Source of the DNA: an uncultured Pseudomonadota bacterium
Lineage (GTDB): Bacteria > Myxococcota_A > UBA796 > SXON01
Direction of reading: 5' to 3'
Assembly (NCBI GenBank): GCA_903921785.1
Contig: CAIXRH010000125.1
Coordinates: forward strand, 1-55,954
Length of the DNA: 55,954 bases
In this document: positions 1 through 55,954 of the stretch, piece after piece
Layout: every line of letters begins with the position of its first letter
How positions within the stretch are numbered: position 1 is the stretch's first letter
The notes under the pieces: generated by a model
Seen by the model: only the letters and a program-made list of their open reading frames with translations
Databases searched by the model: none
Told to the model about the DNA's origin: nothing
Made by a program: the position numbers and the translations under genes

Positions 1-2
1 CG

Positions 3-554
3 CCCGCCCCGACGCCCGCTCCGCAGCCGGTCGCGGTGGTCACCCCGGTGCCCGCGCCGGTCGTCGCGCCGGCGCCGGTCGTCGCGCCTGCGCCGGTGGT
101 CGCGGTCGTTACCCCGCCGGTCGTCGCGCCTGTCGCCACACCGCCCGCGCCGCCCGCGCCCACCGCGAAGGTGCCGGTGGTGGTCGTGGGGAACAAGCTG
201 GTGCTCTACCAGCGGATCACGTTCGAAGGGCAGATGCTCACGACGGCCGGCGCCACGGAGCTGGAAGCGGTGAGCAAGTTCCTGCTCGCGCACCCGGAGA
301 TCGTGCACGTCCGCGTCGAGGGCCACACCCCCCCGCTGGGCGATCCCTCCGAGGAGCTGAGCGTCGCGGGCGGCCGCGCCGGGCTGGTGCTCGACTACCT
401 CTCCCACAAGGGGCTCGACCGCGAACGGTTCACCGCCGCCGGCTACGGCTCGATGCGTCCGCTCATCCCGGGGGACGACCCCGCGGCGCGCGAAGCGAAC
501 GAGCGCATCGAGTTCGTGATCACGAAGTGGGCGGAGGGCTCGGCGCCGCCGTAG
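3..554 (+). CDS. OmpA-family peptidoglycan-binding protein, C-terminal part (5' end outside window)
   Basis: The reading frame is open to the left edge, so the N-terminus lies outside the window; the GTG at 36 is only an internal Val codon. The first ~60 visible residues are a Pro/Ala/Val-rich linker with VVAPAP repeats. The rest is an OmpA C-terminal domain: an FEG strand, VRVEGHT, LSVAGGRAGLVLDYL, a GYGSMRPL turn and a final NERIEFVI corresponding to the family NRRVEF motif. This domain normally holds peptidoglycan non-covalently, so the protein is probably an outer-membrane or periplasmic anchor. Its last 35 bases overlap the 3' end of the convergent lpxB. Confidence 0.85.
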   Translation, partial: PAPTPAPQPVAVVTPVPAPVVAPAPVVAPAPVVAVVTPPVVAPVATPPAPPAPTAKVPVVVVGNKLVLYQRITFEGQMLTTAGATELEAVSKFLLAHPEIVHVRVEGHTPPLGDPSEELSVAGGRAGLVLDYLSHKGLDRERFTAAGYGSMRPLIPGDDPAAREANERIEFVITKWAEGSAPP

Positions 555-1578
555 CGCCGGCGAGCTCGCCGAGGAGCACGTCCGCCACCCGGGCGATCAC
601 CCCCGGCGGGCCCACCCGGTCGCGCAGCCATGCCGCGGGCGGAGGCTGCGCCGCCGCAAGGGCGCTCGTGAGCTCCTCGACGGTGAAGTTCTGGACGAAC
701 TCCCGGTACACCGCCCGATCCGCGAGGAGGTTCGGCAGCGCCAGGAACCGGATGCCCTTCACCAGCTGCTTGCCCACCACGTAGGTGAGCCAGTGCACCC
801 GGTGGGCGACCACCGCCGGCACCTCGTTCACCGCCAGCTCCAACGTGACCGTGCCCGACTTGCTCAAGGCGCGCTCGCAGCGGGCCATCGCCTCGGCGGC
901 GGCGACAACATGGAGCCGAGGATCGGCCGGGAGGCGGCGGCGGAGGTCGGCGCCGTCCGCTTCGGCGACAAGGACGGTGCGGAAGCCGCGGGTCGCGTCG
1001 AGGAACGGCTGGAGGTGGCGGTCGAGCTCGGCGGGGCGACTCCCCGGGAAGATGGCGGCGACTCCGGCTTCGGGGCGGCGCTCCACCCGGCGGTCCACGG
1101 CGGGGTGGCCAACGAAGTGGGCCCGCAGGCCGGTCTCGGCGTACAGCGGAGGTTCGAAGGGGAAGAGGCAAAGTAGGGTGTCGTAGGCCGCAGCGACGGT
1201 GTGCTTCCGTCCCGGTCGCCAGGCCCACAATTGGGGCGACACCCAGCCCACCGTGCGCACTCCCTCCCGACGAACCCGCCGCGCGACCGGGAGGTGGAAG
1301 TCGGGGGCGTCGACGCAGAGGAGGAGATCGGGGCGGCTGGCGGCCGCCTCCACGAGCGCGGCGCGCTGACGCCGGAGCTGGCCCAGGTGCCGCAGCACCT
1401 CGGTGAGCCCCATGGCGGGCGGGGCGAGCGTGGCGACGGGGGAGAGCCCCGCGGCGAGGAGGCGGGGGCCGCCGAGGCCGTGTACGGCGGGCTGGGCGCC
1501 GCGGCGGCGGAGCTCGGCGAGCAGCTCCTCCCCGAGCCGGTCCGCGCTCGGCTCGATGGCGCTCAGGAGCAGGCGCAC
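520..1578 (-). CDS. lpxB: lipid-A-disaccharide synthase
   Basis: GT-B-fold glycosyltransferase that condenses UDP-2,3-diacylglucosamine with lipid X to give the lipid A disaccharide, at the inner face of the inner membrane. Visible hallmarks of its 352 residues: the N-terminal SAIEPSAD (family SAGEPSGD), GLGGPRL, the mid-protein FPGSRPAEL loop, and the C-terminal NEVPAVVAHRV, ALPNLL and EFVQN motifs. It is slightly shorter than the usual ~380 residues. The start at 1578 overlaps the upstream dehydrogenase gene by 16 bases, as expected for one lpxA-dehydrogenase-lpxB operon. The 3' end runs into the convergent OmpA-like gene. Confidence 0.93.
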   Translation of the reverse strand: MRLLLSAIEPSADRLGEELLAELRRRGAQPAVHGLGGPRLLAAGLSPVATLAPPAMGLTEVLRHLGQLRRQRAALVEAAASRPDLLLCVDAPDFHLPVARRVRREGVRTVGWVSPQLWAWRPGRKHTVAAAYDTLLCLFPFEPPLYAETGLRAHFVGHPAVDRRVERRPEAGVAAIFPGSRPAELDRHLQPFLDATRGFRTVLVAEADGADLRRRLPADPRLHVVAAAEAMARCERALSKSGTVTLELAVNEVPAVVAHRVHWLTYVVGKQLVKGIRFLALPNLLADRAVYREFVQNFTVEELTSALAAAQPPPAAWLRDRVGPPGVIARVADVLLGELAGATAAPSPPPTS

Positions 1579-2381
1579 CGGATCGCCTCGGCCGCGCGCA
1601 GCGCAGGGAGCACCTCCGCCGCCGTCGCGGGGAAGGGCGCGCCACCCGCGGCTGCCGCCAGGAACGCGGTGAGCTCGGCGCGAAGGGCATCCGCCTTCAT
1701 CACGGGGACCAGGACTTCTTCCAGCTCCGGCGTCACCCGGACCACGGCGGGATCACGGAGGTCGGCGCTCCAATAGCCGGACGGGGTGAACACCCGCAGC
1801 GTGCGCACGGCCTTGCGGCTGATGCGGCTGGCCGCGAAGACCCCGACGTGGCCGCCCTCCGTCTCCACCCGCGCGTGGACGATGTCCACCATCCCGCTGC
1901 GCACGGAGAGCCCGTTGGCGCGCACCTCCTTCACCGGCGAACGCGTGAGCGCCCAGAAGAGGTCGAGGTCGTGGATCATCAGGTCGAGCACCACGTCCAC
2001 GTCGAAGCCGCGGTCGGCCCATACCGCCAGGCGCTCGGCCTGCACGAAGCGGGCGTCCACCCCCGCGAGCGCGCGGAACGCGGGGTTGTAGCGTTCGATG
2101 TGACCGACTGCGCAGTGCGGGTGGCGGGCGAGCGCCTCGGCGTCGTCCAGCGAAGCGCTCAGCGGCTTCTCAACCAGGACCGGCACCCCGCGTTCCAACC
2201 ACGGCTCCGCGACCTCGCGGTGGCTGCGGGTGGGCGTGGCGACCACGACCGCCGCCACCCCGGACGGCGCCGCATCGTGGCCCTTCGCCGGGTCGACCAC
2301 GATCACCTCGTGGCCCAGCTCTCCGAGGTGGCGGTGATGGTGCGCGCCCATCCGCCCCAGCCCGTAGAGCGCCACGCGCAC
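1563..2381 (-). CDS. Gfo/Idh/MocA-family dehydrogenase in the lpx operon (GnnA-type)
   Basis: NAD(P)-dependent sugar-nucleotide dehydrogenase of 272 residues with a GTG start. An N-terminal Rossmann glycine motif (LYGLGRMG, residues 6-13), the family EKP triad (71-73) and the GHIERYNPA segment (~93-101) are visible. Between lpxA and lpxB, this family includes GnnA, which oxidises the 3-OH of UDP-GlcNAc so that the aminotransferase GnnB can make UDP-GlcNAc3N for tetra-amide lipid A; that assignment is inferred from context. No GnnB-type aminotransferase is adjacent. The gene lies 9 bases downstream of lpxA and overlaps lpxB by 16. Alternative: another Gfo/Idh sugar reductase. Confidence 0.8.
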   Translation of the reverse strand: MRVALYGLGRMGAHHHRHLGELGHEVIVVDPAKGHDAAPSGVAAVVVATPTRSHREVAEPWLERGVPVLVEKPLSASLDDAEALARHPHCAVGHIERYNPAFRALAGVDARFVQAERLAVWADRGFDVDVVLDLMIHDLDLFWALTRSPVKEVRANGLSVRSGMVDIVHARVETEGGHVGVFAASRISRKAVRTLRVFTPSGYWSADLRDPAVVRVTPELEEVLVPVMKADALRAELTAFLAAAAGGAPFPATAAEVLPALRAAEAIRCACS

Positions 2382-2390
2382 GGGAGGGCC

Positions 2391-3194
2391 CTACTCGTCC
2401 GCGCCGTCGGAGGAGCCGACAGACCGACAGATGCCCCGCTGGCTGGACTCGAGGACCGCCACGAGCTCGAGCACCTCAGGGACATCATGGTAGAACGCCC
2501 GGACCTGCTCCGACGCGATGCGGGTCGGCATACCCGCCTGGAACAACTCGCGGTAGGCGCCCTTCAGCGCCGACATCACCTCGCGGGAGAAGCCGGCGCG
2601 GCGGAGGCCGACGACGTTGAGGCCGACGAGCCGAGCGCGGTCCCCCTGGGCGATCGTAAACGGAGGCACGTCCTGCGCGGCCATGCCGCCGCCGCCGACC
2701 ATCGCGCACCGCCCGATCCGGCCATACTGGTGCACCGCCGCGAGGCCGCCGAGCACAACGCGGTCCTGGATCGTCACGTGCCCGGCGATGGCCACGGAGT
2801 TGGCGAACACGCAGTGATCGCCGACGACGCAGTCGTGGGCCACGTGGGTGCTCGCCATGAACAGGTTGTCGTTGCCGATGCGGGTGATGCCGCCGCTGGC
2901 GGCGGTACCCCGGTTGGCGGTGCTGTTCTCGCGGAACGTGTTGCGCGCCCCCACCACGAGGCGGGTGGGCTCGCCGCGGTACTTGAGGTCCTGCGGGTCG
3001 CCGCCGATGCAGGCGAACGGGTGGATGACACACTCCGGCCCGAGCTCGGTGTGGCCGCGGACCATGCCGTGGGCGTGGACCTGCACCCGGTCGCCAAGGC
3101 GCACGGGACCCTCGATGATCGCGTAGGGGCCGATCTCGACGTCGGCGCCCAGCTCGGCCCGCGAATCGACGAGGGCGGTGGGGTGGATGGCCAT
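2391..3194 (-). CDS. lpxA: acyl-[ACP]--UDP-N-acetylglucosamine O-acyltransferase
   Basis: First enzyme of lipid A synthesis; a 267-residue left-handed beta-helix protein, close to the 262 of E. coli. Hexapeptide repeats fill residues ~1-180, followed by the conserved IAQGDRARLVGLNVVGLRR segment and a helical C-terminus. His120 in HVAHDC matches the E. coli catalytic His125, and His155 in AVHQY matches His160. Gly168 in MVGG matches E. coli Gly173, the residue that admits a long (C14-type) acyl chain, so a long hydroxyacyl donor is inferred. It is the first gene of the lpxA-dehydrogenase-lpxB operon, with an ATG at 3194, and is divergent from the gene at 3268. Confidence 0.95.
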   Translation of the reverse strand: MAIHPTALVDSRAELGADVEIGPYAIIEGPVRLGDRVQVHAHGMVRGHTELGPECVIHPFACIGGDPQDLKYRGEPTRLVVGARNTFRENSTANRGTAASGGITRIGNDNLFMASTHVAHDCVVGDHCVFANSVAIAGHVTIQDRVVLGGLAAVHQYGRIGRCAMVGGGGMAAQDVPPFTIAQGDRARLVGLNVVGLRRAGFSREVMSALKGAYRELFQAGMPTRIASEQVRAFYHDVPEVLELVAVLESSQRGICRSVGSSDGADE

Positions 3195-3267
3195 GGATAC
3201 TCCGGCGGGGGTCGGTAGCTAACCGGAAACGCCGGCCCGGGTGAGTCCAGCCGGATACCGGTCTGCC

Positions 3268-4221
3268 ATGCCCCTCCTGCAGCGCCTTCGCCAGCGGCTC
3301 CGTCCCGGGGCTCCCGAGGCCCCTCCCCCGGTCCTCGCGTCGAGCGCGGCGCCGGCCCGCCCCACGCCGCCCGAAGGGGCGAGCAACTACGTCATCCTCA
3401 TCCTCGACAGCTGCCGGTTCGACAGCTTCATCAAGGCCAAACCCAAGCTCGCGCCCAAGCTCGGCGAGGTGCAGAAGCGCTGGTCCTACGCCACGTGGAC
3501 GTCGCCGAGCCACTACAACCTGCTCATCGGGCTCCTCCCCCACAGCTCGCCACAGCACGTCTACGCCAGCGAGTACTACAAGGACGACTTCCTGCGCTTC
3601 AAGGAGCGTTTCAACGTCGACAGCATCGAGTTCGGGAAGATGGTCCCCGGGCTCTGGCTCCCGAGCTACCTCCGCAACCAGCTCGGGTACCGCACGAACA
3701 TGTACGTCTCGATGCCGGTGCTCAACCCGGCCACGCCGCTGAACCGCGACTTCGACGACTACCGGCTGATGCCGCACCACAACGACGTGCGCGAGATGTT
3801 CCGGGCGATGCGTTTCTACGAGGATCGCCCAAGCTTCTTCGTACTCAACACCGGGGAGACGCACTACCCCTACGCCACGCCCGACGAGCCCGAGAACAGC
3901 TGGCCGCGCATCAGCGGGGTCAATGGGGTCTTCAAGCACCTCGACGACCACGTCCGCGCCGGCGGGCTGGTGCATCACGACGAAGCGCCGCGCTTCTTCG
4001 ACGACGACAAGATGAAGGAGCTCCACGCCCGGCAGGTCGAAGCGGTCCGCTGGGTGGACCGCACGCTCGAGGAGCTCTACGACCTCGTGCCCGACAACAC
4101 CTACATCACCATCACCGCCGACCACGGCGAGCTGTTCGGCGAGAAGGGGTATTTCGGACATGGTCCGATCAACCACGAGAAGTGTATGGAAGTGCCGTTC
4201 GTGGAGGGGAGAATTCGCTGA
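3268..4221 (+). CDS. alkaline-phosphatase-superfamily ('sulfatase-like') hydrolase
   Basis: A 317-residue protein of the sulfatase/phosphopentomutase fold. The metal-binding strand VILILDSCRFDSF carries Asp47 and Asp52, and the C-terminal ITADHGELFGEKGYFGHG supplies the second metal site. The nucleophile segment reads YATWTSPSHYNLL, with Thr78 where true sulfatases have the CxPSR cysteine or serine, so a formylglycine sulfatase is unlikely; a phosphodiesterase or phosphoethanolamine/phosphoglycerol-transferase-like activity is possible. No signal peptide or membrane anchor is visible. I prefer the ATG at 3268 to the in-frame GTG at 3241. Its last codons form one arm of a quasi-palindrome. Confidence 0.8.
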   Translation: MPLLQRLRQRLRPGAPEAPPPVLASSAAPARPTPPEGASNYVILILDSCRFDSFIKAKPKLAPKLGEVQKRWSYATWTSPSHYNLLIGLLPHSSPQHVYASEYYKDDFLRFKERFNVDSIEFGKMVPGLWLPSYLRNQLGYRTNMYVSMPVLNPATPLNRDFDDYRLMPHHNDVREMFRAMRFYEDRPSFFVLNTGETHYPYATPDEPENSWPRISGVNGVFKHLDDHVRAGGLVHHDEAPRFFDDDKMKELHARQVEAVRWVDRTLEELYDLVPDNTYITITADHGELFGEKGYFGHGPINHEKCMEVPFVEGRIR

Positions 4222-4269
4222 AGCGAACGGCGCTACGGAGGCCACGCCGCTTCTCGTGGTTGATCGGAC
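4163..4269. repeat. quasi-palindrome spanning the 3' end of the sulfatase-like gene
   Basis: Bases 4163-4182 and 4250-4269 are perfect 20-bp reverse complements, beginning GTCCGATCAACCACG. Inside them, GCCGTTCG pairs with a downstream CGAACGGC. The coding sequence supplies the left arm and the stop codon (4219-4221) lies in the loop, so the transcript could fold into a long stem around the stop. Confidence 0.8.
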
Positions 4270-4300
4270 GTGGAGGGACCGGCGCGAGCGCTGCGAGCGC

Positions 4301-4362
4301 ACCGGCCGACAAGGCCGGTAGGTCCCGGAACCCGCCCCCGGAGCCTGGCCGCAAAGGCCAGG
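4301..4362. repeat. two consecutive perfect hairpins
   Basis: ACCGGCC/GGCCGGT (4301-4307 with 4313-4319, loop GACAA) is followed by CCTGGCC/GGCCAGG (4344-4350 with 4356-4362, loop GCAAA). The second is enclosed by an outer GCCCCC/GGGGGC pairing. No T-tract follows, so a simple intrinsic terminator is not supported. Confidence 0.6.
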
Positions 4363-4386
4363 CGTGAGGGGGCCGATCACGGGCGA

Positions 4387-4499
4387 GGGGTCAGAGCGAT
4401 CGCGATCGCTTTTCCGTCCCGAGCGGCCTCCTTCGGCCCTCCAGCCCCCCGCCTCGTTCGCGAAACCGTCCGCGAATCGAACACGATCGCTCTGACCCC
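4387..4499 (+). repeat. repeat family A, copy 1 (113 bp, terminal inverted repeats)
   Basis: Starts GGGGTCAGAGCGATCG and ends with the exact reverse complement of those 16 bases. The right end contains GCGAATCGAAC just inside the terminal repeat, as in the other two copies. Copies 1 and 2 differ at only about three positions. The element encodes nothing credible and resembles a MITE or REP/BIME-like unit. Confidence 0.85.
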
Positions 4500-4518
4500 G
4501 CCCCACGTGCCCCCCGTG

Positions 4519-4631
4519 GGGGTCAGACCGATCGCGATCGCTTTTCCGTCCCGAGCGGCCTCCTTCGGCCCTCCAGCCCCCCGCCTCGCCCGCGAAACCG
4601 TCCGCGAATCGAACACGATCGCTCTGACCCC
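4519..4631 (+). repeat. repeat family A, copy 2 (113 bp, terminal inverted repeats)
   Basis: Nearly identical to copy 1, in the same orientation, 19 bases downstream of it. The left end reads GGGGTCAGACCGATCG and the right end AACACGATCGCTCTGACCCC. Differences from copy 1 are one base in the left terminal repeat and TT to CC in the middle, suggesting recent tandem duplication. Confidence 0.85.
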
Positions 4632-4730
4632 GCCCCGCGCCCGCAGACCCCGCCCCGCACTGGAGACCTCGGGGTGTCGGCTCCCTTCGGTCGCCGCCGC
4701 CCTCCCTCTGGGCTCGGCCCCAAGGGCCTC

Positions 4731-4757
4731 GGTTCCGGCGCCGCGCGCGCCGGAACC
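4731..4757. repeat. perfect 11-bp hairpin upstream of tsaC
   Basis: GGTTCCGGCGC (4731-4741) pairs perfectly with GCGCCGGAACC (4747-4757) around a 5-base loop, about 110 bases before tsaC. No T-run follows. It may be a transcript structure or a protein-binding palindrome; function unknown. Confidence 0.6.
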
Positions 4758-4866
4758 GGTCGCGGCCCATTCGCCCCGCCCGCCGCGCACCCCGAGCCGC
4801 GACCGCCCGCCGGTCCGGCTCACCCGGTGCCGTCCGGGCGCCCCGACCCCAGGTTAGGCGCCGCCC

Positions 4867-5748
4867 GTGCCCCTGGTGACGCTGCCCGAAGCCGCCGTCC
4901 TCCTCCGCAGCGGCGGCCTGGTCGCCGTCCCCACGGAGACGGTGTACGGGCTGGCCGCCGACGCCACGAACGAAGCGGCCGTCCGTGCCATCTTCGTGAC
5001 CAAGGGCCGCCCGGCCGGGCACCCGCTGATTCTCCACGCCCACGACCCGCGGCCCTACGCCGTGTTCGACGAACGCGCTGAGCGCCTCGCGGCCTTCTGG
5101 CCCGGCCCGCTCACGCTGGTGCTGCCGCTTCGCCGGGCGTCCGGCGTCGCGCCCGCGGTCACCGGCGGCCACGGCACGCTGGCGGTGCGTTGCCCGGCGC
5201 ATCCGCTCACCCTGGCGCTGCTCCACGCCGCCGGGGTGCCCCTCGCCGCCCCCTCCGCGAACCGCTTCGGCGAGGTGTCGCCCACCACCGCCGAGCACGT
5301 CCTCCGCAGCTTCCCCGACCTCCCGGTGCTCGACGGCGGGCCGTGCGCCGTCGGCGTGGAGAGCACGATCGTCGACCTCTCCGGGCCTGTCCCCGCGCTG
5401 CTCCGCCCCGGCGGCGTGCCCGCCGAAGCGCTCACCCTCGTGCTGGGCGACCTCGCCCCCAGCGGCACCACCGCCGCCCCCGGCACGCTCCCCGCCCACT
5501 ACGCGCCGCGCGCCCGCGTCCTCGTCGTCGACGCCGCGGGGGCGCTCCCTGCCGAGCTGCGCGACGCCGGCGAGACCGTGGCCGTGCTCCCGCGCCTCTC
5601 GCCCACCGAGCACGCGCGCACCCTCTACGCCAACCTCCGCGCCGCAGACGACGCCGGCGCGACGGTCATCGTCTGCGAACGCGCCGCGCCGGGCGGCCTC
5701 GGCGCCGCGATCAACGACCGGCTCCAGCGCGCGGCGTTCGGCCGGTAG
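4867..5748 (+). CDS. tsaC: L-threonylcarbamoyladenylate synthase (Sua5/YrdC type)
   Basis: Makes threonylcarbamoyl-AMP from Thr, bicarbonate and ATP for the t6A37 modification of ANN-decoding tRNAs, in the cytoplasm. The YrdC domain (residues ~1-200) shows PTETVYGL, the KGRPAGHPL loop and APSANRFGEVSPT. After the linker APGTLPAHYAP, a short Sua5-type Rossmann domain completes the 293 residues, so this is the two-domain Sua5 form rather than the ~190-residue TsaC. The start is a GTG at 4867; no strong ribosome-binding site is evident. The gene stands alone after the repeat-rich spacer. Confidence 0.92.
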   Translation: MPLVTLPEAAVLLRSGGLVAVPTETVYGLAADATNEAAVRAIFVTKGRPAGHPLILHAHDPRPYAVFDERAERLAAFWPGPLTLVLPLRRASGVAPAVTGGHGTLAVRCPAHPLTLALLHAAGVPLAAPSANRFGEVSPTTAEHVLRSFPDLPVLDGGPCAVGVESTIVDLSGPVPALLRPGGVPAEALTLVLGDLAPSGTTAAPGTLPAHYAPRARVLVVDAAGALPAELRDAGETVAVLPRLSPTEHARTLYANLRAADDAGATVIVCERAAPGGLGAAINDRLQRAAFGR

Positions 5749-5813
5749 GCCCGCGGCGGAAGCTGCGAGGTGGCCGCAACGACGCCGACCTCCCGCGCCG
5801 CCGGCCCCTCCCC

Positions 5814-6854
5814 TCAGCTCCGCGTCGACCCGTCGCCGTTGCGATCCCGGGTGTTCTGCCAGTCCACCATCCACCCGGGGTACTCCGGGGGGAGGGCGCT
5901 CACGGCGTCGAGGGCCGCGAGCTCGTCGGCGGTCAGGGACACCTTCACCGAGGCGAGGTTGTCCGCGAGCTGGGCGTCGGTGCGGGCGCCGAGGATCACG
6001 CTGGTCACGTGCGACTGGTGCAGCAGCCAGGCCAGCGCGATCTGGGCGATGCTCACCTCGTGCGCGGCCGCGATGGGGCGCATCGCCTCCACCACGGCGA
6101 AGGCGCGCGCCTTGTCCACCACCGGGAAGTCGAAGTTGGTGCGCCGCGCCCCGGCGGGGCCGGCCTCTCCGGCGGCGAACTTGCCGGTGAGCAGCCCGCC
6201 CGCCAGCGGCGACCACGGGAGGATGCCGAGGCCTTCCTCCTTGGCGAGCGGCACCAGCTCGCGCTCGATGTCGCGGCTGGCGACGGTGTAGAAGACCTGC
6301 GCCGACACGTAGCGGGGGAGGCCCAGGCGGTCGGCGATCGCCAGCGCCTTCATCACCTGCCACGCCGGCATGTTGCAGAAGCCGACGTAGCGGACCTTCC
6401 CGGCGCGCACGATCTCCGCCAACGCCTGCACCGTCTCTTCGAGCGGCGTGGCCGAATCCACACCATGAACCTGGTAGAGGTCGACATAGTCGGTGCCGAG
6501 GCGGCGCAGGCTCTCGTCGATCGACCAGAAGAGCTGCTTGCGGCTGAGCCCCACGTCGTTCGGCCCGGGGCCCATGCGGCCGCGCGCCTTGGTGGCGAGC
6601 ACGAGGGATTGCCGGTTGGCGCCCAGCTTCGCGAGCCCGGCTGCGAGGAGGCGCTCGCTCTCGCCTTCGTGGTACACGTTGGCGGTGTCGATGAAGTTCA
6701 CGCCCGCGTCGAACGCGGCGCGGAGCTGACCGGCGACTGAATCCAGGCCAAGGTCCCCGATCACGGCCCAGAACCCCTTGCCGCCCCAGGTCATCGTGCC
6801 CAGGCACAGCTCCGACACGTACAGGCCGGTGCGGCCCAACTTCCGGTACTTCAC
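5814..6854 (-). CDS. aldo/keto reductase
   Basis: NAD(P)H-dependent oxidoreductase of 346 residues with a TIM-barrel fold. The tetrad is visible: Asp and Tyr in FIDTANVYHEGESE, Lys in LVLATKARG and His in YQVHGVDSATPLEE. The N-terminal MKYRKLGRTGLYVSELCLGT is typical of the AKR family whose members reduce assorted aldehydes and ketones. The physiological substrate cannot be read from sequence. It stands alone, convergent with tsaC, and its start faces the same way as the upstream propeller/cytochrome gene. Confidence 0.9.
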   Translation of the reverse strand: MKYRKLGRTGLYVSELCLGTMTWGGKGFWAVIGDLGLDSVAGQLRAAFDAGVNFIDTANVYHEGESERLLAAGLAKLGANRQSLVLATKARGRMGPGPNDVGLSRKQLFWSIDESLRRLGTDYVDLYQVHGVDSATPLEETVQALAEIVRAGKVRYVGFCNMPAWQVMKALAIADRLGLPRYVSAQVFYTVASRDIERELVPLAKEEGLGILPWSPLAGGLLTGKFAAGEAGPAGARRTNFDFPVVDKARAFAVVEAMRPIAAAHEVSIAQIALAWLLHQSHVTSVILGARTDAQLADNLASVKVSLTADELAALDAVSALPPEYPGWMVDWQNTRDRNGDGSTRS

Positions 6855-6901
6855 GAACGCTCCATGGCTCCGCCCCGCCTATCCCGGCGAGCGCGACGCC
6901 C

Positions 6902-8830
6902 TCAGAGGGTGCGCAGATACGCCTCGAGGTCGGTGAGCTCGGCGTCAGAGAGCCAGGCCGCGTCGCCCATGTGGTGCTCGGTCGTCCCCTCCAAGACGGC
7001 GCGGAGCGTGGGCGCCGAGCCATCGTGCAGGTAGGGCGCCGTAGACTCCACGCCGATGAGCGAGGGGGTGTCCACACCGGTGAGCCCGTACAGGTCGTGC
7101 GGCGACTGGTCGGTGTAGTAGGGCGCGTAGTGACAGTCGTCGCAGCCGACGTCGTCTCGCTCGAAGAGGGCCCGCCCGCGGTCCACGTCGGGGCCGGTGC
7201 GGCCGCGGTTCTTGTGGTCGATCTCCCGGGTGAGGTCGAGGAACGCGGCGACGGCGTTGTACTCGGTCTCCGTGCCGTTTCGCCCACCGATGCGCACCTG
7301 GCTGGTGATGCGCACCTCCTCCGCCACCGCCAGCACCCCGTTGGTCCAGGTGTACGGAGGCGTCTGGGTGACTGGACCCGCGAGCGACAGGGTCTGGCGG
7401 AGCACGCCGTCCACCTCCATCCAGCCGAGGCCGTCGTTGCGGGTCTCGAAGTGGCAGGTGCTGCAGCTCACGCCGGACAGCGGGGTGGTGATCAGCGGGT
7501 TGAGCGCCGAGTTGAACAGGGTCTGCCCGTAGAGCACCTGGTCGTCCAGCGCCGGCGCCGCCAGCACCACCGGCGCCTCGGTGGCCACGACGACCGAGGT
7601 CTCGGCGACGCTCCCCAGATCCAGCTGCGCCTTGAGCTCGGCCCGCGCGCGGGTGAACGGCAGCTCGACCAGCGAACGGTCGATCATGTGGGTGGCCCAG
7701 AGGCGGCCGTCGTCGGTGAAGGTGAGGCCACGGGGTCCCTCGGCACCCGTGCCGACGTAGGTCGACGGGGCACGCGACAACCCCTGCCCGTACTCCACGA
7801 AGGTGGACGGGTCGGTGGCCATCGCGACGACCACCCGCGAGCCCTCCATGGGCGCCCACAGCTCCGCGCCGTCCGGCGAGAAGGTGATGCCGGCGAGGAA
7901 GCTGCGCACGGCCTGCATCGCGCCGATGTCGTCGATCGCGGCGTTGCCCGTGGCGTAGAGCTGCGTGACCTCGGTGGTGGGCATCCCCGAACCGTCGACC
8001 GACCAGAACGCCACGACGGGGTTGTTGGGCCCGACGGCCAGCCCGAGCTTCTCGTAGCGCTCGGCCGGGTCCTGCTCGAGCGCCTCCTCCTCGGTCTTGT
8101 GGTTCGGGAGCGCCGTGTTGTCGACATACAGGAGCGGCGCGGCGAGCGCGGTTCCGGCGGGGTCGTAGGCGGGCTCCCCGGTGACCCGACGGGAGTACTT
8201 CAGGTTCTCGCCGGAGTGCCCGCCGCCGTAGACCTCCGGGATCTCCAGGGCCACCGCCACGGGCGCTTCTTCCCGAAGGTTCAACGCCGAGACCGTGCCG
8301 CCGACCTGCGAGCCGACGATGAGCGTGTCTCCGCTGGGATGAAGCGCCACCCACTCCGGGCGACCCGCCACGGCGAAGCTGCGCAAAAGCGTGAAGTCCG
8401 CGTCGTACTCGCGCACTTCCTCCCCGCCGTAGAGGGCGACGTACAGCCGCTGGCCATCGCCGCTCGCCGCCATCCCGACGGGCTCGGCGCCGGTGGGGAC
8501 GACCTCCCCGAGCGCGAGGCCAGCGCCCGTTTCGTCAAGCACGGCGAGGCCGCGCTCGCTACGCAAGCTCACCACCATACGGCCGCCGAAGCGGGTGATC
8601 CGCGAGGGGAACCCGCCCACATCCAGGGAGTCCACCACGCCGGTCGCGGGATCGTAGCGGGTGACCAGCCCCTCCTCGGGGAGCACCGAGTATACGCGCT
8701 CTCCCTGATCCACCGGATCACCCCCGCCGCTGTCTTCGCCGGGAGCGGGCGCCGTGTCCTCCGGCTCCACGCAGCCGGCCAACGTGAGGGCGACGACGAC
8801 GGCGAGGGACGCGGCGGAGCGAGCGACCAT
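6902..8830 (-). CDS. lipoprotein with N-terminal beta-propeller and C-terminal di-haem cytochrome c domain
   Basis: A 642-residue predicted lipoprotein. The ATG at 8830 gives a type II signal peptide ending LTLAGC; the longer open frame upstream adds only unlikely sequence. Residues ~45-430 look like YVTN-type propeller repeats (VYSVLPEEGLVTRYDPATG, RLYVALYGGEEVREYDAD). The C-terminal third has two c-type haem motifs, C456-STC-H and C563-DDC-H, with DTPSLIGVESTAPYLHDGSAPTL wording as in the cytochrome-c-peroxidase/MauG family, and ends TDLEAYLRTL. Likely a periplasm-facing redox protein; its partner is unknown. An acidic linker follows the lipidated Cys. Confidence 0.85.
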   Translation of the reverse strand: MVARSAASLAVVVALTLAGCVEPEDTAPAPGEDSGGGDPVDQGERVYSVLPEEGLVTRYDPATGVVDSLDVGGFPSRITRFGGRMVVSLRSERGLAVLDETGAGLALGEVVPTGAEPVGMAASGDGQRLYVALYGGEEVREYDADFTLLRSFAVAGRPEWVALHPSGDTLIVGSQVGGTVSALNLREEAPVAVALEIPEVYGGGHSGENLKYSRRVTGEPAYDPAGTALAAPLLYVDNTALPNHKTEEEALEQDPAERYEKLGLAVGPNNPVVAFWSVDGSGMPTTEVTQLYATGNAAIDDIGAMQAVRSFLAGITFSPDGAELWAPMEGSRVVVAMATDPSTFVEYGQGLSRAPSTYVGTGAEGPRGLTFTDDGRLWATHMIDRSLVELPFTRARAELKAQLDLGSVAETSVVVATEAPVVLAAPALDDQVLYGQTLFNSALNPLITTPLSGVSCSTCHFETRNDGLGWMEVDGVLRQTLSLAGPVTQTPPYTWTNGVLAVAEEVRITSQVRIGGRNGTETEYNAVAAFLDLTREIDHKNRGRTGPDVDRGRALFERDDVGCDDCHYAPYYTDQSPHDLYGLTGVDTPSLIGVESTAPYLHDGSAPTLRAVLEGTTEHHMGDAAWLSDAELTDLEAYLRTL

Positions 8831-8969
8831 GCCCTTCGCTAACCCATGCGGCGGCCGGGTACTCTGCATCCACACGATCCTCACCGAGGCGCCGCCGACG
8901 CTCGTCCTGGCTCGCGACGGTTGAGCCGGGCTGGGAGGGGGGACCAAAACCAAAGAATTGAACAACGAT

Positions 8970-9043
8970 CTGGGCGATGCGCGGATCACGGTCCGCGTTG
9001 CCGCGGCGCCGACCGCTGCGCATCGCGGCGCCGCCGGGCGTCG
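8970..9043 (+). repeat. repeat family B, copy 1 (imperfect palindrome)
   Basis: Begins TCTGGGCGATGCGC. GCGATGCGC (8974-8982) pairs perfectly with GCGCATCGC (9018-9026), with an inner CGGA/TCCG hairpin. It ends ATCGCGGCGCCGCCGGGCG, shared with copy 2. It lies between divergent genes and stops ~14 bases before the small lipoprotein gene. Confidence 0.75.
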
Positions 9044-9057
9044 GCTATGCTGGGAGC

Positions 9058-9522
9058 ATGAACCGTCACTTCCAAGCCCTCCCGCTCCTCGCAATCGGGC
9101 TGGGGGGCTGCGGCACGCCCCCGCCCGCAGACTCGGCCGGCGACTCCGCGGTCGACTCCGGGACCGACTCCGGCGACACCGCGGCCGCGTGCAACCCGCC
9201 TGCCGACGGAGTCGTGCCCGCCGGATCCTGGAAGAACGAGGAGTACCACGCCTTCACGATCGCCGAGGACAGCTCGGTGTTCTTCTACGCCTGCGTGGAC
9301 CTCGCCTCCGCAGAGACGGCGACCGTCACCGCCGGCGCCGTGGATTGGCCCCTTTCCTGGCGGATCAACACCTCGCCCGACACCGCCGACAACCACTGGG
9401 AGGGTCGCGCTACCGGCACCTTCTGTGCCGACACCGCCTCGCTCACCTGGGCGCCGCTCGAGACCGCGCCCACGACGTACCGACGGGTGTCCCCGGACGA
9501 GATGCCCGACATGTGCGACTGA
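9058..9522 (+). CDS. small lipoprotein of unknown function
   Basis: A 154-residue protein starting MNRHFQALPLLAIGLGGCG, a clear lipoprotein signal with the lipidated Cys at residue 18. An acidic Ser/Asp/Thr/Gly linker follows (DSAGDSAVDSGTDSGDTAA), then a small globular domain with four Cys (ACNPP, FYACVDL, TFCAD, DMCD) that could form disulfides after export. I do not recognise the fold. The ATG has a GGGAG almost directly before it. Repeat family B copy 1 fills its leader. A longer in-frame extension exists but would destroy the signal peptide. Confidence 0.75.
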   Translation: MNRHFQALPLLAIGLGGCGTPPPADSAGDSAVDSGTDSGDTAAACNPPADGVVPAGSWKNEEYHAFTIAEDSSVFFYACVDLASAETATVTAGAVDWPLSWRINTSPDTADNHWEGRATGTFCADTASLTWAPLETAPTTYRRVSPDEMPDMCD

Positions 9523-9607
9523 CGCCGCCGGCCCGCCGCCGCCGCTCTCCCCGCGCCGTACTCCCCGCCACCGACGCGCCGTCGCGGTCGGTGCTACACG
9601 TCCCCGC

Positions 9608-10102
9608 ATGATCCCCTCGATCGGCCTCCGCTCTCGTGTCAAGCGCGCCCTCGGCCTCGGCGGCCGCACGTCGCTCCACCCCGGCGACGTGGCGCCCGAC
9701 CTCGACGTGGCCGACGCCTCCGGAAAACGCTGGACGCTCGCCGAGCTCCGCGGCCAGCGCGCCGTCGTCTACTTCTACCCGAAGGACGACACACCCGGCT
9801 GCACCCGCGAAGCCTGCGACCTCCGCGACCGTCACGCCGGCCTCGGCGCCGTGGTCCTCGGGGTGAGCACCGACGAAGCCGCGAGCCACCGCGCCTTCGC
9901 CCAGAAGTTCAACCTCCCCTTCCCGCTGCTCGCCGACGTCGGCGGCGCCATGGCCCGCCGCTGGGGCGTCCTCGACGGCGCGAACGCCCGCCGCGCCACC
10001 TTCGTCCTCGACCGCGAGGGGCGCATCGCCGCGGTGTGGGACCCCGTGAAGGTGGACGGCCACGGCGCGGAAGTCGCCGCGGCGGTGGCCGAGCTTCCCT
10101 GA
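9608..10102 (+). CDS. bcp: peroxiredoxin, BCP/PrxQ type
   Basis: Thiol peroxidase of 164 residues that reduces hydrogen and organic peroxides. The peroxidatic Cys65 sits in DDTPGCTREACDLRD, and Cys70 five residues later is the resolving cysteine of the alpha-2 PrxQ subtype, giving an atypical 2-Cys mechanism with an intramolecular disulfide. YFYPKDDTPGC and the later FPLLADVGG and RRATFVLDREG segments are family-typical. The ATG at 9608 is chosen because upstream in-frame sequence is Pro/Arg-rich and unlike the family. It is convergent with the histidine kinase gene, with a 3-base gap. Confidence 0.92.
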   Translation: MIPSIGLRSRVKRALGLGGRTSLHPGDVAPDLDVADASGKRWTLAELRGQRAVVYFYPKDDTPGCTREACDLRDRHAGLGAVVLGVSTDEAASHRAFAQKFNLPFPLLADVGGAMARRWGVLDGANARRATFVLDREGRIAAVWDPVKVDGHGAEVAAAVAELP

Positions 10103-10105
10103 GGG

Positions 10106-11353
10106 CTACGGCAGCGCCCCGAGCTCCACCTCAAATACGCTCCCGCCCCCGTCACGGGGCCGGTAGCGCACCTCGCCGCCGTGGTGCCGGACGATCTCCC
10201 GCACGAGCGCGAGGCCCAGGCCCACGCCGCCGTCGCGGCCCTCGGCGTGGCCCGAAGCCCGGTAGAACGGCTCGAAGATGCGCTCCCGGTCCGGCTCGGG
10301 GACCCCGGGGCCGCGATCCGAGACGGCCACGAACGCGCGCCCGCCCTCCGCACGCACCTCGGCCTCGATCGCCGCGCCGCCGCCGTACCGTCGCGCGTTC
10401 TCGAGCAGGTTGCGCACCGCCCGCCGGAGCATCCGCGCGTCCGCCACGACCTCGGTCGCCGCGCCGGAGACGCTCGCCCCGACCCGCGCGCCCTCCTCGG
10501 CCACCAACGCCAGCACGTCCACCGGCTCGCGCGGCCCGGGCTCGGGGCGGGCCTGGAGGCGGCTGGCGAGGAGGAGGTCGCCGACCAGGGCGTCGAGCTC
10601 CTCGATGTCCCGGCTCGCGTCCGCCACGATCGCGGTCTTCTCGGCGGTGCCGTCGTCGAGGAGCTCCACCGCCATCCGCACGCGGGCGAGCGGGCTCCGC
10701 AGCTCGTGCGAAGCGCTGGCGAGCATCGCGCGCTGGCCGTCGAGGAGCGCCTGCACCCGATCCGCCGCGTGGTTGAAGCCGCGCCCGAGCCGCGCCACCT
10801 CGTCGTGGCCGCGGACGGGGTAGCGCGCCGAGAGCTCCCCACGCCCCCACCGGTCCACGATCCGGCGGAGCAGCTCGATCCGCCACGTGATCCGCCGCGC
10901 CACGGGCAGCGTGAGGATCGAGGTGACCAGCACCAGCACCACCAGGCCCACCACGAAGTGCCGGTAGTCCCAACGCCAGTGGTGGCTCAGGCCGAGCCAG
11001 CGGCCGTCCGCGAGGTGCACCGCCGCGGCGGGCCCGCCTTCCCACGACAACCACTGCACCTCGCCCTGCCGCGGGTCCGGCTGCGTGAGCAGGTCGCCAG
11101 ACCAGCCGATCGGGTGCAGCGCCGAATCCCACAGGGTGAGCCCGACGTGGAGCCGCTCTCCGAGCGCGGCGGTGCTGCTCTTCGGGTCGGCGGGGTCGAT
11201 CTGGGCGGCGACGAGCTCCGCCGCCGGCTGAAGCGGCTCGGGGAGCTGCCGGCCATCGAACAGGAGCTGGGCCACGAAGCCAGAGGCGGCCACCGACACG
11301 AACGCGATGACCACGAAGGCCGCGTAGATCTGGAGGTAGAGGTGCCGTCTCAT
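10106..11353 (-). CDS. sensor histidine kinase, CpxA-like
   Basis: Membrane sensor kinase of 415 residues. A first membrane segment (~9-29), a ~100-residue periplasmic domain, a second segment (~132-150), a HAMP region and the H-box ASASHELRSPLARVRM with His216 are visible. The ATPase has the N-box NLLENARRYG, DRGPGVP, FEPFYR and GVGLGLALV. Its start overlaps the response regulator stop by 4 bases, and a CpxP-like gene precedes the regulator, so it most likely senses envelope stress or metal excess and phosphorylates the neighbouring regulator. Stimulus inferred from context. Confidence 0.92.
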   Translation of the reverse strand: MRRHLYLQIYAAFVVIAFVSVAASGFVAQLLFDGRQLPEPLQPAAELVAAQIDPADPKSSTAALGERLHVGLTLWDSALHPIGWSGDLLTQPDPRQGEVQWLSWEGGPAAAVHLADGRWLGLSHHWRWDYRHFVVGLVVLVLVTSILTLPVARRITWRIELLRRIVDRWGRGELSARYPVRGHDEVARLGRGFNHAADRVQALLDGQRAMLASASHELRSPLARVRMAVELLDDGTAEKTAIVADASRDIEELDALVGDLLLASRLQARPEPGPREPVDVLALVAEEGARVGASVSGAATEVVADARMLRRAVRNLLENARRYGGGAAIEAEVRAEGGRAFVAVSDRGPGVPEPDRERIFEPFYRASGHAEGRDGGVGLGLALVREIVRHHGGEVRYRPRDGGGSVFEVELGALP

Positions 11354-12027
11354 CGCGTGAAAACGTACCCGGCGCCGCGGAGCGTCAGGATGCGGCGGGG
11401 GCTCTTCGCGTCGTCGCCGATGGCGGCGCGGATCCGGGAGATGTGAACGTCGATGCTGCGGTCGAACGCCTCGAGCTCCTCGCCGCGCACCTTCTCCATG
11501 AGCTGCGCGCGGCTGAGCACCTTCCCCGCGTTCTCGGCGAGCACCCGCAGGAGCTCGAACTGGTGGCCGGTGAGCGGGCGCGCTTCGCCGCCGACCCGCA
11601 CCTGCCGCGCGTCGCGGTCGATCTCCAGGTCGTCAAAACGGAGGAGGCCGGTGGCGGAGGGCGCGCCGCCGCGGCGGAGGATCGCCTTGATCCTGGCCAG
11701 GAGCTCCCGGGGGTTGAAAGGCTTCGGGAGGTAGTCGTCGGCGCCGAGCTCCAGGCCGACGATGCGATCAAGCTCGTCGCCGCGGGCGGTGAGCATCACC
11801 ACCGGCACCGTGCTGGTGGCGCGGAGCTGGCGGAGCACCTCGAAGCCTTCGAGGTCGGGGAGCATCACGTCGAGCACGACCGCGTCGAACCCGCCGGCAC
11901 GGGCGCGGGCGAGGCCCGAACGCCCGTCCGGCGCCCGCTCCACCACGACGCCGCGCTGGCCGAGCCAGGTGGCGAGCATCGCGGCGAGGCGGTCGTCGTC
12001 GTCGACGAGGAGGACGCGGTCGGACAT
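11350..12027 (-). CDS. response regulator, OmpR/CpxR family
   Basis: Cytoplasmic transcription regulator of 225 residues. The receiver domain has acidic residues DDDD near the start, phospho-acceptor Asp53 in VVLDVMLPD, the Thr of MLTARGD and Lys103 in YLPKPF. The C-terminal winged-helix domain shows LTGHQFELLRVLAENAGKVL, RSIDVHISRIR and GAGYVF. It is co-transcribed with, and 4-base overlapped by, the kinase downstream, and lies 12 bases after the CpxP-like gene, so it probably autoregulates this operon; no operator was identified. Confidence 0.94.
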   Translation of the reverse strand: MSDRVLLVDDDDRLAAMLATWLGQRGVVVERAPDGRSGLARARAGGFDAVVLDVMLPDLEGFEVLRQLRATSTVPVVMLTARGDELDRIVGLELGADDYLPKPFNPRELLARIKAILRRGGAPSATGLLRFDDLEIDRDARQVRVGGEARPLTGHQFELLRVLAENAGKVLSRAQLMEKVRGEELEAFDRSIDVHISRIRAAIGDDAKSPRRILTLRGAGYVFTR

Positions 12028-12039
12028 GACGGCGAGAAC

Positions 12040-12651
12040 CTACTCCCCGTGGAACTTCGCCGCCGCATCGGCGAGCTCGGTGCGCTGCTCGGGGGTGAGC
12101 GCGCGGGCCACGTCCACGATGCCGCCGACGGCGATCTTGCTCGCTTCATCGGCGAGCGCGAGGCCCTCCTTGCGCAGCGTCTCCACCTCGTCGGCGTTGA
12201 CCTCCGGGGCGGTGAGCGCGGCGCGGAAGTCCTGGCGGAGCGCGTCGTGGTCGTCCTTCAGGTCCCAGAGCTGGGGCGCGACGCGGTCGAGGACGGCGTC
12301 CACCTGGGCGGTCTGGGCGTCGGTGGCGTCCACCTTGCCGAGCATGAACCCTGCGCCCTTGCCCAGGTGCTCGCGCAGCTCCTCGGCCGACTTCGGCGCG
12401 TCGTGGTGGAACGGCCCGCAGCCGCCCATTCCAGCGGCGTGCGCCACGGCCAGCGGCACGCCGACCAGGAAGCCGAGGAACAGGGTAGCGCCGAAGATGC
12501 GGCGGAAGAACCCGCCACGGCGACGCCCGTGGTGGCCACAGCGCCCGTTCTGGCAGTGGCCGCCGCGACCGCAACGGCCGTTCTTCGGGGACTCGTTTTT
12601 GGACTCGGGGGTGGGGGTGGACTCGGGGGCGACGGTTTCGGTGTCGGACAT
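12040..12651 (-). CDS. CpxP/Spy-like membrane-anchored protein with Cys/His-rich N-terminus
   Basis: A 203-residue protein and first gene of the kinase/regulator operon. A strong AAGGAG lies just before the ATG at 12651. Residues ~26-41 form a Cys/His/Arg patch (Cys27, Cys33, Cys38; His32, His40, His41), then a membrane segment (~53-73), then GMGGCGPFHHD and a mostly helical domain ending with the LTPEQRTEL motif of Spy/CpxP proteins. These family members are periplasmic chaperones or inhibitors that hold the sensor kinase off and respond to metals or misfolded protein. The N-terminal Cys/His cluster, predicted cytosolic, is unusual and suggests metal binding. Confidence 0.75.
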   Translation of the reverse strand: MSDTETVAPESTPTPESKNESPKNGRCGRGGHCQNGRCGHHGRRRGGFFRRIFGATLFLGFLVGVPLAVAHAAGMGGCGPFHHDAPKSAEELREHLGKGAGFMLGKVDATDAQTAQVDAVLDRVAPQLWDLKDDHDALRQDFRAALTAPEVNADEVETLRKEGLALADEASKIAVGGIVDVARALTPEQRTELADAAAKFHGE

Positions 12652-12741
12652 CTTCTTCTCCTTCGGGTTGAGGGCCGCAGCGGCCACGGGAAGAGCTTCG
12701 TCCCCGACCATGAAGCGCGGTTGTCCCGAAGGTGAAGTTGT

Positions 12742-13086
12742 GTGAAGCCGGGTTACCCGGAGGCGGTGACCCCGGCCGTCCTCGCCGCCGAGCTGCTCGC
12801 CGGCCTCCGCGCCCAGCTCCCGCCCGACGTGAAGCTCGCCGGCTTCGAGGTGGCGATCGGTGAGCTGGTGGACGTGGACGTCGCCGCGCTCGTCCGCGAA
12901 CTGCGCGCCGGGGCCGGAGTCGTCGACGTGCAGGTCAAGCGCGTGGCCGCCCTCTACCGGTGCCTGGACTGTGGCGCCGAGTACCCGCCGGAGGAGAGTC
13001 CGTGTCCGGTGTGCGGGAGCGCGCGGGCGGAGCTGGTCAGCGGAGACGAGCTGACGATCACGAGGGCCTGGGCCGCACCCGGGTGA
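12742..13086 (+). CDS. hypA: HypA-like zinc/nickel metallochaperone homologue lacking the N-terminal MHE motif
   Basis: A 114-residue protein with the HypA C-terminal half: the zinc site C74-LDC-77 and C88-PVC-91 in a YRC...CGAEYPP context, followed by ELVSGDELTI. HypA delivers nickel to [NiFe]-hydrogenase or urease and normally begins MHE, whose His2 binds nickel. Here the N-terminus reads MKPGYPEAVTPAVLAAELL from a GTG start, so the nickel site is absent unless the start is misplaced; no MHE occurs in frame upstream. No hydrogenase or urease genes are in view. Divergent from the CpxP-like gene and upstream of malic enzyme. Confidence 0.7.
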   Translation: MKPGYPEAVTPAVLAAELLAGLRAQLPPDVKLAGFEVAIGELVDVDVAALVRELRAGAGVVDVQVKRVAALYRCLDCGAEYPPEESPCPVCGSARAELVSGDELTITRAWAAPG

Positions 13087-13129
13087 GCCGCCCCCCGCGC
13101 CGGGATATGCGCGCCGGCCCGGAGGAAGG

Positions 13130-15406
13130 ATGAGCTTCAAACGCGACGCCCTCGACTACCACAGCGAAGGCCGCCCCGGAAAGATCGAGATTGTCCCGAC
13201 CAAGGCGCTGCTCACCCAGCGGGACCTCTCGCTCGCCTACACCCCCGGCGTCGCCGAGCCCTGCCTCGCCATCCACGCCCGCCCCGACGATGTCTACAAG
13301 TACACGGCCAAGGGGAACCTCGTCGCGGTGGTCACCAACGGCACCGCCGTCCTTGGCCTCGGCAACATCGGCCCGATGGCCGGCAAGCCGGTGATGGAGG
13401 GCAAAAGCAACCTCTTCAAGAAGTTCGCCGACATCGACTCGGTGGACATCGAGCTCGACGCCAAGACTCCCGCCGAGGTCATCGCCGCGGTGAAGGCGAT
13501 CGCCCCCACCTTCGGCGGCATCAACCTCGAAGACATCAAGTCCCCCGACTGTTTTGAGATCGAGCGGGAGCTCCAGGAGCTCTGCGACATCCCGGTCTTC
13601 CACGACGATCAGCACGGCACCGCGATCATCGCCGGCGCGGGCATCCTCAACGCCTGCCAGATCACCAACCGCCAGCTCCCCGACATCAAGGTGGTCTTCA
13701 GCGGCGCCGGCGCCGCGGCCATCGCCACTGCGCGCATGCTCGTGTCGCTCGGCGTGCAGCGCGAACACATCTGGATGTGCGACGCGGAGGGGCTGCTCTA
13801 CAACGGCCGCAAGGAGGACGTCTTCCCGGAGAAGATGGTCTTCGCCCAGGGCACCGAGCCCAAGGCGCTCAAGGACGTCATCGGCGGCGCCGACGTGTTC
13901 ATCGGCCTCTCCGTCGGCGGCGTGCTCAAGCCCGAGCTGCTGCTGAAGATGAACCCGGCCCCGATCATCTTCGCGATGGCCAACCCGGAGCCGGAGATCC
14001 ACTACGACGAGGCCAAGGCCATCCGGCCGGACGCCATCGTGGCCACCGGCCGCAGCGACTACCCGAACCAGGTCAACAACGTCCTCGGGTTCCCCTTCGT
14101 CTTCCGCGGCGCGCTCGACTGCCGCGCCCGCAAGATCAACGAAGCGATGAAGATCGCCGCCGTGCACGCGCTCGCCGCGCTGGCCCAGGAGGAGGTGCCC
14201 GACGAGGTGCTCACCGCCTACAAGCTCGATCTCATCCACTTCGGCCCCGACTACATCATCCCCAAGCCGTTCGACCCGCGGGTGCTGCTCTGGGTCGCCC
14301 CCGCCGTCGCCAAGGCCGCGGCGGAGACGGGCGTGGCCCGCGAGCCGATCGCCGACCTCGTGGCCTACCGCGCCAAGCTCGAGCGGATGCTGGAGCGCAG
14401 CAAGGAGGTGCTCCGGCCGGTCATGTCCCGGGCCCAGAAGAACCTCCGCCGCATCGTGTTCTTCGACGGCGCCCACCCCCGGGTGATCCGCGCCGCGCAG
14501 ATCCTGGTGGAGCAGGGCATCTGCCACCCCATCCTCGTGGGCGAGGAGTGGAAGGTGCTCAAGCGCGCCGAAGAGCAGAAGGTCACCCTCGACGGCATCG
14601 AGATCATCGACGCGCGCAACGGCGAGCGGTTCGACCGCTACGCCGAGCAGCTCTGGAAACAACGCCAGCGCCAGGGCATGACGCGCAACGCCGCCCGCCA
14701 GTGGGTGCATCGCCCCGTGGCCTACGGCGCGATGATGGTACAGCTCGGCGACGCCGACGGCATGGTGGGCGGGCTCACCACCCCCTACGCGGAGACCCTG
14801 AGGCCCGCCCTGCAGATCATCGGGCAGGACCCCAAGGTGAAGTGTGTGAGCGGCGTCTACGTGATGCTGTTCAAGAACCGGGTGTTCTTCCTGGGCGACT
14901 GCACGGTGAACATCCTCCCCAGCATCGAGCAGATGGCGCAGATCGCGATCAACACCGCGCGCGTGGCCGAATCGCTCGGCTACAAGCCGCGCGTGGCGAT
15001 GCTCTCGTACTCCGACTTCGGCGAGCACCGCGACAACCCGGAGGTCACCAAGATCCCCGCGGCGATCGAGATCGTGCGGAAGGTCTGGCCGGAGCTGGTC
15101 ATCGACGGCGAGATGCAGGCGGACACGGCGGTCAACGCCGAGCTCGCCGCGGGGGACTTCCCCTTCTCCGCCATCCAGGGCGACGCCAACGTGCTCATCT
15201 TCCCCGGCCTCGCGTCGGGCAACATCGCCTACAAGCTGCTCCGGGAGCTCGGTGGCGCCACCGCCATCGGCCCGGTCATCACCGGGCTTCGCCGCCCGGT
15301 CAACGTCCTCGCCCTCGGCGCCAACGTCAGCGACATCGTGAACATGGCCGCCCTCACCGTCCACCAGGTCCTCGCGCATGAGGGCCGCGGAGTCTCCCAT
15401 GGCTGA
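13130..15406 (+). CDS. maeB: NADP-dependent malic enzyme, MaeB type with phosphotransacetylase-like C-terminus
   Basis: A 758-residue cytoplasmic enzyme that oxidatively decarboxylates malate to pyruvate with NADP reduction. The catalytic half shows [51 protein letters not shown] and [12 protein letters not shown], followed by a dinucleotide fold ([15 protein letters not shown]). From ~430 on, a PTA_PTB-like domain ([16 protein letters not shown] onward) makes this the large MaeB class, in which that domain is regulatory (acetyl-CoA). A GGAAGG lies before the ATG at 13130. The stop overlaps the start of the next gene. Confidence 0.95.
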
Positions 15407-16442
15407 TCCCCGTCTCGCGTCCATCCTCGATCGTTCCGGCGATCCCGCCACCGTCGCCTGGGCCCACGAGGGCGTCGGCGCCCTGGCCGGCCTCGCGGAC
15501 CCCGAGCTCGCCATCGCCGCGGCCGTCGCGCTCGGCAACGTCGCGGCGCTCCAGTCGGTCGAGGAGCCCAAGGCGCTGCGTAAGCTCGCCGCCGCCGGGC
15601 TCCACAAGCTCAAGAGCCGCGGCGTGTCGGTGGAGGCGAAGCTCGCCCCCAAGGCGTTCAGCCTGGGCCGCGAGGTGCTCGACGTGCCCCCCCGCGCCTT
15701 CCTCGGCGGCCCGAACGAGCTCGGGAATTTCCACATGGTGCTCACCGCCACCGACCACGAAGGCTCCTGCATCATGGAGCTCATCGTCGGCGGGGACAAG
15801 GTGCAGGATCAGCACGGCCACGCCTCCCGCCACGAGCTCCGCAGCTTCTGGAAGGACATGGAGTCCGACCGCTCCCTCCGCGAGGTCCCCTTCGTCGCCG
15901 GCCTGCACTTCGCGGACAAGTACGCCGCCGGCCGCAACCTCCACGGCTGGGGCCACTTCCTCGGCAAGGTGCCGCCCGCCGCGCTCGTCGCCGCCCGCGC
16001 GGTGAACCCGCTCACCCACGCCCTCGCCGACGACGGCAACGCGCCCGGCGGCTGGATCCTCCCCGCCTGGATCGTCCCCGGCAAGACGGTGGACGTGCTC
16101 GCCACCGGCCTCTCCGACCCCGAAGCCGGCCCCGACGGCATGGCGCCCGAGGCGGTCGAAGCGGTGATCGACGAAGCGCTCACCCCCGAGCTCGTCGCGC
16201 AGTTCGCGGCGGCCGCCGAAGCGAACGTCGCGTTCTTCCGCATGCTCGGCTACGCGAACCTCGCCGGCGAAGCGGAGGACGTGGCCGCCAAGCTGCGCGC
16301 TTCGGAAGGGAGCAAGGGCATCCCCCAGCTCCGCGCCGCGGTGCTCATCGCCGCGTTCCAGGAGCTGAACCACCGCCAGCAGGAGAAGCAGCGGGAGATC
16401 GACGACATGATGCGGATGATCGGCCAGCAGCAAGGCGAGTAG
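15399..16442 (+). CDS. conserved protein of unknown function coupled to maeB
   Basis: A 347-residue soluble-looking protein I do not recognise. The N-terminal ~85 residues are Ala/Leu-rich and helical (LAGLADPELAIAAAVALGNV, ALRKLAAAGLHKLKSRG), reminiscent of HEAT-like repeats. The middle contains NELGNFHMVLTATDHEGSC and an acidic/aromatic stretch; the C-terminus is a charged helix ending QQEKQREIDDMMRMI. I choose the ATG at 15399 because a GGAG lies 7 bases before it; an in-frame ATG at 15378 is possible. It overlaps the maeB stop by 8 bases, so the two are probably co-translated. Confidence 0.7.
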   Translation: MADPRLASILDRSGDPATVAWAHEGVGALAGLADPELAIAAAVALGNVAALQSVEEPKALRKLAAAGLHKLKSRGVSVEAKLAPKAFSLGREVLDVPPRAFLGGPNELGNFHMVLTATDHEGSCIMELIVGGDKVQDQHGHASRHELRSFWKDMESDRSLREVPFVAGLHFADKYAAGRNLHGWGHFLGKVPPAALVAARAVNPLTHALADDGNAPGGWILPAWIVPGKTVDVLATGLSDPEAGPDGMAPEAVEAVIDEALTPELVAQFAAAAEANVAFFRMLGYANLAGEAEDVAAKLRASEGSKGIPQLRAAVLIAAFQELNHRQQEKQREIDDMMRMIGQQQGE

Positions 16443-16445
16443 TCC

Positions 16446-16745
16446 GTGGGGCCGCGCGCCGCGCTGGCCGTGATCCCGGCGCTCTGCGTCGTGCCCGCGG
16501 CCTACGCGATCCAGCGGCTCTACGAGGTCCTGTTCGTCGTGCAGTTCGATCCCGCGCAGGCCCCGCCCTCGCCGAGCATCGCGCTGTTCTGGCGTGCCGG
16601 CGTGGCGGCGGCGTTGGCGTTCGGCAGCCTGGGACCGCTCTTCCAGCTGGGCGAGCGCTCGCCGGCCGCGGCGATGCGGCTCGCCGAAGCGTCGCTGATC
16701 GTCTCCGCCGTGCTCCTCGCGGCGCAGGCCCTGGTGGCGCCATGA
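16446..16745 (+). CDS. small three-helix membrane protein, unknown
   Basis: A 99-residue protein from a GTG start 3 bases after the previous stop. Three hydrophobic segments (about 7-24, 47-67 and 78-97) indicate an integral inner-membrane protein. Function not recognised. Close spacing with its neighbours on both sides suggests one transcription unit from maeB to the membrane protein at 16777. Confidence 0.6.
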   Translation: MGPRAALAVIPALCVVPAAYAIQRLYEVLFVVQFDPAQAPPSPSIALFWRAGVAAALAFGSLGPLFQLGERSPAAAMRLAEASLIVSAVLLAAQALVAP

Positions 16746-16776
16746 CCTCGGCCCACCGCCGGCCCGGAGGCTCCGC

Positions 16777-17223
16777 GTGAGCCTCCTCGCTCTCCGCGTC
16801 CTCGAACACGTCCACGGCCACCTCGGCTGGCTGACCGTGATCGCCCTGGTACACCCGGCGATCCTGCTCCGTCGCCCGGCGCGTCGCGCCCCGCTGGCCG
16901 CCCTGCTGGCCACGCTCCTGGTCACGCTCACGGCTTCGCTCGGCGCCGCGACGTACCCCAGCTACCGCACGCTCCTGAAGCAGGCGTTGTTCAAGGAAAC
17001 TCCGACGATCGGCTGGATGTTCGAGCGCAAGGAGCACCTCGCGATCGGCGTGCTGGCGTTCGCGTGGGTGGGCCTCGTCGCGCACCTCTGGGCGCCGCGA
17101 TTGGAGGGGGAAGCCCGCGTGCGGCTCGCCACGCTGGCCTGGCGGGCGTACGCGATCGCCGCCACCTTCGCGGCGTTGGTGGCGGGGATCGGCACCCTGG
17201 TCGCGGTGACGACCTCGTTCTGA
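16777..17223 (+). CDS. four-helix membrane protein, unknown
   Basis: A 148-residue integral membrane protein with a GTG start. The first helix region is histidine-rich (EHVHGHLGWLTVIALVHP). A loop with ATYPSYRTLLKQALF and GWMFERKEHLAIG precedes the third helix. The His pattern is reminiscent of haem- or metal-binding membrane proteins, but I cannot assign it. It lies 31 bases after the small membrane protein and ends beside repeat family B copy 2, which separates it from a convergent gene. Confidence 0.65.
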   Translation: MSLLALRVLEHVHGHLGWLTVIALVHPAILLRRPARRAPLAALLATLLVTLTASLGAATYPSYRTLLKQALFKETPTIGWMFERKEHLAIGVLAFAWVGLVAHLWAPRLEGEARVRLATLAWRAYAIAATFAALVAGIGTLVAVTTSF

Positions 17224-17230
17224 CCGCCCA

Positions 17231-17303
17231 TCTGGGCGATGCGCCGGGCCCGGTCCGGACGCGGGCATCGTCCGCTGCGCATCGCGGCGCCGCCGGGCGA
17301 CGG
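17231..17303 (+). repeat. repeat family B, copy 2 (imperfect palindrome)
   Basis: Begins TCTGGGCGATGCGC. GCGATGCGC (17236-17244) pairs with GCGCATCGC (17277-17285), with an inner CCGG/CCGG stem in place of the CGGA/TCCG of copy 1. It ends CGCGGCGCCGCCGGGCG. It occupies nearly all of the gap between two convergent genes. Confidence 0.75.
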
Positions 17304-17308
17304 CCGGA

Positions 17309-18718
17309 CTACTGGCGGCGCACCCGCCACAACGTCCAGCGCCCGTCCCGCTCCAGGTCGTCCGCCAGCTCGGCGAGGGTCCGTACGTGGTCCAGGCTCC
17401 CGGTCACCACGAAGCCGATGCCGCGGGCGCGGAGCGCCGCGCGGACCGTGTCGACGTCGCCGCCGAGCTCGGAGAGATGCGTGGGTGAAAGCGGGGTTCC
17501 GTCCGGGATGCGGTCCCAGGAGACCAGCTCCGGGGCGCCGATGAGGCCGTCCACGGCGACGCAGGCCCAGGGCACCGCCTCGACCATCACCCGCAGCCCG
17601 GGGGCGGCGGCGAGCTCGCCGCGGGTGCGCGCCGCGATGCGCGCGGTGTCCGTGTCGTAGCCGCCGGGCACCGGCGCCCAGAACGGCAGGCACGCCGCCG
17701 CGGCCACGATCCCCGCCCCAATGCGCCGCTCCCGCGACCATCGGGCCAGGTACGGGGCCGCGAAGATCGGCAGCACGAGCGCGTGCCCGAGCCACACCCG
17801 CGCCGGGTTGTGCGCCCCGGCGAAGCCCAGCGCGCCCGCGAGGAGGTACGCGATCGCGGTTCCCCCCCAGAGCGCCAGGATCGGCCGCAACCGCCGGTCC
17901 TCCCGCGTGGCCCAGGCGCCGAGCGCCGCCAGGACCAACGCCGGGCCGCAGCCCTGGAGCAGGTCGAACACGAGCCCCGAGAGGTAGTCGACGCCGCGGG
18001 CGCTCCCGGGGTTCGCCGACAACATCTCGCGGGAGTGGAGGAGGAAGCTCACGTCCCGGTTCCACGCCCACTCCAGCGCCGTCCACGCGAGGGGGACCGC
18101 GAGGGCGGCCGCCGCGCCCGCCGCCCGGCGGAGCCGCGACGCCTCCGCCGCGTCCACCGCGAGCGCCACCGCCGCGCCCACCGCCACGGCCCACGCCTCG
18201 TAGCGACAGAGCGCCGCGAGCGCCGCACCAGCGATCACCTCGGTACGGGCCCCACGATCGCCGGTCTGCCGCCGGATCAGGCCGTGCACCACCAGCGCGA
18301 ACCCGAGCGCGCCCGGCGGCTCCGCCAGCGCCGAGAGCCCGAGCCACGCCGGCCAGCGGCTCCCCAGCACGATCGCGGCGGCGAGGAGCCGGGCGGGCGC
18401 GGGCGCCCCGAGCCGGCGCGCGGCGTCCGACGCGAGGACCACGGCGGCCGTGATCGCCGCGAGGTTCACCAGCGCCGGGGCGGCGTGCAGCGGCGCACCG
18501 AAGGCCAGGAGCAGCCCGACGAGCCAGGCGGCGCCCGGCGGCCAGACGTCGGTGGGGAAGAGCGTGCCGTGGGCCACCCGCCAGCCGTCGAGCGTGCGGG
18601 AGAAGTCGTCTTCGGAGAGCGAGAACACTTCGACGTCGAGCGTGGCGCGCCACGCGAGGACCGCGAGCGGCCAGAGCAGCAGCCAGGCTTCCGCGGGGAG
18701 GCGACGGAGCGCGTTCAA
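17309..18718 (-). CDS. polytopic membrane glycosyltransferase-like protein (GT-C-like)
   Basis: A 469-residue protein with about ten hydrophobic segments, then a soluble C-terminal domain of ~120 residues. The first extracytoplasmic loop has SEDDFSRTLDGWRVAHG, resembling the acidic catalytic loop of GT-C/ArnT/PMT-like transferases that use polyprenyl-phosphate sugars; the assignment is inferred. No ATG fits. A TTG at 18718 overlaps the TGA of the upstream 79-codon gene (TTGA), which is strong evidence for the start. It is the last gene of a stop/start-overlapping chain. Confidence 0.65.
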   Translation of the reverse strand: MNALRRLPAEAWLLLWPLAVLAWRATLDVEVFSLSEDDFSRTLDGWRVAHGTLFPTDVWPPGAAWLVGLLLAFGAPLHAAPALVNLAAITAAVVLASDAARRLGAPAPARLLAAAIVLGSRWPAWLGLSALAEPPGALGFALVVHGLIRRQTGDRGARTEVIAGAALAALCRYEAWAVAVGAAVALAVDAAEASRLRRAAGAAAALAVPLAWTALEWAWNRDVSFLLHSREMLSANPGSARGVDYLSGLVFDLLQGCGPALVLAALGAWATREDRRLRPILALWGGTAIAYLLAGALGFAGAHNPARVWLGHALVLPIFAAPYLARWSRERRIGAGIVAAAACLPFWAPVPGGYDTDTARIAARTRGELAAAPGLRVMVEAVPWACVAVDGLIGAPELVSWDRIPDGTPLSPTHLSELGGDVDTVRAALRARGIGFVVTGSLDHVRTLAELADDLERDGRWTLWRVRRQ

Positions 18719-18954
18719 CGCGGCATCGGGGCGAGCGGCCAGTCCCAGGTGGCGCCGCAGGCGGTGCGGATGACCACGCGGTCGTTCCGCGCGCGCACGC
18801 CGCCCGGGCCGCGCCGCGCGACCGTCACCAGCTCCGGCGCGCCCTCGGGACGCCGATCGGCGCTGGCCATCCGCTCCCCGAGCCACACCTGCGCCGGGCC
18901 GCCGGGGCTCCCGAGCGCAGGCAGCGGCGCGGGATCGACGACGGGCGGGATCAT
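18715..18954 (-). CDS. small protein in coupled operon, unknown
   Basis: A 79-residue protein with no recognised domain and no signal peptide (MIPPVVDPAPLPALGSPGG...). Its reality is supported by ATGA overlap with the gene before it (18951-18954) and TTGA overlap with the gene after it. Its C-terminal half (VVIRTACGATWDWPLAPMPR) contains one Cys. Confidence 0.5.
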   Translation of the reverse strand: MIPPVVDPAPLPALGSPGGPAQVWLGERMASADRRPEGAPELVTVARRGPGGVRARNDRVVIRTACGATWDWPLAPMPR

Positions 18955-19724
18955 TCGGGAAGGTATCGCGGAGGCCCGGGCCTGGGGGGCGTTGCGGGGG
19001 GCTCGCCCCCCGCCCCAAGATCAAGAACCTGCCCACCGCGGACCCTCGGCGGCCCTGCGGAATCGCCCGGCCAGCACCCCGGATCGGCGATGCCGTCGCA
19101 GTCGTCGTCGATCCCGTTGCAGACCTCGGTGGCCGCCGGGTTCACCGCGGGGTCGTCGGGAGCGCAGTCGTCGCCGTCGTTGTAGCCATCGCCGTCGGCG
19201 TCCGCCCCGGCGGGCTCCAGCGTGGAGCCGTGGTAGGCGTACGTTCCGCAGGGCAACGCCGAGAAGTCGACCGTGCCCAACGCGTCGGAGGCCGTGCCCC
19301 AGGCCACCTTTCCGGAGTCAACCGCGAGGGTCGCCTCGCCGTACCCGCCAACCGACGCCGTCGAGCCAGCACCAAAGTAGGTGATCGAGAAGTCGCGATC
19401 GGGCCCATCCTCGTACAGCACATCGCTGGCATGAAGGCCCGACTGGTAGTCTCCATCCACCACGCCGTCGGCGGCGGAGAACCAGAGCGTCGCGCCGGCC
19501 TGGGTGGGGTCCGTGAGCGAATCCTCCGCCCCGCGAGCCCACTCGTCGCAGTCGAGCGCCCGAGTGGACAGCAACACCGTTGTCACCCTGAATTCGGGCG
19601 TTCCGGAGCCGATCTCCATCCACAACGACGCGCCGAGTGGGCCGATGAGGAAGCCGAGGTCCCCCTTTGGGAGCACGCCGTTCCCCAAGGGTGCGCACGC
19701 GACCATCCCGAGCAGGAGGATCAT
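18951..19724 (-). CDS. lipoprotein with MopE-type metal-binding motif
   Basis: A 257-residue predicted lipoprotein with a very short signal (MILLLGMVAC). A ~150-residue beta-rich domain is followed by the motif DADGDGYNDGDDCAPDDP and CNGIDDDCDG, the Asp/Cys-rich calcium- or copper-binding repeat named after MopE and common in myxobacterial surface proteins. The C-terminal tail after WPGDSAGPP is translated from a GC-rich hairpin (18994-19013) and may not be ancestral. The start overlaps the upstream lipoprotein stop (ATGA) and the end overlaps the 79-residue gene, so the genes are translationally coupled. Confidence 0.75.
   Translation of the reverse strand: MILLLGMVACAPLGNGVLPKGDLGFLIGPLGASLWMEIGSGTPEFRVTTVLLSTRALDCDEWARGAEDSLTDPTQAGATLWFSAADGVVDGDYQSGLHASDVLYEDGPDRDFSITYFGAGSTASVGGYGEATLAVDSGKVAWGTASDALGTVDFSALPCGTYAYHGSTLEPAGADADGDGYNDGDDCAPDDPAVNPAATEVCNGIDDDCDGIADPGCWPGDSAGPPRVRGGQVLDLGAGGEPPATPPRPGPPRYLPE
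18994..19013. repeat. GC hairpin GCGGGGGG/CCCCCCGC with CTCG loop
   Basis: Perfect 8-bp stem (18994-19001 with 19006-19013) inside the 3' end of the MopE-like gene. Sequences of this shape are usually intergenic REP-like or terminator hairpins; here one is translated into the Gly/Pro-rich tail. Confidence 0.5.
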
Positions 19725-20353
19725 GGCGCCCCCCCGCTGTCCGCGAGCTCATCGGAACAATTCGTCGCGCGGAAGGACGCATCCAGGGTGGACGTGTGCA
19801 GGCTTCCAGAGACCTCCGCATCGTCCGCACCGGTGATCTGGAGGGGGCCCGTGAGCTCCGAGAGGGTCCAGACCTGCGAATCGGCCCACCCGTCCGCGGC
19901 GGCCATCCGGGTCGCTCCGCCCGCCTCCGACAGCGACAACCCACCCAGAAGGTAGGTTCCGGGCCAGTCGAGCGCCGCTCCGTCCGCCGCCATCCATGCG
20001 AACGCGAGCAGGAGGCCGGAGTCGTCTTCCAAGGCCGGGCTCGAGGACTGGGCGAAGGCGAGGTCGGCGTCACACGACAGAGTTCCCGCCGTCAGGAGCA
20101 CGACCCCTTCGCCATAGGCGATCCCTCCGTCGCTCAACTCGAACCAATAGTCCGGATCAAAATCCGAGTACGCGAACTGGCCGGCGTCCGGGGTGCCGAA
20201 GGGGGCGGGATAGAACACCGCATGATCGAGCGCCCCCGCGTCGAACGGGAACGACGCCCCGAGCGAAGCGGCCGCCGCCGCCCCGCCAACGGGCAGGTCG
20301 CCGCAGCCGATGCCGAGCGCCGCCACCGCACCGAGGAGCAGCGCGCGGCTCAT
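19721..20353 (-). CDS. lipoprotein of unknown function
   Basis: A 210-residue predicted lipoprotein (MSRALLLGAVAALGIGCG, lipidated Cys at residue 17). The mature part is acidic and beta-rich with two further cysteines (LSCDADL, TNCSDEL) likely to form a disulfide. Its layout resembles that of the lipoproteins on both sides (aromatic Gly-Thr-Tyr phrases, closing Cys), suggesting a locally amplified family. It overlaps the frameshifted lipoprotein upstream by 4 bases and the MopE-like gene downstream by 4. Confidence 0.7.
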   Translation of the reverse strand: MSRALLLGAVAALGIGCGDLPVGGAAAAASLGASFPFDAGALDHAVFYPAPFGTPDAGQFAYSDFDPDYWFELSDGGIAYGEGVVLLTAGTLSCDADLAFAQSSSPALEDDSGLLLAFAWMAADGAALDWPGTYLLGGLSLSEAGGATRMAAADGWADSQVWTLSELTGPLQITGADDAEVSGSLHTSTLDASFRATNCSDELADSGGAP

Positions 20354-20995
20354 TCTTCCTCCCGTTGACCGCAGTCCTTCGCAGTGAACGTGGCCTCGTA
20401 GGTGGTCGTGCGCACGGTGCCGGCGATGGCTCCCTCCGCCGTCAACTGGACGTCGGCGCGATCGTAGGGGTCGCCGGTGGCCCCGTACACTTCGGAGCTG
20501 TACTCATCCCAGACCGTGCCGTCCGCGAAGACGTAGCCATGAAAGGTACGCTTGACCGCCCCTCCGGCCACCCCGGAGACGCCGAAGCGGCCACTCCAAT
20601 AGGTGCCAGGCCAGCCCGGATCTTCCGCGCTCCCCCCGCCCGCCGTGTCGGCCGTCTCCACGTACAACGTACGTTTGAGCCGAAGCACCCCCCCCCGACT
20701 CCGACCATGCGAGCCCACCCTCGGCCGTAGGGGAGAAGTCGGCCGCGGTGGCCTCGGCGCAGGTGTGCTCCCCCGAGGTGAGGTAGACGGTCCCCGCGCC
20801 GCCGCCTTGCGGGTACGGCGAGTCGGCGTCCTCGACGAACAGCACGGACGCGACCTCGCCCAACGGCAGCGCCCCCTCCCCGAGGCCGTGCATCGTTCCC
20901 GTCCCCTCCGGCCCAGGGCAACCGCAGACGCCCACGACCAACGCCGCCACGAAGCCAGATCCGCCAGCGGATCGGAGCGCCGGCGAGGCCCCCAC
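20350..20995 (-). pseudogene. lipoprotein gene interrupted by a frameshift in a G9 tract
   Basis: A lipoprotein reading frame starts with a GTG at 20995 (overlapping the def stop as TAGTG), with the signal MGASPALRSAGGSGFVAALV and a lipobox ending GVCGC. It runs to a run of nine G on the coding strand (20688-20696). The rest of the protein (LKRTLYVETADTAGG ... EATFTAKDCGQREEE) continues in the next frame and ends at 20350, overlapping the next gene by 4 bases. Removing one G restores a single ~214-codon frame. It could be a sequencing error, a pseudogene or a slippage-based ON/OFF switch; the sequence alone does not decide. Confidence 0.75.
20688..20696 (-). repeat. homopolymeric G9 tract (C9 on + strand) at the lipoprotein frameshift
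   Basis: Nine consecutive C on the + strand. In coding sense, G8 would join the two halves of the lipoprotein gene. Tracts of this length are prone both to polymerase slippage in cells and to sequencing error. Confidence 0.9.
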
Positions 20996-21561
20996 TACCA
21001 GCCGTCCTCGACCGACCCGTCCGCCCGGACCTTCACCTTCTGGCGCTTCTGGAGGTACCGCCCCTTCTTCAGGCGGGACACCCGATCGAGGATGACCACC
21101 CCTTCGAGGTGGTCCATCTCGTGCTGCACCACGATCGCGTCGTAGCCTTCGAACCACTTCTGGTAGGGCTTCCCGGACTCATCGAGGTAGCGGACGTGCA
21201 CGCGGCGCGGCCGGGTGATGTTCTCCTCGAACTCGGGCACCGAGAGGCAGCCCTCTTCGTAGAGCATCTTCTCCGAGCTCGCCTCGATGATCTGCGGGTT
21301 CACCAGCGCGAGGAAGCGCGGGTTGGTGGGGCGCCCGTTGTCGTCCTGCTCCGAGGTGCTGTTGCCCGGATCGACCACGATCACCCGGCGGAGGTCGCCG
21401 CACTGGGGGGCGGCGAGGCCCACGCCCGGGGCGGCGTACATCGTCTCCGCGAGGTCGGAGATGAACCGCGCGAGGTCCTCCCCGAATTCGCCGGGCCCGA
21501 CGTGACGGCACTTCTTCGTCAGGATCGGGTTGGGGACGGTGAGGATCTGGAGCACGGCCAT
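20995..21561 (-). CDS. def: peptide deformylase
   Basis: Removes the N-formyl group from nascent proteins; a cytoplasmic metalloenzyme of 188 residues. All three family motifs are intact: GVGLAAPQ, EGCLSVP (metal-binding Cys) and QHEMDHLEG (two metal-binding His and the catalytic Glu). A ~12-residue insertion rich in Asp/Asn/Ser (STSEQDDNGRPTNPRF) lies between motifs 1 and 2. The C-terminal tail is basic. It heads a minus-strand chain; its TAG stop overlaps the GTG start of the following lipoprotein gene by one base, an odd pairing of a housekeeping enzyme with lipoproteins. Confidence 0.96.
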   Translation of the reverse strand: MAVLQILTVPNPILTKKCRHVGPGEFGEDLARFISDLAETMYAAPGVGLAAPQCGDLRRVIVVDPGNSTSEQDDNGRPTNPRFLALVNPQIIEASSEKMLYEEGCLSVPEFEENITRPRRVHVRYLDESGKPYQKWFEGYDAIVVQHEMDHLEGVVILDRVSRLKKGRYLQKRQKVKVRADGSVEDGW

Positions 21562-21766
21562 GCCGCGACGGTATCAAGGAACCGCAGCGCCGTCCGCTGA
21601 CCCGGCAGTGGTCGATCTCACCGCCGCGGCGCCCCGTCCGGGCGAACACGCTGGCCGACGCGCCGCAGCACGTGCCGCCCCGCGTGTCCCGCCATACGCG
21701 CGCGCCAACCGCCCGACGATGATCATTGAGCCGACCCGGCCCCCCCGGTAGGCTCCCGGAGCCCGC

Positions 21767-23017
21767 ATGTACCACGGTCGTATCCCTCGCTTCAGCCCCA
21801 GCTTCAGCCCCGCCGAGGCGTTCGTCTCCGCGCGCACGCTCCTCCAGAAGCCCGACGACGTGGCCACCGTCGCCGAGTTCGAAGCCACCTTCGCCCGGTT
21901 CATCGGCGCGAAGCACGCGGTGATGACCCCGTCGGCGCGCTACGCCTTCTACCTCCTCCTCCAGGCCATGGGCATCCAGGCGGGGGACGAGGTGATCATC
22001 CCCGGGCTCACGTACTTCGCGATCCCCTCGATGGCGGCGGCCACCGGCATCAAGCCCGTCTTCGCGGACGTGGGGCTGCGTACCCACGTGCTCGACCCCG
22101 CGGCGTTCGAAGCGGCGATCACCCCGAAGACCAAGGCCGTGGTCCCCACGCACCTCTACGGCACCCCCTGCGACATGGACGCGATCAACGCGATCGCCAA
22201 GAAGCACGGGATACAGGTCATCGAGGACTGTGCCCAGTCCACCGGCGCCCGCTACAAGGGAAAGCGCGCCGGCAACCTCGGCGACGCCAGCTACTACACC
22301 TTCGGGCTCACCAAGAACATCACCACGCTCTCCGGCGCGATGATCACCACCAACGACGACGGCATCGCCGCGTCCGTGCGCGCCGCGATGAACGCCACGA
22401 CCCACGGGCCGATGGAGCGCGCCGCCAAGGAGGCGGTCACCGGGCTGGCGATGATGTTCGCCACCCACCCGATGCTCTACCCGTGGACGCTCCACCAGGC
22501 GATCGTCCTCGGGAACAAGCTGGGGAAGGACCCGCTCCACGAACGTTTCGGCGAGGCCGAGGTGCGCTACGACGGCGTCCCCACCAGCTTCGCCAAGGCC
22601 CGCCCCCGCGCGGTGCAGGCCGCCGTGGGCATGAAGCAGATCGAGCGGATCGAAGCGCTCAACGGCGCGCGCATCCGCAACGGACGTGCGCTGGACGAGG
22701 CGCTCGCCAACGTCGGCGGCATCGTCACCCCCGAGTACCCGCTCGGCGCCGAGCCGATCTACATGAGCTTCGTGGTGCACCACCCCAAGCGGGACGCGCT
22801 CATGGCCGCACTCCGCAGGCGCGGGGTGGACACGACGACCGGCTACATGAGCGACTGCTCCGACCACCCGCTGTTCCCCGAATTCCGGCGTCCGCAGCCC
22901 AACGCAGCCACGATCATCCGGGACCAGCTCCACCTCCCGGTGCACCCGCGGATGGACGCGAAGGACACCACCCACATCGCCGAGGCCGTTCGACAGGCCG
23001 TGCGCGAGGTCGGATGA
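21767..23017 (+). CDS. DegT/DnrJ/EryC1/StrS-family aminotransferase
   Basis: A PLP-dependent enzyme of 416 residues. Lys183 in YYTFGLTKNITTL is the expected Schiff-base lysine; Asp154-Cys-Ala-Gln (VIEDCAQSTGA) binds the PLP pyridine; and EVIIPGLTYFAIPSMAAATG is the family cofactor-binding region. Members aminate keto-sugars or inosose intermediates of antibiotics, lipid A and O-antigens. The gene overlaps the next radical SAM gene by 4 bases (ATGA), and a second radical SAM gene follows in the same way, so all three probably modify one small molecule. The substrate cannot be read from sequence. Confidence 0.9.
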   Translation: MYHGRIPRFSPSFSPAEAFVSARTLLQKPDDVATVAEFEATFARFIGAKHAVMTPSARYAFYLLLQAMGIQAGDEVIIPGLTYFAIPSMAAATGIKPVFADVGLRTHVLDPAAFEAAITPKTKAVVPTHLYGTPCDMDAINAIAKKHGIQVIEDCAQSTGARYKGKRAGNLGDASYYTFGLTKNITTLSGAMITTNDDGIAASVRAAMNATTHGPMERAAKEAVTGLAMMFATHPMLYPWTLHQAIVLGNKLGKDPLHERFGEAEVRYDGVPTSFAKARPRAVQAAVGMKQIERIEALNGARIRNGRALDEALANVGGIVTPEYPLGAEPIYMSFVVHHPKRDALMAALRRRGVDTTTGYMSDCSDHPLFPEFRRPQPNAATIIRDQLHLPVHPRMDAKDTTHIAEAVRQAVREVG

Positions 23018-24090
23018 ACGACGGGGGCAACCCGGCCCCGGCTCCTGCCTCGCGGCGGGGGCCGCCGGGGCTCGCCCTCTTGAAGTCGGCGTTGGGCGCC
23101 GCTCGATTCCGCCTCACCGGCCACCGCGCTCCGCTCGCCGTCACCCTGGTGGTGACCCGCCGCTGCGACTCCTCCTGTGCCGGCTGCGGCCTCCCCCTCG
23201 CCACCCGCCCCGAGCTGGAGACGAGGGAGCTCCTCGATCTCCTCGATCGCCTCGCCGCCCTCGGCACCACCCGCCTCCGCTTCACCGGCGGTGAGCCGCT
23301 CCTGCGCGAGGACCTCGGCGCCCTGGTGGACCGCGCCGCGCAGCACGGCATGCGCACCGTGCTGGAGACCAACGGCCACAGCCTCCCGGCGCGCGTGACC
23401 GAGCTGCGACGTCTCGACCGGATCATGGTCGGCCTGCACGGGCGCGAGGCGGTGCACGACCGGATCACCGAGCCCGGCGCGTTCGGCAGGGTCACGGCGG
23501 GGATCCTGGCAGCGCGTGAAGCCGGGCTCCAGGTCGGGACGATCACGGTGCTCGGCCGCCACACGGTCGACGAGCTGCCGTGGGTGCTCGAGTTCGCGGA
23601 GCAGCACGGGCTGGACATGGTGGTGCAGCTCGCGCAGGCGGATGGCGCGGTGGCCAGCAGGGGTGCCAAGCGGCAGATCGCCCCGGATGAGCAGGTTCGC
23701 CGTGCGCTGCGGTGGCTCCTCGAAGCCCGCATCGCGGGCCAGCCGGTGGGCCTCAGCGAGAAGACGCTGCGGTACCTGCTCTCCTGGGAGGACTACGCGG
23801 TCCCCGCGAGGGCCACCCCCCACGAAGACCTCCACTGTATGGCGGGGCAGGTCTCCTGCGTGGTCGACGCGGACGGCGCCGTCTACGCCTGCCTCCCCCG
23901 GATGGACGGCCACGCCATCGGCAACCTCCGCACCGACGGGTTTGACGCCGCCTTCGCCGCCCTCGGCGAGACCGGCTGCCAGGCATGCACCGACACCGCC
24001 TGCACCGAGGCGAACTTCCTCTACAACCTCAACACTCCCGTGGTGCTGGAGGTCGCGCGTGCGCGGCTCCGGCTCGGAGGCGCCGCATGA
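23014..24090 (+). CDS. radical SAM enzyme with SPASM-like C-terminus (first of two)
   Basis: A 358-residue protein with the [4Fe-4S]/SAM motif C51-x3-C55-x2-C58 (VTRRCDSSCAGCG), the GGEP motif (RFTGGEPLL) and a partial TIM barrel to ~residue 260. The C-terminal region has HCMAGQVSCVVDADGAVYAC and then CQACTDTAC, a cysteine layout typical of SPASM or twitch domains that bind auxiliary clusters. Start ATGA-overlaps the aminotransferase; end ATGA-overlaps the second radical SAM gene. Reaction unknown; dehydrogenation or C-C bond chemistry on an amino-sugar, lipid or peptide are options. Confidence 0.88.
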   Translation: MNDGGNPAPAPASRRGPPGLALLKSALGAARFRLTGHRAPLAVTLVVTRRCDSSCAGCGLPLATRPELETRELLDLLDRLAALGTTRLRFTGGEPLLREDLGALVDRAAQHGMRTVLETNGHSLPARVTELRRLDRIMVGLHGREAVHDRITEPGAFGRVTAGILAAREAGLQVGTITVLGRHTVDELPWVLEFAEQHGLDMVVQLAQADGAVASRGAKRQIAPDEQVRRALRWLLEARIAGQPVGLSEKTLRYLLSWEDYAVPARATPHEDLHCMAGQVSCVVDADGAVYACLPRMDGHAIGNLRTDGFDAAFAALGETGCQACTDTACTEANFLYNLNTPVVLEVARARLRLGGAA

Positions 24091-25262
24091 AGCTCGACGT
24101 TCGAGGTTACGCCCGCGTAGCCCAGGCCTTCGTCACCCGAAAGGTCCCGGTGTACGCCCACTACGGCATCACCCACCGCTGCAACCTCACCTGCAAGATG
24201 TGCGGGATCTGGCGCTACGGCAACCGGAAGGAGGAGCTGGAGCTCCCCCAGATCGAGCAGATGGCGCAGAAGATGAAGCGCCTGGGGGTGGTGCAGCTCT
24301 CCATCGGCGGCGGCGAGCCGTTCGCCTGCGAGTACCTCGAAGAAGCCGCGAAGTGTTTCGTGGACGCCGGGCTGCAGACCCGCGTGCTCACCAACGGCGT
24401 GGGCGTGGGCGAAGAGCGGCTGCGGAAGTGTGTGGACTACGGCGTCAACAGCTTCTCGATCTCCCTCGACAGCCTCTACCCCGCGCGGTTCGACTACATC
24501 TGCGAGAAGGAAGGAAGCTGGATCGAAGCCGTGAAGTCGATGACGATCATCGGGCAGCTCGTGAAGGGCAGCAACGGGCTGCCGAGCATCAATTGTGTGG
24601 TGAGCAACCTCAACCTCGAAGAGCTCCCGGAGATGGTGAAGTTCGCCGCCGCGCTCGGCTGGCACATCTCCTTCCTCCCCATCGAGCTGCTCGCCGGCCC
24701 GAAAGACGGCGTTCGTAACTGGGAAGGTCGCTTCGTGCGCTACCGGCCGGAGATGGGCGTCAACGTCAACGACAGCGCCCAGATGGTGCAGGATCGCATC
24801 GACCGCGCCTACGAGCAGCTCCTCCGGATGAAGAAGGAAGGCTGGCCCATCCTCAACAGCACGCCCTACCTGGAGGCGAGCCGGCTCTACCTGAAGACCG
24901 GCAGGTTCCCCGCCGAAGGGTGCGACGCCGGGCGGCTGTACTTCAGCGTGTCGCCGAACGGGCAATTCGCGATCTGCCACCGCACCGAACACCAGCACAT
25001 GCACTTCCTCGATCCCAAGTTCGAGGAGTACTTCCACCAGGCCGAGTACGAACGGAAGCGGCTGCTGGAGGCGGGGAGCTGTGAGGGCTGCATGCGCGCC
25101 TGCTGGATCGACAACAGCTTCATGTTCCGCACGATCGAAGGTTTCTTCGAAGCGAGCCGCATGGCCGTGACCTCCCGCGTACGCGACCCCGCAAGCTGGG
25201 ACGAAGCGCAGCGCTGGGCGAAGTACGACCAGGTCGACATCGTGCCCCAGCAGGCCGGCTGA
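24087..25262 (+). CDS. radical SAM enzyme with SPASM-like C-terminus (second of two)
   Basis: A 391-residue protein. The N-terminal KVPVYAHYGITHRCNLTCKM leads into the cluster motif C32-x3-C36-x2-C39 (RCNLTCKMCGIW). SIGGGEPFACEYLEE supplies the SAM-binding GGEP. The C-terminal region has EGCDAGRLYFSVSPNG, ICHRTEH and SCEGCMRACW, compatible with auxiliary iron-sulfur clusters. It is not a close relative of the preceding enzyme. Last gene of the three-gene coupled operon; a GGGGATG/CATCCCC hairpin lies ~60 bases past the stop. Confidence 0.9.
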   Translation: MKLDVRGYARVAQAFVTRKVPVYAHYGITHRCNLTCKMCGIWRYGNRKEELELPQIEQMAQKMKRLGVVQLSIGGGEPFACEYLEEAAKCFVDAGLQTRVLTNGVGVGEERLRKCVDYGVNSFSISLDSLYPARFDYICEKEGSWIEAVKSMTIIGQLVKGSNGLPSINCVVSNLNLEELPEMVKFAAALGWHISFLPIELLAGPKDGVRNWEGRFVRYRPEMGVNVNDSAQMVQDRIDRAYEQLLRMKKEGWPILNSTPYLEASRLYLKTGRFPAEGCDAGRLYFSVSPNGQFAICHRTEHQHMHFLDPKFEEYFHQAEYERKRLLEAGSCEGCMRACWIDNSFMFRTIEGFFEASRMAVTSRVRDPASWDEAQRWAKYDQVDIVPQQAG

Positions 25263-25323
25263 GCCACCCGAGGCGGCCGGCAGCACCGAAGTGCCCGGCC
25301 AGGAACCTCGATGCAACGAGAAG

Positions 25324-25342
25324 GGGGATGGGGCGCATCCCC
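25324..25342. repeat. hairpin downstream of the aminotransferase/radical SAM operon
   Basis: GGGGATG (25324-25330) and CATCCCC (25336-25342) pair perfectly around GGGCG. No T-run follows. It lies between convergent transcription units and could help end transcription, but this is a weak call. Confidence 0.4.
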
Positions 25343-25446
25343 ACCCTCAGCGCTTCGATACCCCGACGGCAAGCGCGCGGTCGCGCTTCAACCCACCGTC
25401 AGCGCTCCGGTGGCAGCCGCCGTCGCGCGCGGTGCGGGCGCGGGCG

Positions 25447-26364
25447 CTACTTCCCGCCCGACGCCGGCTTCGGCGCGGCGAGGACGCCCGGGCCCCGCTT
25501 CACCGGAGCGGAAGCGCCCGTGGGCGCCGCCCCTCCACCGGCCGACTTCGCGTCCGCCGGGACGGTCCCCGCCGGGGCAGCCCCACTCTCCGCCGGAGGC
25601 GCGGCGGGCACGGCCCACTTCACCGAGTCGATCTCGAGGGTGACCGTCTTCCAACCCGGCTTGAGGTCGTTGGCCTTGTAGGCGAAGGTGCGGGTCTCGC
25701 CAGGGGCGACGGGCACGTCGAACCCCTTGGCCATGGGGAGCATCTGTGGGAGATGCGAGGCCACGAGCGGCCAGCGCCGCGAGTCGACGTCGACGCCCGC
25801 GTCGTTCTGGAAGTGCAGCGTGATCTGCACGTTTTCCGCGCTCTGGCTGCCCTTGTTCGTGACTGGAGCGCTCACCCGCCAGCCGTCGAGCGCGCCCTTG
25901 GGATCGCCTTCGAAATTCACCTGCTCGGTCTTCACCTCGCCCAAGAGGAGCACCGCTCCTTCGCGCGCCGCGGCCGACTCGCGAATGGCGCGGGCGCGGA
26001 GGCGGCCGTCGATCGTGCCGTACTCCTTGATCACCTGCTCCCAGGCCTCCGTGCTGTCGGCCTTCTCCGCCGCGGCGACGACCATCGGCTTGCGGAGCTC
26101 CATCGCCTCTTCGTAGCTCTTCCCCCGCGGAAACTCGGCGATGAACTTGTCGTAGGCGTCCAGCGTGCCGACCTTCTTCGCCTCCGCGAGCTTGAGCTCG
26201 GCCACGCGGCGGTGCGCGGCCCCCACATCGGTGCTCGCGGGGTTCTCCTTGATGAACTCCTCGTAGGCCTCCACCGTGTCGACCTTCTTCGCCTTTTCGT
26301 AGGCGCTCGCGCACCCGAGCGCGAGGACGAGGAAGAACAAGGAGGCGCGCGTGAAACGATGCAT
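25447..26364 (-). CDS. repeat-containing lipoprotein of unknown function
   Basis: A 305-residue predicted lipoprotein (MHRFTRASLFFLVLALGCAS, lipidated Cys at residue 18). Residues ~20-130 contain three related helical repeats of the form VDTVEAYEEFIKENP, VGTLDAYDKFIAEFP and ADSTEAWEQVIKEYG, similar to short TPR-like units. A beta-domain follows (VNFEGDPKGALDGWRVSAPV ... KTVTLEID) and a Pro/Ala/Gly-rich tail. The ATG at 26364 is chosen for the signal peptide; the frame extends upstream without merit. It is convergent with the radical SAM operon. Confidence 0.78.
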   Translation of the reverse strand: MHRFTRASLFFLVLALGCASAYEKAKKVDTVEAYEEFIKENPASTDVGAAHRRVAELKLAEAKKVGTLDAYDKFIAEFPRGKSYEEAMELRKPMVVAAAEKADSTEAWEQVIKEYGTIDGRLRARAIRESAAAREGAVLLLGEVKTEQVNFEGDPKGALDGWRVSAPVTNKGSQSAENVQITLHFQNDAGVDVDSRRWPLVASHLPQMLPMAKGFDVPVAPGETRTFAYKANDLKPGWKTVTLEIDSVKWAVPAAPPAESGAAPAGTVPADAKSAGGGAAPTGASAPVKRGPGVLAAPKPASGGK

Positions 26365-26553
26365 GGGATCCCCGAATTCCGGGGAGGCTAACCAACCCCC
26401 GGGACGTCGCCACCGCCGCGGTCTCCGGCGCCGCCCGGCACGGGCGCCCGTGACGGACCTCGACATCCCGTGATTCTTGCTGTTGCCGATCGCGGAGACT
26501 GCGGGTATACCTCGCCTACGTCATCCCGACGGTACCCTGAGATGGAGACATAC

Positions 26554-27054
26554 ATGATCAAGACCCTCCTGCCGCTCGGCTTCCTCGCGCTCGCCGGCTG
26601 CGGCTCCACCGGCGGCGACAGCGACTCGTCCGGCGGCGACACCGACACCAACGACACCAACGTCACCGAGCCCGGCTACGCCGTGACCTGGGGCGCCAAC
26701 TCCGTGAGCCTCGCCATCACCAACGGCACCGGCGCCACCCAGTGGGGCCTCGCCGAGGACGCGTCCACCACCGCCGACCCGTGGACCGGTGAAGACTGCC
26801 TCAACGGCTACACCCTCGGCAGCGGCCAGGTGCTCGCCTACTGCCACGACGGCAGCGCGTCCGGCGCCTCGCTCACCTACGGTGGCGACCCGAACTCCCT
26901 CGGCAACGGCGAGACCGTGTTCAGCAACCTCGAGACCGCGAACAAGTACAGCGACGCCAACGTGGGTCACTACGTCCTGATGGACGGCTCCTGCGTCGTC
27001 TTCGGCGCCGGCGCCGCGTCCTACTACGGGGCGCTCGGCTGCGACTCGCTCTGA
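26554..27054 (+). CDS. small lipoprotein with acidic linker, unknown
   Basis: A 166-residue predicted lipoprotein (MIKTLLPLGFLALAGCGS). The acidic linker DSDSSGGDTDTNDTNVTE is followed by a ~125-residue globular domain with four Cys (EDCLNGY, AYCHDG, GSCVVFG, LGCDSL). The ATG at 26554 has GGAGA 6-10 bases upstream; an earlier in-frame ATG at 26542 would add METY. A strong terminator follows at 27096-27134. The domain pattern (GYAVTWGANSVSLAITNGTG) is not recognised. Confidence 0.75.
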   Translation: MIKTLLPLGFLALAGCGSTGGDSDSSGGDTDTNDTNVTEPGYAVTWGANSVSLAITNGTGATQWGLAEDASTTADPWTGEDCLNGYTLGSGQVLAYCHDGSASGASLTYGGDPNSLGNGETVFSNLETANKYSDANVGHYVLMDGSCVVFGAGAASYYGALGCDSL

Positions 27055-27095
27055 GAGCCCCCTGAGGTCGGGCGGGTCTCCCGCTCGGCCTGGGT

Positions 27096-27134
27096 GAACG
27101 ACGCCCCGGGAGCTCCCCGGGGCGTTCGTCGTTT
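27096..27134 (+). terminator. intrinsic terminator of the small lipoprotein gene
   Basis: CGCCCCGGG (27102-27110) pairs with CCCGGGGCG (27116-27124), extended across a one-base bulge by ACGA/TCGT, and is followed by CGTTTT. It lies ~40 bases after the stop codon at 27054. Confidence 0.75.
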
Positions 27135-27229
27135 TGGGCCTGACCGACGCTTGACCGCGCGCGGGGAACGAAACCGAGGCGGGGCAGTCTGCCCCGGGGC
27201 GCCCCCGCTCCGGGGCCGCCGGAGCCCCG

Positions 27230-29737
27230 ATGTCCTCCTTCTTCGCCCTGGTCGCCGCCTTCGTCGCCGTCTGCGAGGCCCGCGTCCCCGGCTTCGACGA
27301 CCCGGTCGTCTACCCCCCCGAGGTCTTCCCCGGCGACGACGTCGGGGGTGGCGAGCTCCGGGTCGATGGAGCGGATGAGGCCGGTGTCTCCGGGGCGCTG
27401 GTGCTCGAAGAGAGCGCGATCCTCGCCGAGGTCAACGGTGGGCTTGCCCGGGTGGCGCTCACCCAGTGGTTCGCCAACCCCTACGACCAGCCGATCTCCG
27501 CCACCTACCTGCTCCCCCTCCCCCAGAACGCGGCCGTCGATCGGATGGAGCTCGTCTGCGGCGACCGGCACGTCGAGGGCATCGTGCTGGAGCGCGCCGC
27601 GGCGAAGGATCTCTACGAAGAAGCGAGGGCGGAAGGGCGGAAGGCGGCGCTGCTCGAACAGGAGCGCACCAACCTCTTCACCCAGTCCATCGCCAACCTC
27701 TGCCCCGGCGAGGAGGTGGAGCTCACGGTGGAGTGGGTGGAGCCGGTGGCCTACGAAGATGGCGTGTATTCCTGGGCCATGCCGCTGACCGTCGGTCCCC
27801 GCTACACCCCGCCCTGGGTGGAAGACGGCGGCCGCCTCGACACGCCCTACACCCGCGACGGCCACGCCGTGGACCTCACGGTGGTCATCGACGAGGGCAT
27901 CCCCGTCTCCGGCTTGTGGAGCGACACCCACGACATCGTCGTCGACGACGAGGGCCCCTGGGGCGCCGAGGTGAGCCTGGAAGCAGGCGACAGCATCCCC
28001 AACCGCGACTTCGAGCTCTCCTGGGGACTGGCCGGCACCCGGCCGCTCGCCGGGCTCGTGACCGCGCGCCCCGACCCGGATGAGCTGGGCTGGCTGGCGC
28101 TCACCGTGGAGCCGCCCGAGCTCGGTCCGGAGTTCGTGGCGCGGCCCCGCGAGCTGGTCTTCGTCGTCGATCAGAGCTGCTCGATGGAGGGCGAGTCCTA
28201 CGACGCGGCGAAGGCGGCCGTGGCGCGCGCGCTCCGGGGCATGCGCCCGAACGACACCTTCAACCTGGTCCGCTTCTCCGACCTCGCGGACACCCTGTAC
28301 GGACCGTCGCAGGCGTCGACGCCCACCACGCGCGCCGAAGCCGCGGCGTGGTTGGAGACCTTCAGCGGCGGCGGCACCGAGATGGAGCGGGGCCTCGTAG
28401 AGGCGCTCGACCACCCCGCCACTCCGGGCGCGCTCCGCCTCGTCGTGCTCTTGACCGACGGCTTCGTCGGCCAGGACGAGGAGGTGCTCAAATTGGTGAA
28501 AGCACACCTCGGAAGCTCGCGGATCTTCGGCTTCGGCGTGAGCCCGAGCCCCAACCGCGCCCTGCTCTCCCAGCTCGCCGACGTGGGCCGCGGCGCGGTC
28601 ATCTACCACCACCCCGGCCGCGACGTGGACGAGGCCGTACGCACCTTCGAGGCCCGCATCGCCCACCCCGCCATGACCGACCTCACCGTGGACTGGGGCG
28701 GCCTTCGCGTCTCCGAGACCTACCCCTCGCGCATTCCCGACCTCTGGGCCGGCCAGCCGATCCGCGTGTTCGCCCGCTACGAAGCCAGGGGCGACAAGGG
28801 GCCCGTCACGGCGCGGGTCTCGGGGATGGTCGGCAGCCGCCGCGTCACCCTGGACCTCCCGGTCGACGTCGCGCCCCCCGACGCCCGCCACCAGGCGGTG
28901 ATCTCGGCCTGGGCCCGCGCGAAGATCGACGATCTCGGCCGGCGTTACGCGGGCGCCACGCTCCGCGACGCGGTCACCGACGTCGCCCTCGACTACGGGA
29001 TGGTCACCCGGTACACCAGCCTCGTGGCCGTGGACGACGAGGTGGCCGCCTGCGGCCCCGCCGGCGTGACGGTGCGGGTGCCGAACCTCTCCCCGGCCGG
29101 ACTGTCCCCGGCGATGGGGGGGAGCGGCTACGGGTACGGAGCGGGGGGCTCCGCGTATGGGTACGGCACGGGGCGGGGGTACTACGGGTTCTCTGCGAAG
29201 CGCGGGGCCGGCGCCGCGACCGTCGGGGGGGACACGATCGTCCTCGGCGGCCTCGACCACACGCTCCTCCAGGCGGTGATCGACCGCGCCCGCAACCCCA
29301 TCCGCTACTGCTACACCAAGGCGCTCCAGAAGGACGCCACCCTGCAGGGGAAGGTGGTGGTGAAGTTCGTGATCGCCGCGGACGGCAGCGTCGCCAGCGC
29401 GAACATCCGGGAGAGCACGCTCGGGAGCCCGGACGCCGAGGCCTGCGTGGCCGCGGTCTTCCGTCGCCTCACGTTCCCCCCCGTCCGCGGCGGCGGGATC
29501 ACGGTGGTCAACTACCCGTTCGTCTTCCGTGCGGCCGTGCCCGAAACCCCGCCCGCCGCGACCTCTCCGCTGACCACCGAGCCCGGCGCCGCCGCGATCC
29601 GTCCCGCGCCCCGCCCGCTGACCGACACGCCCCGCGACGGCGTGAACGTGGACCCCGACGATCTCGTGGGCGACGAACCACAGGAATCCGCGCCGGACGC
29701 GGGGACGTCGGCCGCGGAAGGGCCAACCTCGCCGTGA
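27230..29737 (+). CDS. VIT/vWA protein with C-terminal AgmX/TonB-C-like domain
   Basis: An 835-residue exported protein. After a short signal (MSSFFALVAAFVAVCEA), a VIT domain (~60-200; VALTQWFANPYDQPISATYL, YLLPLPQNAAV) and a von Willebrand A domain (~308-460) follow, the latter with the MIDAS motif DQSCS in VFVVDQSCSMEGESY. A Gly/Tyr-rich linker (~630-655) leads to a ~85-residue domain (~682-767; IRYCYTKALQKDATLQGKVV, ADGSVASANI, FPPV) like the C-terminal domains of AgmX/PglI gliding proteins and TonB. Inferred to be an envelope adhesion or scaffold protein; the linkage of the domains to motility is family knowledge only. Confidence 0.85.
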   Translation: MSSFFALVAAFVAVCEARVPGFDDPVVYPPEVFPGDDVGGGELRVDGADEAGVSGALVLEESAILAEVNGGLARVALTQWFANPYDQPISATYLLPLPQNAAVDRMELVCGDRHVEGIVLERAAAKDLYEEARAEGRKAALLEQERTNLFTQSIANLCPGEEVELTVEWVEPVAYEDGVYSWAMPLTVGPRYTPPWVEDGGRLDTPYTRDGHAVDLTVVIDEGIPVSGLWSDTHDIVVDDEGPWGAEVSLEAGDSIPNRDFELSWGLAGTRPLAGLVTARPDPDELGWLALTVEPPELGPEFVARPRELVFVVDQSCSMEGESYDAAKAAVARALRGMRPNDTFNLVRFSDLADTLYGPSQASTPTTRAEAAAWLETFSGGGTEMERGLVEALDHPATPGALRLVVLLTDGFVGQDEEVLKLVKAHLGSSRIFGFGVSPSPNRALLSQLADVGRGAVIYHHPGRDVDEAVRTFEARIAHPAMTDLTVDWGGLRVSETYPSRIPDLWAGQPIRVFARYEARGDKGPVTARVSGMVGSRRVTLDLPVDVAPPDARHQAVISAWARAKIDDLGRRYAGATLRDAVTDVALDYGMVTRYTSLVAVDDEVAACGPAGVTVRVPNLSPAGLSPAMGGSGYGYGAGGSAYGYGTGRGYYGFSAKRGAGAATVGGDTIVLGGLDHTLLQAVIDRARNPIRYCYTKALQKDATLQGKVVVKFVIAADGSVASANIRESTLGSPDAEACVAAVFRRLTFPPVRGGGITVVNYPFVFRAAVPETPPAATSPLTTEPGAAAIRPAPRPLTDTPRDGVNVDPDDLVGDEPQESAPDAGTSAAEGPTSP

Positions 29738-29761
29738 GGGTACCGCCGCGCGAGCCGCCGC

Positions 29762-29899
29762 TCAGGGGCTGAACACCACCTCGGACAGGCACAGGTCTGG
29801 GGAGGTCGCGCCCGGCATCACCTCGGTGACGGTGAGCGTGACCTTCGTGGTGGTGGGCACGGGGAAGGTCAGCTCCTGCGCGTCCGCCGTCGTGGTTTC
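29762..29899 (-). pseudogene. C-terminal remnant of a discoidin/NADase-type glycan-binding-like domain
   Basis: The last ~45 codons of the long minus-strand frame (ETTTADAQELTFPVPTTTKV, then TVTEVMPG and CLSEVVFSP) read like the final strands of a jelly-roll domain found at the end of secreted myxobacterial proteins. They are in frame with, and downstream of, the RAYT gene, separated by ~400 bases of low-complexity sequence. I interpret this as the end of an older gene truncated by rearrangement; a genuine fusion protein cannot be excluded. Confidence 0.4.
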
Positions 29900-31180
29900 G
29901 CCGAGGCAGCGTCGCCGGGGCGAGCTCGACGCCCGTCGAGCCCTTTTCGCCGCCGGTGGCTCCTCGACCGCCGACGTCGACCGGTGGGCACGGCGGCGGC
30001 ACCCGCGCCGCTCCTCCTGAATCCACCTACCCATAAAGGGTATGCCGCTGAACGACGCAGGCGAGCCCGGCGACGCCGGGGACGCCGTCGGCTCCCAGCG
30101 CCGGCCCGCCCCTCCGCCGCCGGGCGGCCTGGCCAGACCTGCACCGAACGGGCGCAGGGACGCGGAATCACGCACGGCGAACGATGGTCCCACCCACGGC
30201 GTGTAGTACGTGTATCCACTTGTAACGGTCGACTCGGGCACCGGGGCGCGCACCACCGACGCGCTGGACCGCGTCGCGGGGTCGGGTGCGGCACTGGCGG
30301 TCGCCGCCCGGGAGGTCAGCTCCGCGAACCTTCGGGTTTGGCGAGGCACGGCGCGTCGGAGCTGGGACACCCGGGCGGCGCTACAGCCGAGGTGCTCGCC
30401 GATTTGCCCGTTGGTAAGCGTGGTCCGGCGCCCCAACCACCACGCGGCGAACGCCCGCGCGGGGTTGCCGCGGCGGCCGGCGCGGGCGGTGCGGAGGACC
30501 GACCTCGGCACGCCCGCCGCGGTCGCGACGGCGGCGAGGAGCGCCTCGACGTCCGCGGCCTGGGGACGGGCGGGCGTCTCGGGAGGCGGGGACGCGCCGC
30601 GCCAGAGGTGATCCGGGTCCCAACCCGCGGGCATCGGCGGCGACTCGCCGAGGCATGCGGCCAGGTAGTCCAGGTAGGTCTTGGTGTTTCCGAAGAGCCG
30701 ATCGACGGTGCCGGCGGAGAGCCAAGCCGGGCGACGTTCGTGGCCGAGGAGAGCGGGGTGGCTGGTCCACCGGGCGGCGTCCGCGTTCGGGGCGAGGTTC
30801 GCGCGCACCGGGTTGAGGTGGATGTAGGCGAGGACGTGCGCGAAATAGGCGTCGCTGTCTACGAGGCGGCTAAGGAATCGACCGCGGAAGACGGGACCGT
30901 CCCAGGCCTGGATGCGATTCAGGCGTTGGGTGAATTCTGCGCCTAGGTACTGCATCGCTCGGGAGAGGTTTCCGTCGGGGCACTCGAGGAGGAGGTGGTA
31001 GTGGTTCGGCATGATCGCGTAGGCGAGTATCTGGACGTTGAACCGCTCGGGCAGCTCGGCGAGCACGGCCAGGAACAGCTGGCAGACCCAAGCCTCCGCA
31101 AAGAGGGCGGCGCGCCGGGCGCCCCGGTTCATCACGTGGTGGACGGCGCCGGGGAAGTCGAGGCGGGGCTTGCGGGGCAT
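29762..31180 (-). CDS. REP-associated tyrosine transposase (RAYT, IS200-like Y1 family), apparently fused to a downstream remnant
   Basis: Begins at the ATG at 31180 (MPRKPRLDFPGAVHHVMNRG). The Y1_Tnp core spans ~160 residues with the HUH motif MPNHYHLLLE, the FTQRLNRIQ segment, and the conserved SDAYFAHVLAYIHLNPVRA containing candidate catalytic tyrosines. A C-terminal helix-turn-helix (LTNGQIGEHLGCSAARVSQL) is usual for this RAYT group. The true domain ends near base 30300; the frame then runs on without a stop to 29762. These transposases cleave single-stranded REP palindromes. A 112-bp GGGGTCAG-ended repeat lies 40 bp upstream. Confidence 0.8.
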   Translation of the reverse strand: MPRKPRLDFPGAVHHVMNRGARRAALFAEAWVCQLFLAVLAELPERFNVQILAYAIMPNHYHLLLECPDGNLSRAMQYLGAEFTQRLNRIQAWDGPVFRGRFLSRLVDSDAYFAHVLAYIHLNPVRANLAPNADAARWTSHPALLGHERRPAWLSAGTVDRLFGNTKTYLDYLAACLGESPPMPAGWDPDHLWRGASPPPETPARPQAADVEALLAAVATAAGVPRSVLRTARAGRRGNPARAFAAWWLGRRTTLTNGQIGEHLGCSAARVSQLRRAVPRQTRRFAELTSRAATASAAPDPATRSSASVVRAPVPESTVTSGYTYYTPWVGPSFAVRDSASLRPFGAGLARPPGGGGAGRRWEPTASPASPGSPASFSGIPFMGRWIQEERRGCRRRAHRSTSAVEEPPAAKRARRASSSPRRRCLGETTTADAQELTFPVPTTTKVTLTVTEVMPGATSPDLCLSEVVFSP

Positions 31181-31220
31181 GGGTGAACGGATGTTCACGA
31201 GACCGCCGCGCGGCAAGAGG

Positions 31221-31332
31221 GGGGTCAGGCCGATCGCGTTGATTTCTTCTCACGGAAGCGGCCCGAGGAAGGCACGCGCGCCGTCTACCCCCGCGATCCT
31301 GCCCGCGAATCGAACGCGATCGGCCTGACCCC
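31221..31332 (+). repeat. repeat family A, copy 3 (112 bp), upstream of the RAYT gene
   Basis: Starts GGGGTCAGGCCGATCGCGTT and ends with the exact reverse complement of those 20 bases. The right-end GCGAATCGAAC block and an AGCGGCC core are shared with copies 1 and 2 at 4.4-4.6 kb, while the middle has diverged. It fills most of the gap between the RAYT gene and phoD. Confidence 0.85.
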
Positions 31333-31362
31333 TTCCCCCTCCCCGGTTAGCCCCGCCCCACC

Positions 31363-32865
31363 ATGCGCTTCACGCGACGGTCCTTCCTCCTCGGCGCCTC
31401 CTCCGCGGCGTTCGCCCCCTCCGTCGCGTGGGCCGACGACAAGGAGCGCTTCAACCCCCGCTCCATCGCCGTCGGCGACGTGGGGGCGCGCCAGGCCACC
31501 TTCTGGTGCCGGGCCCGCCGCGACGGGCGCATGCGCCTCCAGATCGCCGAGAACCCGGAGTTCTCCAACCCCCGCGAGCTCTGGGGCCCCTTCACTGGCG
31601 CCGACAGCGACTTCACCGCCCGCACGAGGGTCGACGAGCTGCCCCTCAACACCCGCCTCTACTGGCGGGCCATGGTCGACCACTGGGGCGTTCCCAGCGA
31701 GTGGATGGTCGGTAGCTTCCGCACCGCCGGCCCCGACCGCGACGTCCGCTTCGCCTGGGGCGGCGACACCGGCGGCCAGGGCTACGGCATCGACGACACC
31801 CGTGGCGGCATGCGCATCTTCGAGGCCATCCGCACCCACAAGCCCGATTTTCTCATCCACTGCGGCGACCTCGCCTACGCCGATCAACCGTTCAAGAAGC
31901 GCGTGACGCTCCATGACGGCCAGACGTGGCACAACGTCGTCACCCCCGAGACGGGCAAGGTCTCCGAGACCCTCCCTGAGCTCCGCGGCCGCTTCCGCTA
32001 CAACCACATCGACGACAACTTCCGCAACATGCTGACGGAAGTACCGGTCCTGCACATGTGGGACGACCATGAGGTCTACAACAACTTCTGGCCGGGAAAG
32101 CCGATCCACGACATCCGCTACCGGGCCACCAACACCAACCAGATCATCGGCCCCGCCAAGCGCGCCTTCTTCGAATACACCCCGATCGACGGCGACCGGA
32201 TCTGGCGCAACGTGAAGTACGGCCCGCTCCTCGAGGTCTTCCTCCTCGACACCCGCTCCGAACGCGCCGCGAACTCCGAGAATCACCAGAAGACCTACGG
32301 GCCGGACTGCCACTGGCTCGGCCCTGCCCAGTGCGAGTGGCTCAAGACGGGGTTGAAGGACTCGACGTCCCTGTGGAAGGTCATCGCGTGCGACATGCCG
32401 CTCGGCATCCGGTCTGGTGGCGCCAAGAAGGGCTCCGACAACGCGTCGAACGGCGATGGCGTCCCGCTCGGCCGCGAGCTGGAGATCGCCGACATCCTCT
32501 CGTTCATGAAGCAGAACGGCGTGCGCAACGTGGTGTGGCTCACCGCCGACCTCCACTACGCGACCTGCACCCGATACCACCCCGACGAGGCGGTGTTCAA
32601 GGACTTCGACCCGTTCTGGGAGTTCATGGCCGGCCCGCTCAACGCGGGGACGGGCATGCACCACCCGCTCGACGACACCTTTGGCGCGAAGACCGAGTGG
32701 ATTTCCATCCCCGAAGACCTCCCGCGGCACGCCCCGCCCACCGATGGCTACCAGTTCTACGGCATCGTGGAGATCAGCTCGGCGACCCGGGAATTCACCG
32801 TGCGCTTCTTCAACGCGGACGCCAAGGAGCTCCACAGCATGGTGCTCCCCGCCGAGGGCGCATGA
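31363..32865 (+). CDS. phoD: PhoD-like alkaline phosphatase/phosphodiesterase, Tat-exported
   Basis: A 500-residue metallophosphoesterase. A twin-arginine signal is visible (MRFTRRSFLLGASSA ... PSVAWA), so it is exported folded to the periplasm. An N-terminal fibronectin-like PhoD_N domain (AVGDVGARQATFWCRARRDG) is followed by the catalytic domain with WGGDTGGQGYG, HCGDLAYADQ, MWDDHEVYNNFW, and a late LTADLHYATCTRY His site. PhoD enzymes use Ca/Fe to hydrolyse phosphodiesters or phosphomonoesters under phosphate limitation. The stop overlaps the next gene (ATGA), another alkaline-phosphatase-superfamily enzyme. Confidence 0.88.
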   Translation: MRFTRRSFLLGASSAAFAPSVAWADDKERFNPRSIAVGDVGARQATFWCRARRDGRMRLQIAENPEFSNPRELWGPFTGADSDFTARTRVDELPLNTRLYWRAMVDHWGVPSEWMVGSFRTAGPDRDVRFAWGGDTGGQGYGIDDTRGGMRIFEAIRTHKPDFLIHCGDLAYADQPFKKRVTLHDGQTWHNVVTPETGKVSETLPELRGRFRYNHIDDNFRNMLTEVPVLHMWDDHEVYNNFWPGKPIHDIRYRATNTNQIIGPAKRAFFEYTPIDGDRIWRNVKYGPLLEVFLLDTRSERAANSENHQKTYGPDCHWLGPAQCEWLKTGLKDSTSLWKVIACDMPLGIRSGGAKKGSDNASNGDGVPLGRELEIADILSFMKQNGVRNVVWLTADLHYATCTRYHPDEAVFKDFDPFWEFMAGPLNAGTGMHHPLDDTFGAKTEWISIPEDLPRHAPPTDGYQFYGIVEISSATREFTVRFFNADAKELHSMVLPAEGA

Positions 32866-34271
32866 GCGGGCTGTTGTTGGCGCTCACTCTCTCCGGGTGC
32901 CACGACGACCAACCCGCCACCGTGGAGGCCACGGTCCGGTCCACGTCCGACGTTCCGTATCGAGCGTCGGGCCACGACGTCATCGTCATCGTCCTCGACA
33001 CGCTCCGCGCGGACCACCTCAGCCAGTACGGCTACGCGCTGGACACCAGTCCGGGCCTCAAGGCGCTGGCGAGTCATTCCACGCGGTTCGAAAGCGCGTA
33101 CGCCCCCTCGCCGTGGACCCTGCCCAGCAGCACCTCGATCAACACCGGCCAGCACCCCCTCCGCCATGGGCTCCGCCACCCGGGCGATGTGCTCCCAGAG
33201 AGCGCTACCACCCTCGCCGAGCGTATGCGCGGCGCCGGCTGGCACACCGGGGGCTTCTCCCACAACGTGAACGTGAACCCGCGCCACGGCTTCGCCCAGG
33301 GTTTTGATGCGTTCACCCACAACACCGGCAAGGTCAACGCGTACCCCAACGTGCACCGGATGGTCACCGCGGCCAGCACCTGGCTCAGCGAAGAGGGGCG
33401 CGGTCCGTCGTTCGTGTATTTGCAGCCGATGAACTGCCACGGCCCCTACAAGGTGCCGGACAGCCGCGAGACGGACCTCACGGGGAAGCGGCCGTCCTCC
33501 GGATTCCGCTACTACCAAGGACCTATGAGGGATATCCTCTCCAAGCACAAGCTCAAGGCCCGTGCCAAGGTCAACGAACGGTACCTCCGGAGCTTGCGCG
33601 AACAGTACGACGTGGCGATCCGCTACGAGACGGACGAGGTCGGCGACTTCCTCGACAAGCTCACCGCGAGCAGCCGCTTCAACGACGCCCTGGTCATCCT
33701 CACGGCGGACCACGGCGAGGAGCTCTTCGATCACGGAGGGTTCTCCCACGGCTATTCCCTGCACCACGAGGTGCTCCGGGTGCCGCTTTTCGTGAAGCTC
33801 CCCGGGCAGACCGAGGCCCGCACGGTCACCGACGACGTCTCGCTCCTCGACATCGTCCCCACGGTGCTCGAGGTCAGCGGCGTCGGCGCCGCTCCGGGTG
33901 ACACCTTCGATGGCCGCTCCCTGGCCACATTGGCGTCAGGAGCCCCCGACCCGGGCGCCGCACCGCGGCCGCTGGTCTTCGACGTCGACTGGGGCAAACG
34001 GGTGATCGGCCGCGGCCTCACCGATGGCGGATGGACGCTCCTGCAGATCGACGACAACTACGAGGGCCTCGACCACGTCACGCGGCTGTACAACCGCTCG
34101 CTCGACCCGCTGGAGCAGAATGACGTCTCCGCGACCGATGCCGCCCAGGTCGCGACGATGACCGCGGAGCTGGCGCGGCTCGTCGCCGGCCTGCAGGGCG
34201 ACGCCCCGCCGCAGAACGCGATGACCGACGAAGATCGCAAGCAGCTCGAGGCGCTCGGCTACCTGGAGTAG
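32862..34271 (+). CDS. alkaline-phosphatase-superfamily lipoprotein ('sulfatase-like', Thr-type nucleophile)
   Basis: A 469-residue predicted lipoprotein (MSGLLLALTLSGCHDD). The sulfatase-fold metal motif VIVIVLDTLRADHLSQYGY, the segment SPWTLPSSTSINTG with Thr at the nucleophile position, HGPYKVP, and LTADHGEELFDHGGFSHG are visible. It lacks the CxPSR formylglycine motif, so as with the protein at 3268 a phospho-transfer or phosphodiesterase role is more likely than sulfate release. It has the C-terminal LYNRSLDPLEQNDVS phrase common in this group. Coupled to phoD by a 4-base overlap; a CotH-like gene follows after 23 bases. Confidence 0.82.
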   Translation: MSGLLLALTLSGCHDDQPATVEATVRSTSDVPYRASGHDVIVIVLDTLRADHLSQYGYALDTSPGLKALASHSTRFESAYAPSPWTLPSSTSINTGQHPLRHGLRHPGDVLPESATTLAERMRGAGWHTGGFSHNVNVNPRHGFAQGFDAFTHNTGKVNAYPNVHRMVTAASTWLSEEGRGPSFVYLQPMNCHGPYKVPDSRETDLTGKRPSSGFRYYQGPMRDILSKHKLKARAKVNERYLRSLREQYDVAIRYETDEVGDFLDKLTASSRFNDALVILTADHGEELFDHGGFSHGYSLHHEVLRVPLFVKLPGQTEARTVTDDVSLLDIVPTVLEVSGVGAAPGDTFDGRSLATLASGAPDPGAAPRPLVFDVDWGKRVIGRGLTDGGWTLLQIDDNYEGLDHVTRLYNRSLDPLEQNDVSATDAAQVATMTAELARLVAGLQGDAPPQNAMTDEDRKQLEALGYLE

Positions 34272-34294
34272 CGCGGATGCGCTACGATGGAGGC

Positions 34295-35587
34295 GTGATC
34301 CTCTTCGCCCTCGCGTGCACCTCGTCTCGCGTCATCGCGTCCGGCACGCCCGATCCCGAGGCCACCCTCACGGGGGACACGGCCGAAGAAGGGCTCCCCG
34401 GCGACTCCGCCGGCTCCACCGACACCGGCGACACCGCCGCTGATCCGCCCAAGGTCGAGCAGACCGTCCCGGCACAAGTCACCCTCGACTGCCCCGGCGC
34501 GATCCCCGCCGACACGTCGATCACCTGCACGTTCACCGCCACCTCCCCCGACTGGCCGGACGGATCGGTGAGCACGGCCGCCGAGCTCTCCCTCCGCGGC
34601 CGCAGCTCGTCGAGCTTCCCAAAACCTCAGTACAAGGTCACGTTCGTAGACGACGCGGGCGCGAGCGCGCCGGTGGAGCTCTTCGGCATGGGCCGGGAGA
34701 GCGACTGGGTGCTCAACGGCATGTGGATCGACCGGGCGATGATCCGCAACAAGCTCGCCTGGGACCTGTTCAATGAGCTGGCCAAGGGGGTGGACCATGC
34801 CCCGGAGTCGATCTACACCGAGCTCACGCTCGATGGCGACTATCGCGGGGTCTACCTGCTCAATCAGATGGTCGATCACGACGCCTCGCGGCTGGACTTC
34901 GCCGACGACGACGGCACCGGGAGCCGCTTCATCGTCTCGGCGGACGAGGATGGGTTCACCTCCAACGTGCAGTACGGGCACTGGAAGATCGACTACCCGC
35001 CGACCTCCCAGCAGACCCGCGAGGTGAAGGCCGGCGTGCAGGACGGCATCGCCGCCTGGGAGGCCAAGATCACCGGCGCCGGCGACCCCTTCGACCTCAT
35101 GGACCTCGACAGCTTCGTGCTCTTCATCCTCACCGAGGAGTTCATGAAGAACAACGACGGCTACTTCCTGAGCCATCGGGTGTGGCGGGGCGACGACGGA
35201 CTGCTGCGCATGGTCCCCTGGGACCTCGACCTCACCCTCGGACAGCCCAGCTACAACGACAACGAGAACCCGAAGAGCTGGATCCAGTACCGCACCGAGA
35301 TGGTCACCGGCAGCGAGACAACCGCTTTCCAGAGCGCCTTGGAAGCCCGCTGGGCCGACGCCCGCAAGGACGTCCTCGCCACCGACGCCGTGATCGCCCG
35401 AATCGAACACCAACGCGCCGTGATGGGTGACGCCACCGCGCGGAACTGGGCCCGATGGGACATCACCACGGTCGACTTCAGTGGATACCTGTACCCGGTC
35501 TCCTCCTCCGATCAGGAGTTCGACCTCGTGGAAGCCTGGGTGAAGAAGCGCCTGGACTGGATGGACGACAACGTCGCCTCGTTCTGA
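34295..35587 (+). CDS. CotH-kinase-family lipoprotein
   Basis: A 430-residue protein whose GTG start at 34295 follows GGAGG at short distance; the ATG at 34277 is an alternative. The signal is very short (MILFALACT after initiation), then a GDTAEEG...TDTGDTAAD acidic linker. CotH motifs: LSLRGRSSSSFPKPQYKVTF, WVLNGMWIDRAMIRNKLAWD, GDYRGVYLLNQMVDHD, FVLFILTEEFMKNNDGYF and MVPWDLDLTLGQP with the metal-binding Asp. CotH proteins are atypical protein kinases in spore coats and cellulosomes; the target here is unknown. It follows the sulfatase-like gene by 23 bases. Confidence 0.85.
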   Translation: MILFALACTSSRVIASGTPDPEATLTGDTAEEGLPGDSAGSTDTGDTAADPPKVEQTVPAQVTLDCPGAIPADTSITCTFTATSPDWPDGSVSTAAELSLRGRSSSSFPKPQYKVTFVDDAGASAPVELFGMGRESDWVLNGMWIDRAMIRNKLAWDLFNELAKGVDHAPESIYTELTLDGDYRGVYLLNQMVDHDASRLDFADDDGTGSRFIVSADEDGFTSNVQYGHWKIDYPPTSQQTREVKAGVQDGIAAWEAKITGAGDPFDLMDLDSFVLFILTEEFMKNNDGYFLSHRVWRGDDGLLRMVPWDLDLTLGQPSYNDNENPKSWIQYRTEMVTGSETTAFQSALEARWADARKDVLATDAVIARIEHQRAVMGDATARNWARWDITTVDFSGYLYPVSSSDQEFDLVEAWVKKRLDWMDDNVASF

Positions 35588-36682
35588 TCAGCCAAGGTCC
35601 AACTCCCACATCCCCGGGGTCACCGGCGCGGCCGTCTTGGGCTCCCCGGGCCCCCCATGGGTCAGCCGCAGCACCCCGCGGGGGCAGACGTGGGCGCACA
35701 TCCCGCAGCCGACGCAGCTCACCCGACGCACGTCCAGGTTCGCCATGGCGTAAGCGCGAACATCGATGCCCATCTCGCAGTAGGTCGAGCAGTTCCCGCA
35801 CGCGATGCACTGATCCTGCTTGACGGCGATTCGGAAGCGTCCGAACCGTTGGATGATCCCAAGGATCGCCGCCATGGGACAGCCGAAGCGGCACCACACC
35901 CGGCTCCCCATGAGCGGGTAGAGCCCCACCCCGAGCACCCCGGAGAACAGCGCGCCCACGAAGAAGCTGTAGAGCCCCTTCACGACCTCGGCGACGTGCC
36001 CGAGCGGCAGCCACAACGACAAGACCTCGAGCACGGTCAGCCCGAGGACCGCCGTGAGCACGGAATACAGGGTCACCCGCTCCAGGCGCCACGCCGCCGC
36101 GGACTTGTCCGAGAGCTGACGCCAGGGATCGCCGAAGGTCTCCGCCAGCCCGCCACAGCCGCACACCCAGGAGCAGTAGAAGCGTTTCCCGAACCGCCAC
36201 GCCATGAGCGGAAAGCCGATGAGCGCGGCGAAGACGAACCAGATCGCCGCCGCCACCGGCATCCCCGAGAGGGTCCCCGGGAAGAGCTTGTCGTAGGACA
36301 GCGGCCACACGTAGCTGAGGTAGAGCTCGGGGCGGCCGGTGAGATTGAGCGCCAGCGGCAACGAGAAGGCAAGGGTCAGCTGCACGAACAGCAAGACCGC
36401 CGTGCGGACGAGGTGGTACCGGCTCCCCCGATGGCGCCGGAGCATGGGGACCGCGCCCCCGATCATCAGCACCGAGTACAGCGCGCCATAGAGGAACCAC
36501 TTCGACGGCAGGTGCACCGCCGCCGCCACCGGGGTGAGCACGTCCGGGAAGCCCGGGGTGAGCCAGCTCCCGGGCAGGTAGAGCAGCAGGTAGAACGTGG
36601 TGAGCGCGGCGGCGACGACCCACGCCAAGGCTCCGCGGGTCCGTGCGGGGCGACGCCAGGTGTCCAGAAGTCCGACTTGCAT
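35588..36682 (-). CDS. NapH/CcoG-like membrane polyferredoxin
   Basis: A 364-residue inner-membrane iron-sulfur protein. About six hydrophobic segments, two paired-Cys membrane motifs (FYCSWVCGCGG and WCRFGCPMAAI), and two C-terminal [4Fe-4S] ferredoxin motifs (CIACGNCSTYC and CVGCGMCAHVC) match the NapH/NosR/CcoG group that shuttles electrons between quinol and periplasmic or cytoplasmic partners. The ATG at 36682 overlaps the flavoprotein stop (TGATG), so the pair probably form one redox complex. No nitrate or nitrous-oxide reductase gene is present. Confidence 0.85.
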   Translation of the reverse strand: MQVGLLDTWRRPARTRGALAWVVAAALTTFYLLLYLPGSWLTPGFPDVLTPVAAAVHLPSKWFLYGALYSVLMIGGAVPMLRRHRGSRYHLVRTAVLLFVQLTLAFSLPLALNLTGRPELYLSYVWPLSYDKLFPGTLSGMPVAAAIWFVFAALIGFPLMAWRFGKRFYCSWVCGCGGLAETFGDPWRQLSDKSAAAWRLERVTLYSVLTAVLGLTVLEVLSLWLPLGHVAEVVKGLYSFFVGALFSGVLGVGLYPLMGSRVWCRFGCPMAAILGIIQRFGRFRIAVKQDQCIACGNCSTYCEMGIDVRAYAMANLDVRRVSCVGCGMCAHVCPRGVLRLTHGGPGEPKTAAPVTPGMWELDLG

Positions 36683-38061
36683 CAGGCGCCCTCCTCGATC
36701 GTCCCGATGGTGGGCGCCACGAACGCAGGCGTGAACTCCTCGTCGAACCTCGCCTCTTGCAGCGACACCAACACCGCCCGCAACGTCCGCTTCTCCCGAA
36801 TCCACCGGAGCCAGACCTCGGTGTCCCACCGGCGGCCCAGCGCGTTGAGGCCCATCACCTCCCCGTCGCGCAGCACGATTCGCAGCGAAGCGCCGTCGGG
36901 CGTTACGTGGGACCACGTCTGCCAACGGCCCGGTCCGGGTTGGGTGCGCCCACCGACCTCGGCGAGCGGCACAAACCCCGCGGTGGAATACTCCAGGTCG
37001 AAGAACTTCGCGGAGTTGGTCCAACTGATCCGCCGGTAGCGGACGGGCTCTCCGGCCATCGCGGCGCCGGCGGCTCGCCCTTGATCGCGCGCGGTGTACC
37101 ACAGCGTCTCCGGGCGCCGACTCCCGTCGGCCCAGGTCACATTCGCGCAGTCCCCGGCCGCGTATACGTCGGGCGCGCTGGTCGACGACAGGTCGTCCCG
37201 GGTCTCGACCGCCCCGTCGGCCGCGAGCGCCACGCCGGAGCCCACCAGGAAGCCGGTGTTGGGCACGACGCCGATGGCGGCCACCACCAGGTCCACCGCG
37301 AGCTCGCCGTTCGGCCCCGTCAAGACGACGCCCGCGCCCTCCTTCCGCATCCCGCTCACCGCCCACCCCGTACGTACATCTACCCCGCTCGCCCGAGCTC
37401 GAGACTCCACCAATGCCGCTTCGGCGCGGTCGAGCGCCACGGGCCAGGTCCACGGTTCGCGCACCAGCCAGTGTACGTGGAGCCCCCGATGGTGGAGTAT
37501 CTCGGCGACCTCCACCCCGACCAATCCCCCGCCGACCACGGCCACCGACATGCCGGGCCGGGCCGCCGCATCGAGCCGATCCGCGTCGTCGCGGGTGACG
37601 AAGTGATGGAGAGGGTCGGCCCGGGTGTCACCCTCGGCGGTCCCCCGGACCGGGCTGGCGGTCGAGGAGCCACCGTCGGCGAGACTGGCGCCACGAGCAC
37701 CCGCGTCCCCGGCGGCGGGGGCAAACGGCAGCCGCCGCGCCTTGCTCCCCACCGCGAGCAGGAGCCGACCGTAGGCCAGCTCGCCCCCGCCCGCGAAACG
37801 TACCGATTTTCCCTTCACATCCACGCCGACGACTCGTTCGCGGACGCGCGTGAACCGCAGCCGTGCGTACAACTCCCGGTCATACAGCTCCGTGTCCTCG
37901 GCGCGGAGCTGCCCGCAAAAGACGTACATCAACCCCGGCCGTGAGAATGGATGGTCACTCTCCGCCGAGACCACGGTGATCCGCGCGGCCGCGTCCCGCC
38001 GACGAATCGCCAGCGCGGCTTCCACCCCGGCGATGCTGTTTCCGACGATCACGTGATGCAT
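36682..38061 (-). CDS. FAD/NAD(P)-dependent oxidoreductase coupled to the polyferredoxin
   Basis: A 459-residue pyridine-nucleotide-disulfide-type flavoprotein. FAD-binding HHVIVGNSIAGVEAALAIRR at the N-terminus, an NAD(P) fold VAVVGGGLVGVEVAEIL, and VYAAGDCANV near residue 325 are visible. The redox-Cys region reads SRPGLMYVFCGQL with a single Cys. An Ala/Gly-rich insertion of ~35 residues (after RRLPFAPA) interrupts the FAD domain. The gene ends on the start of the NapH-like gene. Likely passes electrons between NAD(P)H and the membrane ferredoxin; direction and partner unknown. Confidence 0.85.
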   Translation of the reverse strand: MHHVIVGNSIAGVEAALAIRRRDAAARITVVSAESDHPFSRPGLMYVFCGQLRAEDTELYDRELYARLRFTRVRERVVGVDVKGKSVRFAGGGELAYGRLLLAVGSKARRLPFAPAAGDAGARGASLADGGSSTASPVRGTAEGDTRADPLHHFVTRDDADRLDAAARPGMSVAVVGGGLVGVEVAEILHHRGLHVHWLVREPWTWPVALDRAEAALVESRARASGVDVRTGWAVSGMRKEGAGVVLTGPNGELAVDLVVAAIGVVPNTGFLVGSGVALAADGAVETRDDLSSTSAPDVYAAGDCANVTWADGSRRPETLWYTARDQGRAAGAAMAGEPVRYRRISWTNSAKFFDLEYSTAGFVPLAEVGGRTQPGPGRWQTWSHVTPDGASLRIVLRDGEVMGLNALGRRWDTEVWLRWIREKRTLRAVLVSLQEARFDEEFTPAFVAPTIGTIEEGA

Positions 38062-38124
38062 GGCACCGCCCCGATGCCGGAGTCCCCTTCCCGGTTTCGG
38101 TGGTTAGCTTGCGCCGCCCCCAGG

Positions 38125-38637
38125 ATGCCCATGTTCGCCGACCTCGTCGCCCAGTATCGCAAGACCCTCACCAACCTCGACGCCATCTTGTCCAAGGCCG
38201 AAGAATACGCCGCCACGAAGAACTTCCCGGTGGAGAACTTCATGAGCGCGCGGCTCGCGCCCGACATGCTCCCGTTCTGGCGCCAGGTCACCATCGCCTG
38301 CGATGTGGCCAAGTCCGCCGCCGCCGCCTTCACCGACTCGGCCGCGCCCCGGTTCGAGGACAACGAGACCAACTTCGCGCAGCTGCACGACCGCATCTCG
38401 CGTACGATCGCGTTCCTCGACACCCTCCCCGCGTCCGCCTACACCGCCTCGGAGTCCTCCGTGGTGAAGGTGCCGTTCCCCCCCGGGAAAGCGCTCAAGG
38501 CGCCGGAGTACGCGCTGTGCCGGAGCCTGCCGAACTTCTTCTTCCACGTCTCGATGGCCTATGCGCTGCTCCGTGCAGGCGGCGTCCCCGTGGGCAAGGG
38601 CGACTTCCTCGGCCAGCTCAACCTGTTCGACGCCTGA
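38125..38637 (+). CDS. DUF1993-family protein
   Basis: A 170-residue soluble helical-bundle protein of the DUF1993 family. SARLAPDMLPFWRQVTIACD, FAQLHDRISRTIAFLDTLPA, SLPNFFFHVSMAYALLRAGG and the C-terminal GKGDFLGQLNLF match family hallmarks. Members resemble DinB-like four-helix proteins and have no established function. The start at 38125 (MPMF) is chosen over 38131; either is close to a CAGG. Divergent from the flavoprotein gene. Confidence 0.88.
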   Translation: MPMFADLVAQYRKTLTNLDAILSKAEEYAATKNFPVENFMSARLAPDMLPFWRQVTIACDVAKSAAAAFTDSAAPRFEDNETNFAQLHDRISRTIAFLDTLPASAYTASESSVVKVPFPPGKALKAPEYALCRSLPNFFFHVSMAYALLRAGGVPVGKGDFLGQLNLFDA

Positions 38638-38638
38638 T

Positions 38639-39676
38639 TCAGCTCCCGTCGGGGTCCAGGCCCCGGCGGGCGAGCAGCCGATCTCCCCAAACGGCGGCCC
38701 CTACCGGGCGCACCTCCACGAGGCGCCCGGACTCAGGGAACCACCAGGCAAACCCCTGGAAACGTTTGGTGGGCTGGCAAACTGCCCCGACGCACAGCTC
38801 CGGCAACCAGGCGGCGCCGAGCCCGGGCGGCACCAGGTCCGGGGCCGGCCAGAGGGTGGAGAGATAGCCCGCTTCGGCCGCCGCTGGGTCGAAGGTGATC
38901 TGCGTCGGCGTGTGCTCGGGGCGCACCCCGCCCAGGGTGCGGCGGCACGCACGATTGGGCCGGTCATCACACTCCGGGAGGAACCGGCACGCCGCGTCGG
39001 CCGGCACGGCAACCTGCCCCGACTTCCCCACTACCTCGCAGCTTGCCCCCCCTTGGAGCTCGCTGAGGATCGCCTCGTACCCTACGAAGCTCCCCAAGGG
39101 GGCGACGGGCTCCGCGTCTTCCTCGCGCGCGGCGAAGCCGGCGTCCACCTCCGCGAGCCAGGGAAAGGCCGCACCCAGCGTCTCGCTGGGCTCCCCGCCC
39201 CCGATGGCGACCGTGCCCGACGCGCGGACCCCCGCGGCGCCGTCGCCGAACAGCGCGGTCGTCGAGTACAGCTCGACCTGCGTTGGATGCGTCGCGTCGT
39301 CGAACAGGAAGGCGCGGCCGTCGCGTACGGTGCCGGGCGCGTTTGGATCGGCGGCCAGGGTGAGGCCAGCCCCCTCCGCCGGGGGGCGAACGGGCCCCCA
39401 CCGGCACGGGTGCAGCGAGCCGAGCACCAGAAGACGGCCATCGGGGAAGCGCACCCAGTGCCGCTCGCTGGTGACGTGGAGGCCGGCGGTCACAAAAAGC
39501 AGCGGCATGCCCTTGGACCACTCACACCGCGAGACCAGGGCCTGGGTGGTCTCCGCGTCGCCAACCGTGAAGTGTACGGTGCTGGTGACGGCGTAGTCGT
39601 AGTCCTCCCCCTCGCAGCCCGTCGCCACGCCGACGGCCGTTGTGAGGAAGAAAGCGCGGAGTCGTGCGCCTCGCAT
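38639..39676 (-). CDS. lipoprotein of unknown function
   Basis: A 345-residue predicted lipoprotein (MRGARLRAFFLTTAVGVATGC). The mature protein contains at least eight Cys (SRCEWSK, HPCRWG, SCEVVG, CRFLPECDDR, RACRRT, ELCVGAVC), suggesting several disulfides, and an acidic beta-rich N-terminal half. No domain recognised. The ATG at 39676 is chosen for the signal peptide. The 3' end meets the convergent DUF1993 gene with no gap. Confidence 0.75.
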   Translation of the reverse strand: MRGARLRAFFLTTAVGVATGCEGEDYDYAVTSTVHFTVGDAETTQALVSRCEWSKGMPLLFVTAGLHVTSERHWVRFPDGRLLVLGSLHPCRWGPVRPPAEGAGLTLAADPNAPGTVRDGRAFLFDDATHPTQVELYSTTALFGDGAAGVRASGTVAIGGGEPSETLGAAFPWLAEVDAGFAAREEDAEPVAPLGSFVGYEAILSELQGGASCEVVGKSGQVAVPADAACRFLPECDDRPNRACRRTLGGVRPEHTPTQITFDPAAAEAGYLSTLWPAPDLVPPGLGAAWLPELCVGAVCQPTKRFQGFAWWFPESGRLVEVRPVGAAVWGDRLLARRGLDPDGS

Positions 39677-39807
39677 GCCCCTCCCGGTAAGCGCCGTCCC
39701 CGGGCCCGCCAAACCGTGAACGTCAGCGTTCCGTGACCGGCCGCTGGAACCGCGTGGCACACGCGCGCCCTGGCCGCCGAACCGGCGAAACACGATAGGG
39801 GCGGTAC

Positions 39808-41114
39808 ATGCACCGGCGCTGACTCGTGGTGATGCCGTTCGGCACCAAGCCCACCGGCGCGACCCGAGAAGGCGTGCCGACCGAGGTCGATTTCGACGCG
39901 CTCTGGGCGCAGGTCTACCAGCCGGCGATCGTCGCGGCGGGCATGATACCCGTACGCGCCGACGAACAATACGGCTCGTTTATCCTCCACGACATGATCG
40001 CGTGCCTCGCATGATCGGACGTGGTGCTGGCCGACGTGACGATCCCCAACGCCAACGTCTACTACGAGGTGGGAGTCCGCCACGGCCGTTCGGTCGACCC
40101 CGACCGCTGCCTCATGGTCGCGGCGGAATGGGCGCAGCCGGTCTTCGACCTCGCGCAGCTACGTTCGTACCGCTTTCCGCTCCCCCCGGGACCGCTCACG
40201 GCAGAGGTGGCGGCGGAGGCCCGCAAGCGCATCGAGGCCTGGCTCAACGACGCCGCGCTGGGAACCTCCCCGGTGCGAACGGTGGTCACCGGAGGAGACC
40301 CCGGCCGCGCGCGGGTGGTGGCGTTTGCCGCCCAGACCCGCGCGCTCTCCGAGACCCTGGATCGGATGCGCACAATTCGCCTTCGCCCGCGGGATGAGCA
40401 GGCTGAAGCCGCGCGAGCCCTGCGCGACGAGCTCCTCGCCGAACCCGCGGTGGTGCCCGCGATCCGGCTGGAGCTGCTCCAGCTCATCCGCGACTGCCTG
40501 GGTTGGGCGGAGGTGATCGCCTACGTGGACTCCGCGCTCACCGACGCCCACCGGGCGCTGCCGTGGGTCCGGGAGCAGTCGCGCTTGGCGCAGGGGTAGC
40601 AAGACGATCCGGCGCGGGCGTACGCGGCGATCGAGCAGCTGATCGACGAGTCCGGGGGGACGTCGGATCGGTACGGCCTGCTCGGCGGGCGCGCCAAGAC
40701 CCTGTGGCGAGCCGCGCAAAAGGCCGGCAACCCCGAGGCGGACCCGTGGTTGGACCGCGCCATCGACGCCTACGCGCTCGGGATGTACGCCGATCTCAAC
40801 GACTACTACCCGAGCTGCAACCTGCCGGGCCTGCTCCGGGCTCGCGGGGGCCCGGGCGACGACGACCGTGCGCGACGCGCCGCCGCGGTCGCGCTCGCGG
40901 CGTGTGAACGCAGCCGGCGCCGGGAGCCCCGTCCCGGCGCGGACGAGTGGCTGCGGTCACCCTGCTCGGTCTGGCCTTCGAGGCGGCCAACCTCCCCGAA
41001 GCGAGGCGCCTCACCCGGGACGACCTGCGCGGCGCGCTGAGCCGGGCCCCCGAAGCAGCGAAGCCCGGCCTCGCCGCGGTGCTCGCGGAGCTGGATGCGT
41101 TGGCGTCGGACTGA
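39808..41114 (+). pseudogene. decayed TRAFs-binding-domain-type (DUF4071-like) gene
   Basis: One reading frame gives a recognisable protein across three in-frame stops: TGA at 39820-39822, TGA at 40012-40014 and TAG at 40597-40599. A single-base deletion near 40951-40953 then shifts to another frame, which ends at 41114. Segments match the family: VVMPFGTKPTGATREG, FDALWAQVYQPAIVAAGMIP, SDVVLADVTIPNANVYYEVG, AYALGMYADLNDYYPSCNLP, and LGLAFEAANLPEARRL after the shift. Each stop could arise by one C-to-T change (CGA, CGA, CAG). The intact family combines a TIR-like/nucleotide-like N-terminal domain with a helical repeat region. It lies between two minus-strand lipoprotein genes. Confidence 0.7.
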
Positions 41115-41133
41115 CCGCGCGAGGCCGGGGAGC

Positions 41134-43992
41134 TCACTGCTCGAAGCAGTACAACCCGGAGCTCTGGCTGCAGAAGATCCAGCCCACGTTCGTCCAGTTG
41201 GAGCTGCTCTCGTAGCTGCGCCCGACCGTGGCGTAGTAGTGGTTGCCGTAGCAGACCCCGCAGCCGTTGGTCCAGTCGGCGCAGAGGCCGTTGACCGAGC
41301 TGCCACTGGCGGCGCTCAGGCCCGCGGTCGTCGACCCCGTGAAGACCCACTTCGACTGCCGCGACCCGTACTCGTCGACCTGGATCGGCGAAGCCAGGGA
41401 GCCGTCGAGGAGGTCGGCGCGGCTCGTGGCGATCGTGGTCCCGTCGAGGAGCACGTATGGGCCGTCGGGGATCCGGCTGGCCGCGCTCGCGCCCGAGGAG
41501 CTGAGGAACGCCACCCAGGTGCCGCCGAGCCCGGCCGCGTCGGCGGAGGTCTGGCACTTGGTGTCGGCCACAGACAGGCTCCCAAACGCCGCGTTGTAGT
41601 CGTTGCTGGTGACGAAGACCCGGGTCTCCGCGTTGTCGATCTCCACGCTCGCGCTGGCCGATGGCCCGAGGTCGTCGCCGTCGTCGGGGGTGGCGGTGCA
41701 GGCGTACAGCTCGTACGCGTCGGTGTCGGCGGCGGCCACGGTGTCGCCCGCCCACGCCGTGGTGCTCGGGCCGACGTCGCCGGCGCCCGGGTACGCGGCG
41801 CCGTCCACCGTCCAGTCCACGGTGTAGGTGATCGGGTCCCCGTCGGCGTCGGCGGCGGCGGTGGTCACCTCGCAGACCACGGCGTCGCCCTCCTCGGGAT
41901 CGGCGGGATCGAAGGCGACGGTCGGGGCCTCCGGGGGGCTGTTGTCGATGGTGACGCTCGCCGAGACCGCGGTGCCGGGGCCGTCCGCGTCGGCCGGCGT
42001 CACCGTGACCGTGACAACCTGGTGTTTGCTGAAGGAGCTGCCGTCGAGCGTCGAGGTGATCGGCGCGACCGGCACGCCGTCGACGGTCCAGGCATACGCG
42101 AGGTTGATCGCGTCGCCCTCGGGGTCGTGGGCCACGACGCCGGCGGACAGGGTGTCGTCGGTGTAGGCGGGGGTCGGGGTGAGCGCGAGGCTGTCGACGA
42201 TCGGCGGGCTGTTCTGGATGGTCACGCTGTCGTAGAGCGTGAGCCCGACGTCGGTTCCGTCGAACGGCGTGGCGGCGCAGGTGACGAGATCGCCGGTGGT
42301 GAACGCGCCAGTCAGGGTGCTGCCGGCGGCCACGGCCGCCCCGTTCACCGTCCAGGCGTAGGTGGTGACGTCGGCGTCGCCGTCGGCGTCGGCGTAGCCG
42401 GTCGCGGCGCAGGTGAGCGTGGACGAGCGGGTGGCGGGGTTGGGGGTCACCGCCACGGAAGCGAGCCCGGGAGCGGTGTTGAGGATGATCACGCTGGCGC
42501 TTCCGGCGGGGCCGGTGGTCCAACCGTCGGACGCGGTGACGTCCACGCGCCAGGTCTCGCCGCGGGTAGTGGCCGAGGCAGGGAGCGTGTCGGTCGCGCT
42601 GGCGCTGCTGGCGACCCCGTCGACCGACCAGGCGTACTGGTAGCTGAGCGGGTCGCCGTCGGGATCGGTGGCGGGAAGATCGATGACCGCGCCGAGGTCG
42701 TCCGCCGTGCGGGGGTCGACCGGGTCGATCGACACCCCCGGGGCGTCCGGCGCGCCGTTGACGCGGATCGTGGTCGACGCGCTGGCGGTGAGCCCGGCCG
42801 AGTCGGTGACGGTCTCGGTGATCGAATGCTCGCCGACGGAGAGGTCCGCCAGCGTGAAGACCGAGCGGCCGGAGCTGTCGGCGGTGCCCTCCGCGAGGAG
42901 CCCGTCGAGGTCGGAGGTCCAGGCAACGATGAGGGTGTCCGGCGCGTCCTCCGCGTCTGCCACGCGTCCGAGGAACGCCACTTCTTCGCCCTCGTTGGCC
43001 ACGGAGCCGGCCACCGGAGCGTCGAGGATCGCGCTCGGCGGGGTGTCGATGACCACGCGCACCGACACGGTGCATTCCAGGCCGATCTCGTCCGCGGCGG
43101 TGAGGCTCAGCTCGTGCGCGCCGACCCTCAAGCTCGCGGTGTCGAGCCCGACGGCGCCCGACGCGCTCGCCGGGTCCGCCCCGAGGACACCATCCCGGGA
43201 GCTCGCCCAGGTGACGGCCAACAATTCCGGACCGAGCTCGGCGTCGTCGACGGTGCCGCGGAGCGCCACGGCCTCGCCGGCGGGCACCACCGCCCCGTCC
43301 GCCGGGGCGCTGATCGCGCACGTCGGCGCGGTGTCCGGCGGCCGCACGGTGACGACAACGTCGTCGACCGCCTCGTTGCCCGCCACGTCCACCGCGAACA
43401 ACTGGAGCGCGTGCATGCCCTCCGAGAGGTTCGCGTAGCCCTGGACCGCGCCGTCCTCGGTCACCGTCGCCGCGTTCGCCAGCTCGCCGTCGAGACTGGA
43501 CACCCAGCGCACCACGAGTGAGGTCGGCGGGTCCTCGGGGTCGCTCAGCGTGCCCGTGAGCAGCATCGGGCGATCCGAGTAGTAGAGCCCTTCGGCGGTC
43601 GGCGCGGTGATGGTGGCGTCCGGCGCAAGATCGTCAATCACCTGGAGCTCCACCAACGCGGACGCCCCGGCCCCCTCCGGGTCATGCCCTTCGAGCTCCA
43701 CCGCAAAGTCCGTGGTGGGGACGGTGATCGTACACTCCGTGGTGCCGTCGGTGGCGGGCGCGGCGGCGCCGCACGCTTCCGCACCATCGAGGAACCACCG
43801 GGCCGTGAGCTGGTCCGGGGCCACGTCGGGGTCGCTCACCGCGCCCCGGAGCACGAGGCGACTGGCCTCACGGACTGAAGAACCGCCTTCGGGCGAGAGG
43901 ATCTCCGCGAGGGGCTCGCCGTTGTGGCGGGTGAACGCCCCGTCGCTACACGCGAGGAGGAGGACGGGGGAGAGCAGGGTGAGCGAGCGCAC
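41134..43992 (-). CDS. large lipoprotein with tandem Ig/PKD-like domains and C-terminal DUF1554 lectin-like domain
   Basis: A 952-residue predicted lipoprotein from a GTG start at 43992 (MRSLTLLSPVLLLACSDGAF). About eight Ig-like/PKD units follow, with repeated phrases such as DAVVCEVTTAAADADGDPIT, ADADGDADVTTYAWTVNG and VDGVASSASATDTLPAS. The last ~160 residues are a DUF1554 (endostatin/collagenase-NC10-like) domain: VFVTSNDYNAAFGSL, ADTKCQTSADAAGLGGTWVA, SRIPDGPYVLLDG and the terminal GLYCFEQ. Probably an extracellular or outer-membrane-displayed adhesin-like stalk. The upstream continuation of the frame is not used. Confidence 0.82.
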   Translation of the reverse strand: MRSLTLLSPVLLLACSDGAFTRHNGEPLAEILSPEGGSSVREASRLVLRGAVSDPDVAPDQLTARWFLDGAEACGAAAPATDGTTECTITVPTTDFAVELEGHDPEGAGASALVELQVIDDLAPDATITAPTAEGLYYSDRPMLLTGTLSDPEDPPTSLVVRWVSSLDGELANAATVTEDGAVQGYANLSEGMHALQLFAVDVAGNEAVDDVVVTVRPPDTAPTCAISAPADGAVVPAGEAVALRGTVDDAELGPELLAVTWASSRDGVLGADPASASGAVGLDTASLRVGAHELSLTAADEIGLECTVSVRVVIDTPPSAILDAPVAGSVANEGEEVAFLGRVADAEDAPDTLIVAWTSDLDGLLAEGTADSSGRSVFTLADLSVGEHSITETVTDSAGLTASASTTIRVNGAPDAPGVSIDPVDPRTADDLGAVIDLPATDPDGDPLSYQYAWSVDGVASSASATDTLPASATTRGETWRVDVTASDGWTTGPAGSASVIILNTAPGLASVAVTPNPATRSSTLTCAATGYADADGDADVTTYAWTVNGAAVAAGSTLTGAFTTGDLVTCAATPFDGTDVGLTLYDSVTIQNSPPIVDSLALTPTPAYTDDTLSAGVVAHDPEGDAINLAYAWTVDGVPVAPITSTLDGSSFSKHQVVTVTVTPADADGPGTAVSASVTIDNSPPEAPTVAFDPADPEEGDAVVCEVTTAAADADGDPITYTVDWTVDGAAYPGAGDVGPSTTAWAGDTVAAADTDAYELYACTATPDDGDDLGPSASASVEIDNAETRVFVTSNDYNAAFGSLSVADTKCQTSADAAGLGGTWVAFLSSSGASAASRIPDGPYVLLDGTTIATSRADLLDGSLASPIQVDEYGSRQSKWVFTGSTTAGLSAASGSSVNGLCADWTNGCGVCYGNHYYATVGRSYESSSNWTNVGWIFCSQSSGLYCFEQ

Positions 43993-43999
43993 CGCGGGA

Positions 44000-44197
44000 G
44001 TGTACGCCGATGCCGGCCCGGGCGGTGAACCTCGCCGCGTACGCGACCAGAAGCTCATTCCGGTGGCCCTCGACGGCTTCCTCCGCAGCCCACCGTACGG
44101 GCTGGAGGGCATCCACGGGATCAACGCCGCGACCCTGCCGTTCGCCGAGGTGGTGGAGAAGCGGGTCGCGGCGGTGCCCCGGTCGCCGGCGCCCTGA
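44000..44197 (+). pseudogene. possible fragment of a TIR-like or related protein C-terminus
   Basis: A 65-codon frame with a GTG at 44000 ends VRDQKLIPVALDGFLRSPPY, GLEGIHGINAA, LPFAEVVEKRVAA. The QKLIPVALDG / GIHGIN pattern resembles the end of bacterial TIR domains. There is no N-terminal half: upstream is the divergent lipoprotein signal peptide. It may be a gene remnant or chance coding. It lies in the 253-base gap between the lipoprotein start (43992) and the small gene at 44246. Confidence 0.3.
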
Positions 44198-44245
44198 AGG
44201 CCAGCACGCTGGCCCGCTCCCGGACTCCCGCGTTAGCCGGCGAGC

Positions 44246-44554
44246 ATGCTCTTCTTCGCCGTCCTCGCCTGCGCCGCGCCCGAGTGCGACTCCGGGTACA
44301 TGTTCAACACCGACGGCCTCTGCGTGGTCGACACCCGGGTGCCCGCGGACACGGACACGCAGGACACGGACACGCAGGACACCGACACCCAGGACATCGA
44401 CACGGGCGGCGGCGACACCGCGGACACGGCCTCGGACACCGCCGGCACGGCCGACACCGGCGACACGGCCGCCCTCGCCTTGGAAGAGGCAGCCCCGACG
44501 GCGAACCTCGGCGTCCTCCTGGTCGACCTCCGCCACGCCCTCTGGCCCTGGTAG
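44246..44554 (+). CDS. small acidic repeat lipoprotein
   Basis: A 102-residue predicted lipoprotein with a short signal (MLFFAVLACAAPECDSG). Residues ~33-78 are an Asp/Thr/Gln repeat (DTDTQDTDTQDTDTQDIDT) running into GDTADTASDTAGTADTGDTA, then a short hydrophobic C-terminus VLLVDLRHALWPW. The repeated GACACG-type codons may expand or contract. Function unknown; it shares the linker style of several lipoproteins in the window. The gene lies 76 bases before the deoxyhypusine-synthase-like gene. Confidence 0.65.
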   Translation: MLFFAVLACAAPECDSGYMFNTDGLCVVDTRVPADTDTQDTDTQDTDTQDIDTGGGDTADTASDTAGTADTGDTAALALEEAAPTANLGVLLVDLRHALWPW

Positions 44555-44630
44555 GCCGCCCCACGATTGAGCACGCGCCCCGACTGAACCTCCGGCCCCG
44601 GGCACGTTAGAGCCCGCGCCCGGAGCGCCC

Positions 44631-45806
44631 ATGGCCGAGAACGAGACCGAGACCGTCGCCCTCACCGCCGCCTTCCAGGCTTCCCGCGAGGTGCGTCCCA
44701 GCGCGATCACCGGCCGCGAGACCGGGCTGGAGCTGCTCACCAGCGCTTTCCCCGCCTTCGTCGGCCGGCAGGTGCGCGAGGCTGCCCGCCTGATGACCAA
44801 GTCGGTGAGCGAGGGTAACTACGTGTTCACCACGATGTCGGGCGCGATGACCCCCGCGGGGCTCCACCGGAGCTGCATCGTTCCGCTCATCGAGAACGGC
44901 TGCATCGACGTGCTCACCACGACGGGCGCCAACCTCTACCACGACGCCCACCGCCTCCTCGGGCATCGCCTCCGCGAGGTCGCTCCCGACGCGGGCGACA
45001 CCCGCCTGCGCGAGGCCCGGATCATCCGCATCTACGACATCGGCTTCGCCGAGGACGTGCTGCTGAAGACCGACCAGCTCTTCGCCTACCTCTTGCAGGA
45101 GGAAGAGTTCCAGAAGTCGATGACCACGGCGGAGATGCACAACCGCCTCGGCCGCCGGCTCTACGAGATCGAGGAGTCCCTCGGCGTGGACCAGCACTCG
45201 CTCCTCGCCACCGCCTGGAAGTACGGCGTGCCGATCTTCGTCGGCGCCCCGCAGGACGGCAGCATCTTCCTCAACGTGGTGAAGCTCCGCGCGGTTCGTG
45301 GCGAAGCCTTCAAGTTCAACCTCGACATTGCTGCCGACGTGTATGCGATGGCCGCGCTGCAGTGGTACGCGCAGAACGAAGGCTCCACCGCGGTGTGGAT
45401 CCTCGGCGGCGGCGTCCCCAAGAACTACACGCTCCAAGGCGAGCCCACCCTCGGACAGATCCTCGATCTCCCCGCGCGCGGCTTCGACATCGACCTGCAG
45501 TTCTGCGTCGACCCGGTAGACAACGGCGCCCTCTCCTCCTGCCCTGCCGGCGAAGGCCACACCTGGGGCAAGGTGAGCGCGGAGTGTGTGGAGTTCAACT
45601 CCGTCTACTGCCACTGCGACGTGACCGCCGTCTTCCCCTGGCTGGTGCACGCCCTGTTCCAGGCCGGCGGCCGCCGCGAGCCCCGCCGCCTCTACGATCG
45701 CCTCCCCGAGGCCGTCGCCCGGCTCGACGCCGACGTCCTCACCCGCCGCGACGCGATCCTCGAGAGCCTCGCCGCCACCCCGGCCGAGCTCGGGCCCGAG
45801 GACTAG
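44631..45806 (+). CDS. deoxyhypusine-synthase-family enzyme
   Basis: A 391-residue cytoplasmic NAD-dependent enzyme. The family active-site Lys is in ILGGGVPKNYTLQ, with TTTGANLYHDAHR and the Asp-rich DIAADVYAMAALQW NAD/spermidine-binding features. Eukaryotic DHS transfers the aminobutyl group of spermidine to eIF5A; bacteria have no such substrate, and bacterial homologues are thought to act on small amines such as putrescine to make homospermidine-type products. It abuts the ABC exporter genes: the next start is the base after its TAG. A polyamine-like product is an inference. Confidence 0.88.
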   Translation: MAENETETVALTAAFQASREVRPSAITGRETGLELLTSAFPAFVGRQVREAARLMTKSVSEGNYVFTTMSGAMTPAGLHRSCIVPLIENGCIDVLTTTGANLYHDAHRLLGHRLREVAPDAGDTRLREARIIRIYDIGFAEDVLLKTDQLFAYLLQEEEFQKSMTTAEMHNRLGRRLYEIEESLGVDQHSLLATAWKYGVPIFVGAPQDGSIFLNVVKLRAVRGEAFKFNLDIAADVYAMAALQWYAQNEGSTAVWILGGGVPKNYTLQGEPTLGQILDLPARGFDIDLQFCVDPVDNGALSSCPAGEGHTWGKVSAECVEFNSVYCHCDVTAVFPWLVHALFQAGGRREPRRLYDRLPEAVARLDADVLTRRDAILESLAATPAELGPED

Positions 45807-47600
45807 TTGGCGCTGCTCCGCGCGATCGGCCGGGCGCTGGAGCACCTCGGCAATCGAGGCTTCCCCCACTCCACTCGGTTCGTGAAGGAGTACGTACTCC
45901 CGCTATGGCGGTGGTACCTCGCCGGCACGCTCACCGTATTGTTGACCAACTGGCTCAGCGTTCTCGTCCCCACCCTGATGGCGGACGCGCTGGACACGAT
46001 GCGGGCCGGGGAGCCGGGCGCCGCTGCCGACGCGCTCAAGATCGGCGTTTTGGGGCTCAGCATCATCGTCGTGCGCACGCTGTCTCGGGTGTGGTTCTTC
46101 ACGCCGGGGCGGCTCGCGGAGAGCCAGCTCCGCGAGCGCTTCTTCTCCAAGCTGGTGCGCCTGCAGCCCAGCTTCTACGCCCGCTACCCCACGGGCGACC
46201 TGCTCAGCCGCGCCACCAGCGACATGAGCTTCGCCCGCGCGCTCGCCGGCTTCGCGTTCATGCAGGCGTTCAACGTGGTCGGCACGCTGGTGATGGGCGT
46301 GGGGAAGATGCTCAGCCTCTCCCCGGCGCTCACCCTCACGGTGGCCGTGCCCTGCGCCGTCGCCTATTGGGGGGTCTCCCGCGCCACCCCGCAGTTGATG
46401 GCGCGGCAGAGGGTGGCCCAGAAGCAGCTTGGCGCGCTGGCAGACGAGCTCCTCAGCACGTTCCAGGGCGTCGCCACGGTGCAGGGGTTCTGCGCCGAGG
46501 ACCAGTTCATCGCCCGGCTGGACGCAAAAGCCGCCGATCTCCGCGAGTCCAACCTCGCGATGACGAAGCTCCGGGTCGCCGCCTTTCCGCTGCTCACCGT
46601 CGCGGGCGGCGTGGCCACGTGGGGGCTCCTCGCCTTCGGCGCCCCGGCCGTACGCTCCGGTCAGCTCTCCGCCGGGCAGCTCGCCGCGTTCATCGCGCTG
46701 GTCGGGTTCATCGTGATTCCGATGCGCATGCTTGGCTGGTTGTTGCCGGTGTTCCAACGCGCCGAAGCCTCGCTGGAGCGCATCTGGCTGGTGGTCGACG
46801 AGGCGGTGGATCGCCCCGACGCAGGGATCGCGAAGGTGCCACCCGCCTCGGGCCCCACCCTCACGTTCACGAACCTGCGCTTCGCCTTTGGCGACGCGCC
46901 CGACCGCCCGGTGCTCGACGGCGTCACGGCGACCATCCCGGGTGGGAGCACGGTCGGGGTCTACGGCCCGGTCGGCAGCGGAAAGTCCACCCTTCTACGT
47001 TTGCTTTCGCGGCTCGTGAACCCCCCGCCGGGCACCATCTTCGTGGACGGGGTGGACATCCGCGAGCTCGATCTCAACCTGTGGCGCCAACAGCTGTGCG
47101 TCGTCGCCCAGACCCCGTTCTTGTTCTCCGAGAGCGTGCAGGAGAACATCGGCTTCGGCGCGTCCCGAGAGGCCGTGATGGCGGCCGCCCGCGCGGCGGC
47201 CCTCGGCCCCGACCTGGAGACGCTCCCCGCCGGCCTCGACACTGTCGTCGGCGAACGCGGCATCACCCTCTCCGGCGGGCAACGTCAACGCGTCGCGCTC
47301 GCCCGGGGGCTGCTCCGCCCCGCCTCGCTGGTGCTGCTGGACGACGTGCTCTCCGCCGTCGACCACAAGACCGAGCACGAGCTGCTGGACACCTTACGCG
47401 CCCGCTCCGAGGCCACCCGCATCGTGGTGAGCCACCGGATGAGCGCGCTGGTCCACACCGACCTCATCCTCGTGCTCGACGGCGGACGCCTCGTGGACCA
47501 GGGCCCGCACGCCGAGCTCGTGCTCCGCCCCGGCCCGTATCGCGACGCCTGGGAGACCCAGCGGGAGAGCGAAGCGGCCGCCGCCGAGGCGACCGCGTGA
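45807..47600 (+). CDS. ABC exporter half-transporter, degenerate-site subunit
   Basis: A 597-residue TMD-NBD protein with a TTG start directly after the previous stop. Six membrane helices (~25-320), Walker A GPVGSGKST, signature LSGGQRQRV and Walker B LVLLDDVLSAVD. The catalytic Glu after Walker B is Asp here (LLDD rather than LLDE), typical of the degenerate subunit of heterodimeric exporters such as TM287/288 and BmrCD. Its canonical LSGGQ pairs with the active Walker site of the partner encoded next. GTGA overlap with that gene gives coupled synthesis. Confidence 0.93.
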   Translation: MALLRAIGRALEHLGNRGFPHSTRFVKEYVLPLWRWYLAGTLTVLLTNWLSVLVPTLMADALDTMRAGEPGAAADALKIGVLGLSIIVVRTLSRVWFFTPGRLAESQLRERFFSKLVRLQPSFYARYPTGDLLSRATSDMSFARALAGFAFMQAFNVVGTLVMGVGKMLSLSPALTLTVAVPCAVAYWGVSRATPQLMARQRVAQKQLGALADELLSTFQGVATVQGFCAEDQFIARLDAKAADLRESNLAMTKLRVAAFPLLTVAGGVATWGLLAFGAPAVRSGQLSAGQLAAFIALVGFIVIPMRMLGWLLPVFQRAEASLERIWLVVDEAVDRPDAGIAKVPPASGPTLTFTNLRFAFGDAPDRPVLDGVTATIPGGSTVGVYGPVGSGKSTLLRLLSRLVNPPPGTIFVDGVDIRELDLNLWRQQLCVVAQTPFLFSESVQENIGFGASREAVMAAARAAALGPDLETLPAGLDTVVGERGITLSGGQRQRVALARGLLRPASLVLLDDVLSAVDHKTEHELLDTLRARSEATRIVVSHRMSALVHTDLILVLDGGRLVDQGPHAELVLRPGPYRDAWETQRESEAAAAEATA

Positions 47601-49399
47601 GCCCGAAGCCCACCCCCGAAGCGGAGTCTCGCGCCTGGACCTGGGGCTCCCTCGTCCCGTACATGCGCCCCGACGCGAAGTGGTACGCCCTCGCGCTGGT
47701 GCTCACGCCGGCGGTGGCCGCGCTCAACGTGGCCCAGCCGCGGCTGCTCAAGGCGGTCATCGACGCCCACGTCACCGGCGGCTCCCCAGAAGGATTGCAG
47801 CGCGACGCCGGGTACTTCCTGGCCGCGGTCGTGGGCGCCTTCCTCATGGAGGGCGTCTACACCTACGTCACGGCGTTGGCGGCGGAGAACACGATCCTCC
47901 GACTGCGCCACGCCCTGGTGCGACAGGTGCTCTCGCTCTCCCAGCGGTTCTTCGAGGGGCAGCCGACCGGCCAGCTCATGTCGCGCGCCACCAGCGACAT
48001 CGACGCGCTCAACGACGCGCTCACCTCCGGATCGATCTCGCTCGCGCTCGACGTGCTCACGATGGTGGGCGTGCTGGTGTCGATGTTCCTGCTCGACTGG
48101 AAGCTGGCGCTCGTCCTCTGCCTGCTCGGGCCGCCCATCGCGGGCGTCATCGAGTTCGCCCGTCGACGGATGCGCTCGCTCTTCGCCGAGATCCGCGACT
48201 CCCTCGCCTCGCTCAACGCGTACGTGGCCGAGCGCGTCGCCGGCATCGAGGTCATCCAGCTCTACGGGCTCGAGCTGCGGGTCACCGAGCGCTTCGCGGA
48301 GCTCAACGCCCGGTACCGCGACTCCAACGTCACCAACAACTTCTACGATGCCGGGCTCTACGCGTTCATCGACGGCATCGCCTCGGTGTGCATCGCGGTG
48401 ATGTTGTACTGGGGCGCCACCAGCGGCAGCGAGCCGGCGCTCATCGTGGGCCTGGTGGTCGCGTTCAACGGCTACATCGACCAGCTCTTCCGGCCGCTCC
48501 GGGAGATCAGCGGAAAGATCACCTTCATCCAGCGCGCTGCCACCGCCCTGGACAAGATCTTCTGGCTCCTCGGGGTGGACGACCGCATCACCGCCGGCGA
48601 CCGCGGCCTCGCCGAAGCGAAGGGCCACCTGCGCATCCGCGACCTGCGCTTCCGCTACCGCGACGACGCCCCCTGGATCCTCGACGGCATCGACCTGGAG
48701 GTCCAGCCCGGCGAGGTCGTCGCGGTGGTGGGGCGGACCGGCGCAGGAAAGAGCACGTTGGTCCGCCTGCTCGCGCGGGTGCACGACGGCTATCAGGGGA
48801 ACATCGAGGTGGACGGGGTGGAGCTCTCCCGCCTGCGCCCCCAGGACATCCGCCGCGCCGTGGGCACCGTACGCCAGGAAGTGCAGCTCTTCCGCGACAC
48901 CTTGCGCTTCAACGTGACCCTGGACGATCCGAGCCTCGACCCCGCCCGGGTGCAGGCGGCCGTCGCCCAGAGCGGCCTCGACCGCATCGCCGCGCGCCTC
49001 CCCGAGGGCATGGGCCACGTGATCCGCGACCGCGGCAGCGATCTGAGCGCCGGCGAAGGGCAGATCGTCTCGCTCGCCCGCACCCTCGCCCGCGACCCGG
49101 CGCTGGTGATTCTCGATGAAGCGACCGCGAGCGTCGACCCCGTCAGCGAGCGGCTTTTGCAGGAGGCCATCGAGCGCCTCTTCGTTGACCGCACCTGCCT
49201 CGTCATCGCCCACCGCCTCTCGACCATCACCCGCGCCGACCGCATCGTCGTCCTGCACGCGGGGAAGGTGGCCGAGGTCGGCTCGCACGCCGAGCTGCTG
49301 GAGCGGGATGGGATGTACGCCGCGCTCTACCGCGAGGGCCTGCAGGCCGGCGGCGAGCTGGAGCCCGCGCCCACAACCCCGAAGCCCGGAGCCGCCTGA
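47597..49399 (+). CDS. ABC exporter half-transporter, catalytic-site subunit
   Basis: A 600-residue TMD-NBD protein starting with the GTG at 47597, overlapping the previous stop; the open frame extends far upstream only as a shadow of the neighbour. Walker A GRTGAGKST, Walker B LVILDEATASVD with catalytic Glu, and H-loop IAHRLSTI are intact, but the signature is LSAGEGQ instead of LSGGQ. The complementary defects of the two subunits fit a heterodimer with one good ATP site, formed by this Walker A/B and the partner LSGGQ. Substrate unknown; lipid, drug or peptide export is typical. Confidence 0.94.
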   Translation: MSPKPTPEAESRAWTWGSLVPYMRPDAKWYALALVLTPAVAALNVAQPRLLKAVIDAHVTGGSPEGLQRDAGYFLAAVVGAFLMEGVYTYVTALAAENTILRLRHALVRQVLSLSQRFFEGQPTGQLMSRATSDIDALNDALTSGSISLALDVLTMVGVLVSMFLLDWKLALVLCLLGPPIAGVIEFARRRMRSLFAEIRDSLASLNAYVAERVAGIEVIQLYGLELRVTERFAELNARYRDSNVTNNFYDAGLYAFIDGIASVCIAVMLYWGATSGSEPALIVGLVVAFNGYIDQLFRPLREISGKITFIQRAATALDKIFWLLGVDDRITAGDRGLAEAKGHLRIRDLRFRYRDDAPWILDGIDLEVQPGEVVAVVGRTGAGKSTLVRLLARVHDGYQGNIEVDGVELSRLRPQDIRRAVGTVRQEVQLFRDTLRFNVTLDDPSLDPARVQAAVAQSGLDRIAARLPEGMGHVIRDRGSDLSAGEGQIVSLARTLARDPALVILDEATASVDPVSERLLQEAIERLFVDRTCLVIAHRLSTITRADRIVVLHAGKVAEVGSHAELLERDGMYAALYREGLQAGGELEPAPTTPKPGAA

Positions 49400-49400
49400 G

Positions 49401-50270
49401 ATGCGGCTCGTGGCCGCCCTGGCCGCGGCGCTGCTCCCCGGGAGCGGACTGGCGGACTACCTGGGAGGGCGAACACTTTTCGGCGCGCTCACGCCGTGGT
49501 TGTGGCTCGCCACGCAGGTGGTGCCGATGTTCGCGTGGCGGGCGGGGTGGTTGTCCGGGACGGCGCTCTACCCGGTGGTCTTCGGCGCGGCGTTCGTCCT
49601 CTGGGGCGCGCAGATCGCGACCGCGATCCTCCTGGTACCGCGAGCGGAGCGGCCACGACCCTGGGCCATCGTGCTCGGCACCCTGCTGGGTCTGGCCATC
49701 GTCGGCTGCGGCGGCGTGGGGGCGCGGGCATACACGGCGGAGGTGCTGATCATTCCCAGCGCGGGGATGTCCCCGACGCTCCTCCCGAACGACCGCGTGC
49801 TGGTGCGGCTGCGCCACGGCGAGCCGGTGTCGCCAGGGCAGGTGGTGGTCTACCATTCCCACGGCGAAGATTCGGTCCACCGCGTGGTGGCGACCGAGGG
49901 CCAGACGGTGGCCATCACCAACGGTGAGCTCTTCGTCGACGGCGTCCCCGCGACCGCCGGCACCACTCCGCTCCCGCTCGGACTCCGCGACGCGAATTGC
50001 CTCCCGCTCCCCGCCGAACGGGCGATCATCGAGTCCGGGGGCACCCGTAGCTGGGTCACCCTCCGGGACCCCAAACAATTCCTCCCCGACTTTCCCCAGG
50101 TCACCGTCCCTCCGCACAGCCTGTTCGTCCTCGGCGACAACCGGGATGCGGCCTCCGACAGCCGCCTGAAGGGCTACGTCGGCGTGGACGACGTCTACGG
50201 CTTCGTCGACACCGCCCTCGCGCAGCCCGATCCGTGCGAGGGCAGCCGAGAGGCTCGGGTGATCCGGTAG
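49401..50270 (+). CDS. signal peptidase I (S26) homologue lacking the Ser/Lys catalytic dyad
   Basis: A 289-residue membrane protein starting one base after the preceding stop. Four N-terminal hydrophobic segments precede the S26 domain. Conserved boxes are present (IPSAGMSPTLLPNDRVLV, VHRVVATEGQTV, LFVLGDNRDAASDSR), but where the family has the nucleophile Ser in SM-PTL this protein reads AGMSPTL (Gly), and the general-base Lys of the (I/V)KR(V/I)V box is His. It is therefore either a non-proteolytic relative or uses an altered mechanism. It is the last gene of the exporter operon and so may serve a transported substrate. Confidence 0.85.
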   Translation: MRLVAALAAALLPGSGLADYLGGRTLFGALTPWLWLATQVVPMFAWRAGWLSGTALYPVVFGAAFVLWGAQIATAILLVPRAERPRPWAIVLGTLLGLAIVGCGGVGARAYTAEVLIIPSAGMSPTLLPNDRVLVRLRHGEPVSPGQVVVYHSHGEDSVHRVVATEGQTVAITNGELFVDGVPATAGTTPLPLGLRDANCLPLPAERAIIESGGTRSWVTLRDPKQFLPDFPQVTVPPHSLFVLGDNRDAASDSRLKGYVGVDDVYGFVDTALAQPDPCEGSREARVIR

Positions 50271-50367
50271 GTTCGTCGAAGGGGTGGAGGCGCCACACCG
50301 GCTTGCCCCCCGGCCGGCGCCGTGCCCAGAGGTGCCGCCGCGGTGAGAATGACTCCCCGGGCGACGA

Positions 50368-50441
50368 GCGACGCCGCGGCGCCGCGATGGCCAGGCAGGT
50401 CCATCGAACCCAAGCGGACCGTGATCCGGCCATCGCCCAGA
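50368..50441 (-). repeat. repeat family B, copy 3 (imperfect palindrome)
   Basis: On the minus strand it reads CTCTGGGCGATGGCCGGATC and ends GGCCATCGCGGCGCCGCGGC. The outer stem GCGATGGCC/GGCCATCGC (50384-50392 with 50428-50436) differs from copies 1 and 2 (GCGATGCGC/GCGCATCGC) by paired changes, so the stem is preserved. It lies between convergent genes; the rest of the 204-base gap holds another GC stem near 50289-50331. Confidence 0.75.
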
Positions 50442-50474
50442 GGGTTGTCCTTCTCCTCGTTCTCGGCCGCCAGC

Positions 50475-51671
50475 CTACCGGCCGAGGAGCAGGGAGACCG
50501 CGCGATCCGCCTCGGCTTCGTCCCGATTGAGCACCGTGTGATCGGTGGTGGCGTAGTCGGTGATGGTGAGGAAGTCGGCGTGCTCCGGCTGCAGGTCGAT
50601 CAGGTACTGAACGGTCTCGATCGGGACCAGCGGATCCGCCGAGGAGTACCACATGCCGAGCGGATAATTCAAGCCGCTGCGGTCCACGGCCTGCGTCAGC
50701 GAATAGGCGTAGAGGTTCGGCTCGATGTCGTCGCGGTAGTTGCCGGCCTCCGAGTCGAGGTCGCCAGAGATCTTGCCGTCTCCGTCGTCGTCTTCGTGGT
50801 CGGGGTAGATCCGAGCGAGACCGTCGTTGATCGCGTGGAAGGTCTCGGACTCGGTGTCGGACTTCGCGATCTTCGTGAACACGTCCATCGTGCTGTCGAC
50901 CACGATGCCCTTGATCGGCGTGGCGTTCTGGTCGGGCACGTCGTTGAGCAGATCACGGATGCGCAGCTCGGCCGCAGCCCGACCGCCCTCCCCAAGACCC
51001 ACGATGTAGATGCCGGACGCATCGAGCGAGATCGGCAGGTTGTCCAAGCCGAGGTCGGTGCGGGTCTGCGTGGCCACTTCGGGGGTGGGGTTCGCGATCG
51101 CGGTCATCACCCAGGCGAGGTAGCGGCCGTTGCGGTGTACGCCGCCATCGAGCTCCCAGTCGTTGTTGCGAGGACCCGACTCGTTGTGCCAGAGGTCCCC
51201 CCAGCAATTCGCGGGGTACATGGTGAAGGTGCCGGCGTCGGCGAGCTTGGCGGGGAGGATGCCGAGGTTGGTCTCGGTGGGCTCGAGCTGGTCTTCATCC
51301 AGCCCGTCGAGCAGGCCAAGCGTCTCGAAAACCTTGTTGGCGGCCCACTCGGAGCTGAACCGGTCCTGCGCGGCGTAGTGCACGGCCTCGCTGGAGTCGA
51401 ACGCGGGGACCACGCCGTCGGCGCGGGCCTTCACGTAGTCGAAGGCGCCGGAGTGGAAGAAGACGACGATGGGAGCGGCGGTGTCCAGCGTCTCGGGATA
51501 GACGGCGTAGAACGTGGCCGGGCTCCCGTCGGGACAGGTGAGCCCCGCGTAGTGGAACGGCTGCAGCACCAGGTCGGTGCGCTGGGTGTACTCGTTCTCG
51601 AAGTGGACCTTCTCCACCGCGAACTCGCCCGGCATCGGGGTGAAGCACCCGATCGCAAACAGGAACACCAT
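50475..51671 (-). CDS. alpha/beta-hydrolase-like lipoprotein without a nucleophile
   Basis: A 398-residue predicted lipoprotein with a very short signal (MVFLFAIGCF). Hydrolase-like strands include APIVVFFHSGAFDYVKARAD (oxyanion-hole region) and IYIVGLGEGGRAAAELR, where the nucleophile elbow GxSxG reads GLGEG and no Ser is present. A likely Ca-binding loop DHEDDDGDGKISGDLDSE follows. MWYSSADPLVPIETVQYLI and TTDHTVL correspond to the family acid and His regions. It may be a binding protein or a divergent esterase. Alone and convergent with the exporter operon. Confidence 0.65.
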   Translation of the reverse strand: MVFLFAIGCFTPMPGEFAVEKVHFENEYTQRTDLVLQPFHYAGLTCPDGSPATFYAVYPETLDTAAPIVVFFHSGAFDYVKARADGVVPAFDSSEAVHYAAQDRFSSEWAANKVFETLGLLDGLDEDQLEPTETNLGILPAKLADAGTFTMYPANCWGDLWHNESGPRNNDWELDGGVHRNGRYLAWVMTAIANPTPEVATQTRTDLGLDNLPISLDASGIYIVGLGEGGRAAAELRIRDLLNDVPDQNATPIKGIVVDSTMDVFTKIAKSDTESETFHAINDGLARIYPDHEDDDGDGKISGDLDSEAGNYRDDIEPNLYAYSLTQAVDRSGLNYPLGMWYSSADPLVPIETVQYLIDLQPEHADFLTITDYATTDHTVLNRDEAEADRAVSLLLGR

Positions 51672-51847
51672 CGACAGACCTCCACCGTTGACACTATAGC
51701 GCCCCGTCCGCTGCCTTGCCCGCCAGGTGGTTCCGGATCGCTCCCGCGGTGAGATCGGTCGCCGAGCCAGGCACCCCGGCGTCCTCCGGCGACGAGCGCG
51801 CCGGGGCCGCTCCCTGTGCCGCGCCCGCCGGGATAGCAGCCCTGCGC

Positions 51848-52330
51848 ATGCGCTGGCGCCTCGTGGATCGTATCGATGAGCTCGAGCGGGACCGCTTCGT
51901 GGCGGGGACCGTCTCCTTCAGCCCCGACCTGGAGCTCTTCCAGGACCACTTCCCGGGGTTCCCGGTGGTTCCGGGCGTGGTGCTGATGGAGTCCCTGGCG
52001 CAGATCGCCGGCAAGCTCATCGGCTACAGCGTGCGCCTCGGCCGCGGCGACTGGCCGTTCCCGATCCTCTCGATGATGCAGGCAGTGAAGTTCCGGAAGT
52101 TCGTTCGGCCGGGCGAGGTCGTCCGCCTGGAGGCCCGGCTTTTGAGCCTGCGCGACGAGAGCGCCGTGGTGGACGTGCGCGCGTGGGTCAACGGGCGCAC
52201 GGTGGCGCAGGCCGAGCAGACGTTCGTCTTCAACGCGGTGCCGCTCGATTCCCCCGCCGAGGGGGACCGCCTGGAGCAGATCGAGCGGAGCGAGCTGCGT
52301 CGACTGTGGGCGGAGTATCCCGGTGACTGA
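51848..52330 (+). CDS. FabZ-like hot-dog dehydratase
   Basis: A 160-residue hot-dog protein. The central-helix motif DHFPGFPVVPGVVLMESLAQ has His34 and Glu48 in the positions of the FabZ catalytic pair, and FRKFVRPGEVVRLEARL follows. FabZ dehydrates beta-hydroxyacyl-ACP in fatty acid elongation. The start is an ATG at 51848 after a GC-rich leader. Its stop overlaps the GTG start of a ketosynthase by 8 bases and a third condensing-enzyme-like gene follows, so this is a specialised acyl-chain operon rather than the primary fabZ of the lpx locus. Confidence 0.88.
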   Translation: MRWRLVDRIDELERDRFVAGTVSFSPDLELFQDHFPGFPVVPGVVLMESLAQIAGKLIGYSVRLGRGDWPFPILSMMQAVKFRKFVRPGEVVRLEARLLSLRDESAVVDVRAWVNGRTVAQAEQTFVFNAVPLDSPAEGDRLEQIERSELRRLWAEYPGD

Positions 52331-53480
52331 GCGGCTCGCCGTCACCGGGCTCGGGATGGTGACGCCGCTCGGCATCGGCGTGGAGGCCACCTGGCGCGCG
52401 GTGCTCGCGGCGGAGAACGGGGTGCGGCGCATCCGCCGCTTCGACCCCACCGGATTCCCGGTGACGTTCGCGGCCGAAGCTCCGCTGCCGGGCGAAGGCG
52501 CCGCGCTCAAGGCGGCGCTCACCGAGCTCGCGGTGAACGAAGCCCTGGCGATGAGCGGGCTCGCCCCCGGGCCGCGCGTCGGCGTCTGCCTCGGCAGCGA
52601 AGCCTGCCGCCCGCCGTGGGCGTGGTTGTGGAAGAAGGACGCCCCCTCCGCCGCCGAGGTGGACGCGCTGGCCCCCGACGCCCCGACGCGGCAGGTGGCG
52701 GCGCTCGCCGGCGCCACGGGCCCACGCAGCACGGTGTCCACCGCCTGCACCTCCAGCTCCCAGGCCCTCGGCGAGGCAATGCTCCGCCTCCGCCGCGGCG
52801 AAGTGGACGCGATGGTCTGCGGCGGGGTCGATGCCCTCTCCGAGCCGCTGATGGTCGTCGGCTTCTCCAAGCTCGGCGCGCTGTCCACCCGCAATGACGC
52901 CCCCGAGAAGGCCAGCCGCCCGTTCGACCTCCACCGCGACGGCTTCGTCCTCGGCGAGGGCGCGGGGTTCCTGGTGATCGAGCGGGAGTCCACGGCGCGC
53001 GCCCGCGGCGCCCTGGTGCTGGCCTGGGCCGAAGGCTGGGGTTGTTCCTGCAACGCCTGGCGGATCACCGACTCTCCTCCCGATGGCCGCGGCGCCTACG
53101 ACGCCATGGCCGCCGCCCTGCTCGACGCCGGGCTCCGCCCCGCCGACATCGGCTACATCAACGCCCACGGCACCTCCACCCAGCAGAACGACCTCTCGGA
53201 GAGCACGGCGATCGCCCGCCTCTTCGACCGGGTGCCCGTCTCCTCCACCAAGGGGATGATGGGGCACCTCGTGGCCGCGTGTGGGGCGGTCGAGGCCATC
53301 CTCTGCGTGCTCGCGCTGCGAGACCAGGTCCGGCCGGGCAGCCGCAACCTCGAAGAGCCCGACCCGAGCTGCCCGGTGAACCTGGTGAGGGACGCCGAAC
53401 GCGCCGCGCTCGACCACGTGCTCACCAACGCCTTCGGGTTCGGCGGCAGCAACGGCTCGCTGATCTTCGGGCGCGCATGA
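52323..53480 (+). CDS. beta-ketoacyl-ACP synthase (KAS, FabF type)
   Basis: A 385-residue condensing enzyme with a GTG start. The catalytic triad is intact: Cys142 in STACTSSSQA, His in NAHGTST and His in KGMMGHLVAACG. The family Gly-rich closing phrase NAFGFGGSNG is present. It elongates acyl-ACP with malonyl-ACP. It overlaps the FabZ-like gene before it and the ketosynthase-like gene after it (ATGA), forming one coupled unit. FabF-type enzymes in such trios build polyunsaturated, aryl-polyene-like or other special acyl chains; the product cannot be predicted. Confidence 0.93.
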   Translation: MTERLAVTGLGMVTPLGIGVEATWRAVLAAENGVRRIRRFDPTGFPVTFAAEAPLPGEGAALKAALTELAVNEALAMSGLAPGPRVGVCLGSEACRPPWAWLWKKDAPSAAEVDALAPDAPTRQVAALAGATGPRSTVSTACTSSSQALGEAMLRLRRGEVDAMVCGGVDALSEPLMVVGFSKLGALSTRNDAPEKASRPFDLHRDGFVLGEGAGFLVIERESTARARGALVLAWAEGWGCSCNAWRITDSPPDGRGAYDAMAAALLDAGLRPADIGYINAHGTSTQQNDLSESTAIARLFDRVPVSSTKGMMGHLVAACGAVEAILCVLALRDQVRPGSRNLEEPDPSCPVNLVRDAERAALDHVLTNAFGFGGSNGSLIFGRA

Positions 53481-54199
53481 TCGCCGCCGTCGGCGGGGTG
53501 CTCCCCAACGGGCTCATGCTGCACCCGCCCTTGCTCCCCCTGGGAGACGCGCACGCTGGCGTCGTCGAGGGTCCGGACCTGGGTCCCTGGCTCAAACGTA
53601 AGAAGGACGCCCGCCTCCTCCCTCGCGCCGCGGCGCTGGCGCTCCCAGCGGCCGGGCTCGCGATGCGCGCCTTCACCGGCGACGCCGAGGAGCTGGGAAT
53701 CTTCGTCGCGGTCGGCCGCGAACCACCCGACGAGGGGGACGCGGAGGCGAGCCTCGTGGCGATGGAGGAGTCCGGCACGTTGAGCCTGGTGAAGCTCGGG
53801 GGAGAGGGCCGCGCGCTCTACCCGCCGCTCCTCCCGCTGCGGACGCTCCCGAACATGGTGCTCGCCCACGTGGCCATCCAGCATGGCATCCGGGGCGAGA
53901 ACGCCTGCCTCGCCGGCGGGGAAGACGCCGGGCGCGCGGTGTGGGCCGCCGCGTGCGACGCCCTCGCCGAGGGCCGGTGCGCCGCCGCGCTCGTCGGCGC
54001 CGCCTACTCGGCGGTGGACCTCGCGAGCGCCCGGGATCGCCTCCGGCTTGGCCTTCGGGGTCCGCCGGGGGAAGGGGCGATCTTCGCGCTCCTCACCGCG
54101 CCGGCTCCGCTGCCACGTCCGGACAGCGCGTGGGCCGGGCGCACGGGCGATCTCGGTCCCGTCGCCGCGCTGCTCGGGCTCGTCGCCGCCGCCGGGTGA
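53477..54199 (+). CDS. truncated ketosynthase-like (chain-length-factor-like) protein
   Basis: A 240-residue protein with a single N-terminal-type KAS domain: MIAAVGGVLPNGLMLHPPLL, FVAVGREPPDEGDAEASLVA, LPNMVLAHVAIQHGIRGENA. The region matching the nucleophile reads CLAGGEDAGRAVWAAACDAL, without the active Cys at the right place, and the C-terminal His-bearing half of a KAS is absent. Inactive partners of this kind (CLF/FabF-like) form heterodimers that set chain length. The ATGA overlap with the KAS gene supports a heterodimer. Beta-ketoacyl-synthase-N-like proteins occur in aryl-polyene clusters, but other parts of such clusters are absent here. Confidence 0.75.
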   Translation: MIAAVGGVLPNGLMLHPPLLPLGDAHAGVVEGPDLGPWLKRKKDARLLPRAAALALPAAGLAMRAFTGDAEELGIFVAVGREPPDEGDAEASLVAMEESGTLSLVKLGGEGRALYPPLLPLRTLPNMVLAHVAIQHGIRGENACLAGGEDAGRAVWAAACDALAEGRCAAALVGAAYSAVDLASARDRLRLGLRGPPGEGAIFALLTAPAPLPRPDSAWAGRTGDLGPVAALLGLVAAAG

Positions 54200-54232
54200 G
54201 AAAGTGCCCGGGCCGTGCTACGGTGCGGCCCC

Positions 54233-55954
54233 ATGGCCAGCCGCGAGAACGCCCGCCGGTTCCACTTCCTGCGTGAGATCGCCTCCGGTGGCTTCGGGAG
54301 CGTGTACCTCGCCAAGGTGATGCACGCCGACGGGTTCTCCCGCCTGGTGGCGATCAAGCTCCTCCACCGGCGCTGGTCGGAGAACAAGGAGATCGCCCAG
54401 CGGATGCGCGACGAAGCGCGGCTCCTGGGCTGGCTCCGCCACCGCAACATCGTCGACGTCATCGATCTCACCAGCATCGACGGCCGCGCCGCCGTGATCA
54501 TGGAGTATCTCGACGCCGTCGATCTGAAGACGATCGTCACCACGGCGGCGGAGAAGGGAGAGCGAACGCCGCCTTACGCCGCGCTGGAGATCGTCGCTTT
54601 CGTCGCGTCGGCGCTGGACGCGGCGTACAATCGGCCTCCGTACGAGGGCGAGAAGCCGCTCCGGGTCATCCACCGCGACATCAAGCCCAGCAACATCATG
54701 GTGGACGAGTCGGGCACCGTGAAGGTGCTCGATTTCGGTGTGGCCCGCGGGGAATTCGCGAACCGCGAGAGCCACACCCAGGAGCTCCAGTTTGGCTCGG
54801 TCGAGTACATGCCGCCCGAGCGGCTGTTCTTCGAGCCAGAGACCGACCGGGCCGACATCTACAGCCTCGGCGCGTCCCTTTTTGAGTTCCTCAGCGGTGA
54901 GCGGCTGGGCAAGGCCAAGGGCCGCGCCGAGAAGCACGCGGCGTTCCTGGAAGATCGCCTGTCGTTCCTGGCGGCGAGCTGCCCGCTCCCCAACCCTCAG
55001 GGGGGCGAAGTCGCGCGGTTCCTTCGGGACATGTGCGCGTACAACGCGGATAACCGGCCGCGTGCCGATGAGGTCGTCACCCGGGCGCGGGCGCTCGCCC
55101 GACAGATGCCCGGCCCCGCGCTGGGCGAGTGGGCAGAGGTGGTGGTGCGGCCGCTGGTGGCCGAGGCCCGGCGCGCGCCCCGCGAACCGAACCCGCTCAC
55201 TGACGCGGTCCTCCCCGAAGACAGCACGCTCTTCGGCGCTGCGGAGGCGCTCGCCGCCGAGACCGCCCTCGAGGCCGCGGCCGCCTCGAAGCCCGCGCCG
55301 GCGGCGCCGACCGCGGCCCCCGCCGCTCCTCCTCCTGAGGTCCCCCGAGAGGATGCGCGCTGGGAGCTGCTCCGCCGCGCCGCGCTCGCGGAGATGGAGT
55401 CGATCCCAGACGCCCCGTCCGATGCCGAAGACTTTGGGGACGAGCCCACCCGCATCGGCACCGCCACGCCGGCGCTGATGGCGGCGATCGCGGCCAACCC
55501 CGGGCCCGGAGCCGCGTCCACGCCGGCTACCGCCAAGGCCACTGCCCCTCCGCCCGGGCCCCCCCGGCCGCCCGCCCAGGCCTCCGACGCCTCCGCGCCG
55601 ATGCCCCGCGCCGCGGCGAGCCCGGCGAAGCCCGCGCCGCCGCCGGTTCCGTCCGCACCTCCCGCACCCGCCGCTCCGCCTCCGGGGCCCCCGCGCCCGC
55701 CCGCGCAGGGGTCCGACGCGTCGGCGCCGATGCCCCGCGGGGCCGCAGCCCCCGCGAAGCCGGCCGCGCCAGCGGAGTCTGTCGCGCCGGCCGCCCAACC
55801 GGCCGGACCGTCCCGCCCGCCGACGATGGGCTCCGACGCGTCCGCGCCGATGCCGCGCGCGATGGCCAGCGCAGCGAAGGCGACGGGGGCGGCAGGGGCG
55901 ACGCTGGTTCCAGCGCCCGTCGCTGCGCCCGCGCCCGCGCCCCCTGCGCCGACG
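54233..55954 (+). CDS. Ser/Thr protein kinase (Hanks type), 3' end outside window
   Basis: 574 residues are visible and the frame runs off the right edge. The kinase domain (~10-285) has the Gly-rich loop EIASGGFGSVYLAKV, Lys42 in AIKLLHR, the catalytic HRDIKPSNIM (~147-156), DFGVARG (~167) and SVEYMPPERLF. Residues ~300-574 are a Pro/Ala-rich tail with three repeats of the phrase SDASAPMPR preceded by RPP. No membrane segment is visible yet. It begins 33 bases after the ketosynthase-like gene. Such kinases are abundant in Myxococcota. Target unknown. Confidence 0.92.
   Translation, partial: MASRENARRFHFLREIASGGFGSVYLAKVMHADGFSRLVAIKLLHRRWSENKEIAQRMRDEARLLGWLRHRNIVDVIDLTSIDGRAAVIMEYLDAVDLKTIVTTAAEKGERTPPYAALEIVAFVASALDAAYNRPPYEGEKPLRVIHRDIKPSNIMVDESGTVKVLDFGVARGEFANRESHTQELQFGSVEYMPPERLFFEPETDRADIYSLGASLFEFLSGERLGKAKGRAEKHAAFLEDRLSFLAASCPLPNPQGGEVARFLRDMCAYNADNRPRADEVVTRARALARQMPGPALGEWAEVVVRPLVAEARRAPREPNPLTDAVLPEDSTLFGAAEALAAETALEAAAASKPAPAAPTAAPAAPPPEVPREDARWELLRRAALAEMESIPDAPSDAEDFGDEPTRIGTATPALMAAIAANPGPGAASTPATAKATAPPPGPPRPPAQASDASAPMPRAAASPAKPAPPPVPSAPPAPAAPPPGPPRPPAQGSDASAPMPRGAAAPAKPAAPAESVAPAAQPAGPSRPPTMGSDASAPMPRAMASAAKATGAAGATLVPAPVAAPAPAPPAPT
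55583..55858 (+). repeat. three tandem-like repeats encoding SDASAPMPR in the kinase tail
   Basis: TCCGACGC-type copies begin at 55583, 55712 and 55832 (spacing 129 and 120 bases). Each encodes SDASAPMPR, preceded by PRPPAQ-like or SRPPTM-like residues. Possible phospho- or partner-binding motif repeated in an unstructured tail. Confidence 0.7.

Follow-up and report, generated by a model that had tools for sequence, protein, structure and literature searches.

The 112-bp inverted-repeat element found upstream of a REP-associated tyrosine transposase (RAYT) gene in the 55,954-bp stretch of DNA analysed here (the window) is best explained, with a probability that we put at roughly 0.7, as a non-autonomous, REPIN-like unit served by a RAYT of the TIRYT class, that is, by an HUH tyrosine nuclease carrying a DnaA-like helix-turn-helix (HTH). 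The window belongs to a freshwater, myxobacterium-type genome (7.48 Mb in 362 contigs).

The element and its RAYT gene

The element occupies positions 31221..31332 on the minus strand, runs from an A-end to a B-end in the direction in which the RAYT gene is read and scores 98.2 bits against the covariance model of its family (R1). The A-end repeat, distal to the gene (31307..31332, minus strand), consists of the tag GGGGTCAG followed by GCCGATCGCGTTCGATTC and has beside it an asymmetric inner box, GGATCGCG (31292..31299, minus strand; family columns 34-41), and the proximal B-end repeat (31221..31246, minus strand) carries the tag CTGACCCC, which is GGGGTCAG on the plus strand. A leader (31181..31220, minus strand) that resembles those of the RAYT loci on contigs C21 and C252 separates the element from the ATG at 31180. 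A previous inspection of the window from its letters alone (the sequence-only reading) had described perfect 20-base terminal inverted repeats and a distance of 40 bp to the ATG, and both hold. The two further copies in the same orientation that it had reported, with the block GCGAATCGAAC in common, were also recovered, as family members of 113 bp at 4387..4499 and 4519..4631 (both minus strand), the second being a tandem duplicate of the first, 132 bp apart. The 8-mer alone showed no significant excess in the window (6 occurrences against 3.5 expected).

The conserved part of the RAYT/TIRYT gene extends over 30290..31180 (minus strand) and encodes the HUH motif NHYHLL, the catalytic motif YIHLNP and a C-terminal DnaA-like HTH (approximately residues 211-297). 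Its product matches PF01797 (Y1_Tnp) with an E value of 7e-9 and reaches 71.5 bits against the NCBIfam model REP_Tyr_transpos, below the cutoff of 80. Pfam HTH domains were detected among 37 relatives (HTH_23 in five, Bac_DnaA_C in two), the window protein itself scoring for Y1_Tnp only, and the profile of these relatives matched TnpAREP 4er8 and DnaA domain IV in the PDB. The fold search with the predicted structure (pLDDT 89) gave the REP-bound RAYT 4er8 as best match and also returned the DNA-binding domain of Mycobacterium tuberculosis DnaA (3pvp, TM 0.73), IS608 and ISDra2. In extending the RAYT to 29762 the sequence-only reading went too far: homology ends near 30290, and the whole 472-aa open reading frame was rejected as a single RAYT. 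The rest of the frame, some 180 codons (29762..30289, minus strand), is an unrelated, variable tail that is probably not RAYT and whose last 38 residues or so match a NADase-type glycan-binding domain (NF047619, below cutoff); its sequence suggests a gene remnant fused in frame.

A TIRYT-class protein in a variant layout

Di Nocera described TIRYT/TIRtron systems, in which a RAYT is accompanied by GGGGWSAS inverted repeats, in 2013 (PMC3733652), and the corresponding class is TnpAREP subclass 2.1 of Quentin (2018; PMC6006769). The system in this genome has in common with that class the Y1 HUH core with its HUH and Y-x3-NP motifs, a C-terminal HTH of the Bac_DnaA_C/HTH_23/HTH_28 type, a GGGGWSAS terminal repeat near the gene (GGGGTCAG, or CGGGTCAG at one gene) and the dispersal of monomers and dimers in the genome. 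In TIRtrons, however, the repeats flank the gene on both sides, whereas here a closed A-to-B dimer stands upstream and no matching repeat was present downstream at any of the four RAYT loci; moreover, the dimer is fixed to within 1 bp, its ends are asymmetric and the lineage is Myxococcota. Because the features of the class are present and the flanking repeats absent, we file the protein in the TIRYT class and regard the locus as a variant layout.

In the case of REPINs, defined by Bertels and Rainey (2011; PMC3116915) as extragenic, RAYT-linked inverted doublets with conserved ends and a spacer conserved in length more than in sequence, the likeness lies in the fixed-length inverted doublet (112-113 bp in 14 of 14 copies), the variable spacer, the link to a RAYT and the extragenic position. 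The differences are that our element lacks the GTAG foot, has ends in which no imperfect hairpin is evident and is much less numerous (about 15 copies); among the 14 sequences, moreover, no excess of compensatory changes was seen. In its working the element resembles a REPIN, yet it is no GTAG REP. Insertion sequences of the IS200/IS605 type encode a related HUH tyrosine transposase fold, to which the IS608 and ISDra2 matches belong, but in them the transposase gene lies between the ends and the hairpins are small and subterminal, whereas here the gene lies outside both ends, the ends are long inverted repeats and the protein has an extra DnaA-like domain. As the RAYT gene is no longer found between the ends, it would be a resident gene and not part of an autonomous insertion sequence.

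A family of fixed length and free spacer

The pattern search of the whole genome, which permitted any total length from 86 to 116 bp, yielded 14 perfect elements, each of 112 or 113 bp, and none with the reversed control pattern. All 14 open at both ends with GGGGTCAG and not with GTAG, in agreement with the earlier remark that this terminus is unlike the classic REP. The covariance-model search contributed a fifteenth, RAYT-linked copy of 110 bp (C184:22134-22244; L045/L076), in which the outermost base is altered identically at both ends (CGGGTCAG...CTGACCCG), and also recovered composite elements on C104 and C132. These composites (L197 and L198) measure 172 and 202 bp, respectively, and the one on C104 encloses another sequence (CACAGAGATCGCGGAG...). 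Exact matches to the 16-base end number 45, of which 17 lie beyond the 14 elements and include solo and tandem ends. At L201 (C325) and L200 (C304), single ends stand in same-orientation repeats 109 and 148 bp apart and form no inverted dimers. With some 15 full copies, composites and solo ends, the repeat does occur elsewhere in the genome, as the sequence-only reading demanded of a RAYT-linked family.

The aligned copies are asymmetric, the A-end reading GGGGTCAGGCCGATCGYRTTCGATTT, with a box around GGWTCGCG on its inner side, and the B-end becoming more variable past base 16. Mean pairwise identity among the 14 copies is 86% for the ends, 56% for the A-box region (columns 27-41; 32% when shuffled) and 38% for the central 46 bp, against 34% in composition shuffles (z 4.5). 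The core being near random and the length almost constant, it is the length that has been kept and not the sequence; the residual core similarity together with the common A-box argues that the spacers are related by descent rather than random captures, and their near saturation that most copies are old. Twelve of the 14 copies lie outside codon-biased ORFs. No consistent target duplication, the hallmark of a classical DNA-transposon MITE, was seen in the 14 flank pairs, read by eye, and no empty insertion site was found by way of the neighbouring PhoD-like gene in same-genus genomes, where gene order is not conserved and no RAYT stands beside that gene.

The elements could in principle be structured RNAs or transcript hairpins in which the stem is the selected feature, and the fold of the window copy as single-stranded DNA is indeed better than that of shuffled sequences (z -5.5). 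Nevertheless, covariation between the two ends of an element did not exceed chance (in 74-304 of 500 shuffles the values were as high as those observed), so that each end seems to be conserved as a site of its own and not as half of one selected stem, a weak indication given 14 sequences. Considering also the A/B asymmetry with independent ends, and that neither a match in Rfam nor any promoter- or terminator-like site was found, we give the RNA explanation hardly any credence.

Coupling between repeats and RAYTs

The genome holds four Y1_Tnp genes, and an element lies just upstream of every one of them. At the three loci with perfect copies the A-end is distal, the B-end is proximal and the 40-bp leaders are recognisably similar, and the fourth locus has the CGGGTCAG copy. 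For most pairs of loci the DNA alignments start at or close to the outer tag of the element, from which it follows that element and gene behave as one unit.

To examine the phylum we used 379 genomes, 53 with a strong RAYT match and 326 without, and counted as true elements the inverted repeats that extend past the tag (a cut-off of 10 out of 16 bases, chosen by us). Such elements were found in 8 of the 53 genomes with a strong match and in 3 of the 326 without (Fisher P = 1e-5); two of these three have weaker RAYT matches and the third is 79% complete. Elements of this architecture hence track the presence of RAYTs and are not equally common in genomes devoid of them. Matches sharing only the 8-bp tag showed no RAYT bias (P = 0.74), and we therefore rejected tag-only matches in other genomes as chance. 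The exact 16-base end GGGGTCAGGCCGATCG is multicopy only here, with 33 copies in this genome and no more than one in each of the others among the 379.

A scan of public genomes provided 80 named RAYT relatives, mostly from metagenome-assembled genomes of Myxococcota/Deltaproteobacteria but also from Legionella, Kangiellaceae, Nitrospira, Armatimonadetes, Acidimicrobiales and others. An inward-pointing GGGGTCAG adjoins 41 of the 80, with the wrong orientation in three and a background of 9 tags per 164 kb, and in the pooled and de-duplicated set it is found at 47 of 107 loci, being absent near about half of the related RAYTs. Beside the relatives the exact GGGGTCAG was seen 89 times and other GGGGWSAS variants 10 times; what follows the tag is lineage-specific. 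Many relatives have the tag on both sides of the gene, and upstream and downstream repeats match at 0.83 within a locus and at 0.39 between loci. Loci with more distant RAYTs also have more distant repeats (Mantel r = 0.40; 0 of 5000 permutations). That repeat sequence tracks RAYT sequence, that the same tag points inward beside RAYTs across phyla and that each of the four RAYTs of this genome is accompanied by a copy in a fixed place make it very unlikely that the elements lie near RAYTs by coincidence and derive, as MITEs, from an unrelated insertion sequence, an origin that the perfect terminal inverted repeats and the small size would otherwise suit.

Which protein domain may read which bases

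Across 46 tagged loci, once the HTH was accounted for, variation at repeat positions 9-16 went with the Y1 domain (partial r = 0.20; 0 of 1000 permutations), and once Y1 was accounted for, variation at positions 17-28, chiefly 17-20, went with the HTH (0.38; 0 of 1000). These permutations ignore phylogeny and several segments were examined, for which reasons the recognition of positions 17-20 by the HTH is to be taken as a hypothesis and not as a result. When only Myxococcota/Deltaproteobacteria were considered, the link of the HTH to positions 17-20 persisted (0.30; 0 of 500), and that of Y1 to positions 9-16 did not separate. These correlations of sequences thus hint that the HTH may read positions 17-20 of the terminal inverted repeat. 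Going further, we tentatively suggest, as a possibility that we would not favour at even odds, that GGGGTCAG repeats may form a phylum-spanning REPIN-like superfamily beside the GTAG one, in which the HUH domain would read the tag and the bases next to it, the DnaA-derived HTH would read the lineage-specific positions 17-20, new RAYT/repeat pairs would arise through change in the HTH, and the fixed-length spacer would serve only as a ruler.

Mobility in trans or standing sites

To our knowledge no substrate mechanism has ever been assigned to TIRYT-class RAYTs, nor any role to their DnaA-like domain, and our literature search found no biochemical evidence for this class. We infer that mobility in trans is the best-supported mechanism. 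RAYT molecules would bind the two ends independently, and the lack of covariation is what separate sites would lead one to expect. The HUH domain would act at or beside the GGGGTCAG tag, the HTH would read the inner part of the terminal repeat, and the catalytic Tyr119 would nick the ends in single-stranded form. With their spacing fixed, both ends may be held in one complex, and we propose that in this way the unit reaches other intergenic sites in trans, by excision or by copying.

Alternatively, the elements may be mainly RAYT binding sites or operators kept for regulation (autoregulation by the upstream copy, for example), spread long ago and now immobile. The conservation of the ends while the spacers have become saturated suggests selection on standing sites, and such a role would suit both the unvarying 40-bp distance between the upstream copy and the RAYT and the dsDNA-type HTH of the protein. 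We nevertheless hold this alternative to be unlikely, because in many relatives the tag stands on both sides of the gene, as in a transposon, because ends also occur singly and in tandem, and because regulation alone does not explain a dispersed family.

Returning to the REPIN-like unit served by a RAYT, the proposal of the sequence-only reading that the repeat is a RAYT substrate draws support from the copies at all four RAYTs and from the co-occurrence in the phylum, but the class of substrate, although it has received little study, is not new, TIRYT/TIRtrons having been described in 2013. What is new here is a GGGGWSAS-type RAYT repeat family in Myxococcota, with fixed length and free spacer, and a closed dimer upstream of the RAYT in place of flanking repeats, to which we add, as a statistical hint, the signal linking the HTH to positions 17-20. 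Our literature search found no RAYT paper for Myxococcota, and for GGGGTCAG as a string it returned unrelated papers only. The family places REPIN-like biology in Myxococcota and suggests that the combination of fixed length and free spacer arose outside the GTAG REPs. Four RAYT paralogues, about 15 uniform elements and defined A and B ends make a compact test system, from which a specific prediction follows as to which protein domain reads which bases.

Other repeat families beside RAYT relatives

Other families have near-constant lengths of their own: 89-90 bp in genome G017 (six copies), 103 bp in G020 (two) and 102 bp in G016 (one). A cross-family inner box (GTTCG, AACGCCGG) was considered, and only G015, G017 and G020 seem related in it; we do not claim it for the genome studied here. 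Close RAYT relatives in genomes of the same genus as ours (L064-L066; G008, G010 and G007) have another inverted repeat, CGGAGGTTAAGGGTTAAGACTTAGC, on their flanks and lack GGGGTCAG. At L187-L193 (G017 and G015, of one genus) two families have a spacer motif in common (AACGCCG...) and differ in their inner terminal repeats.
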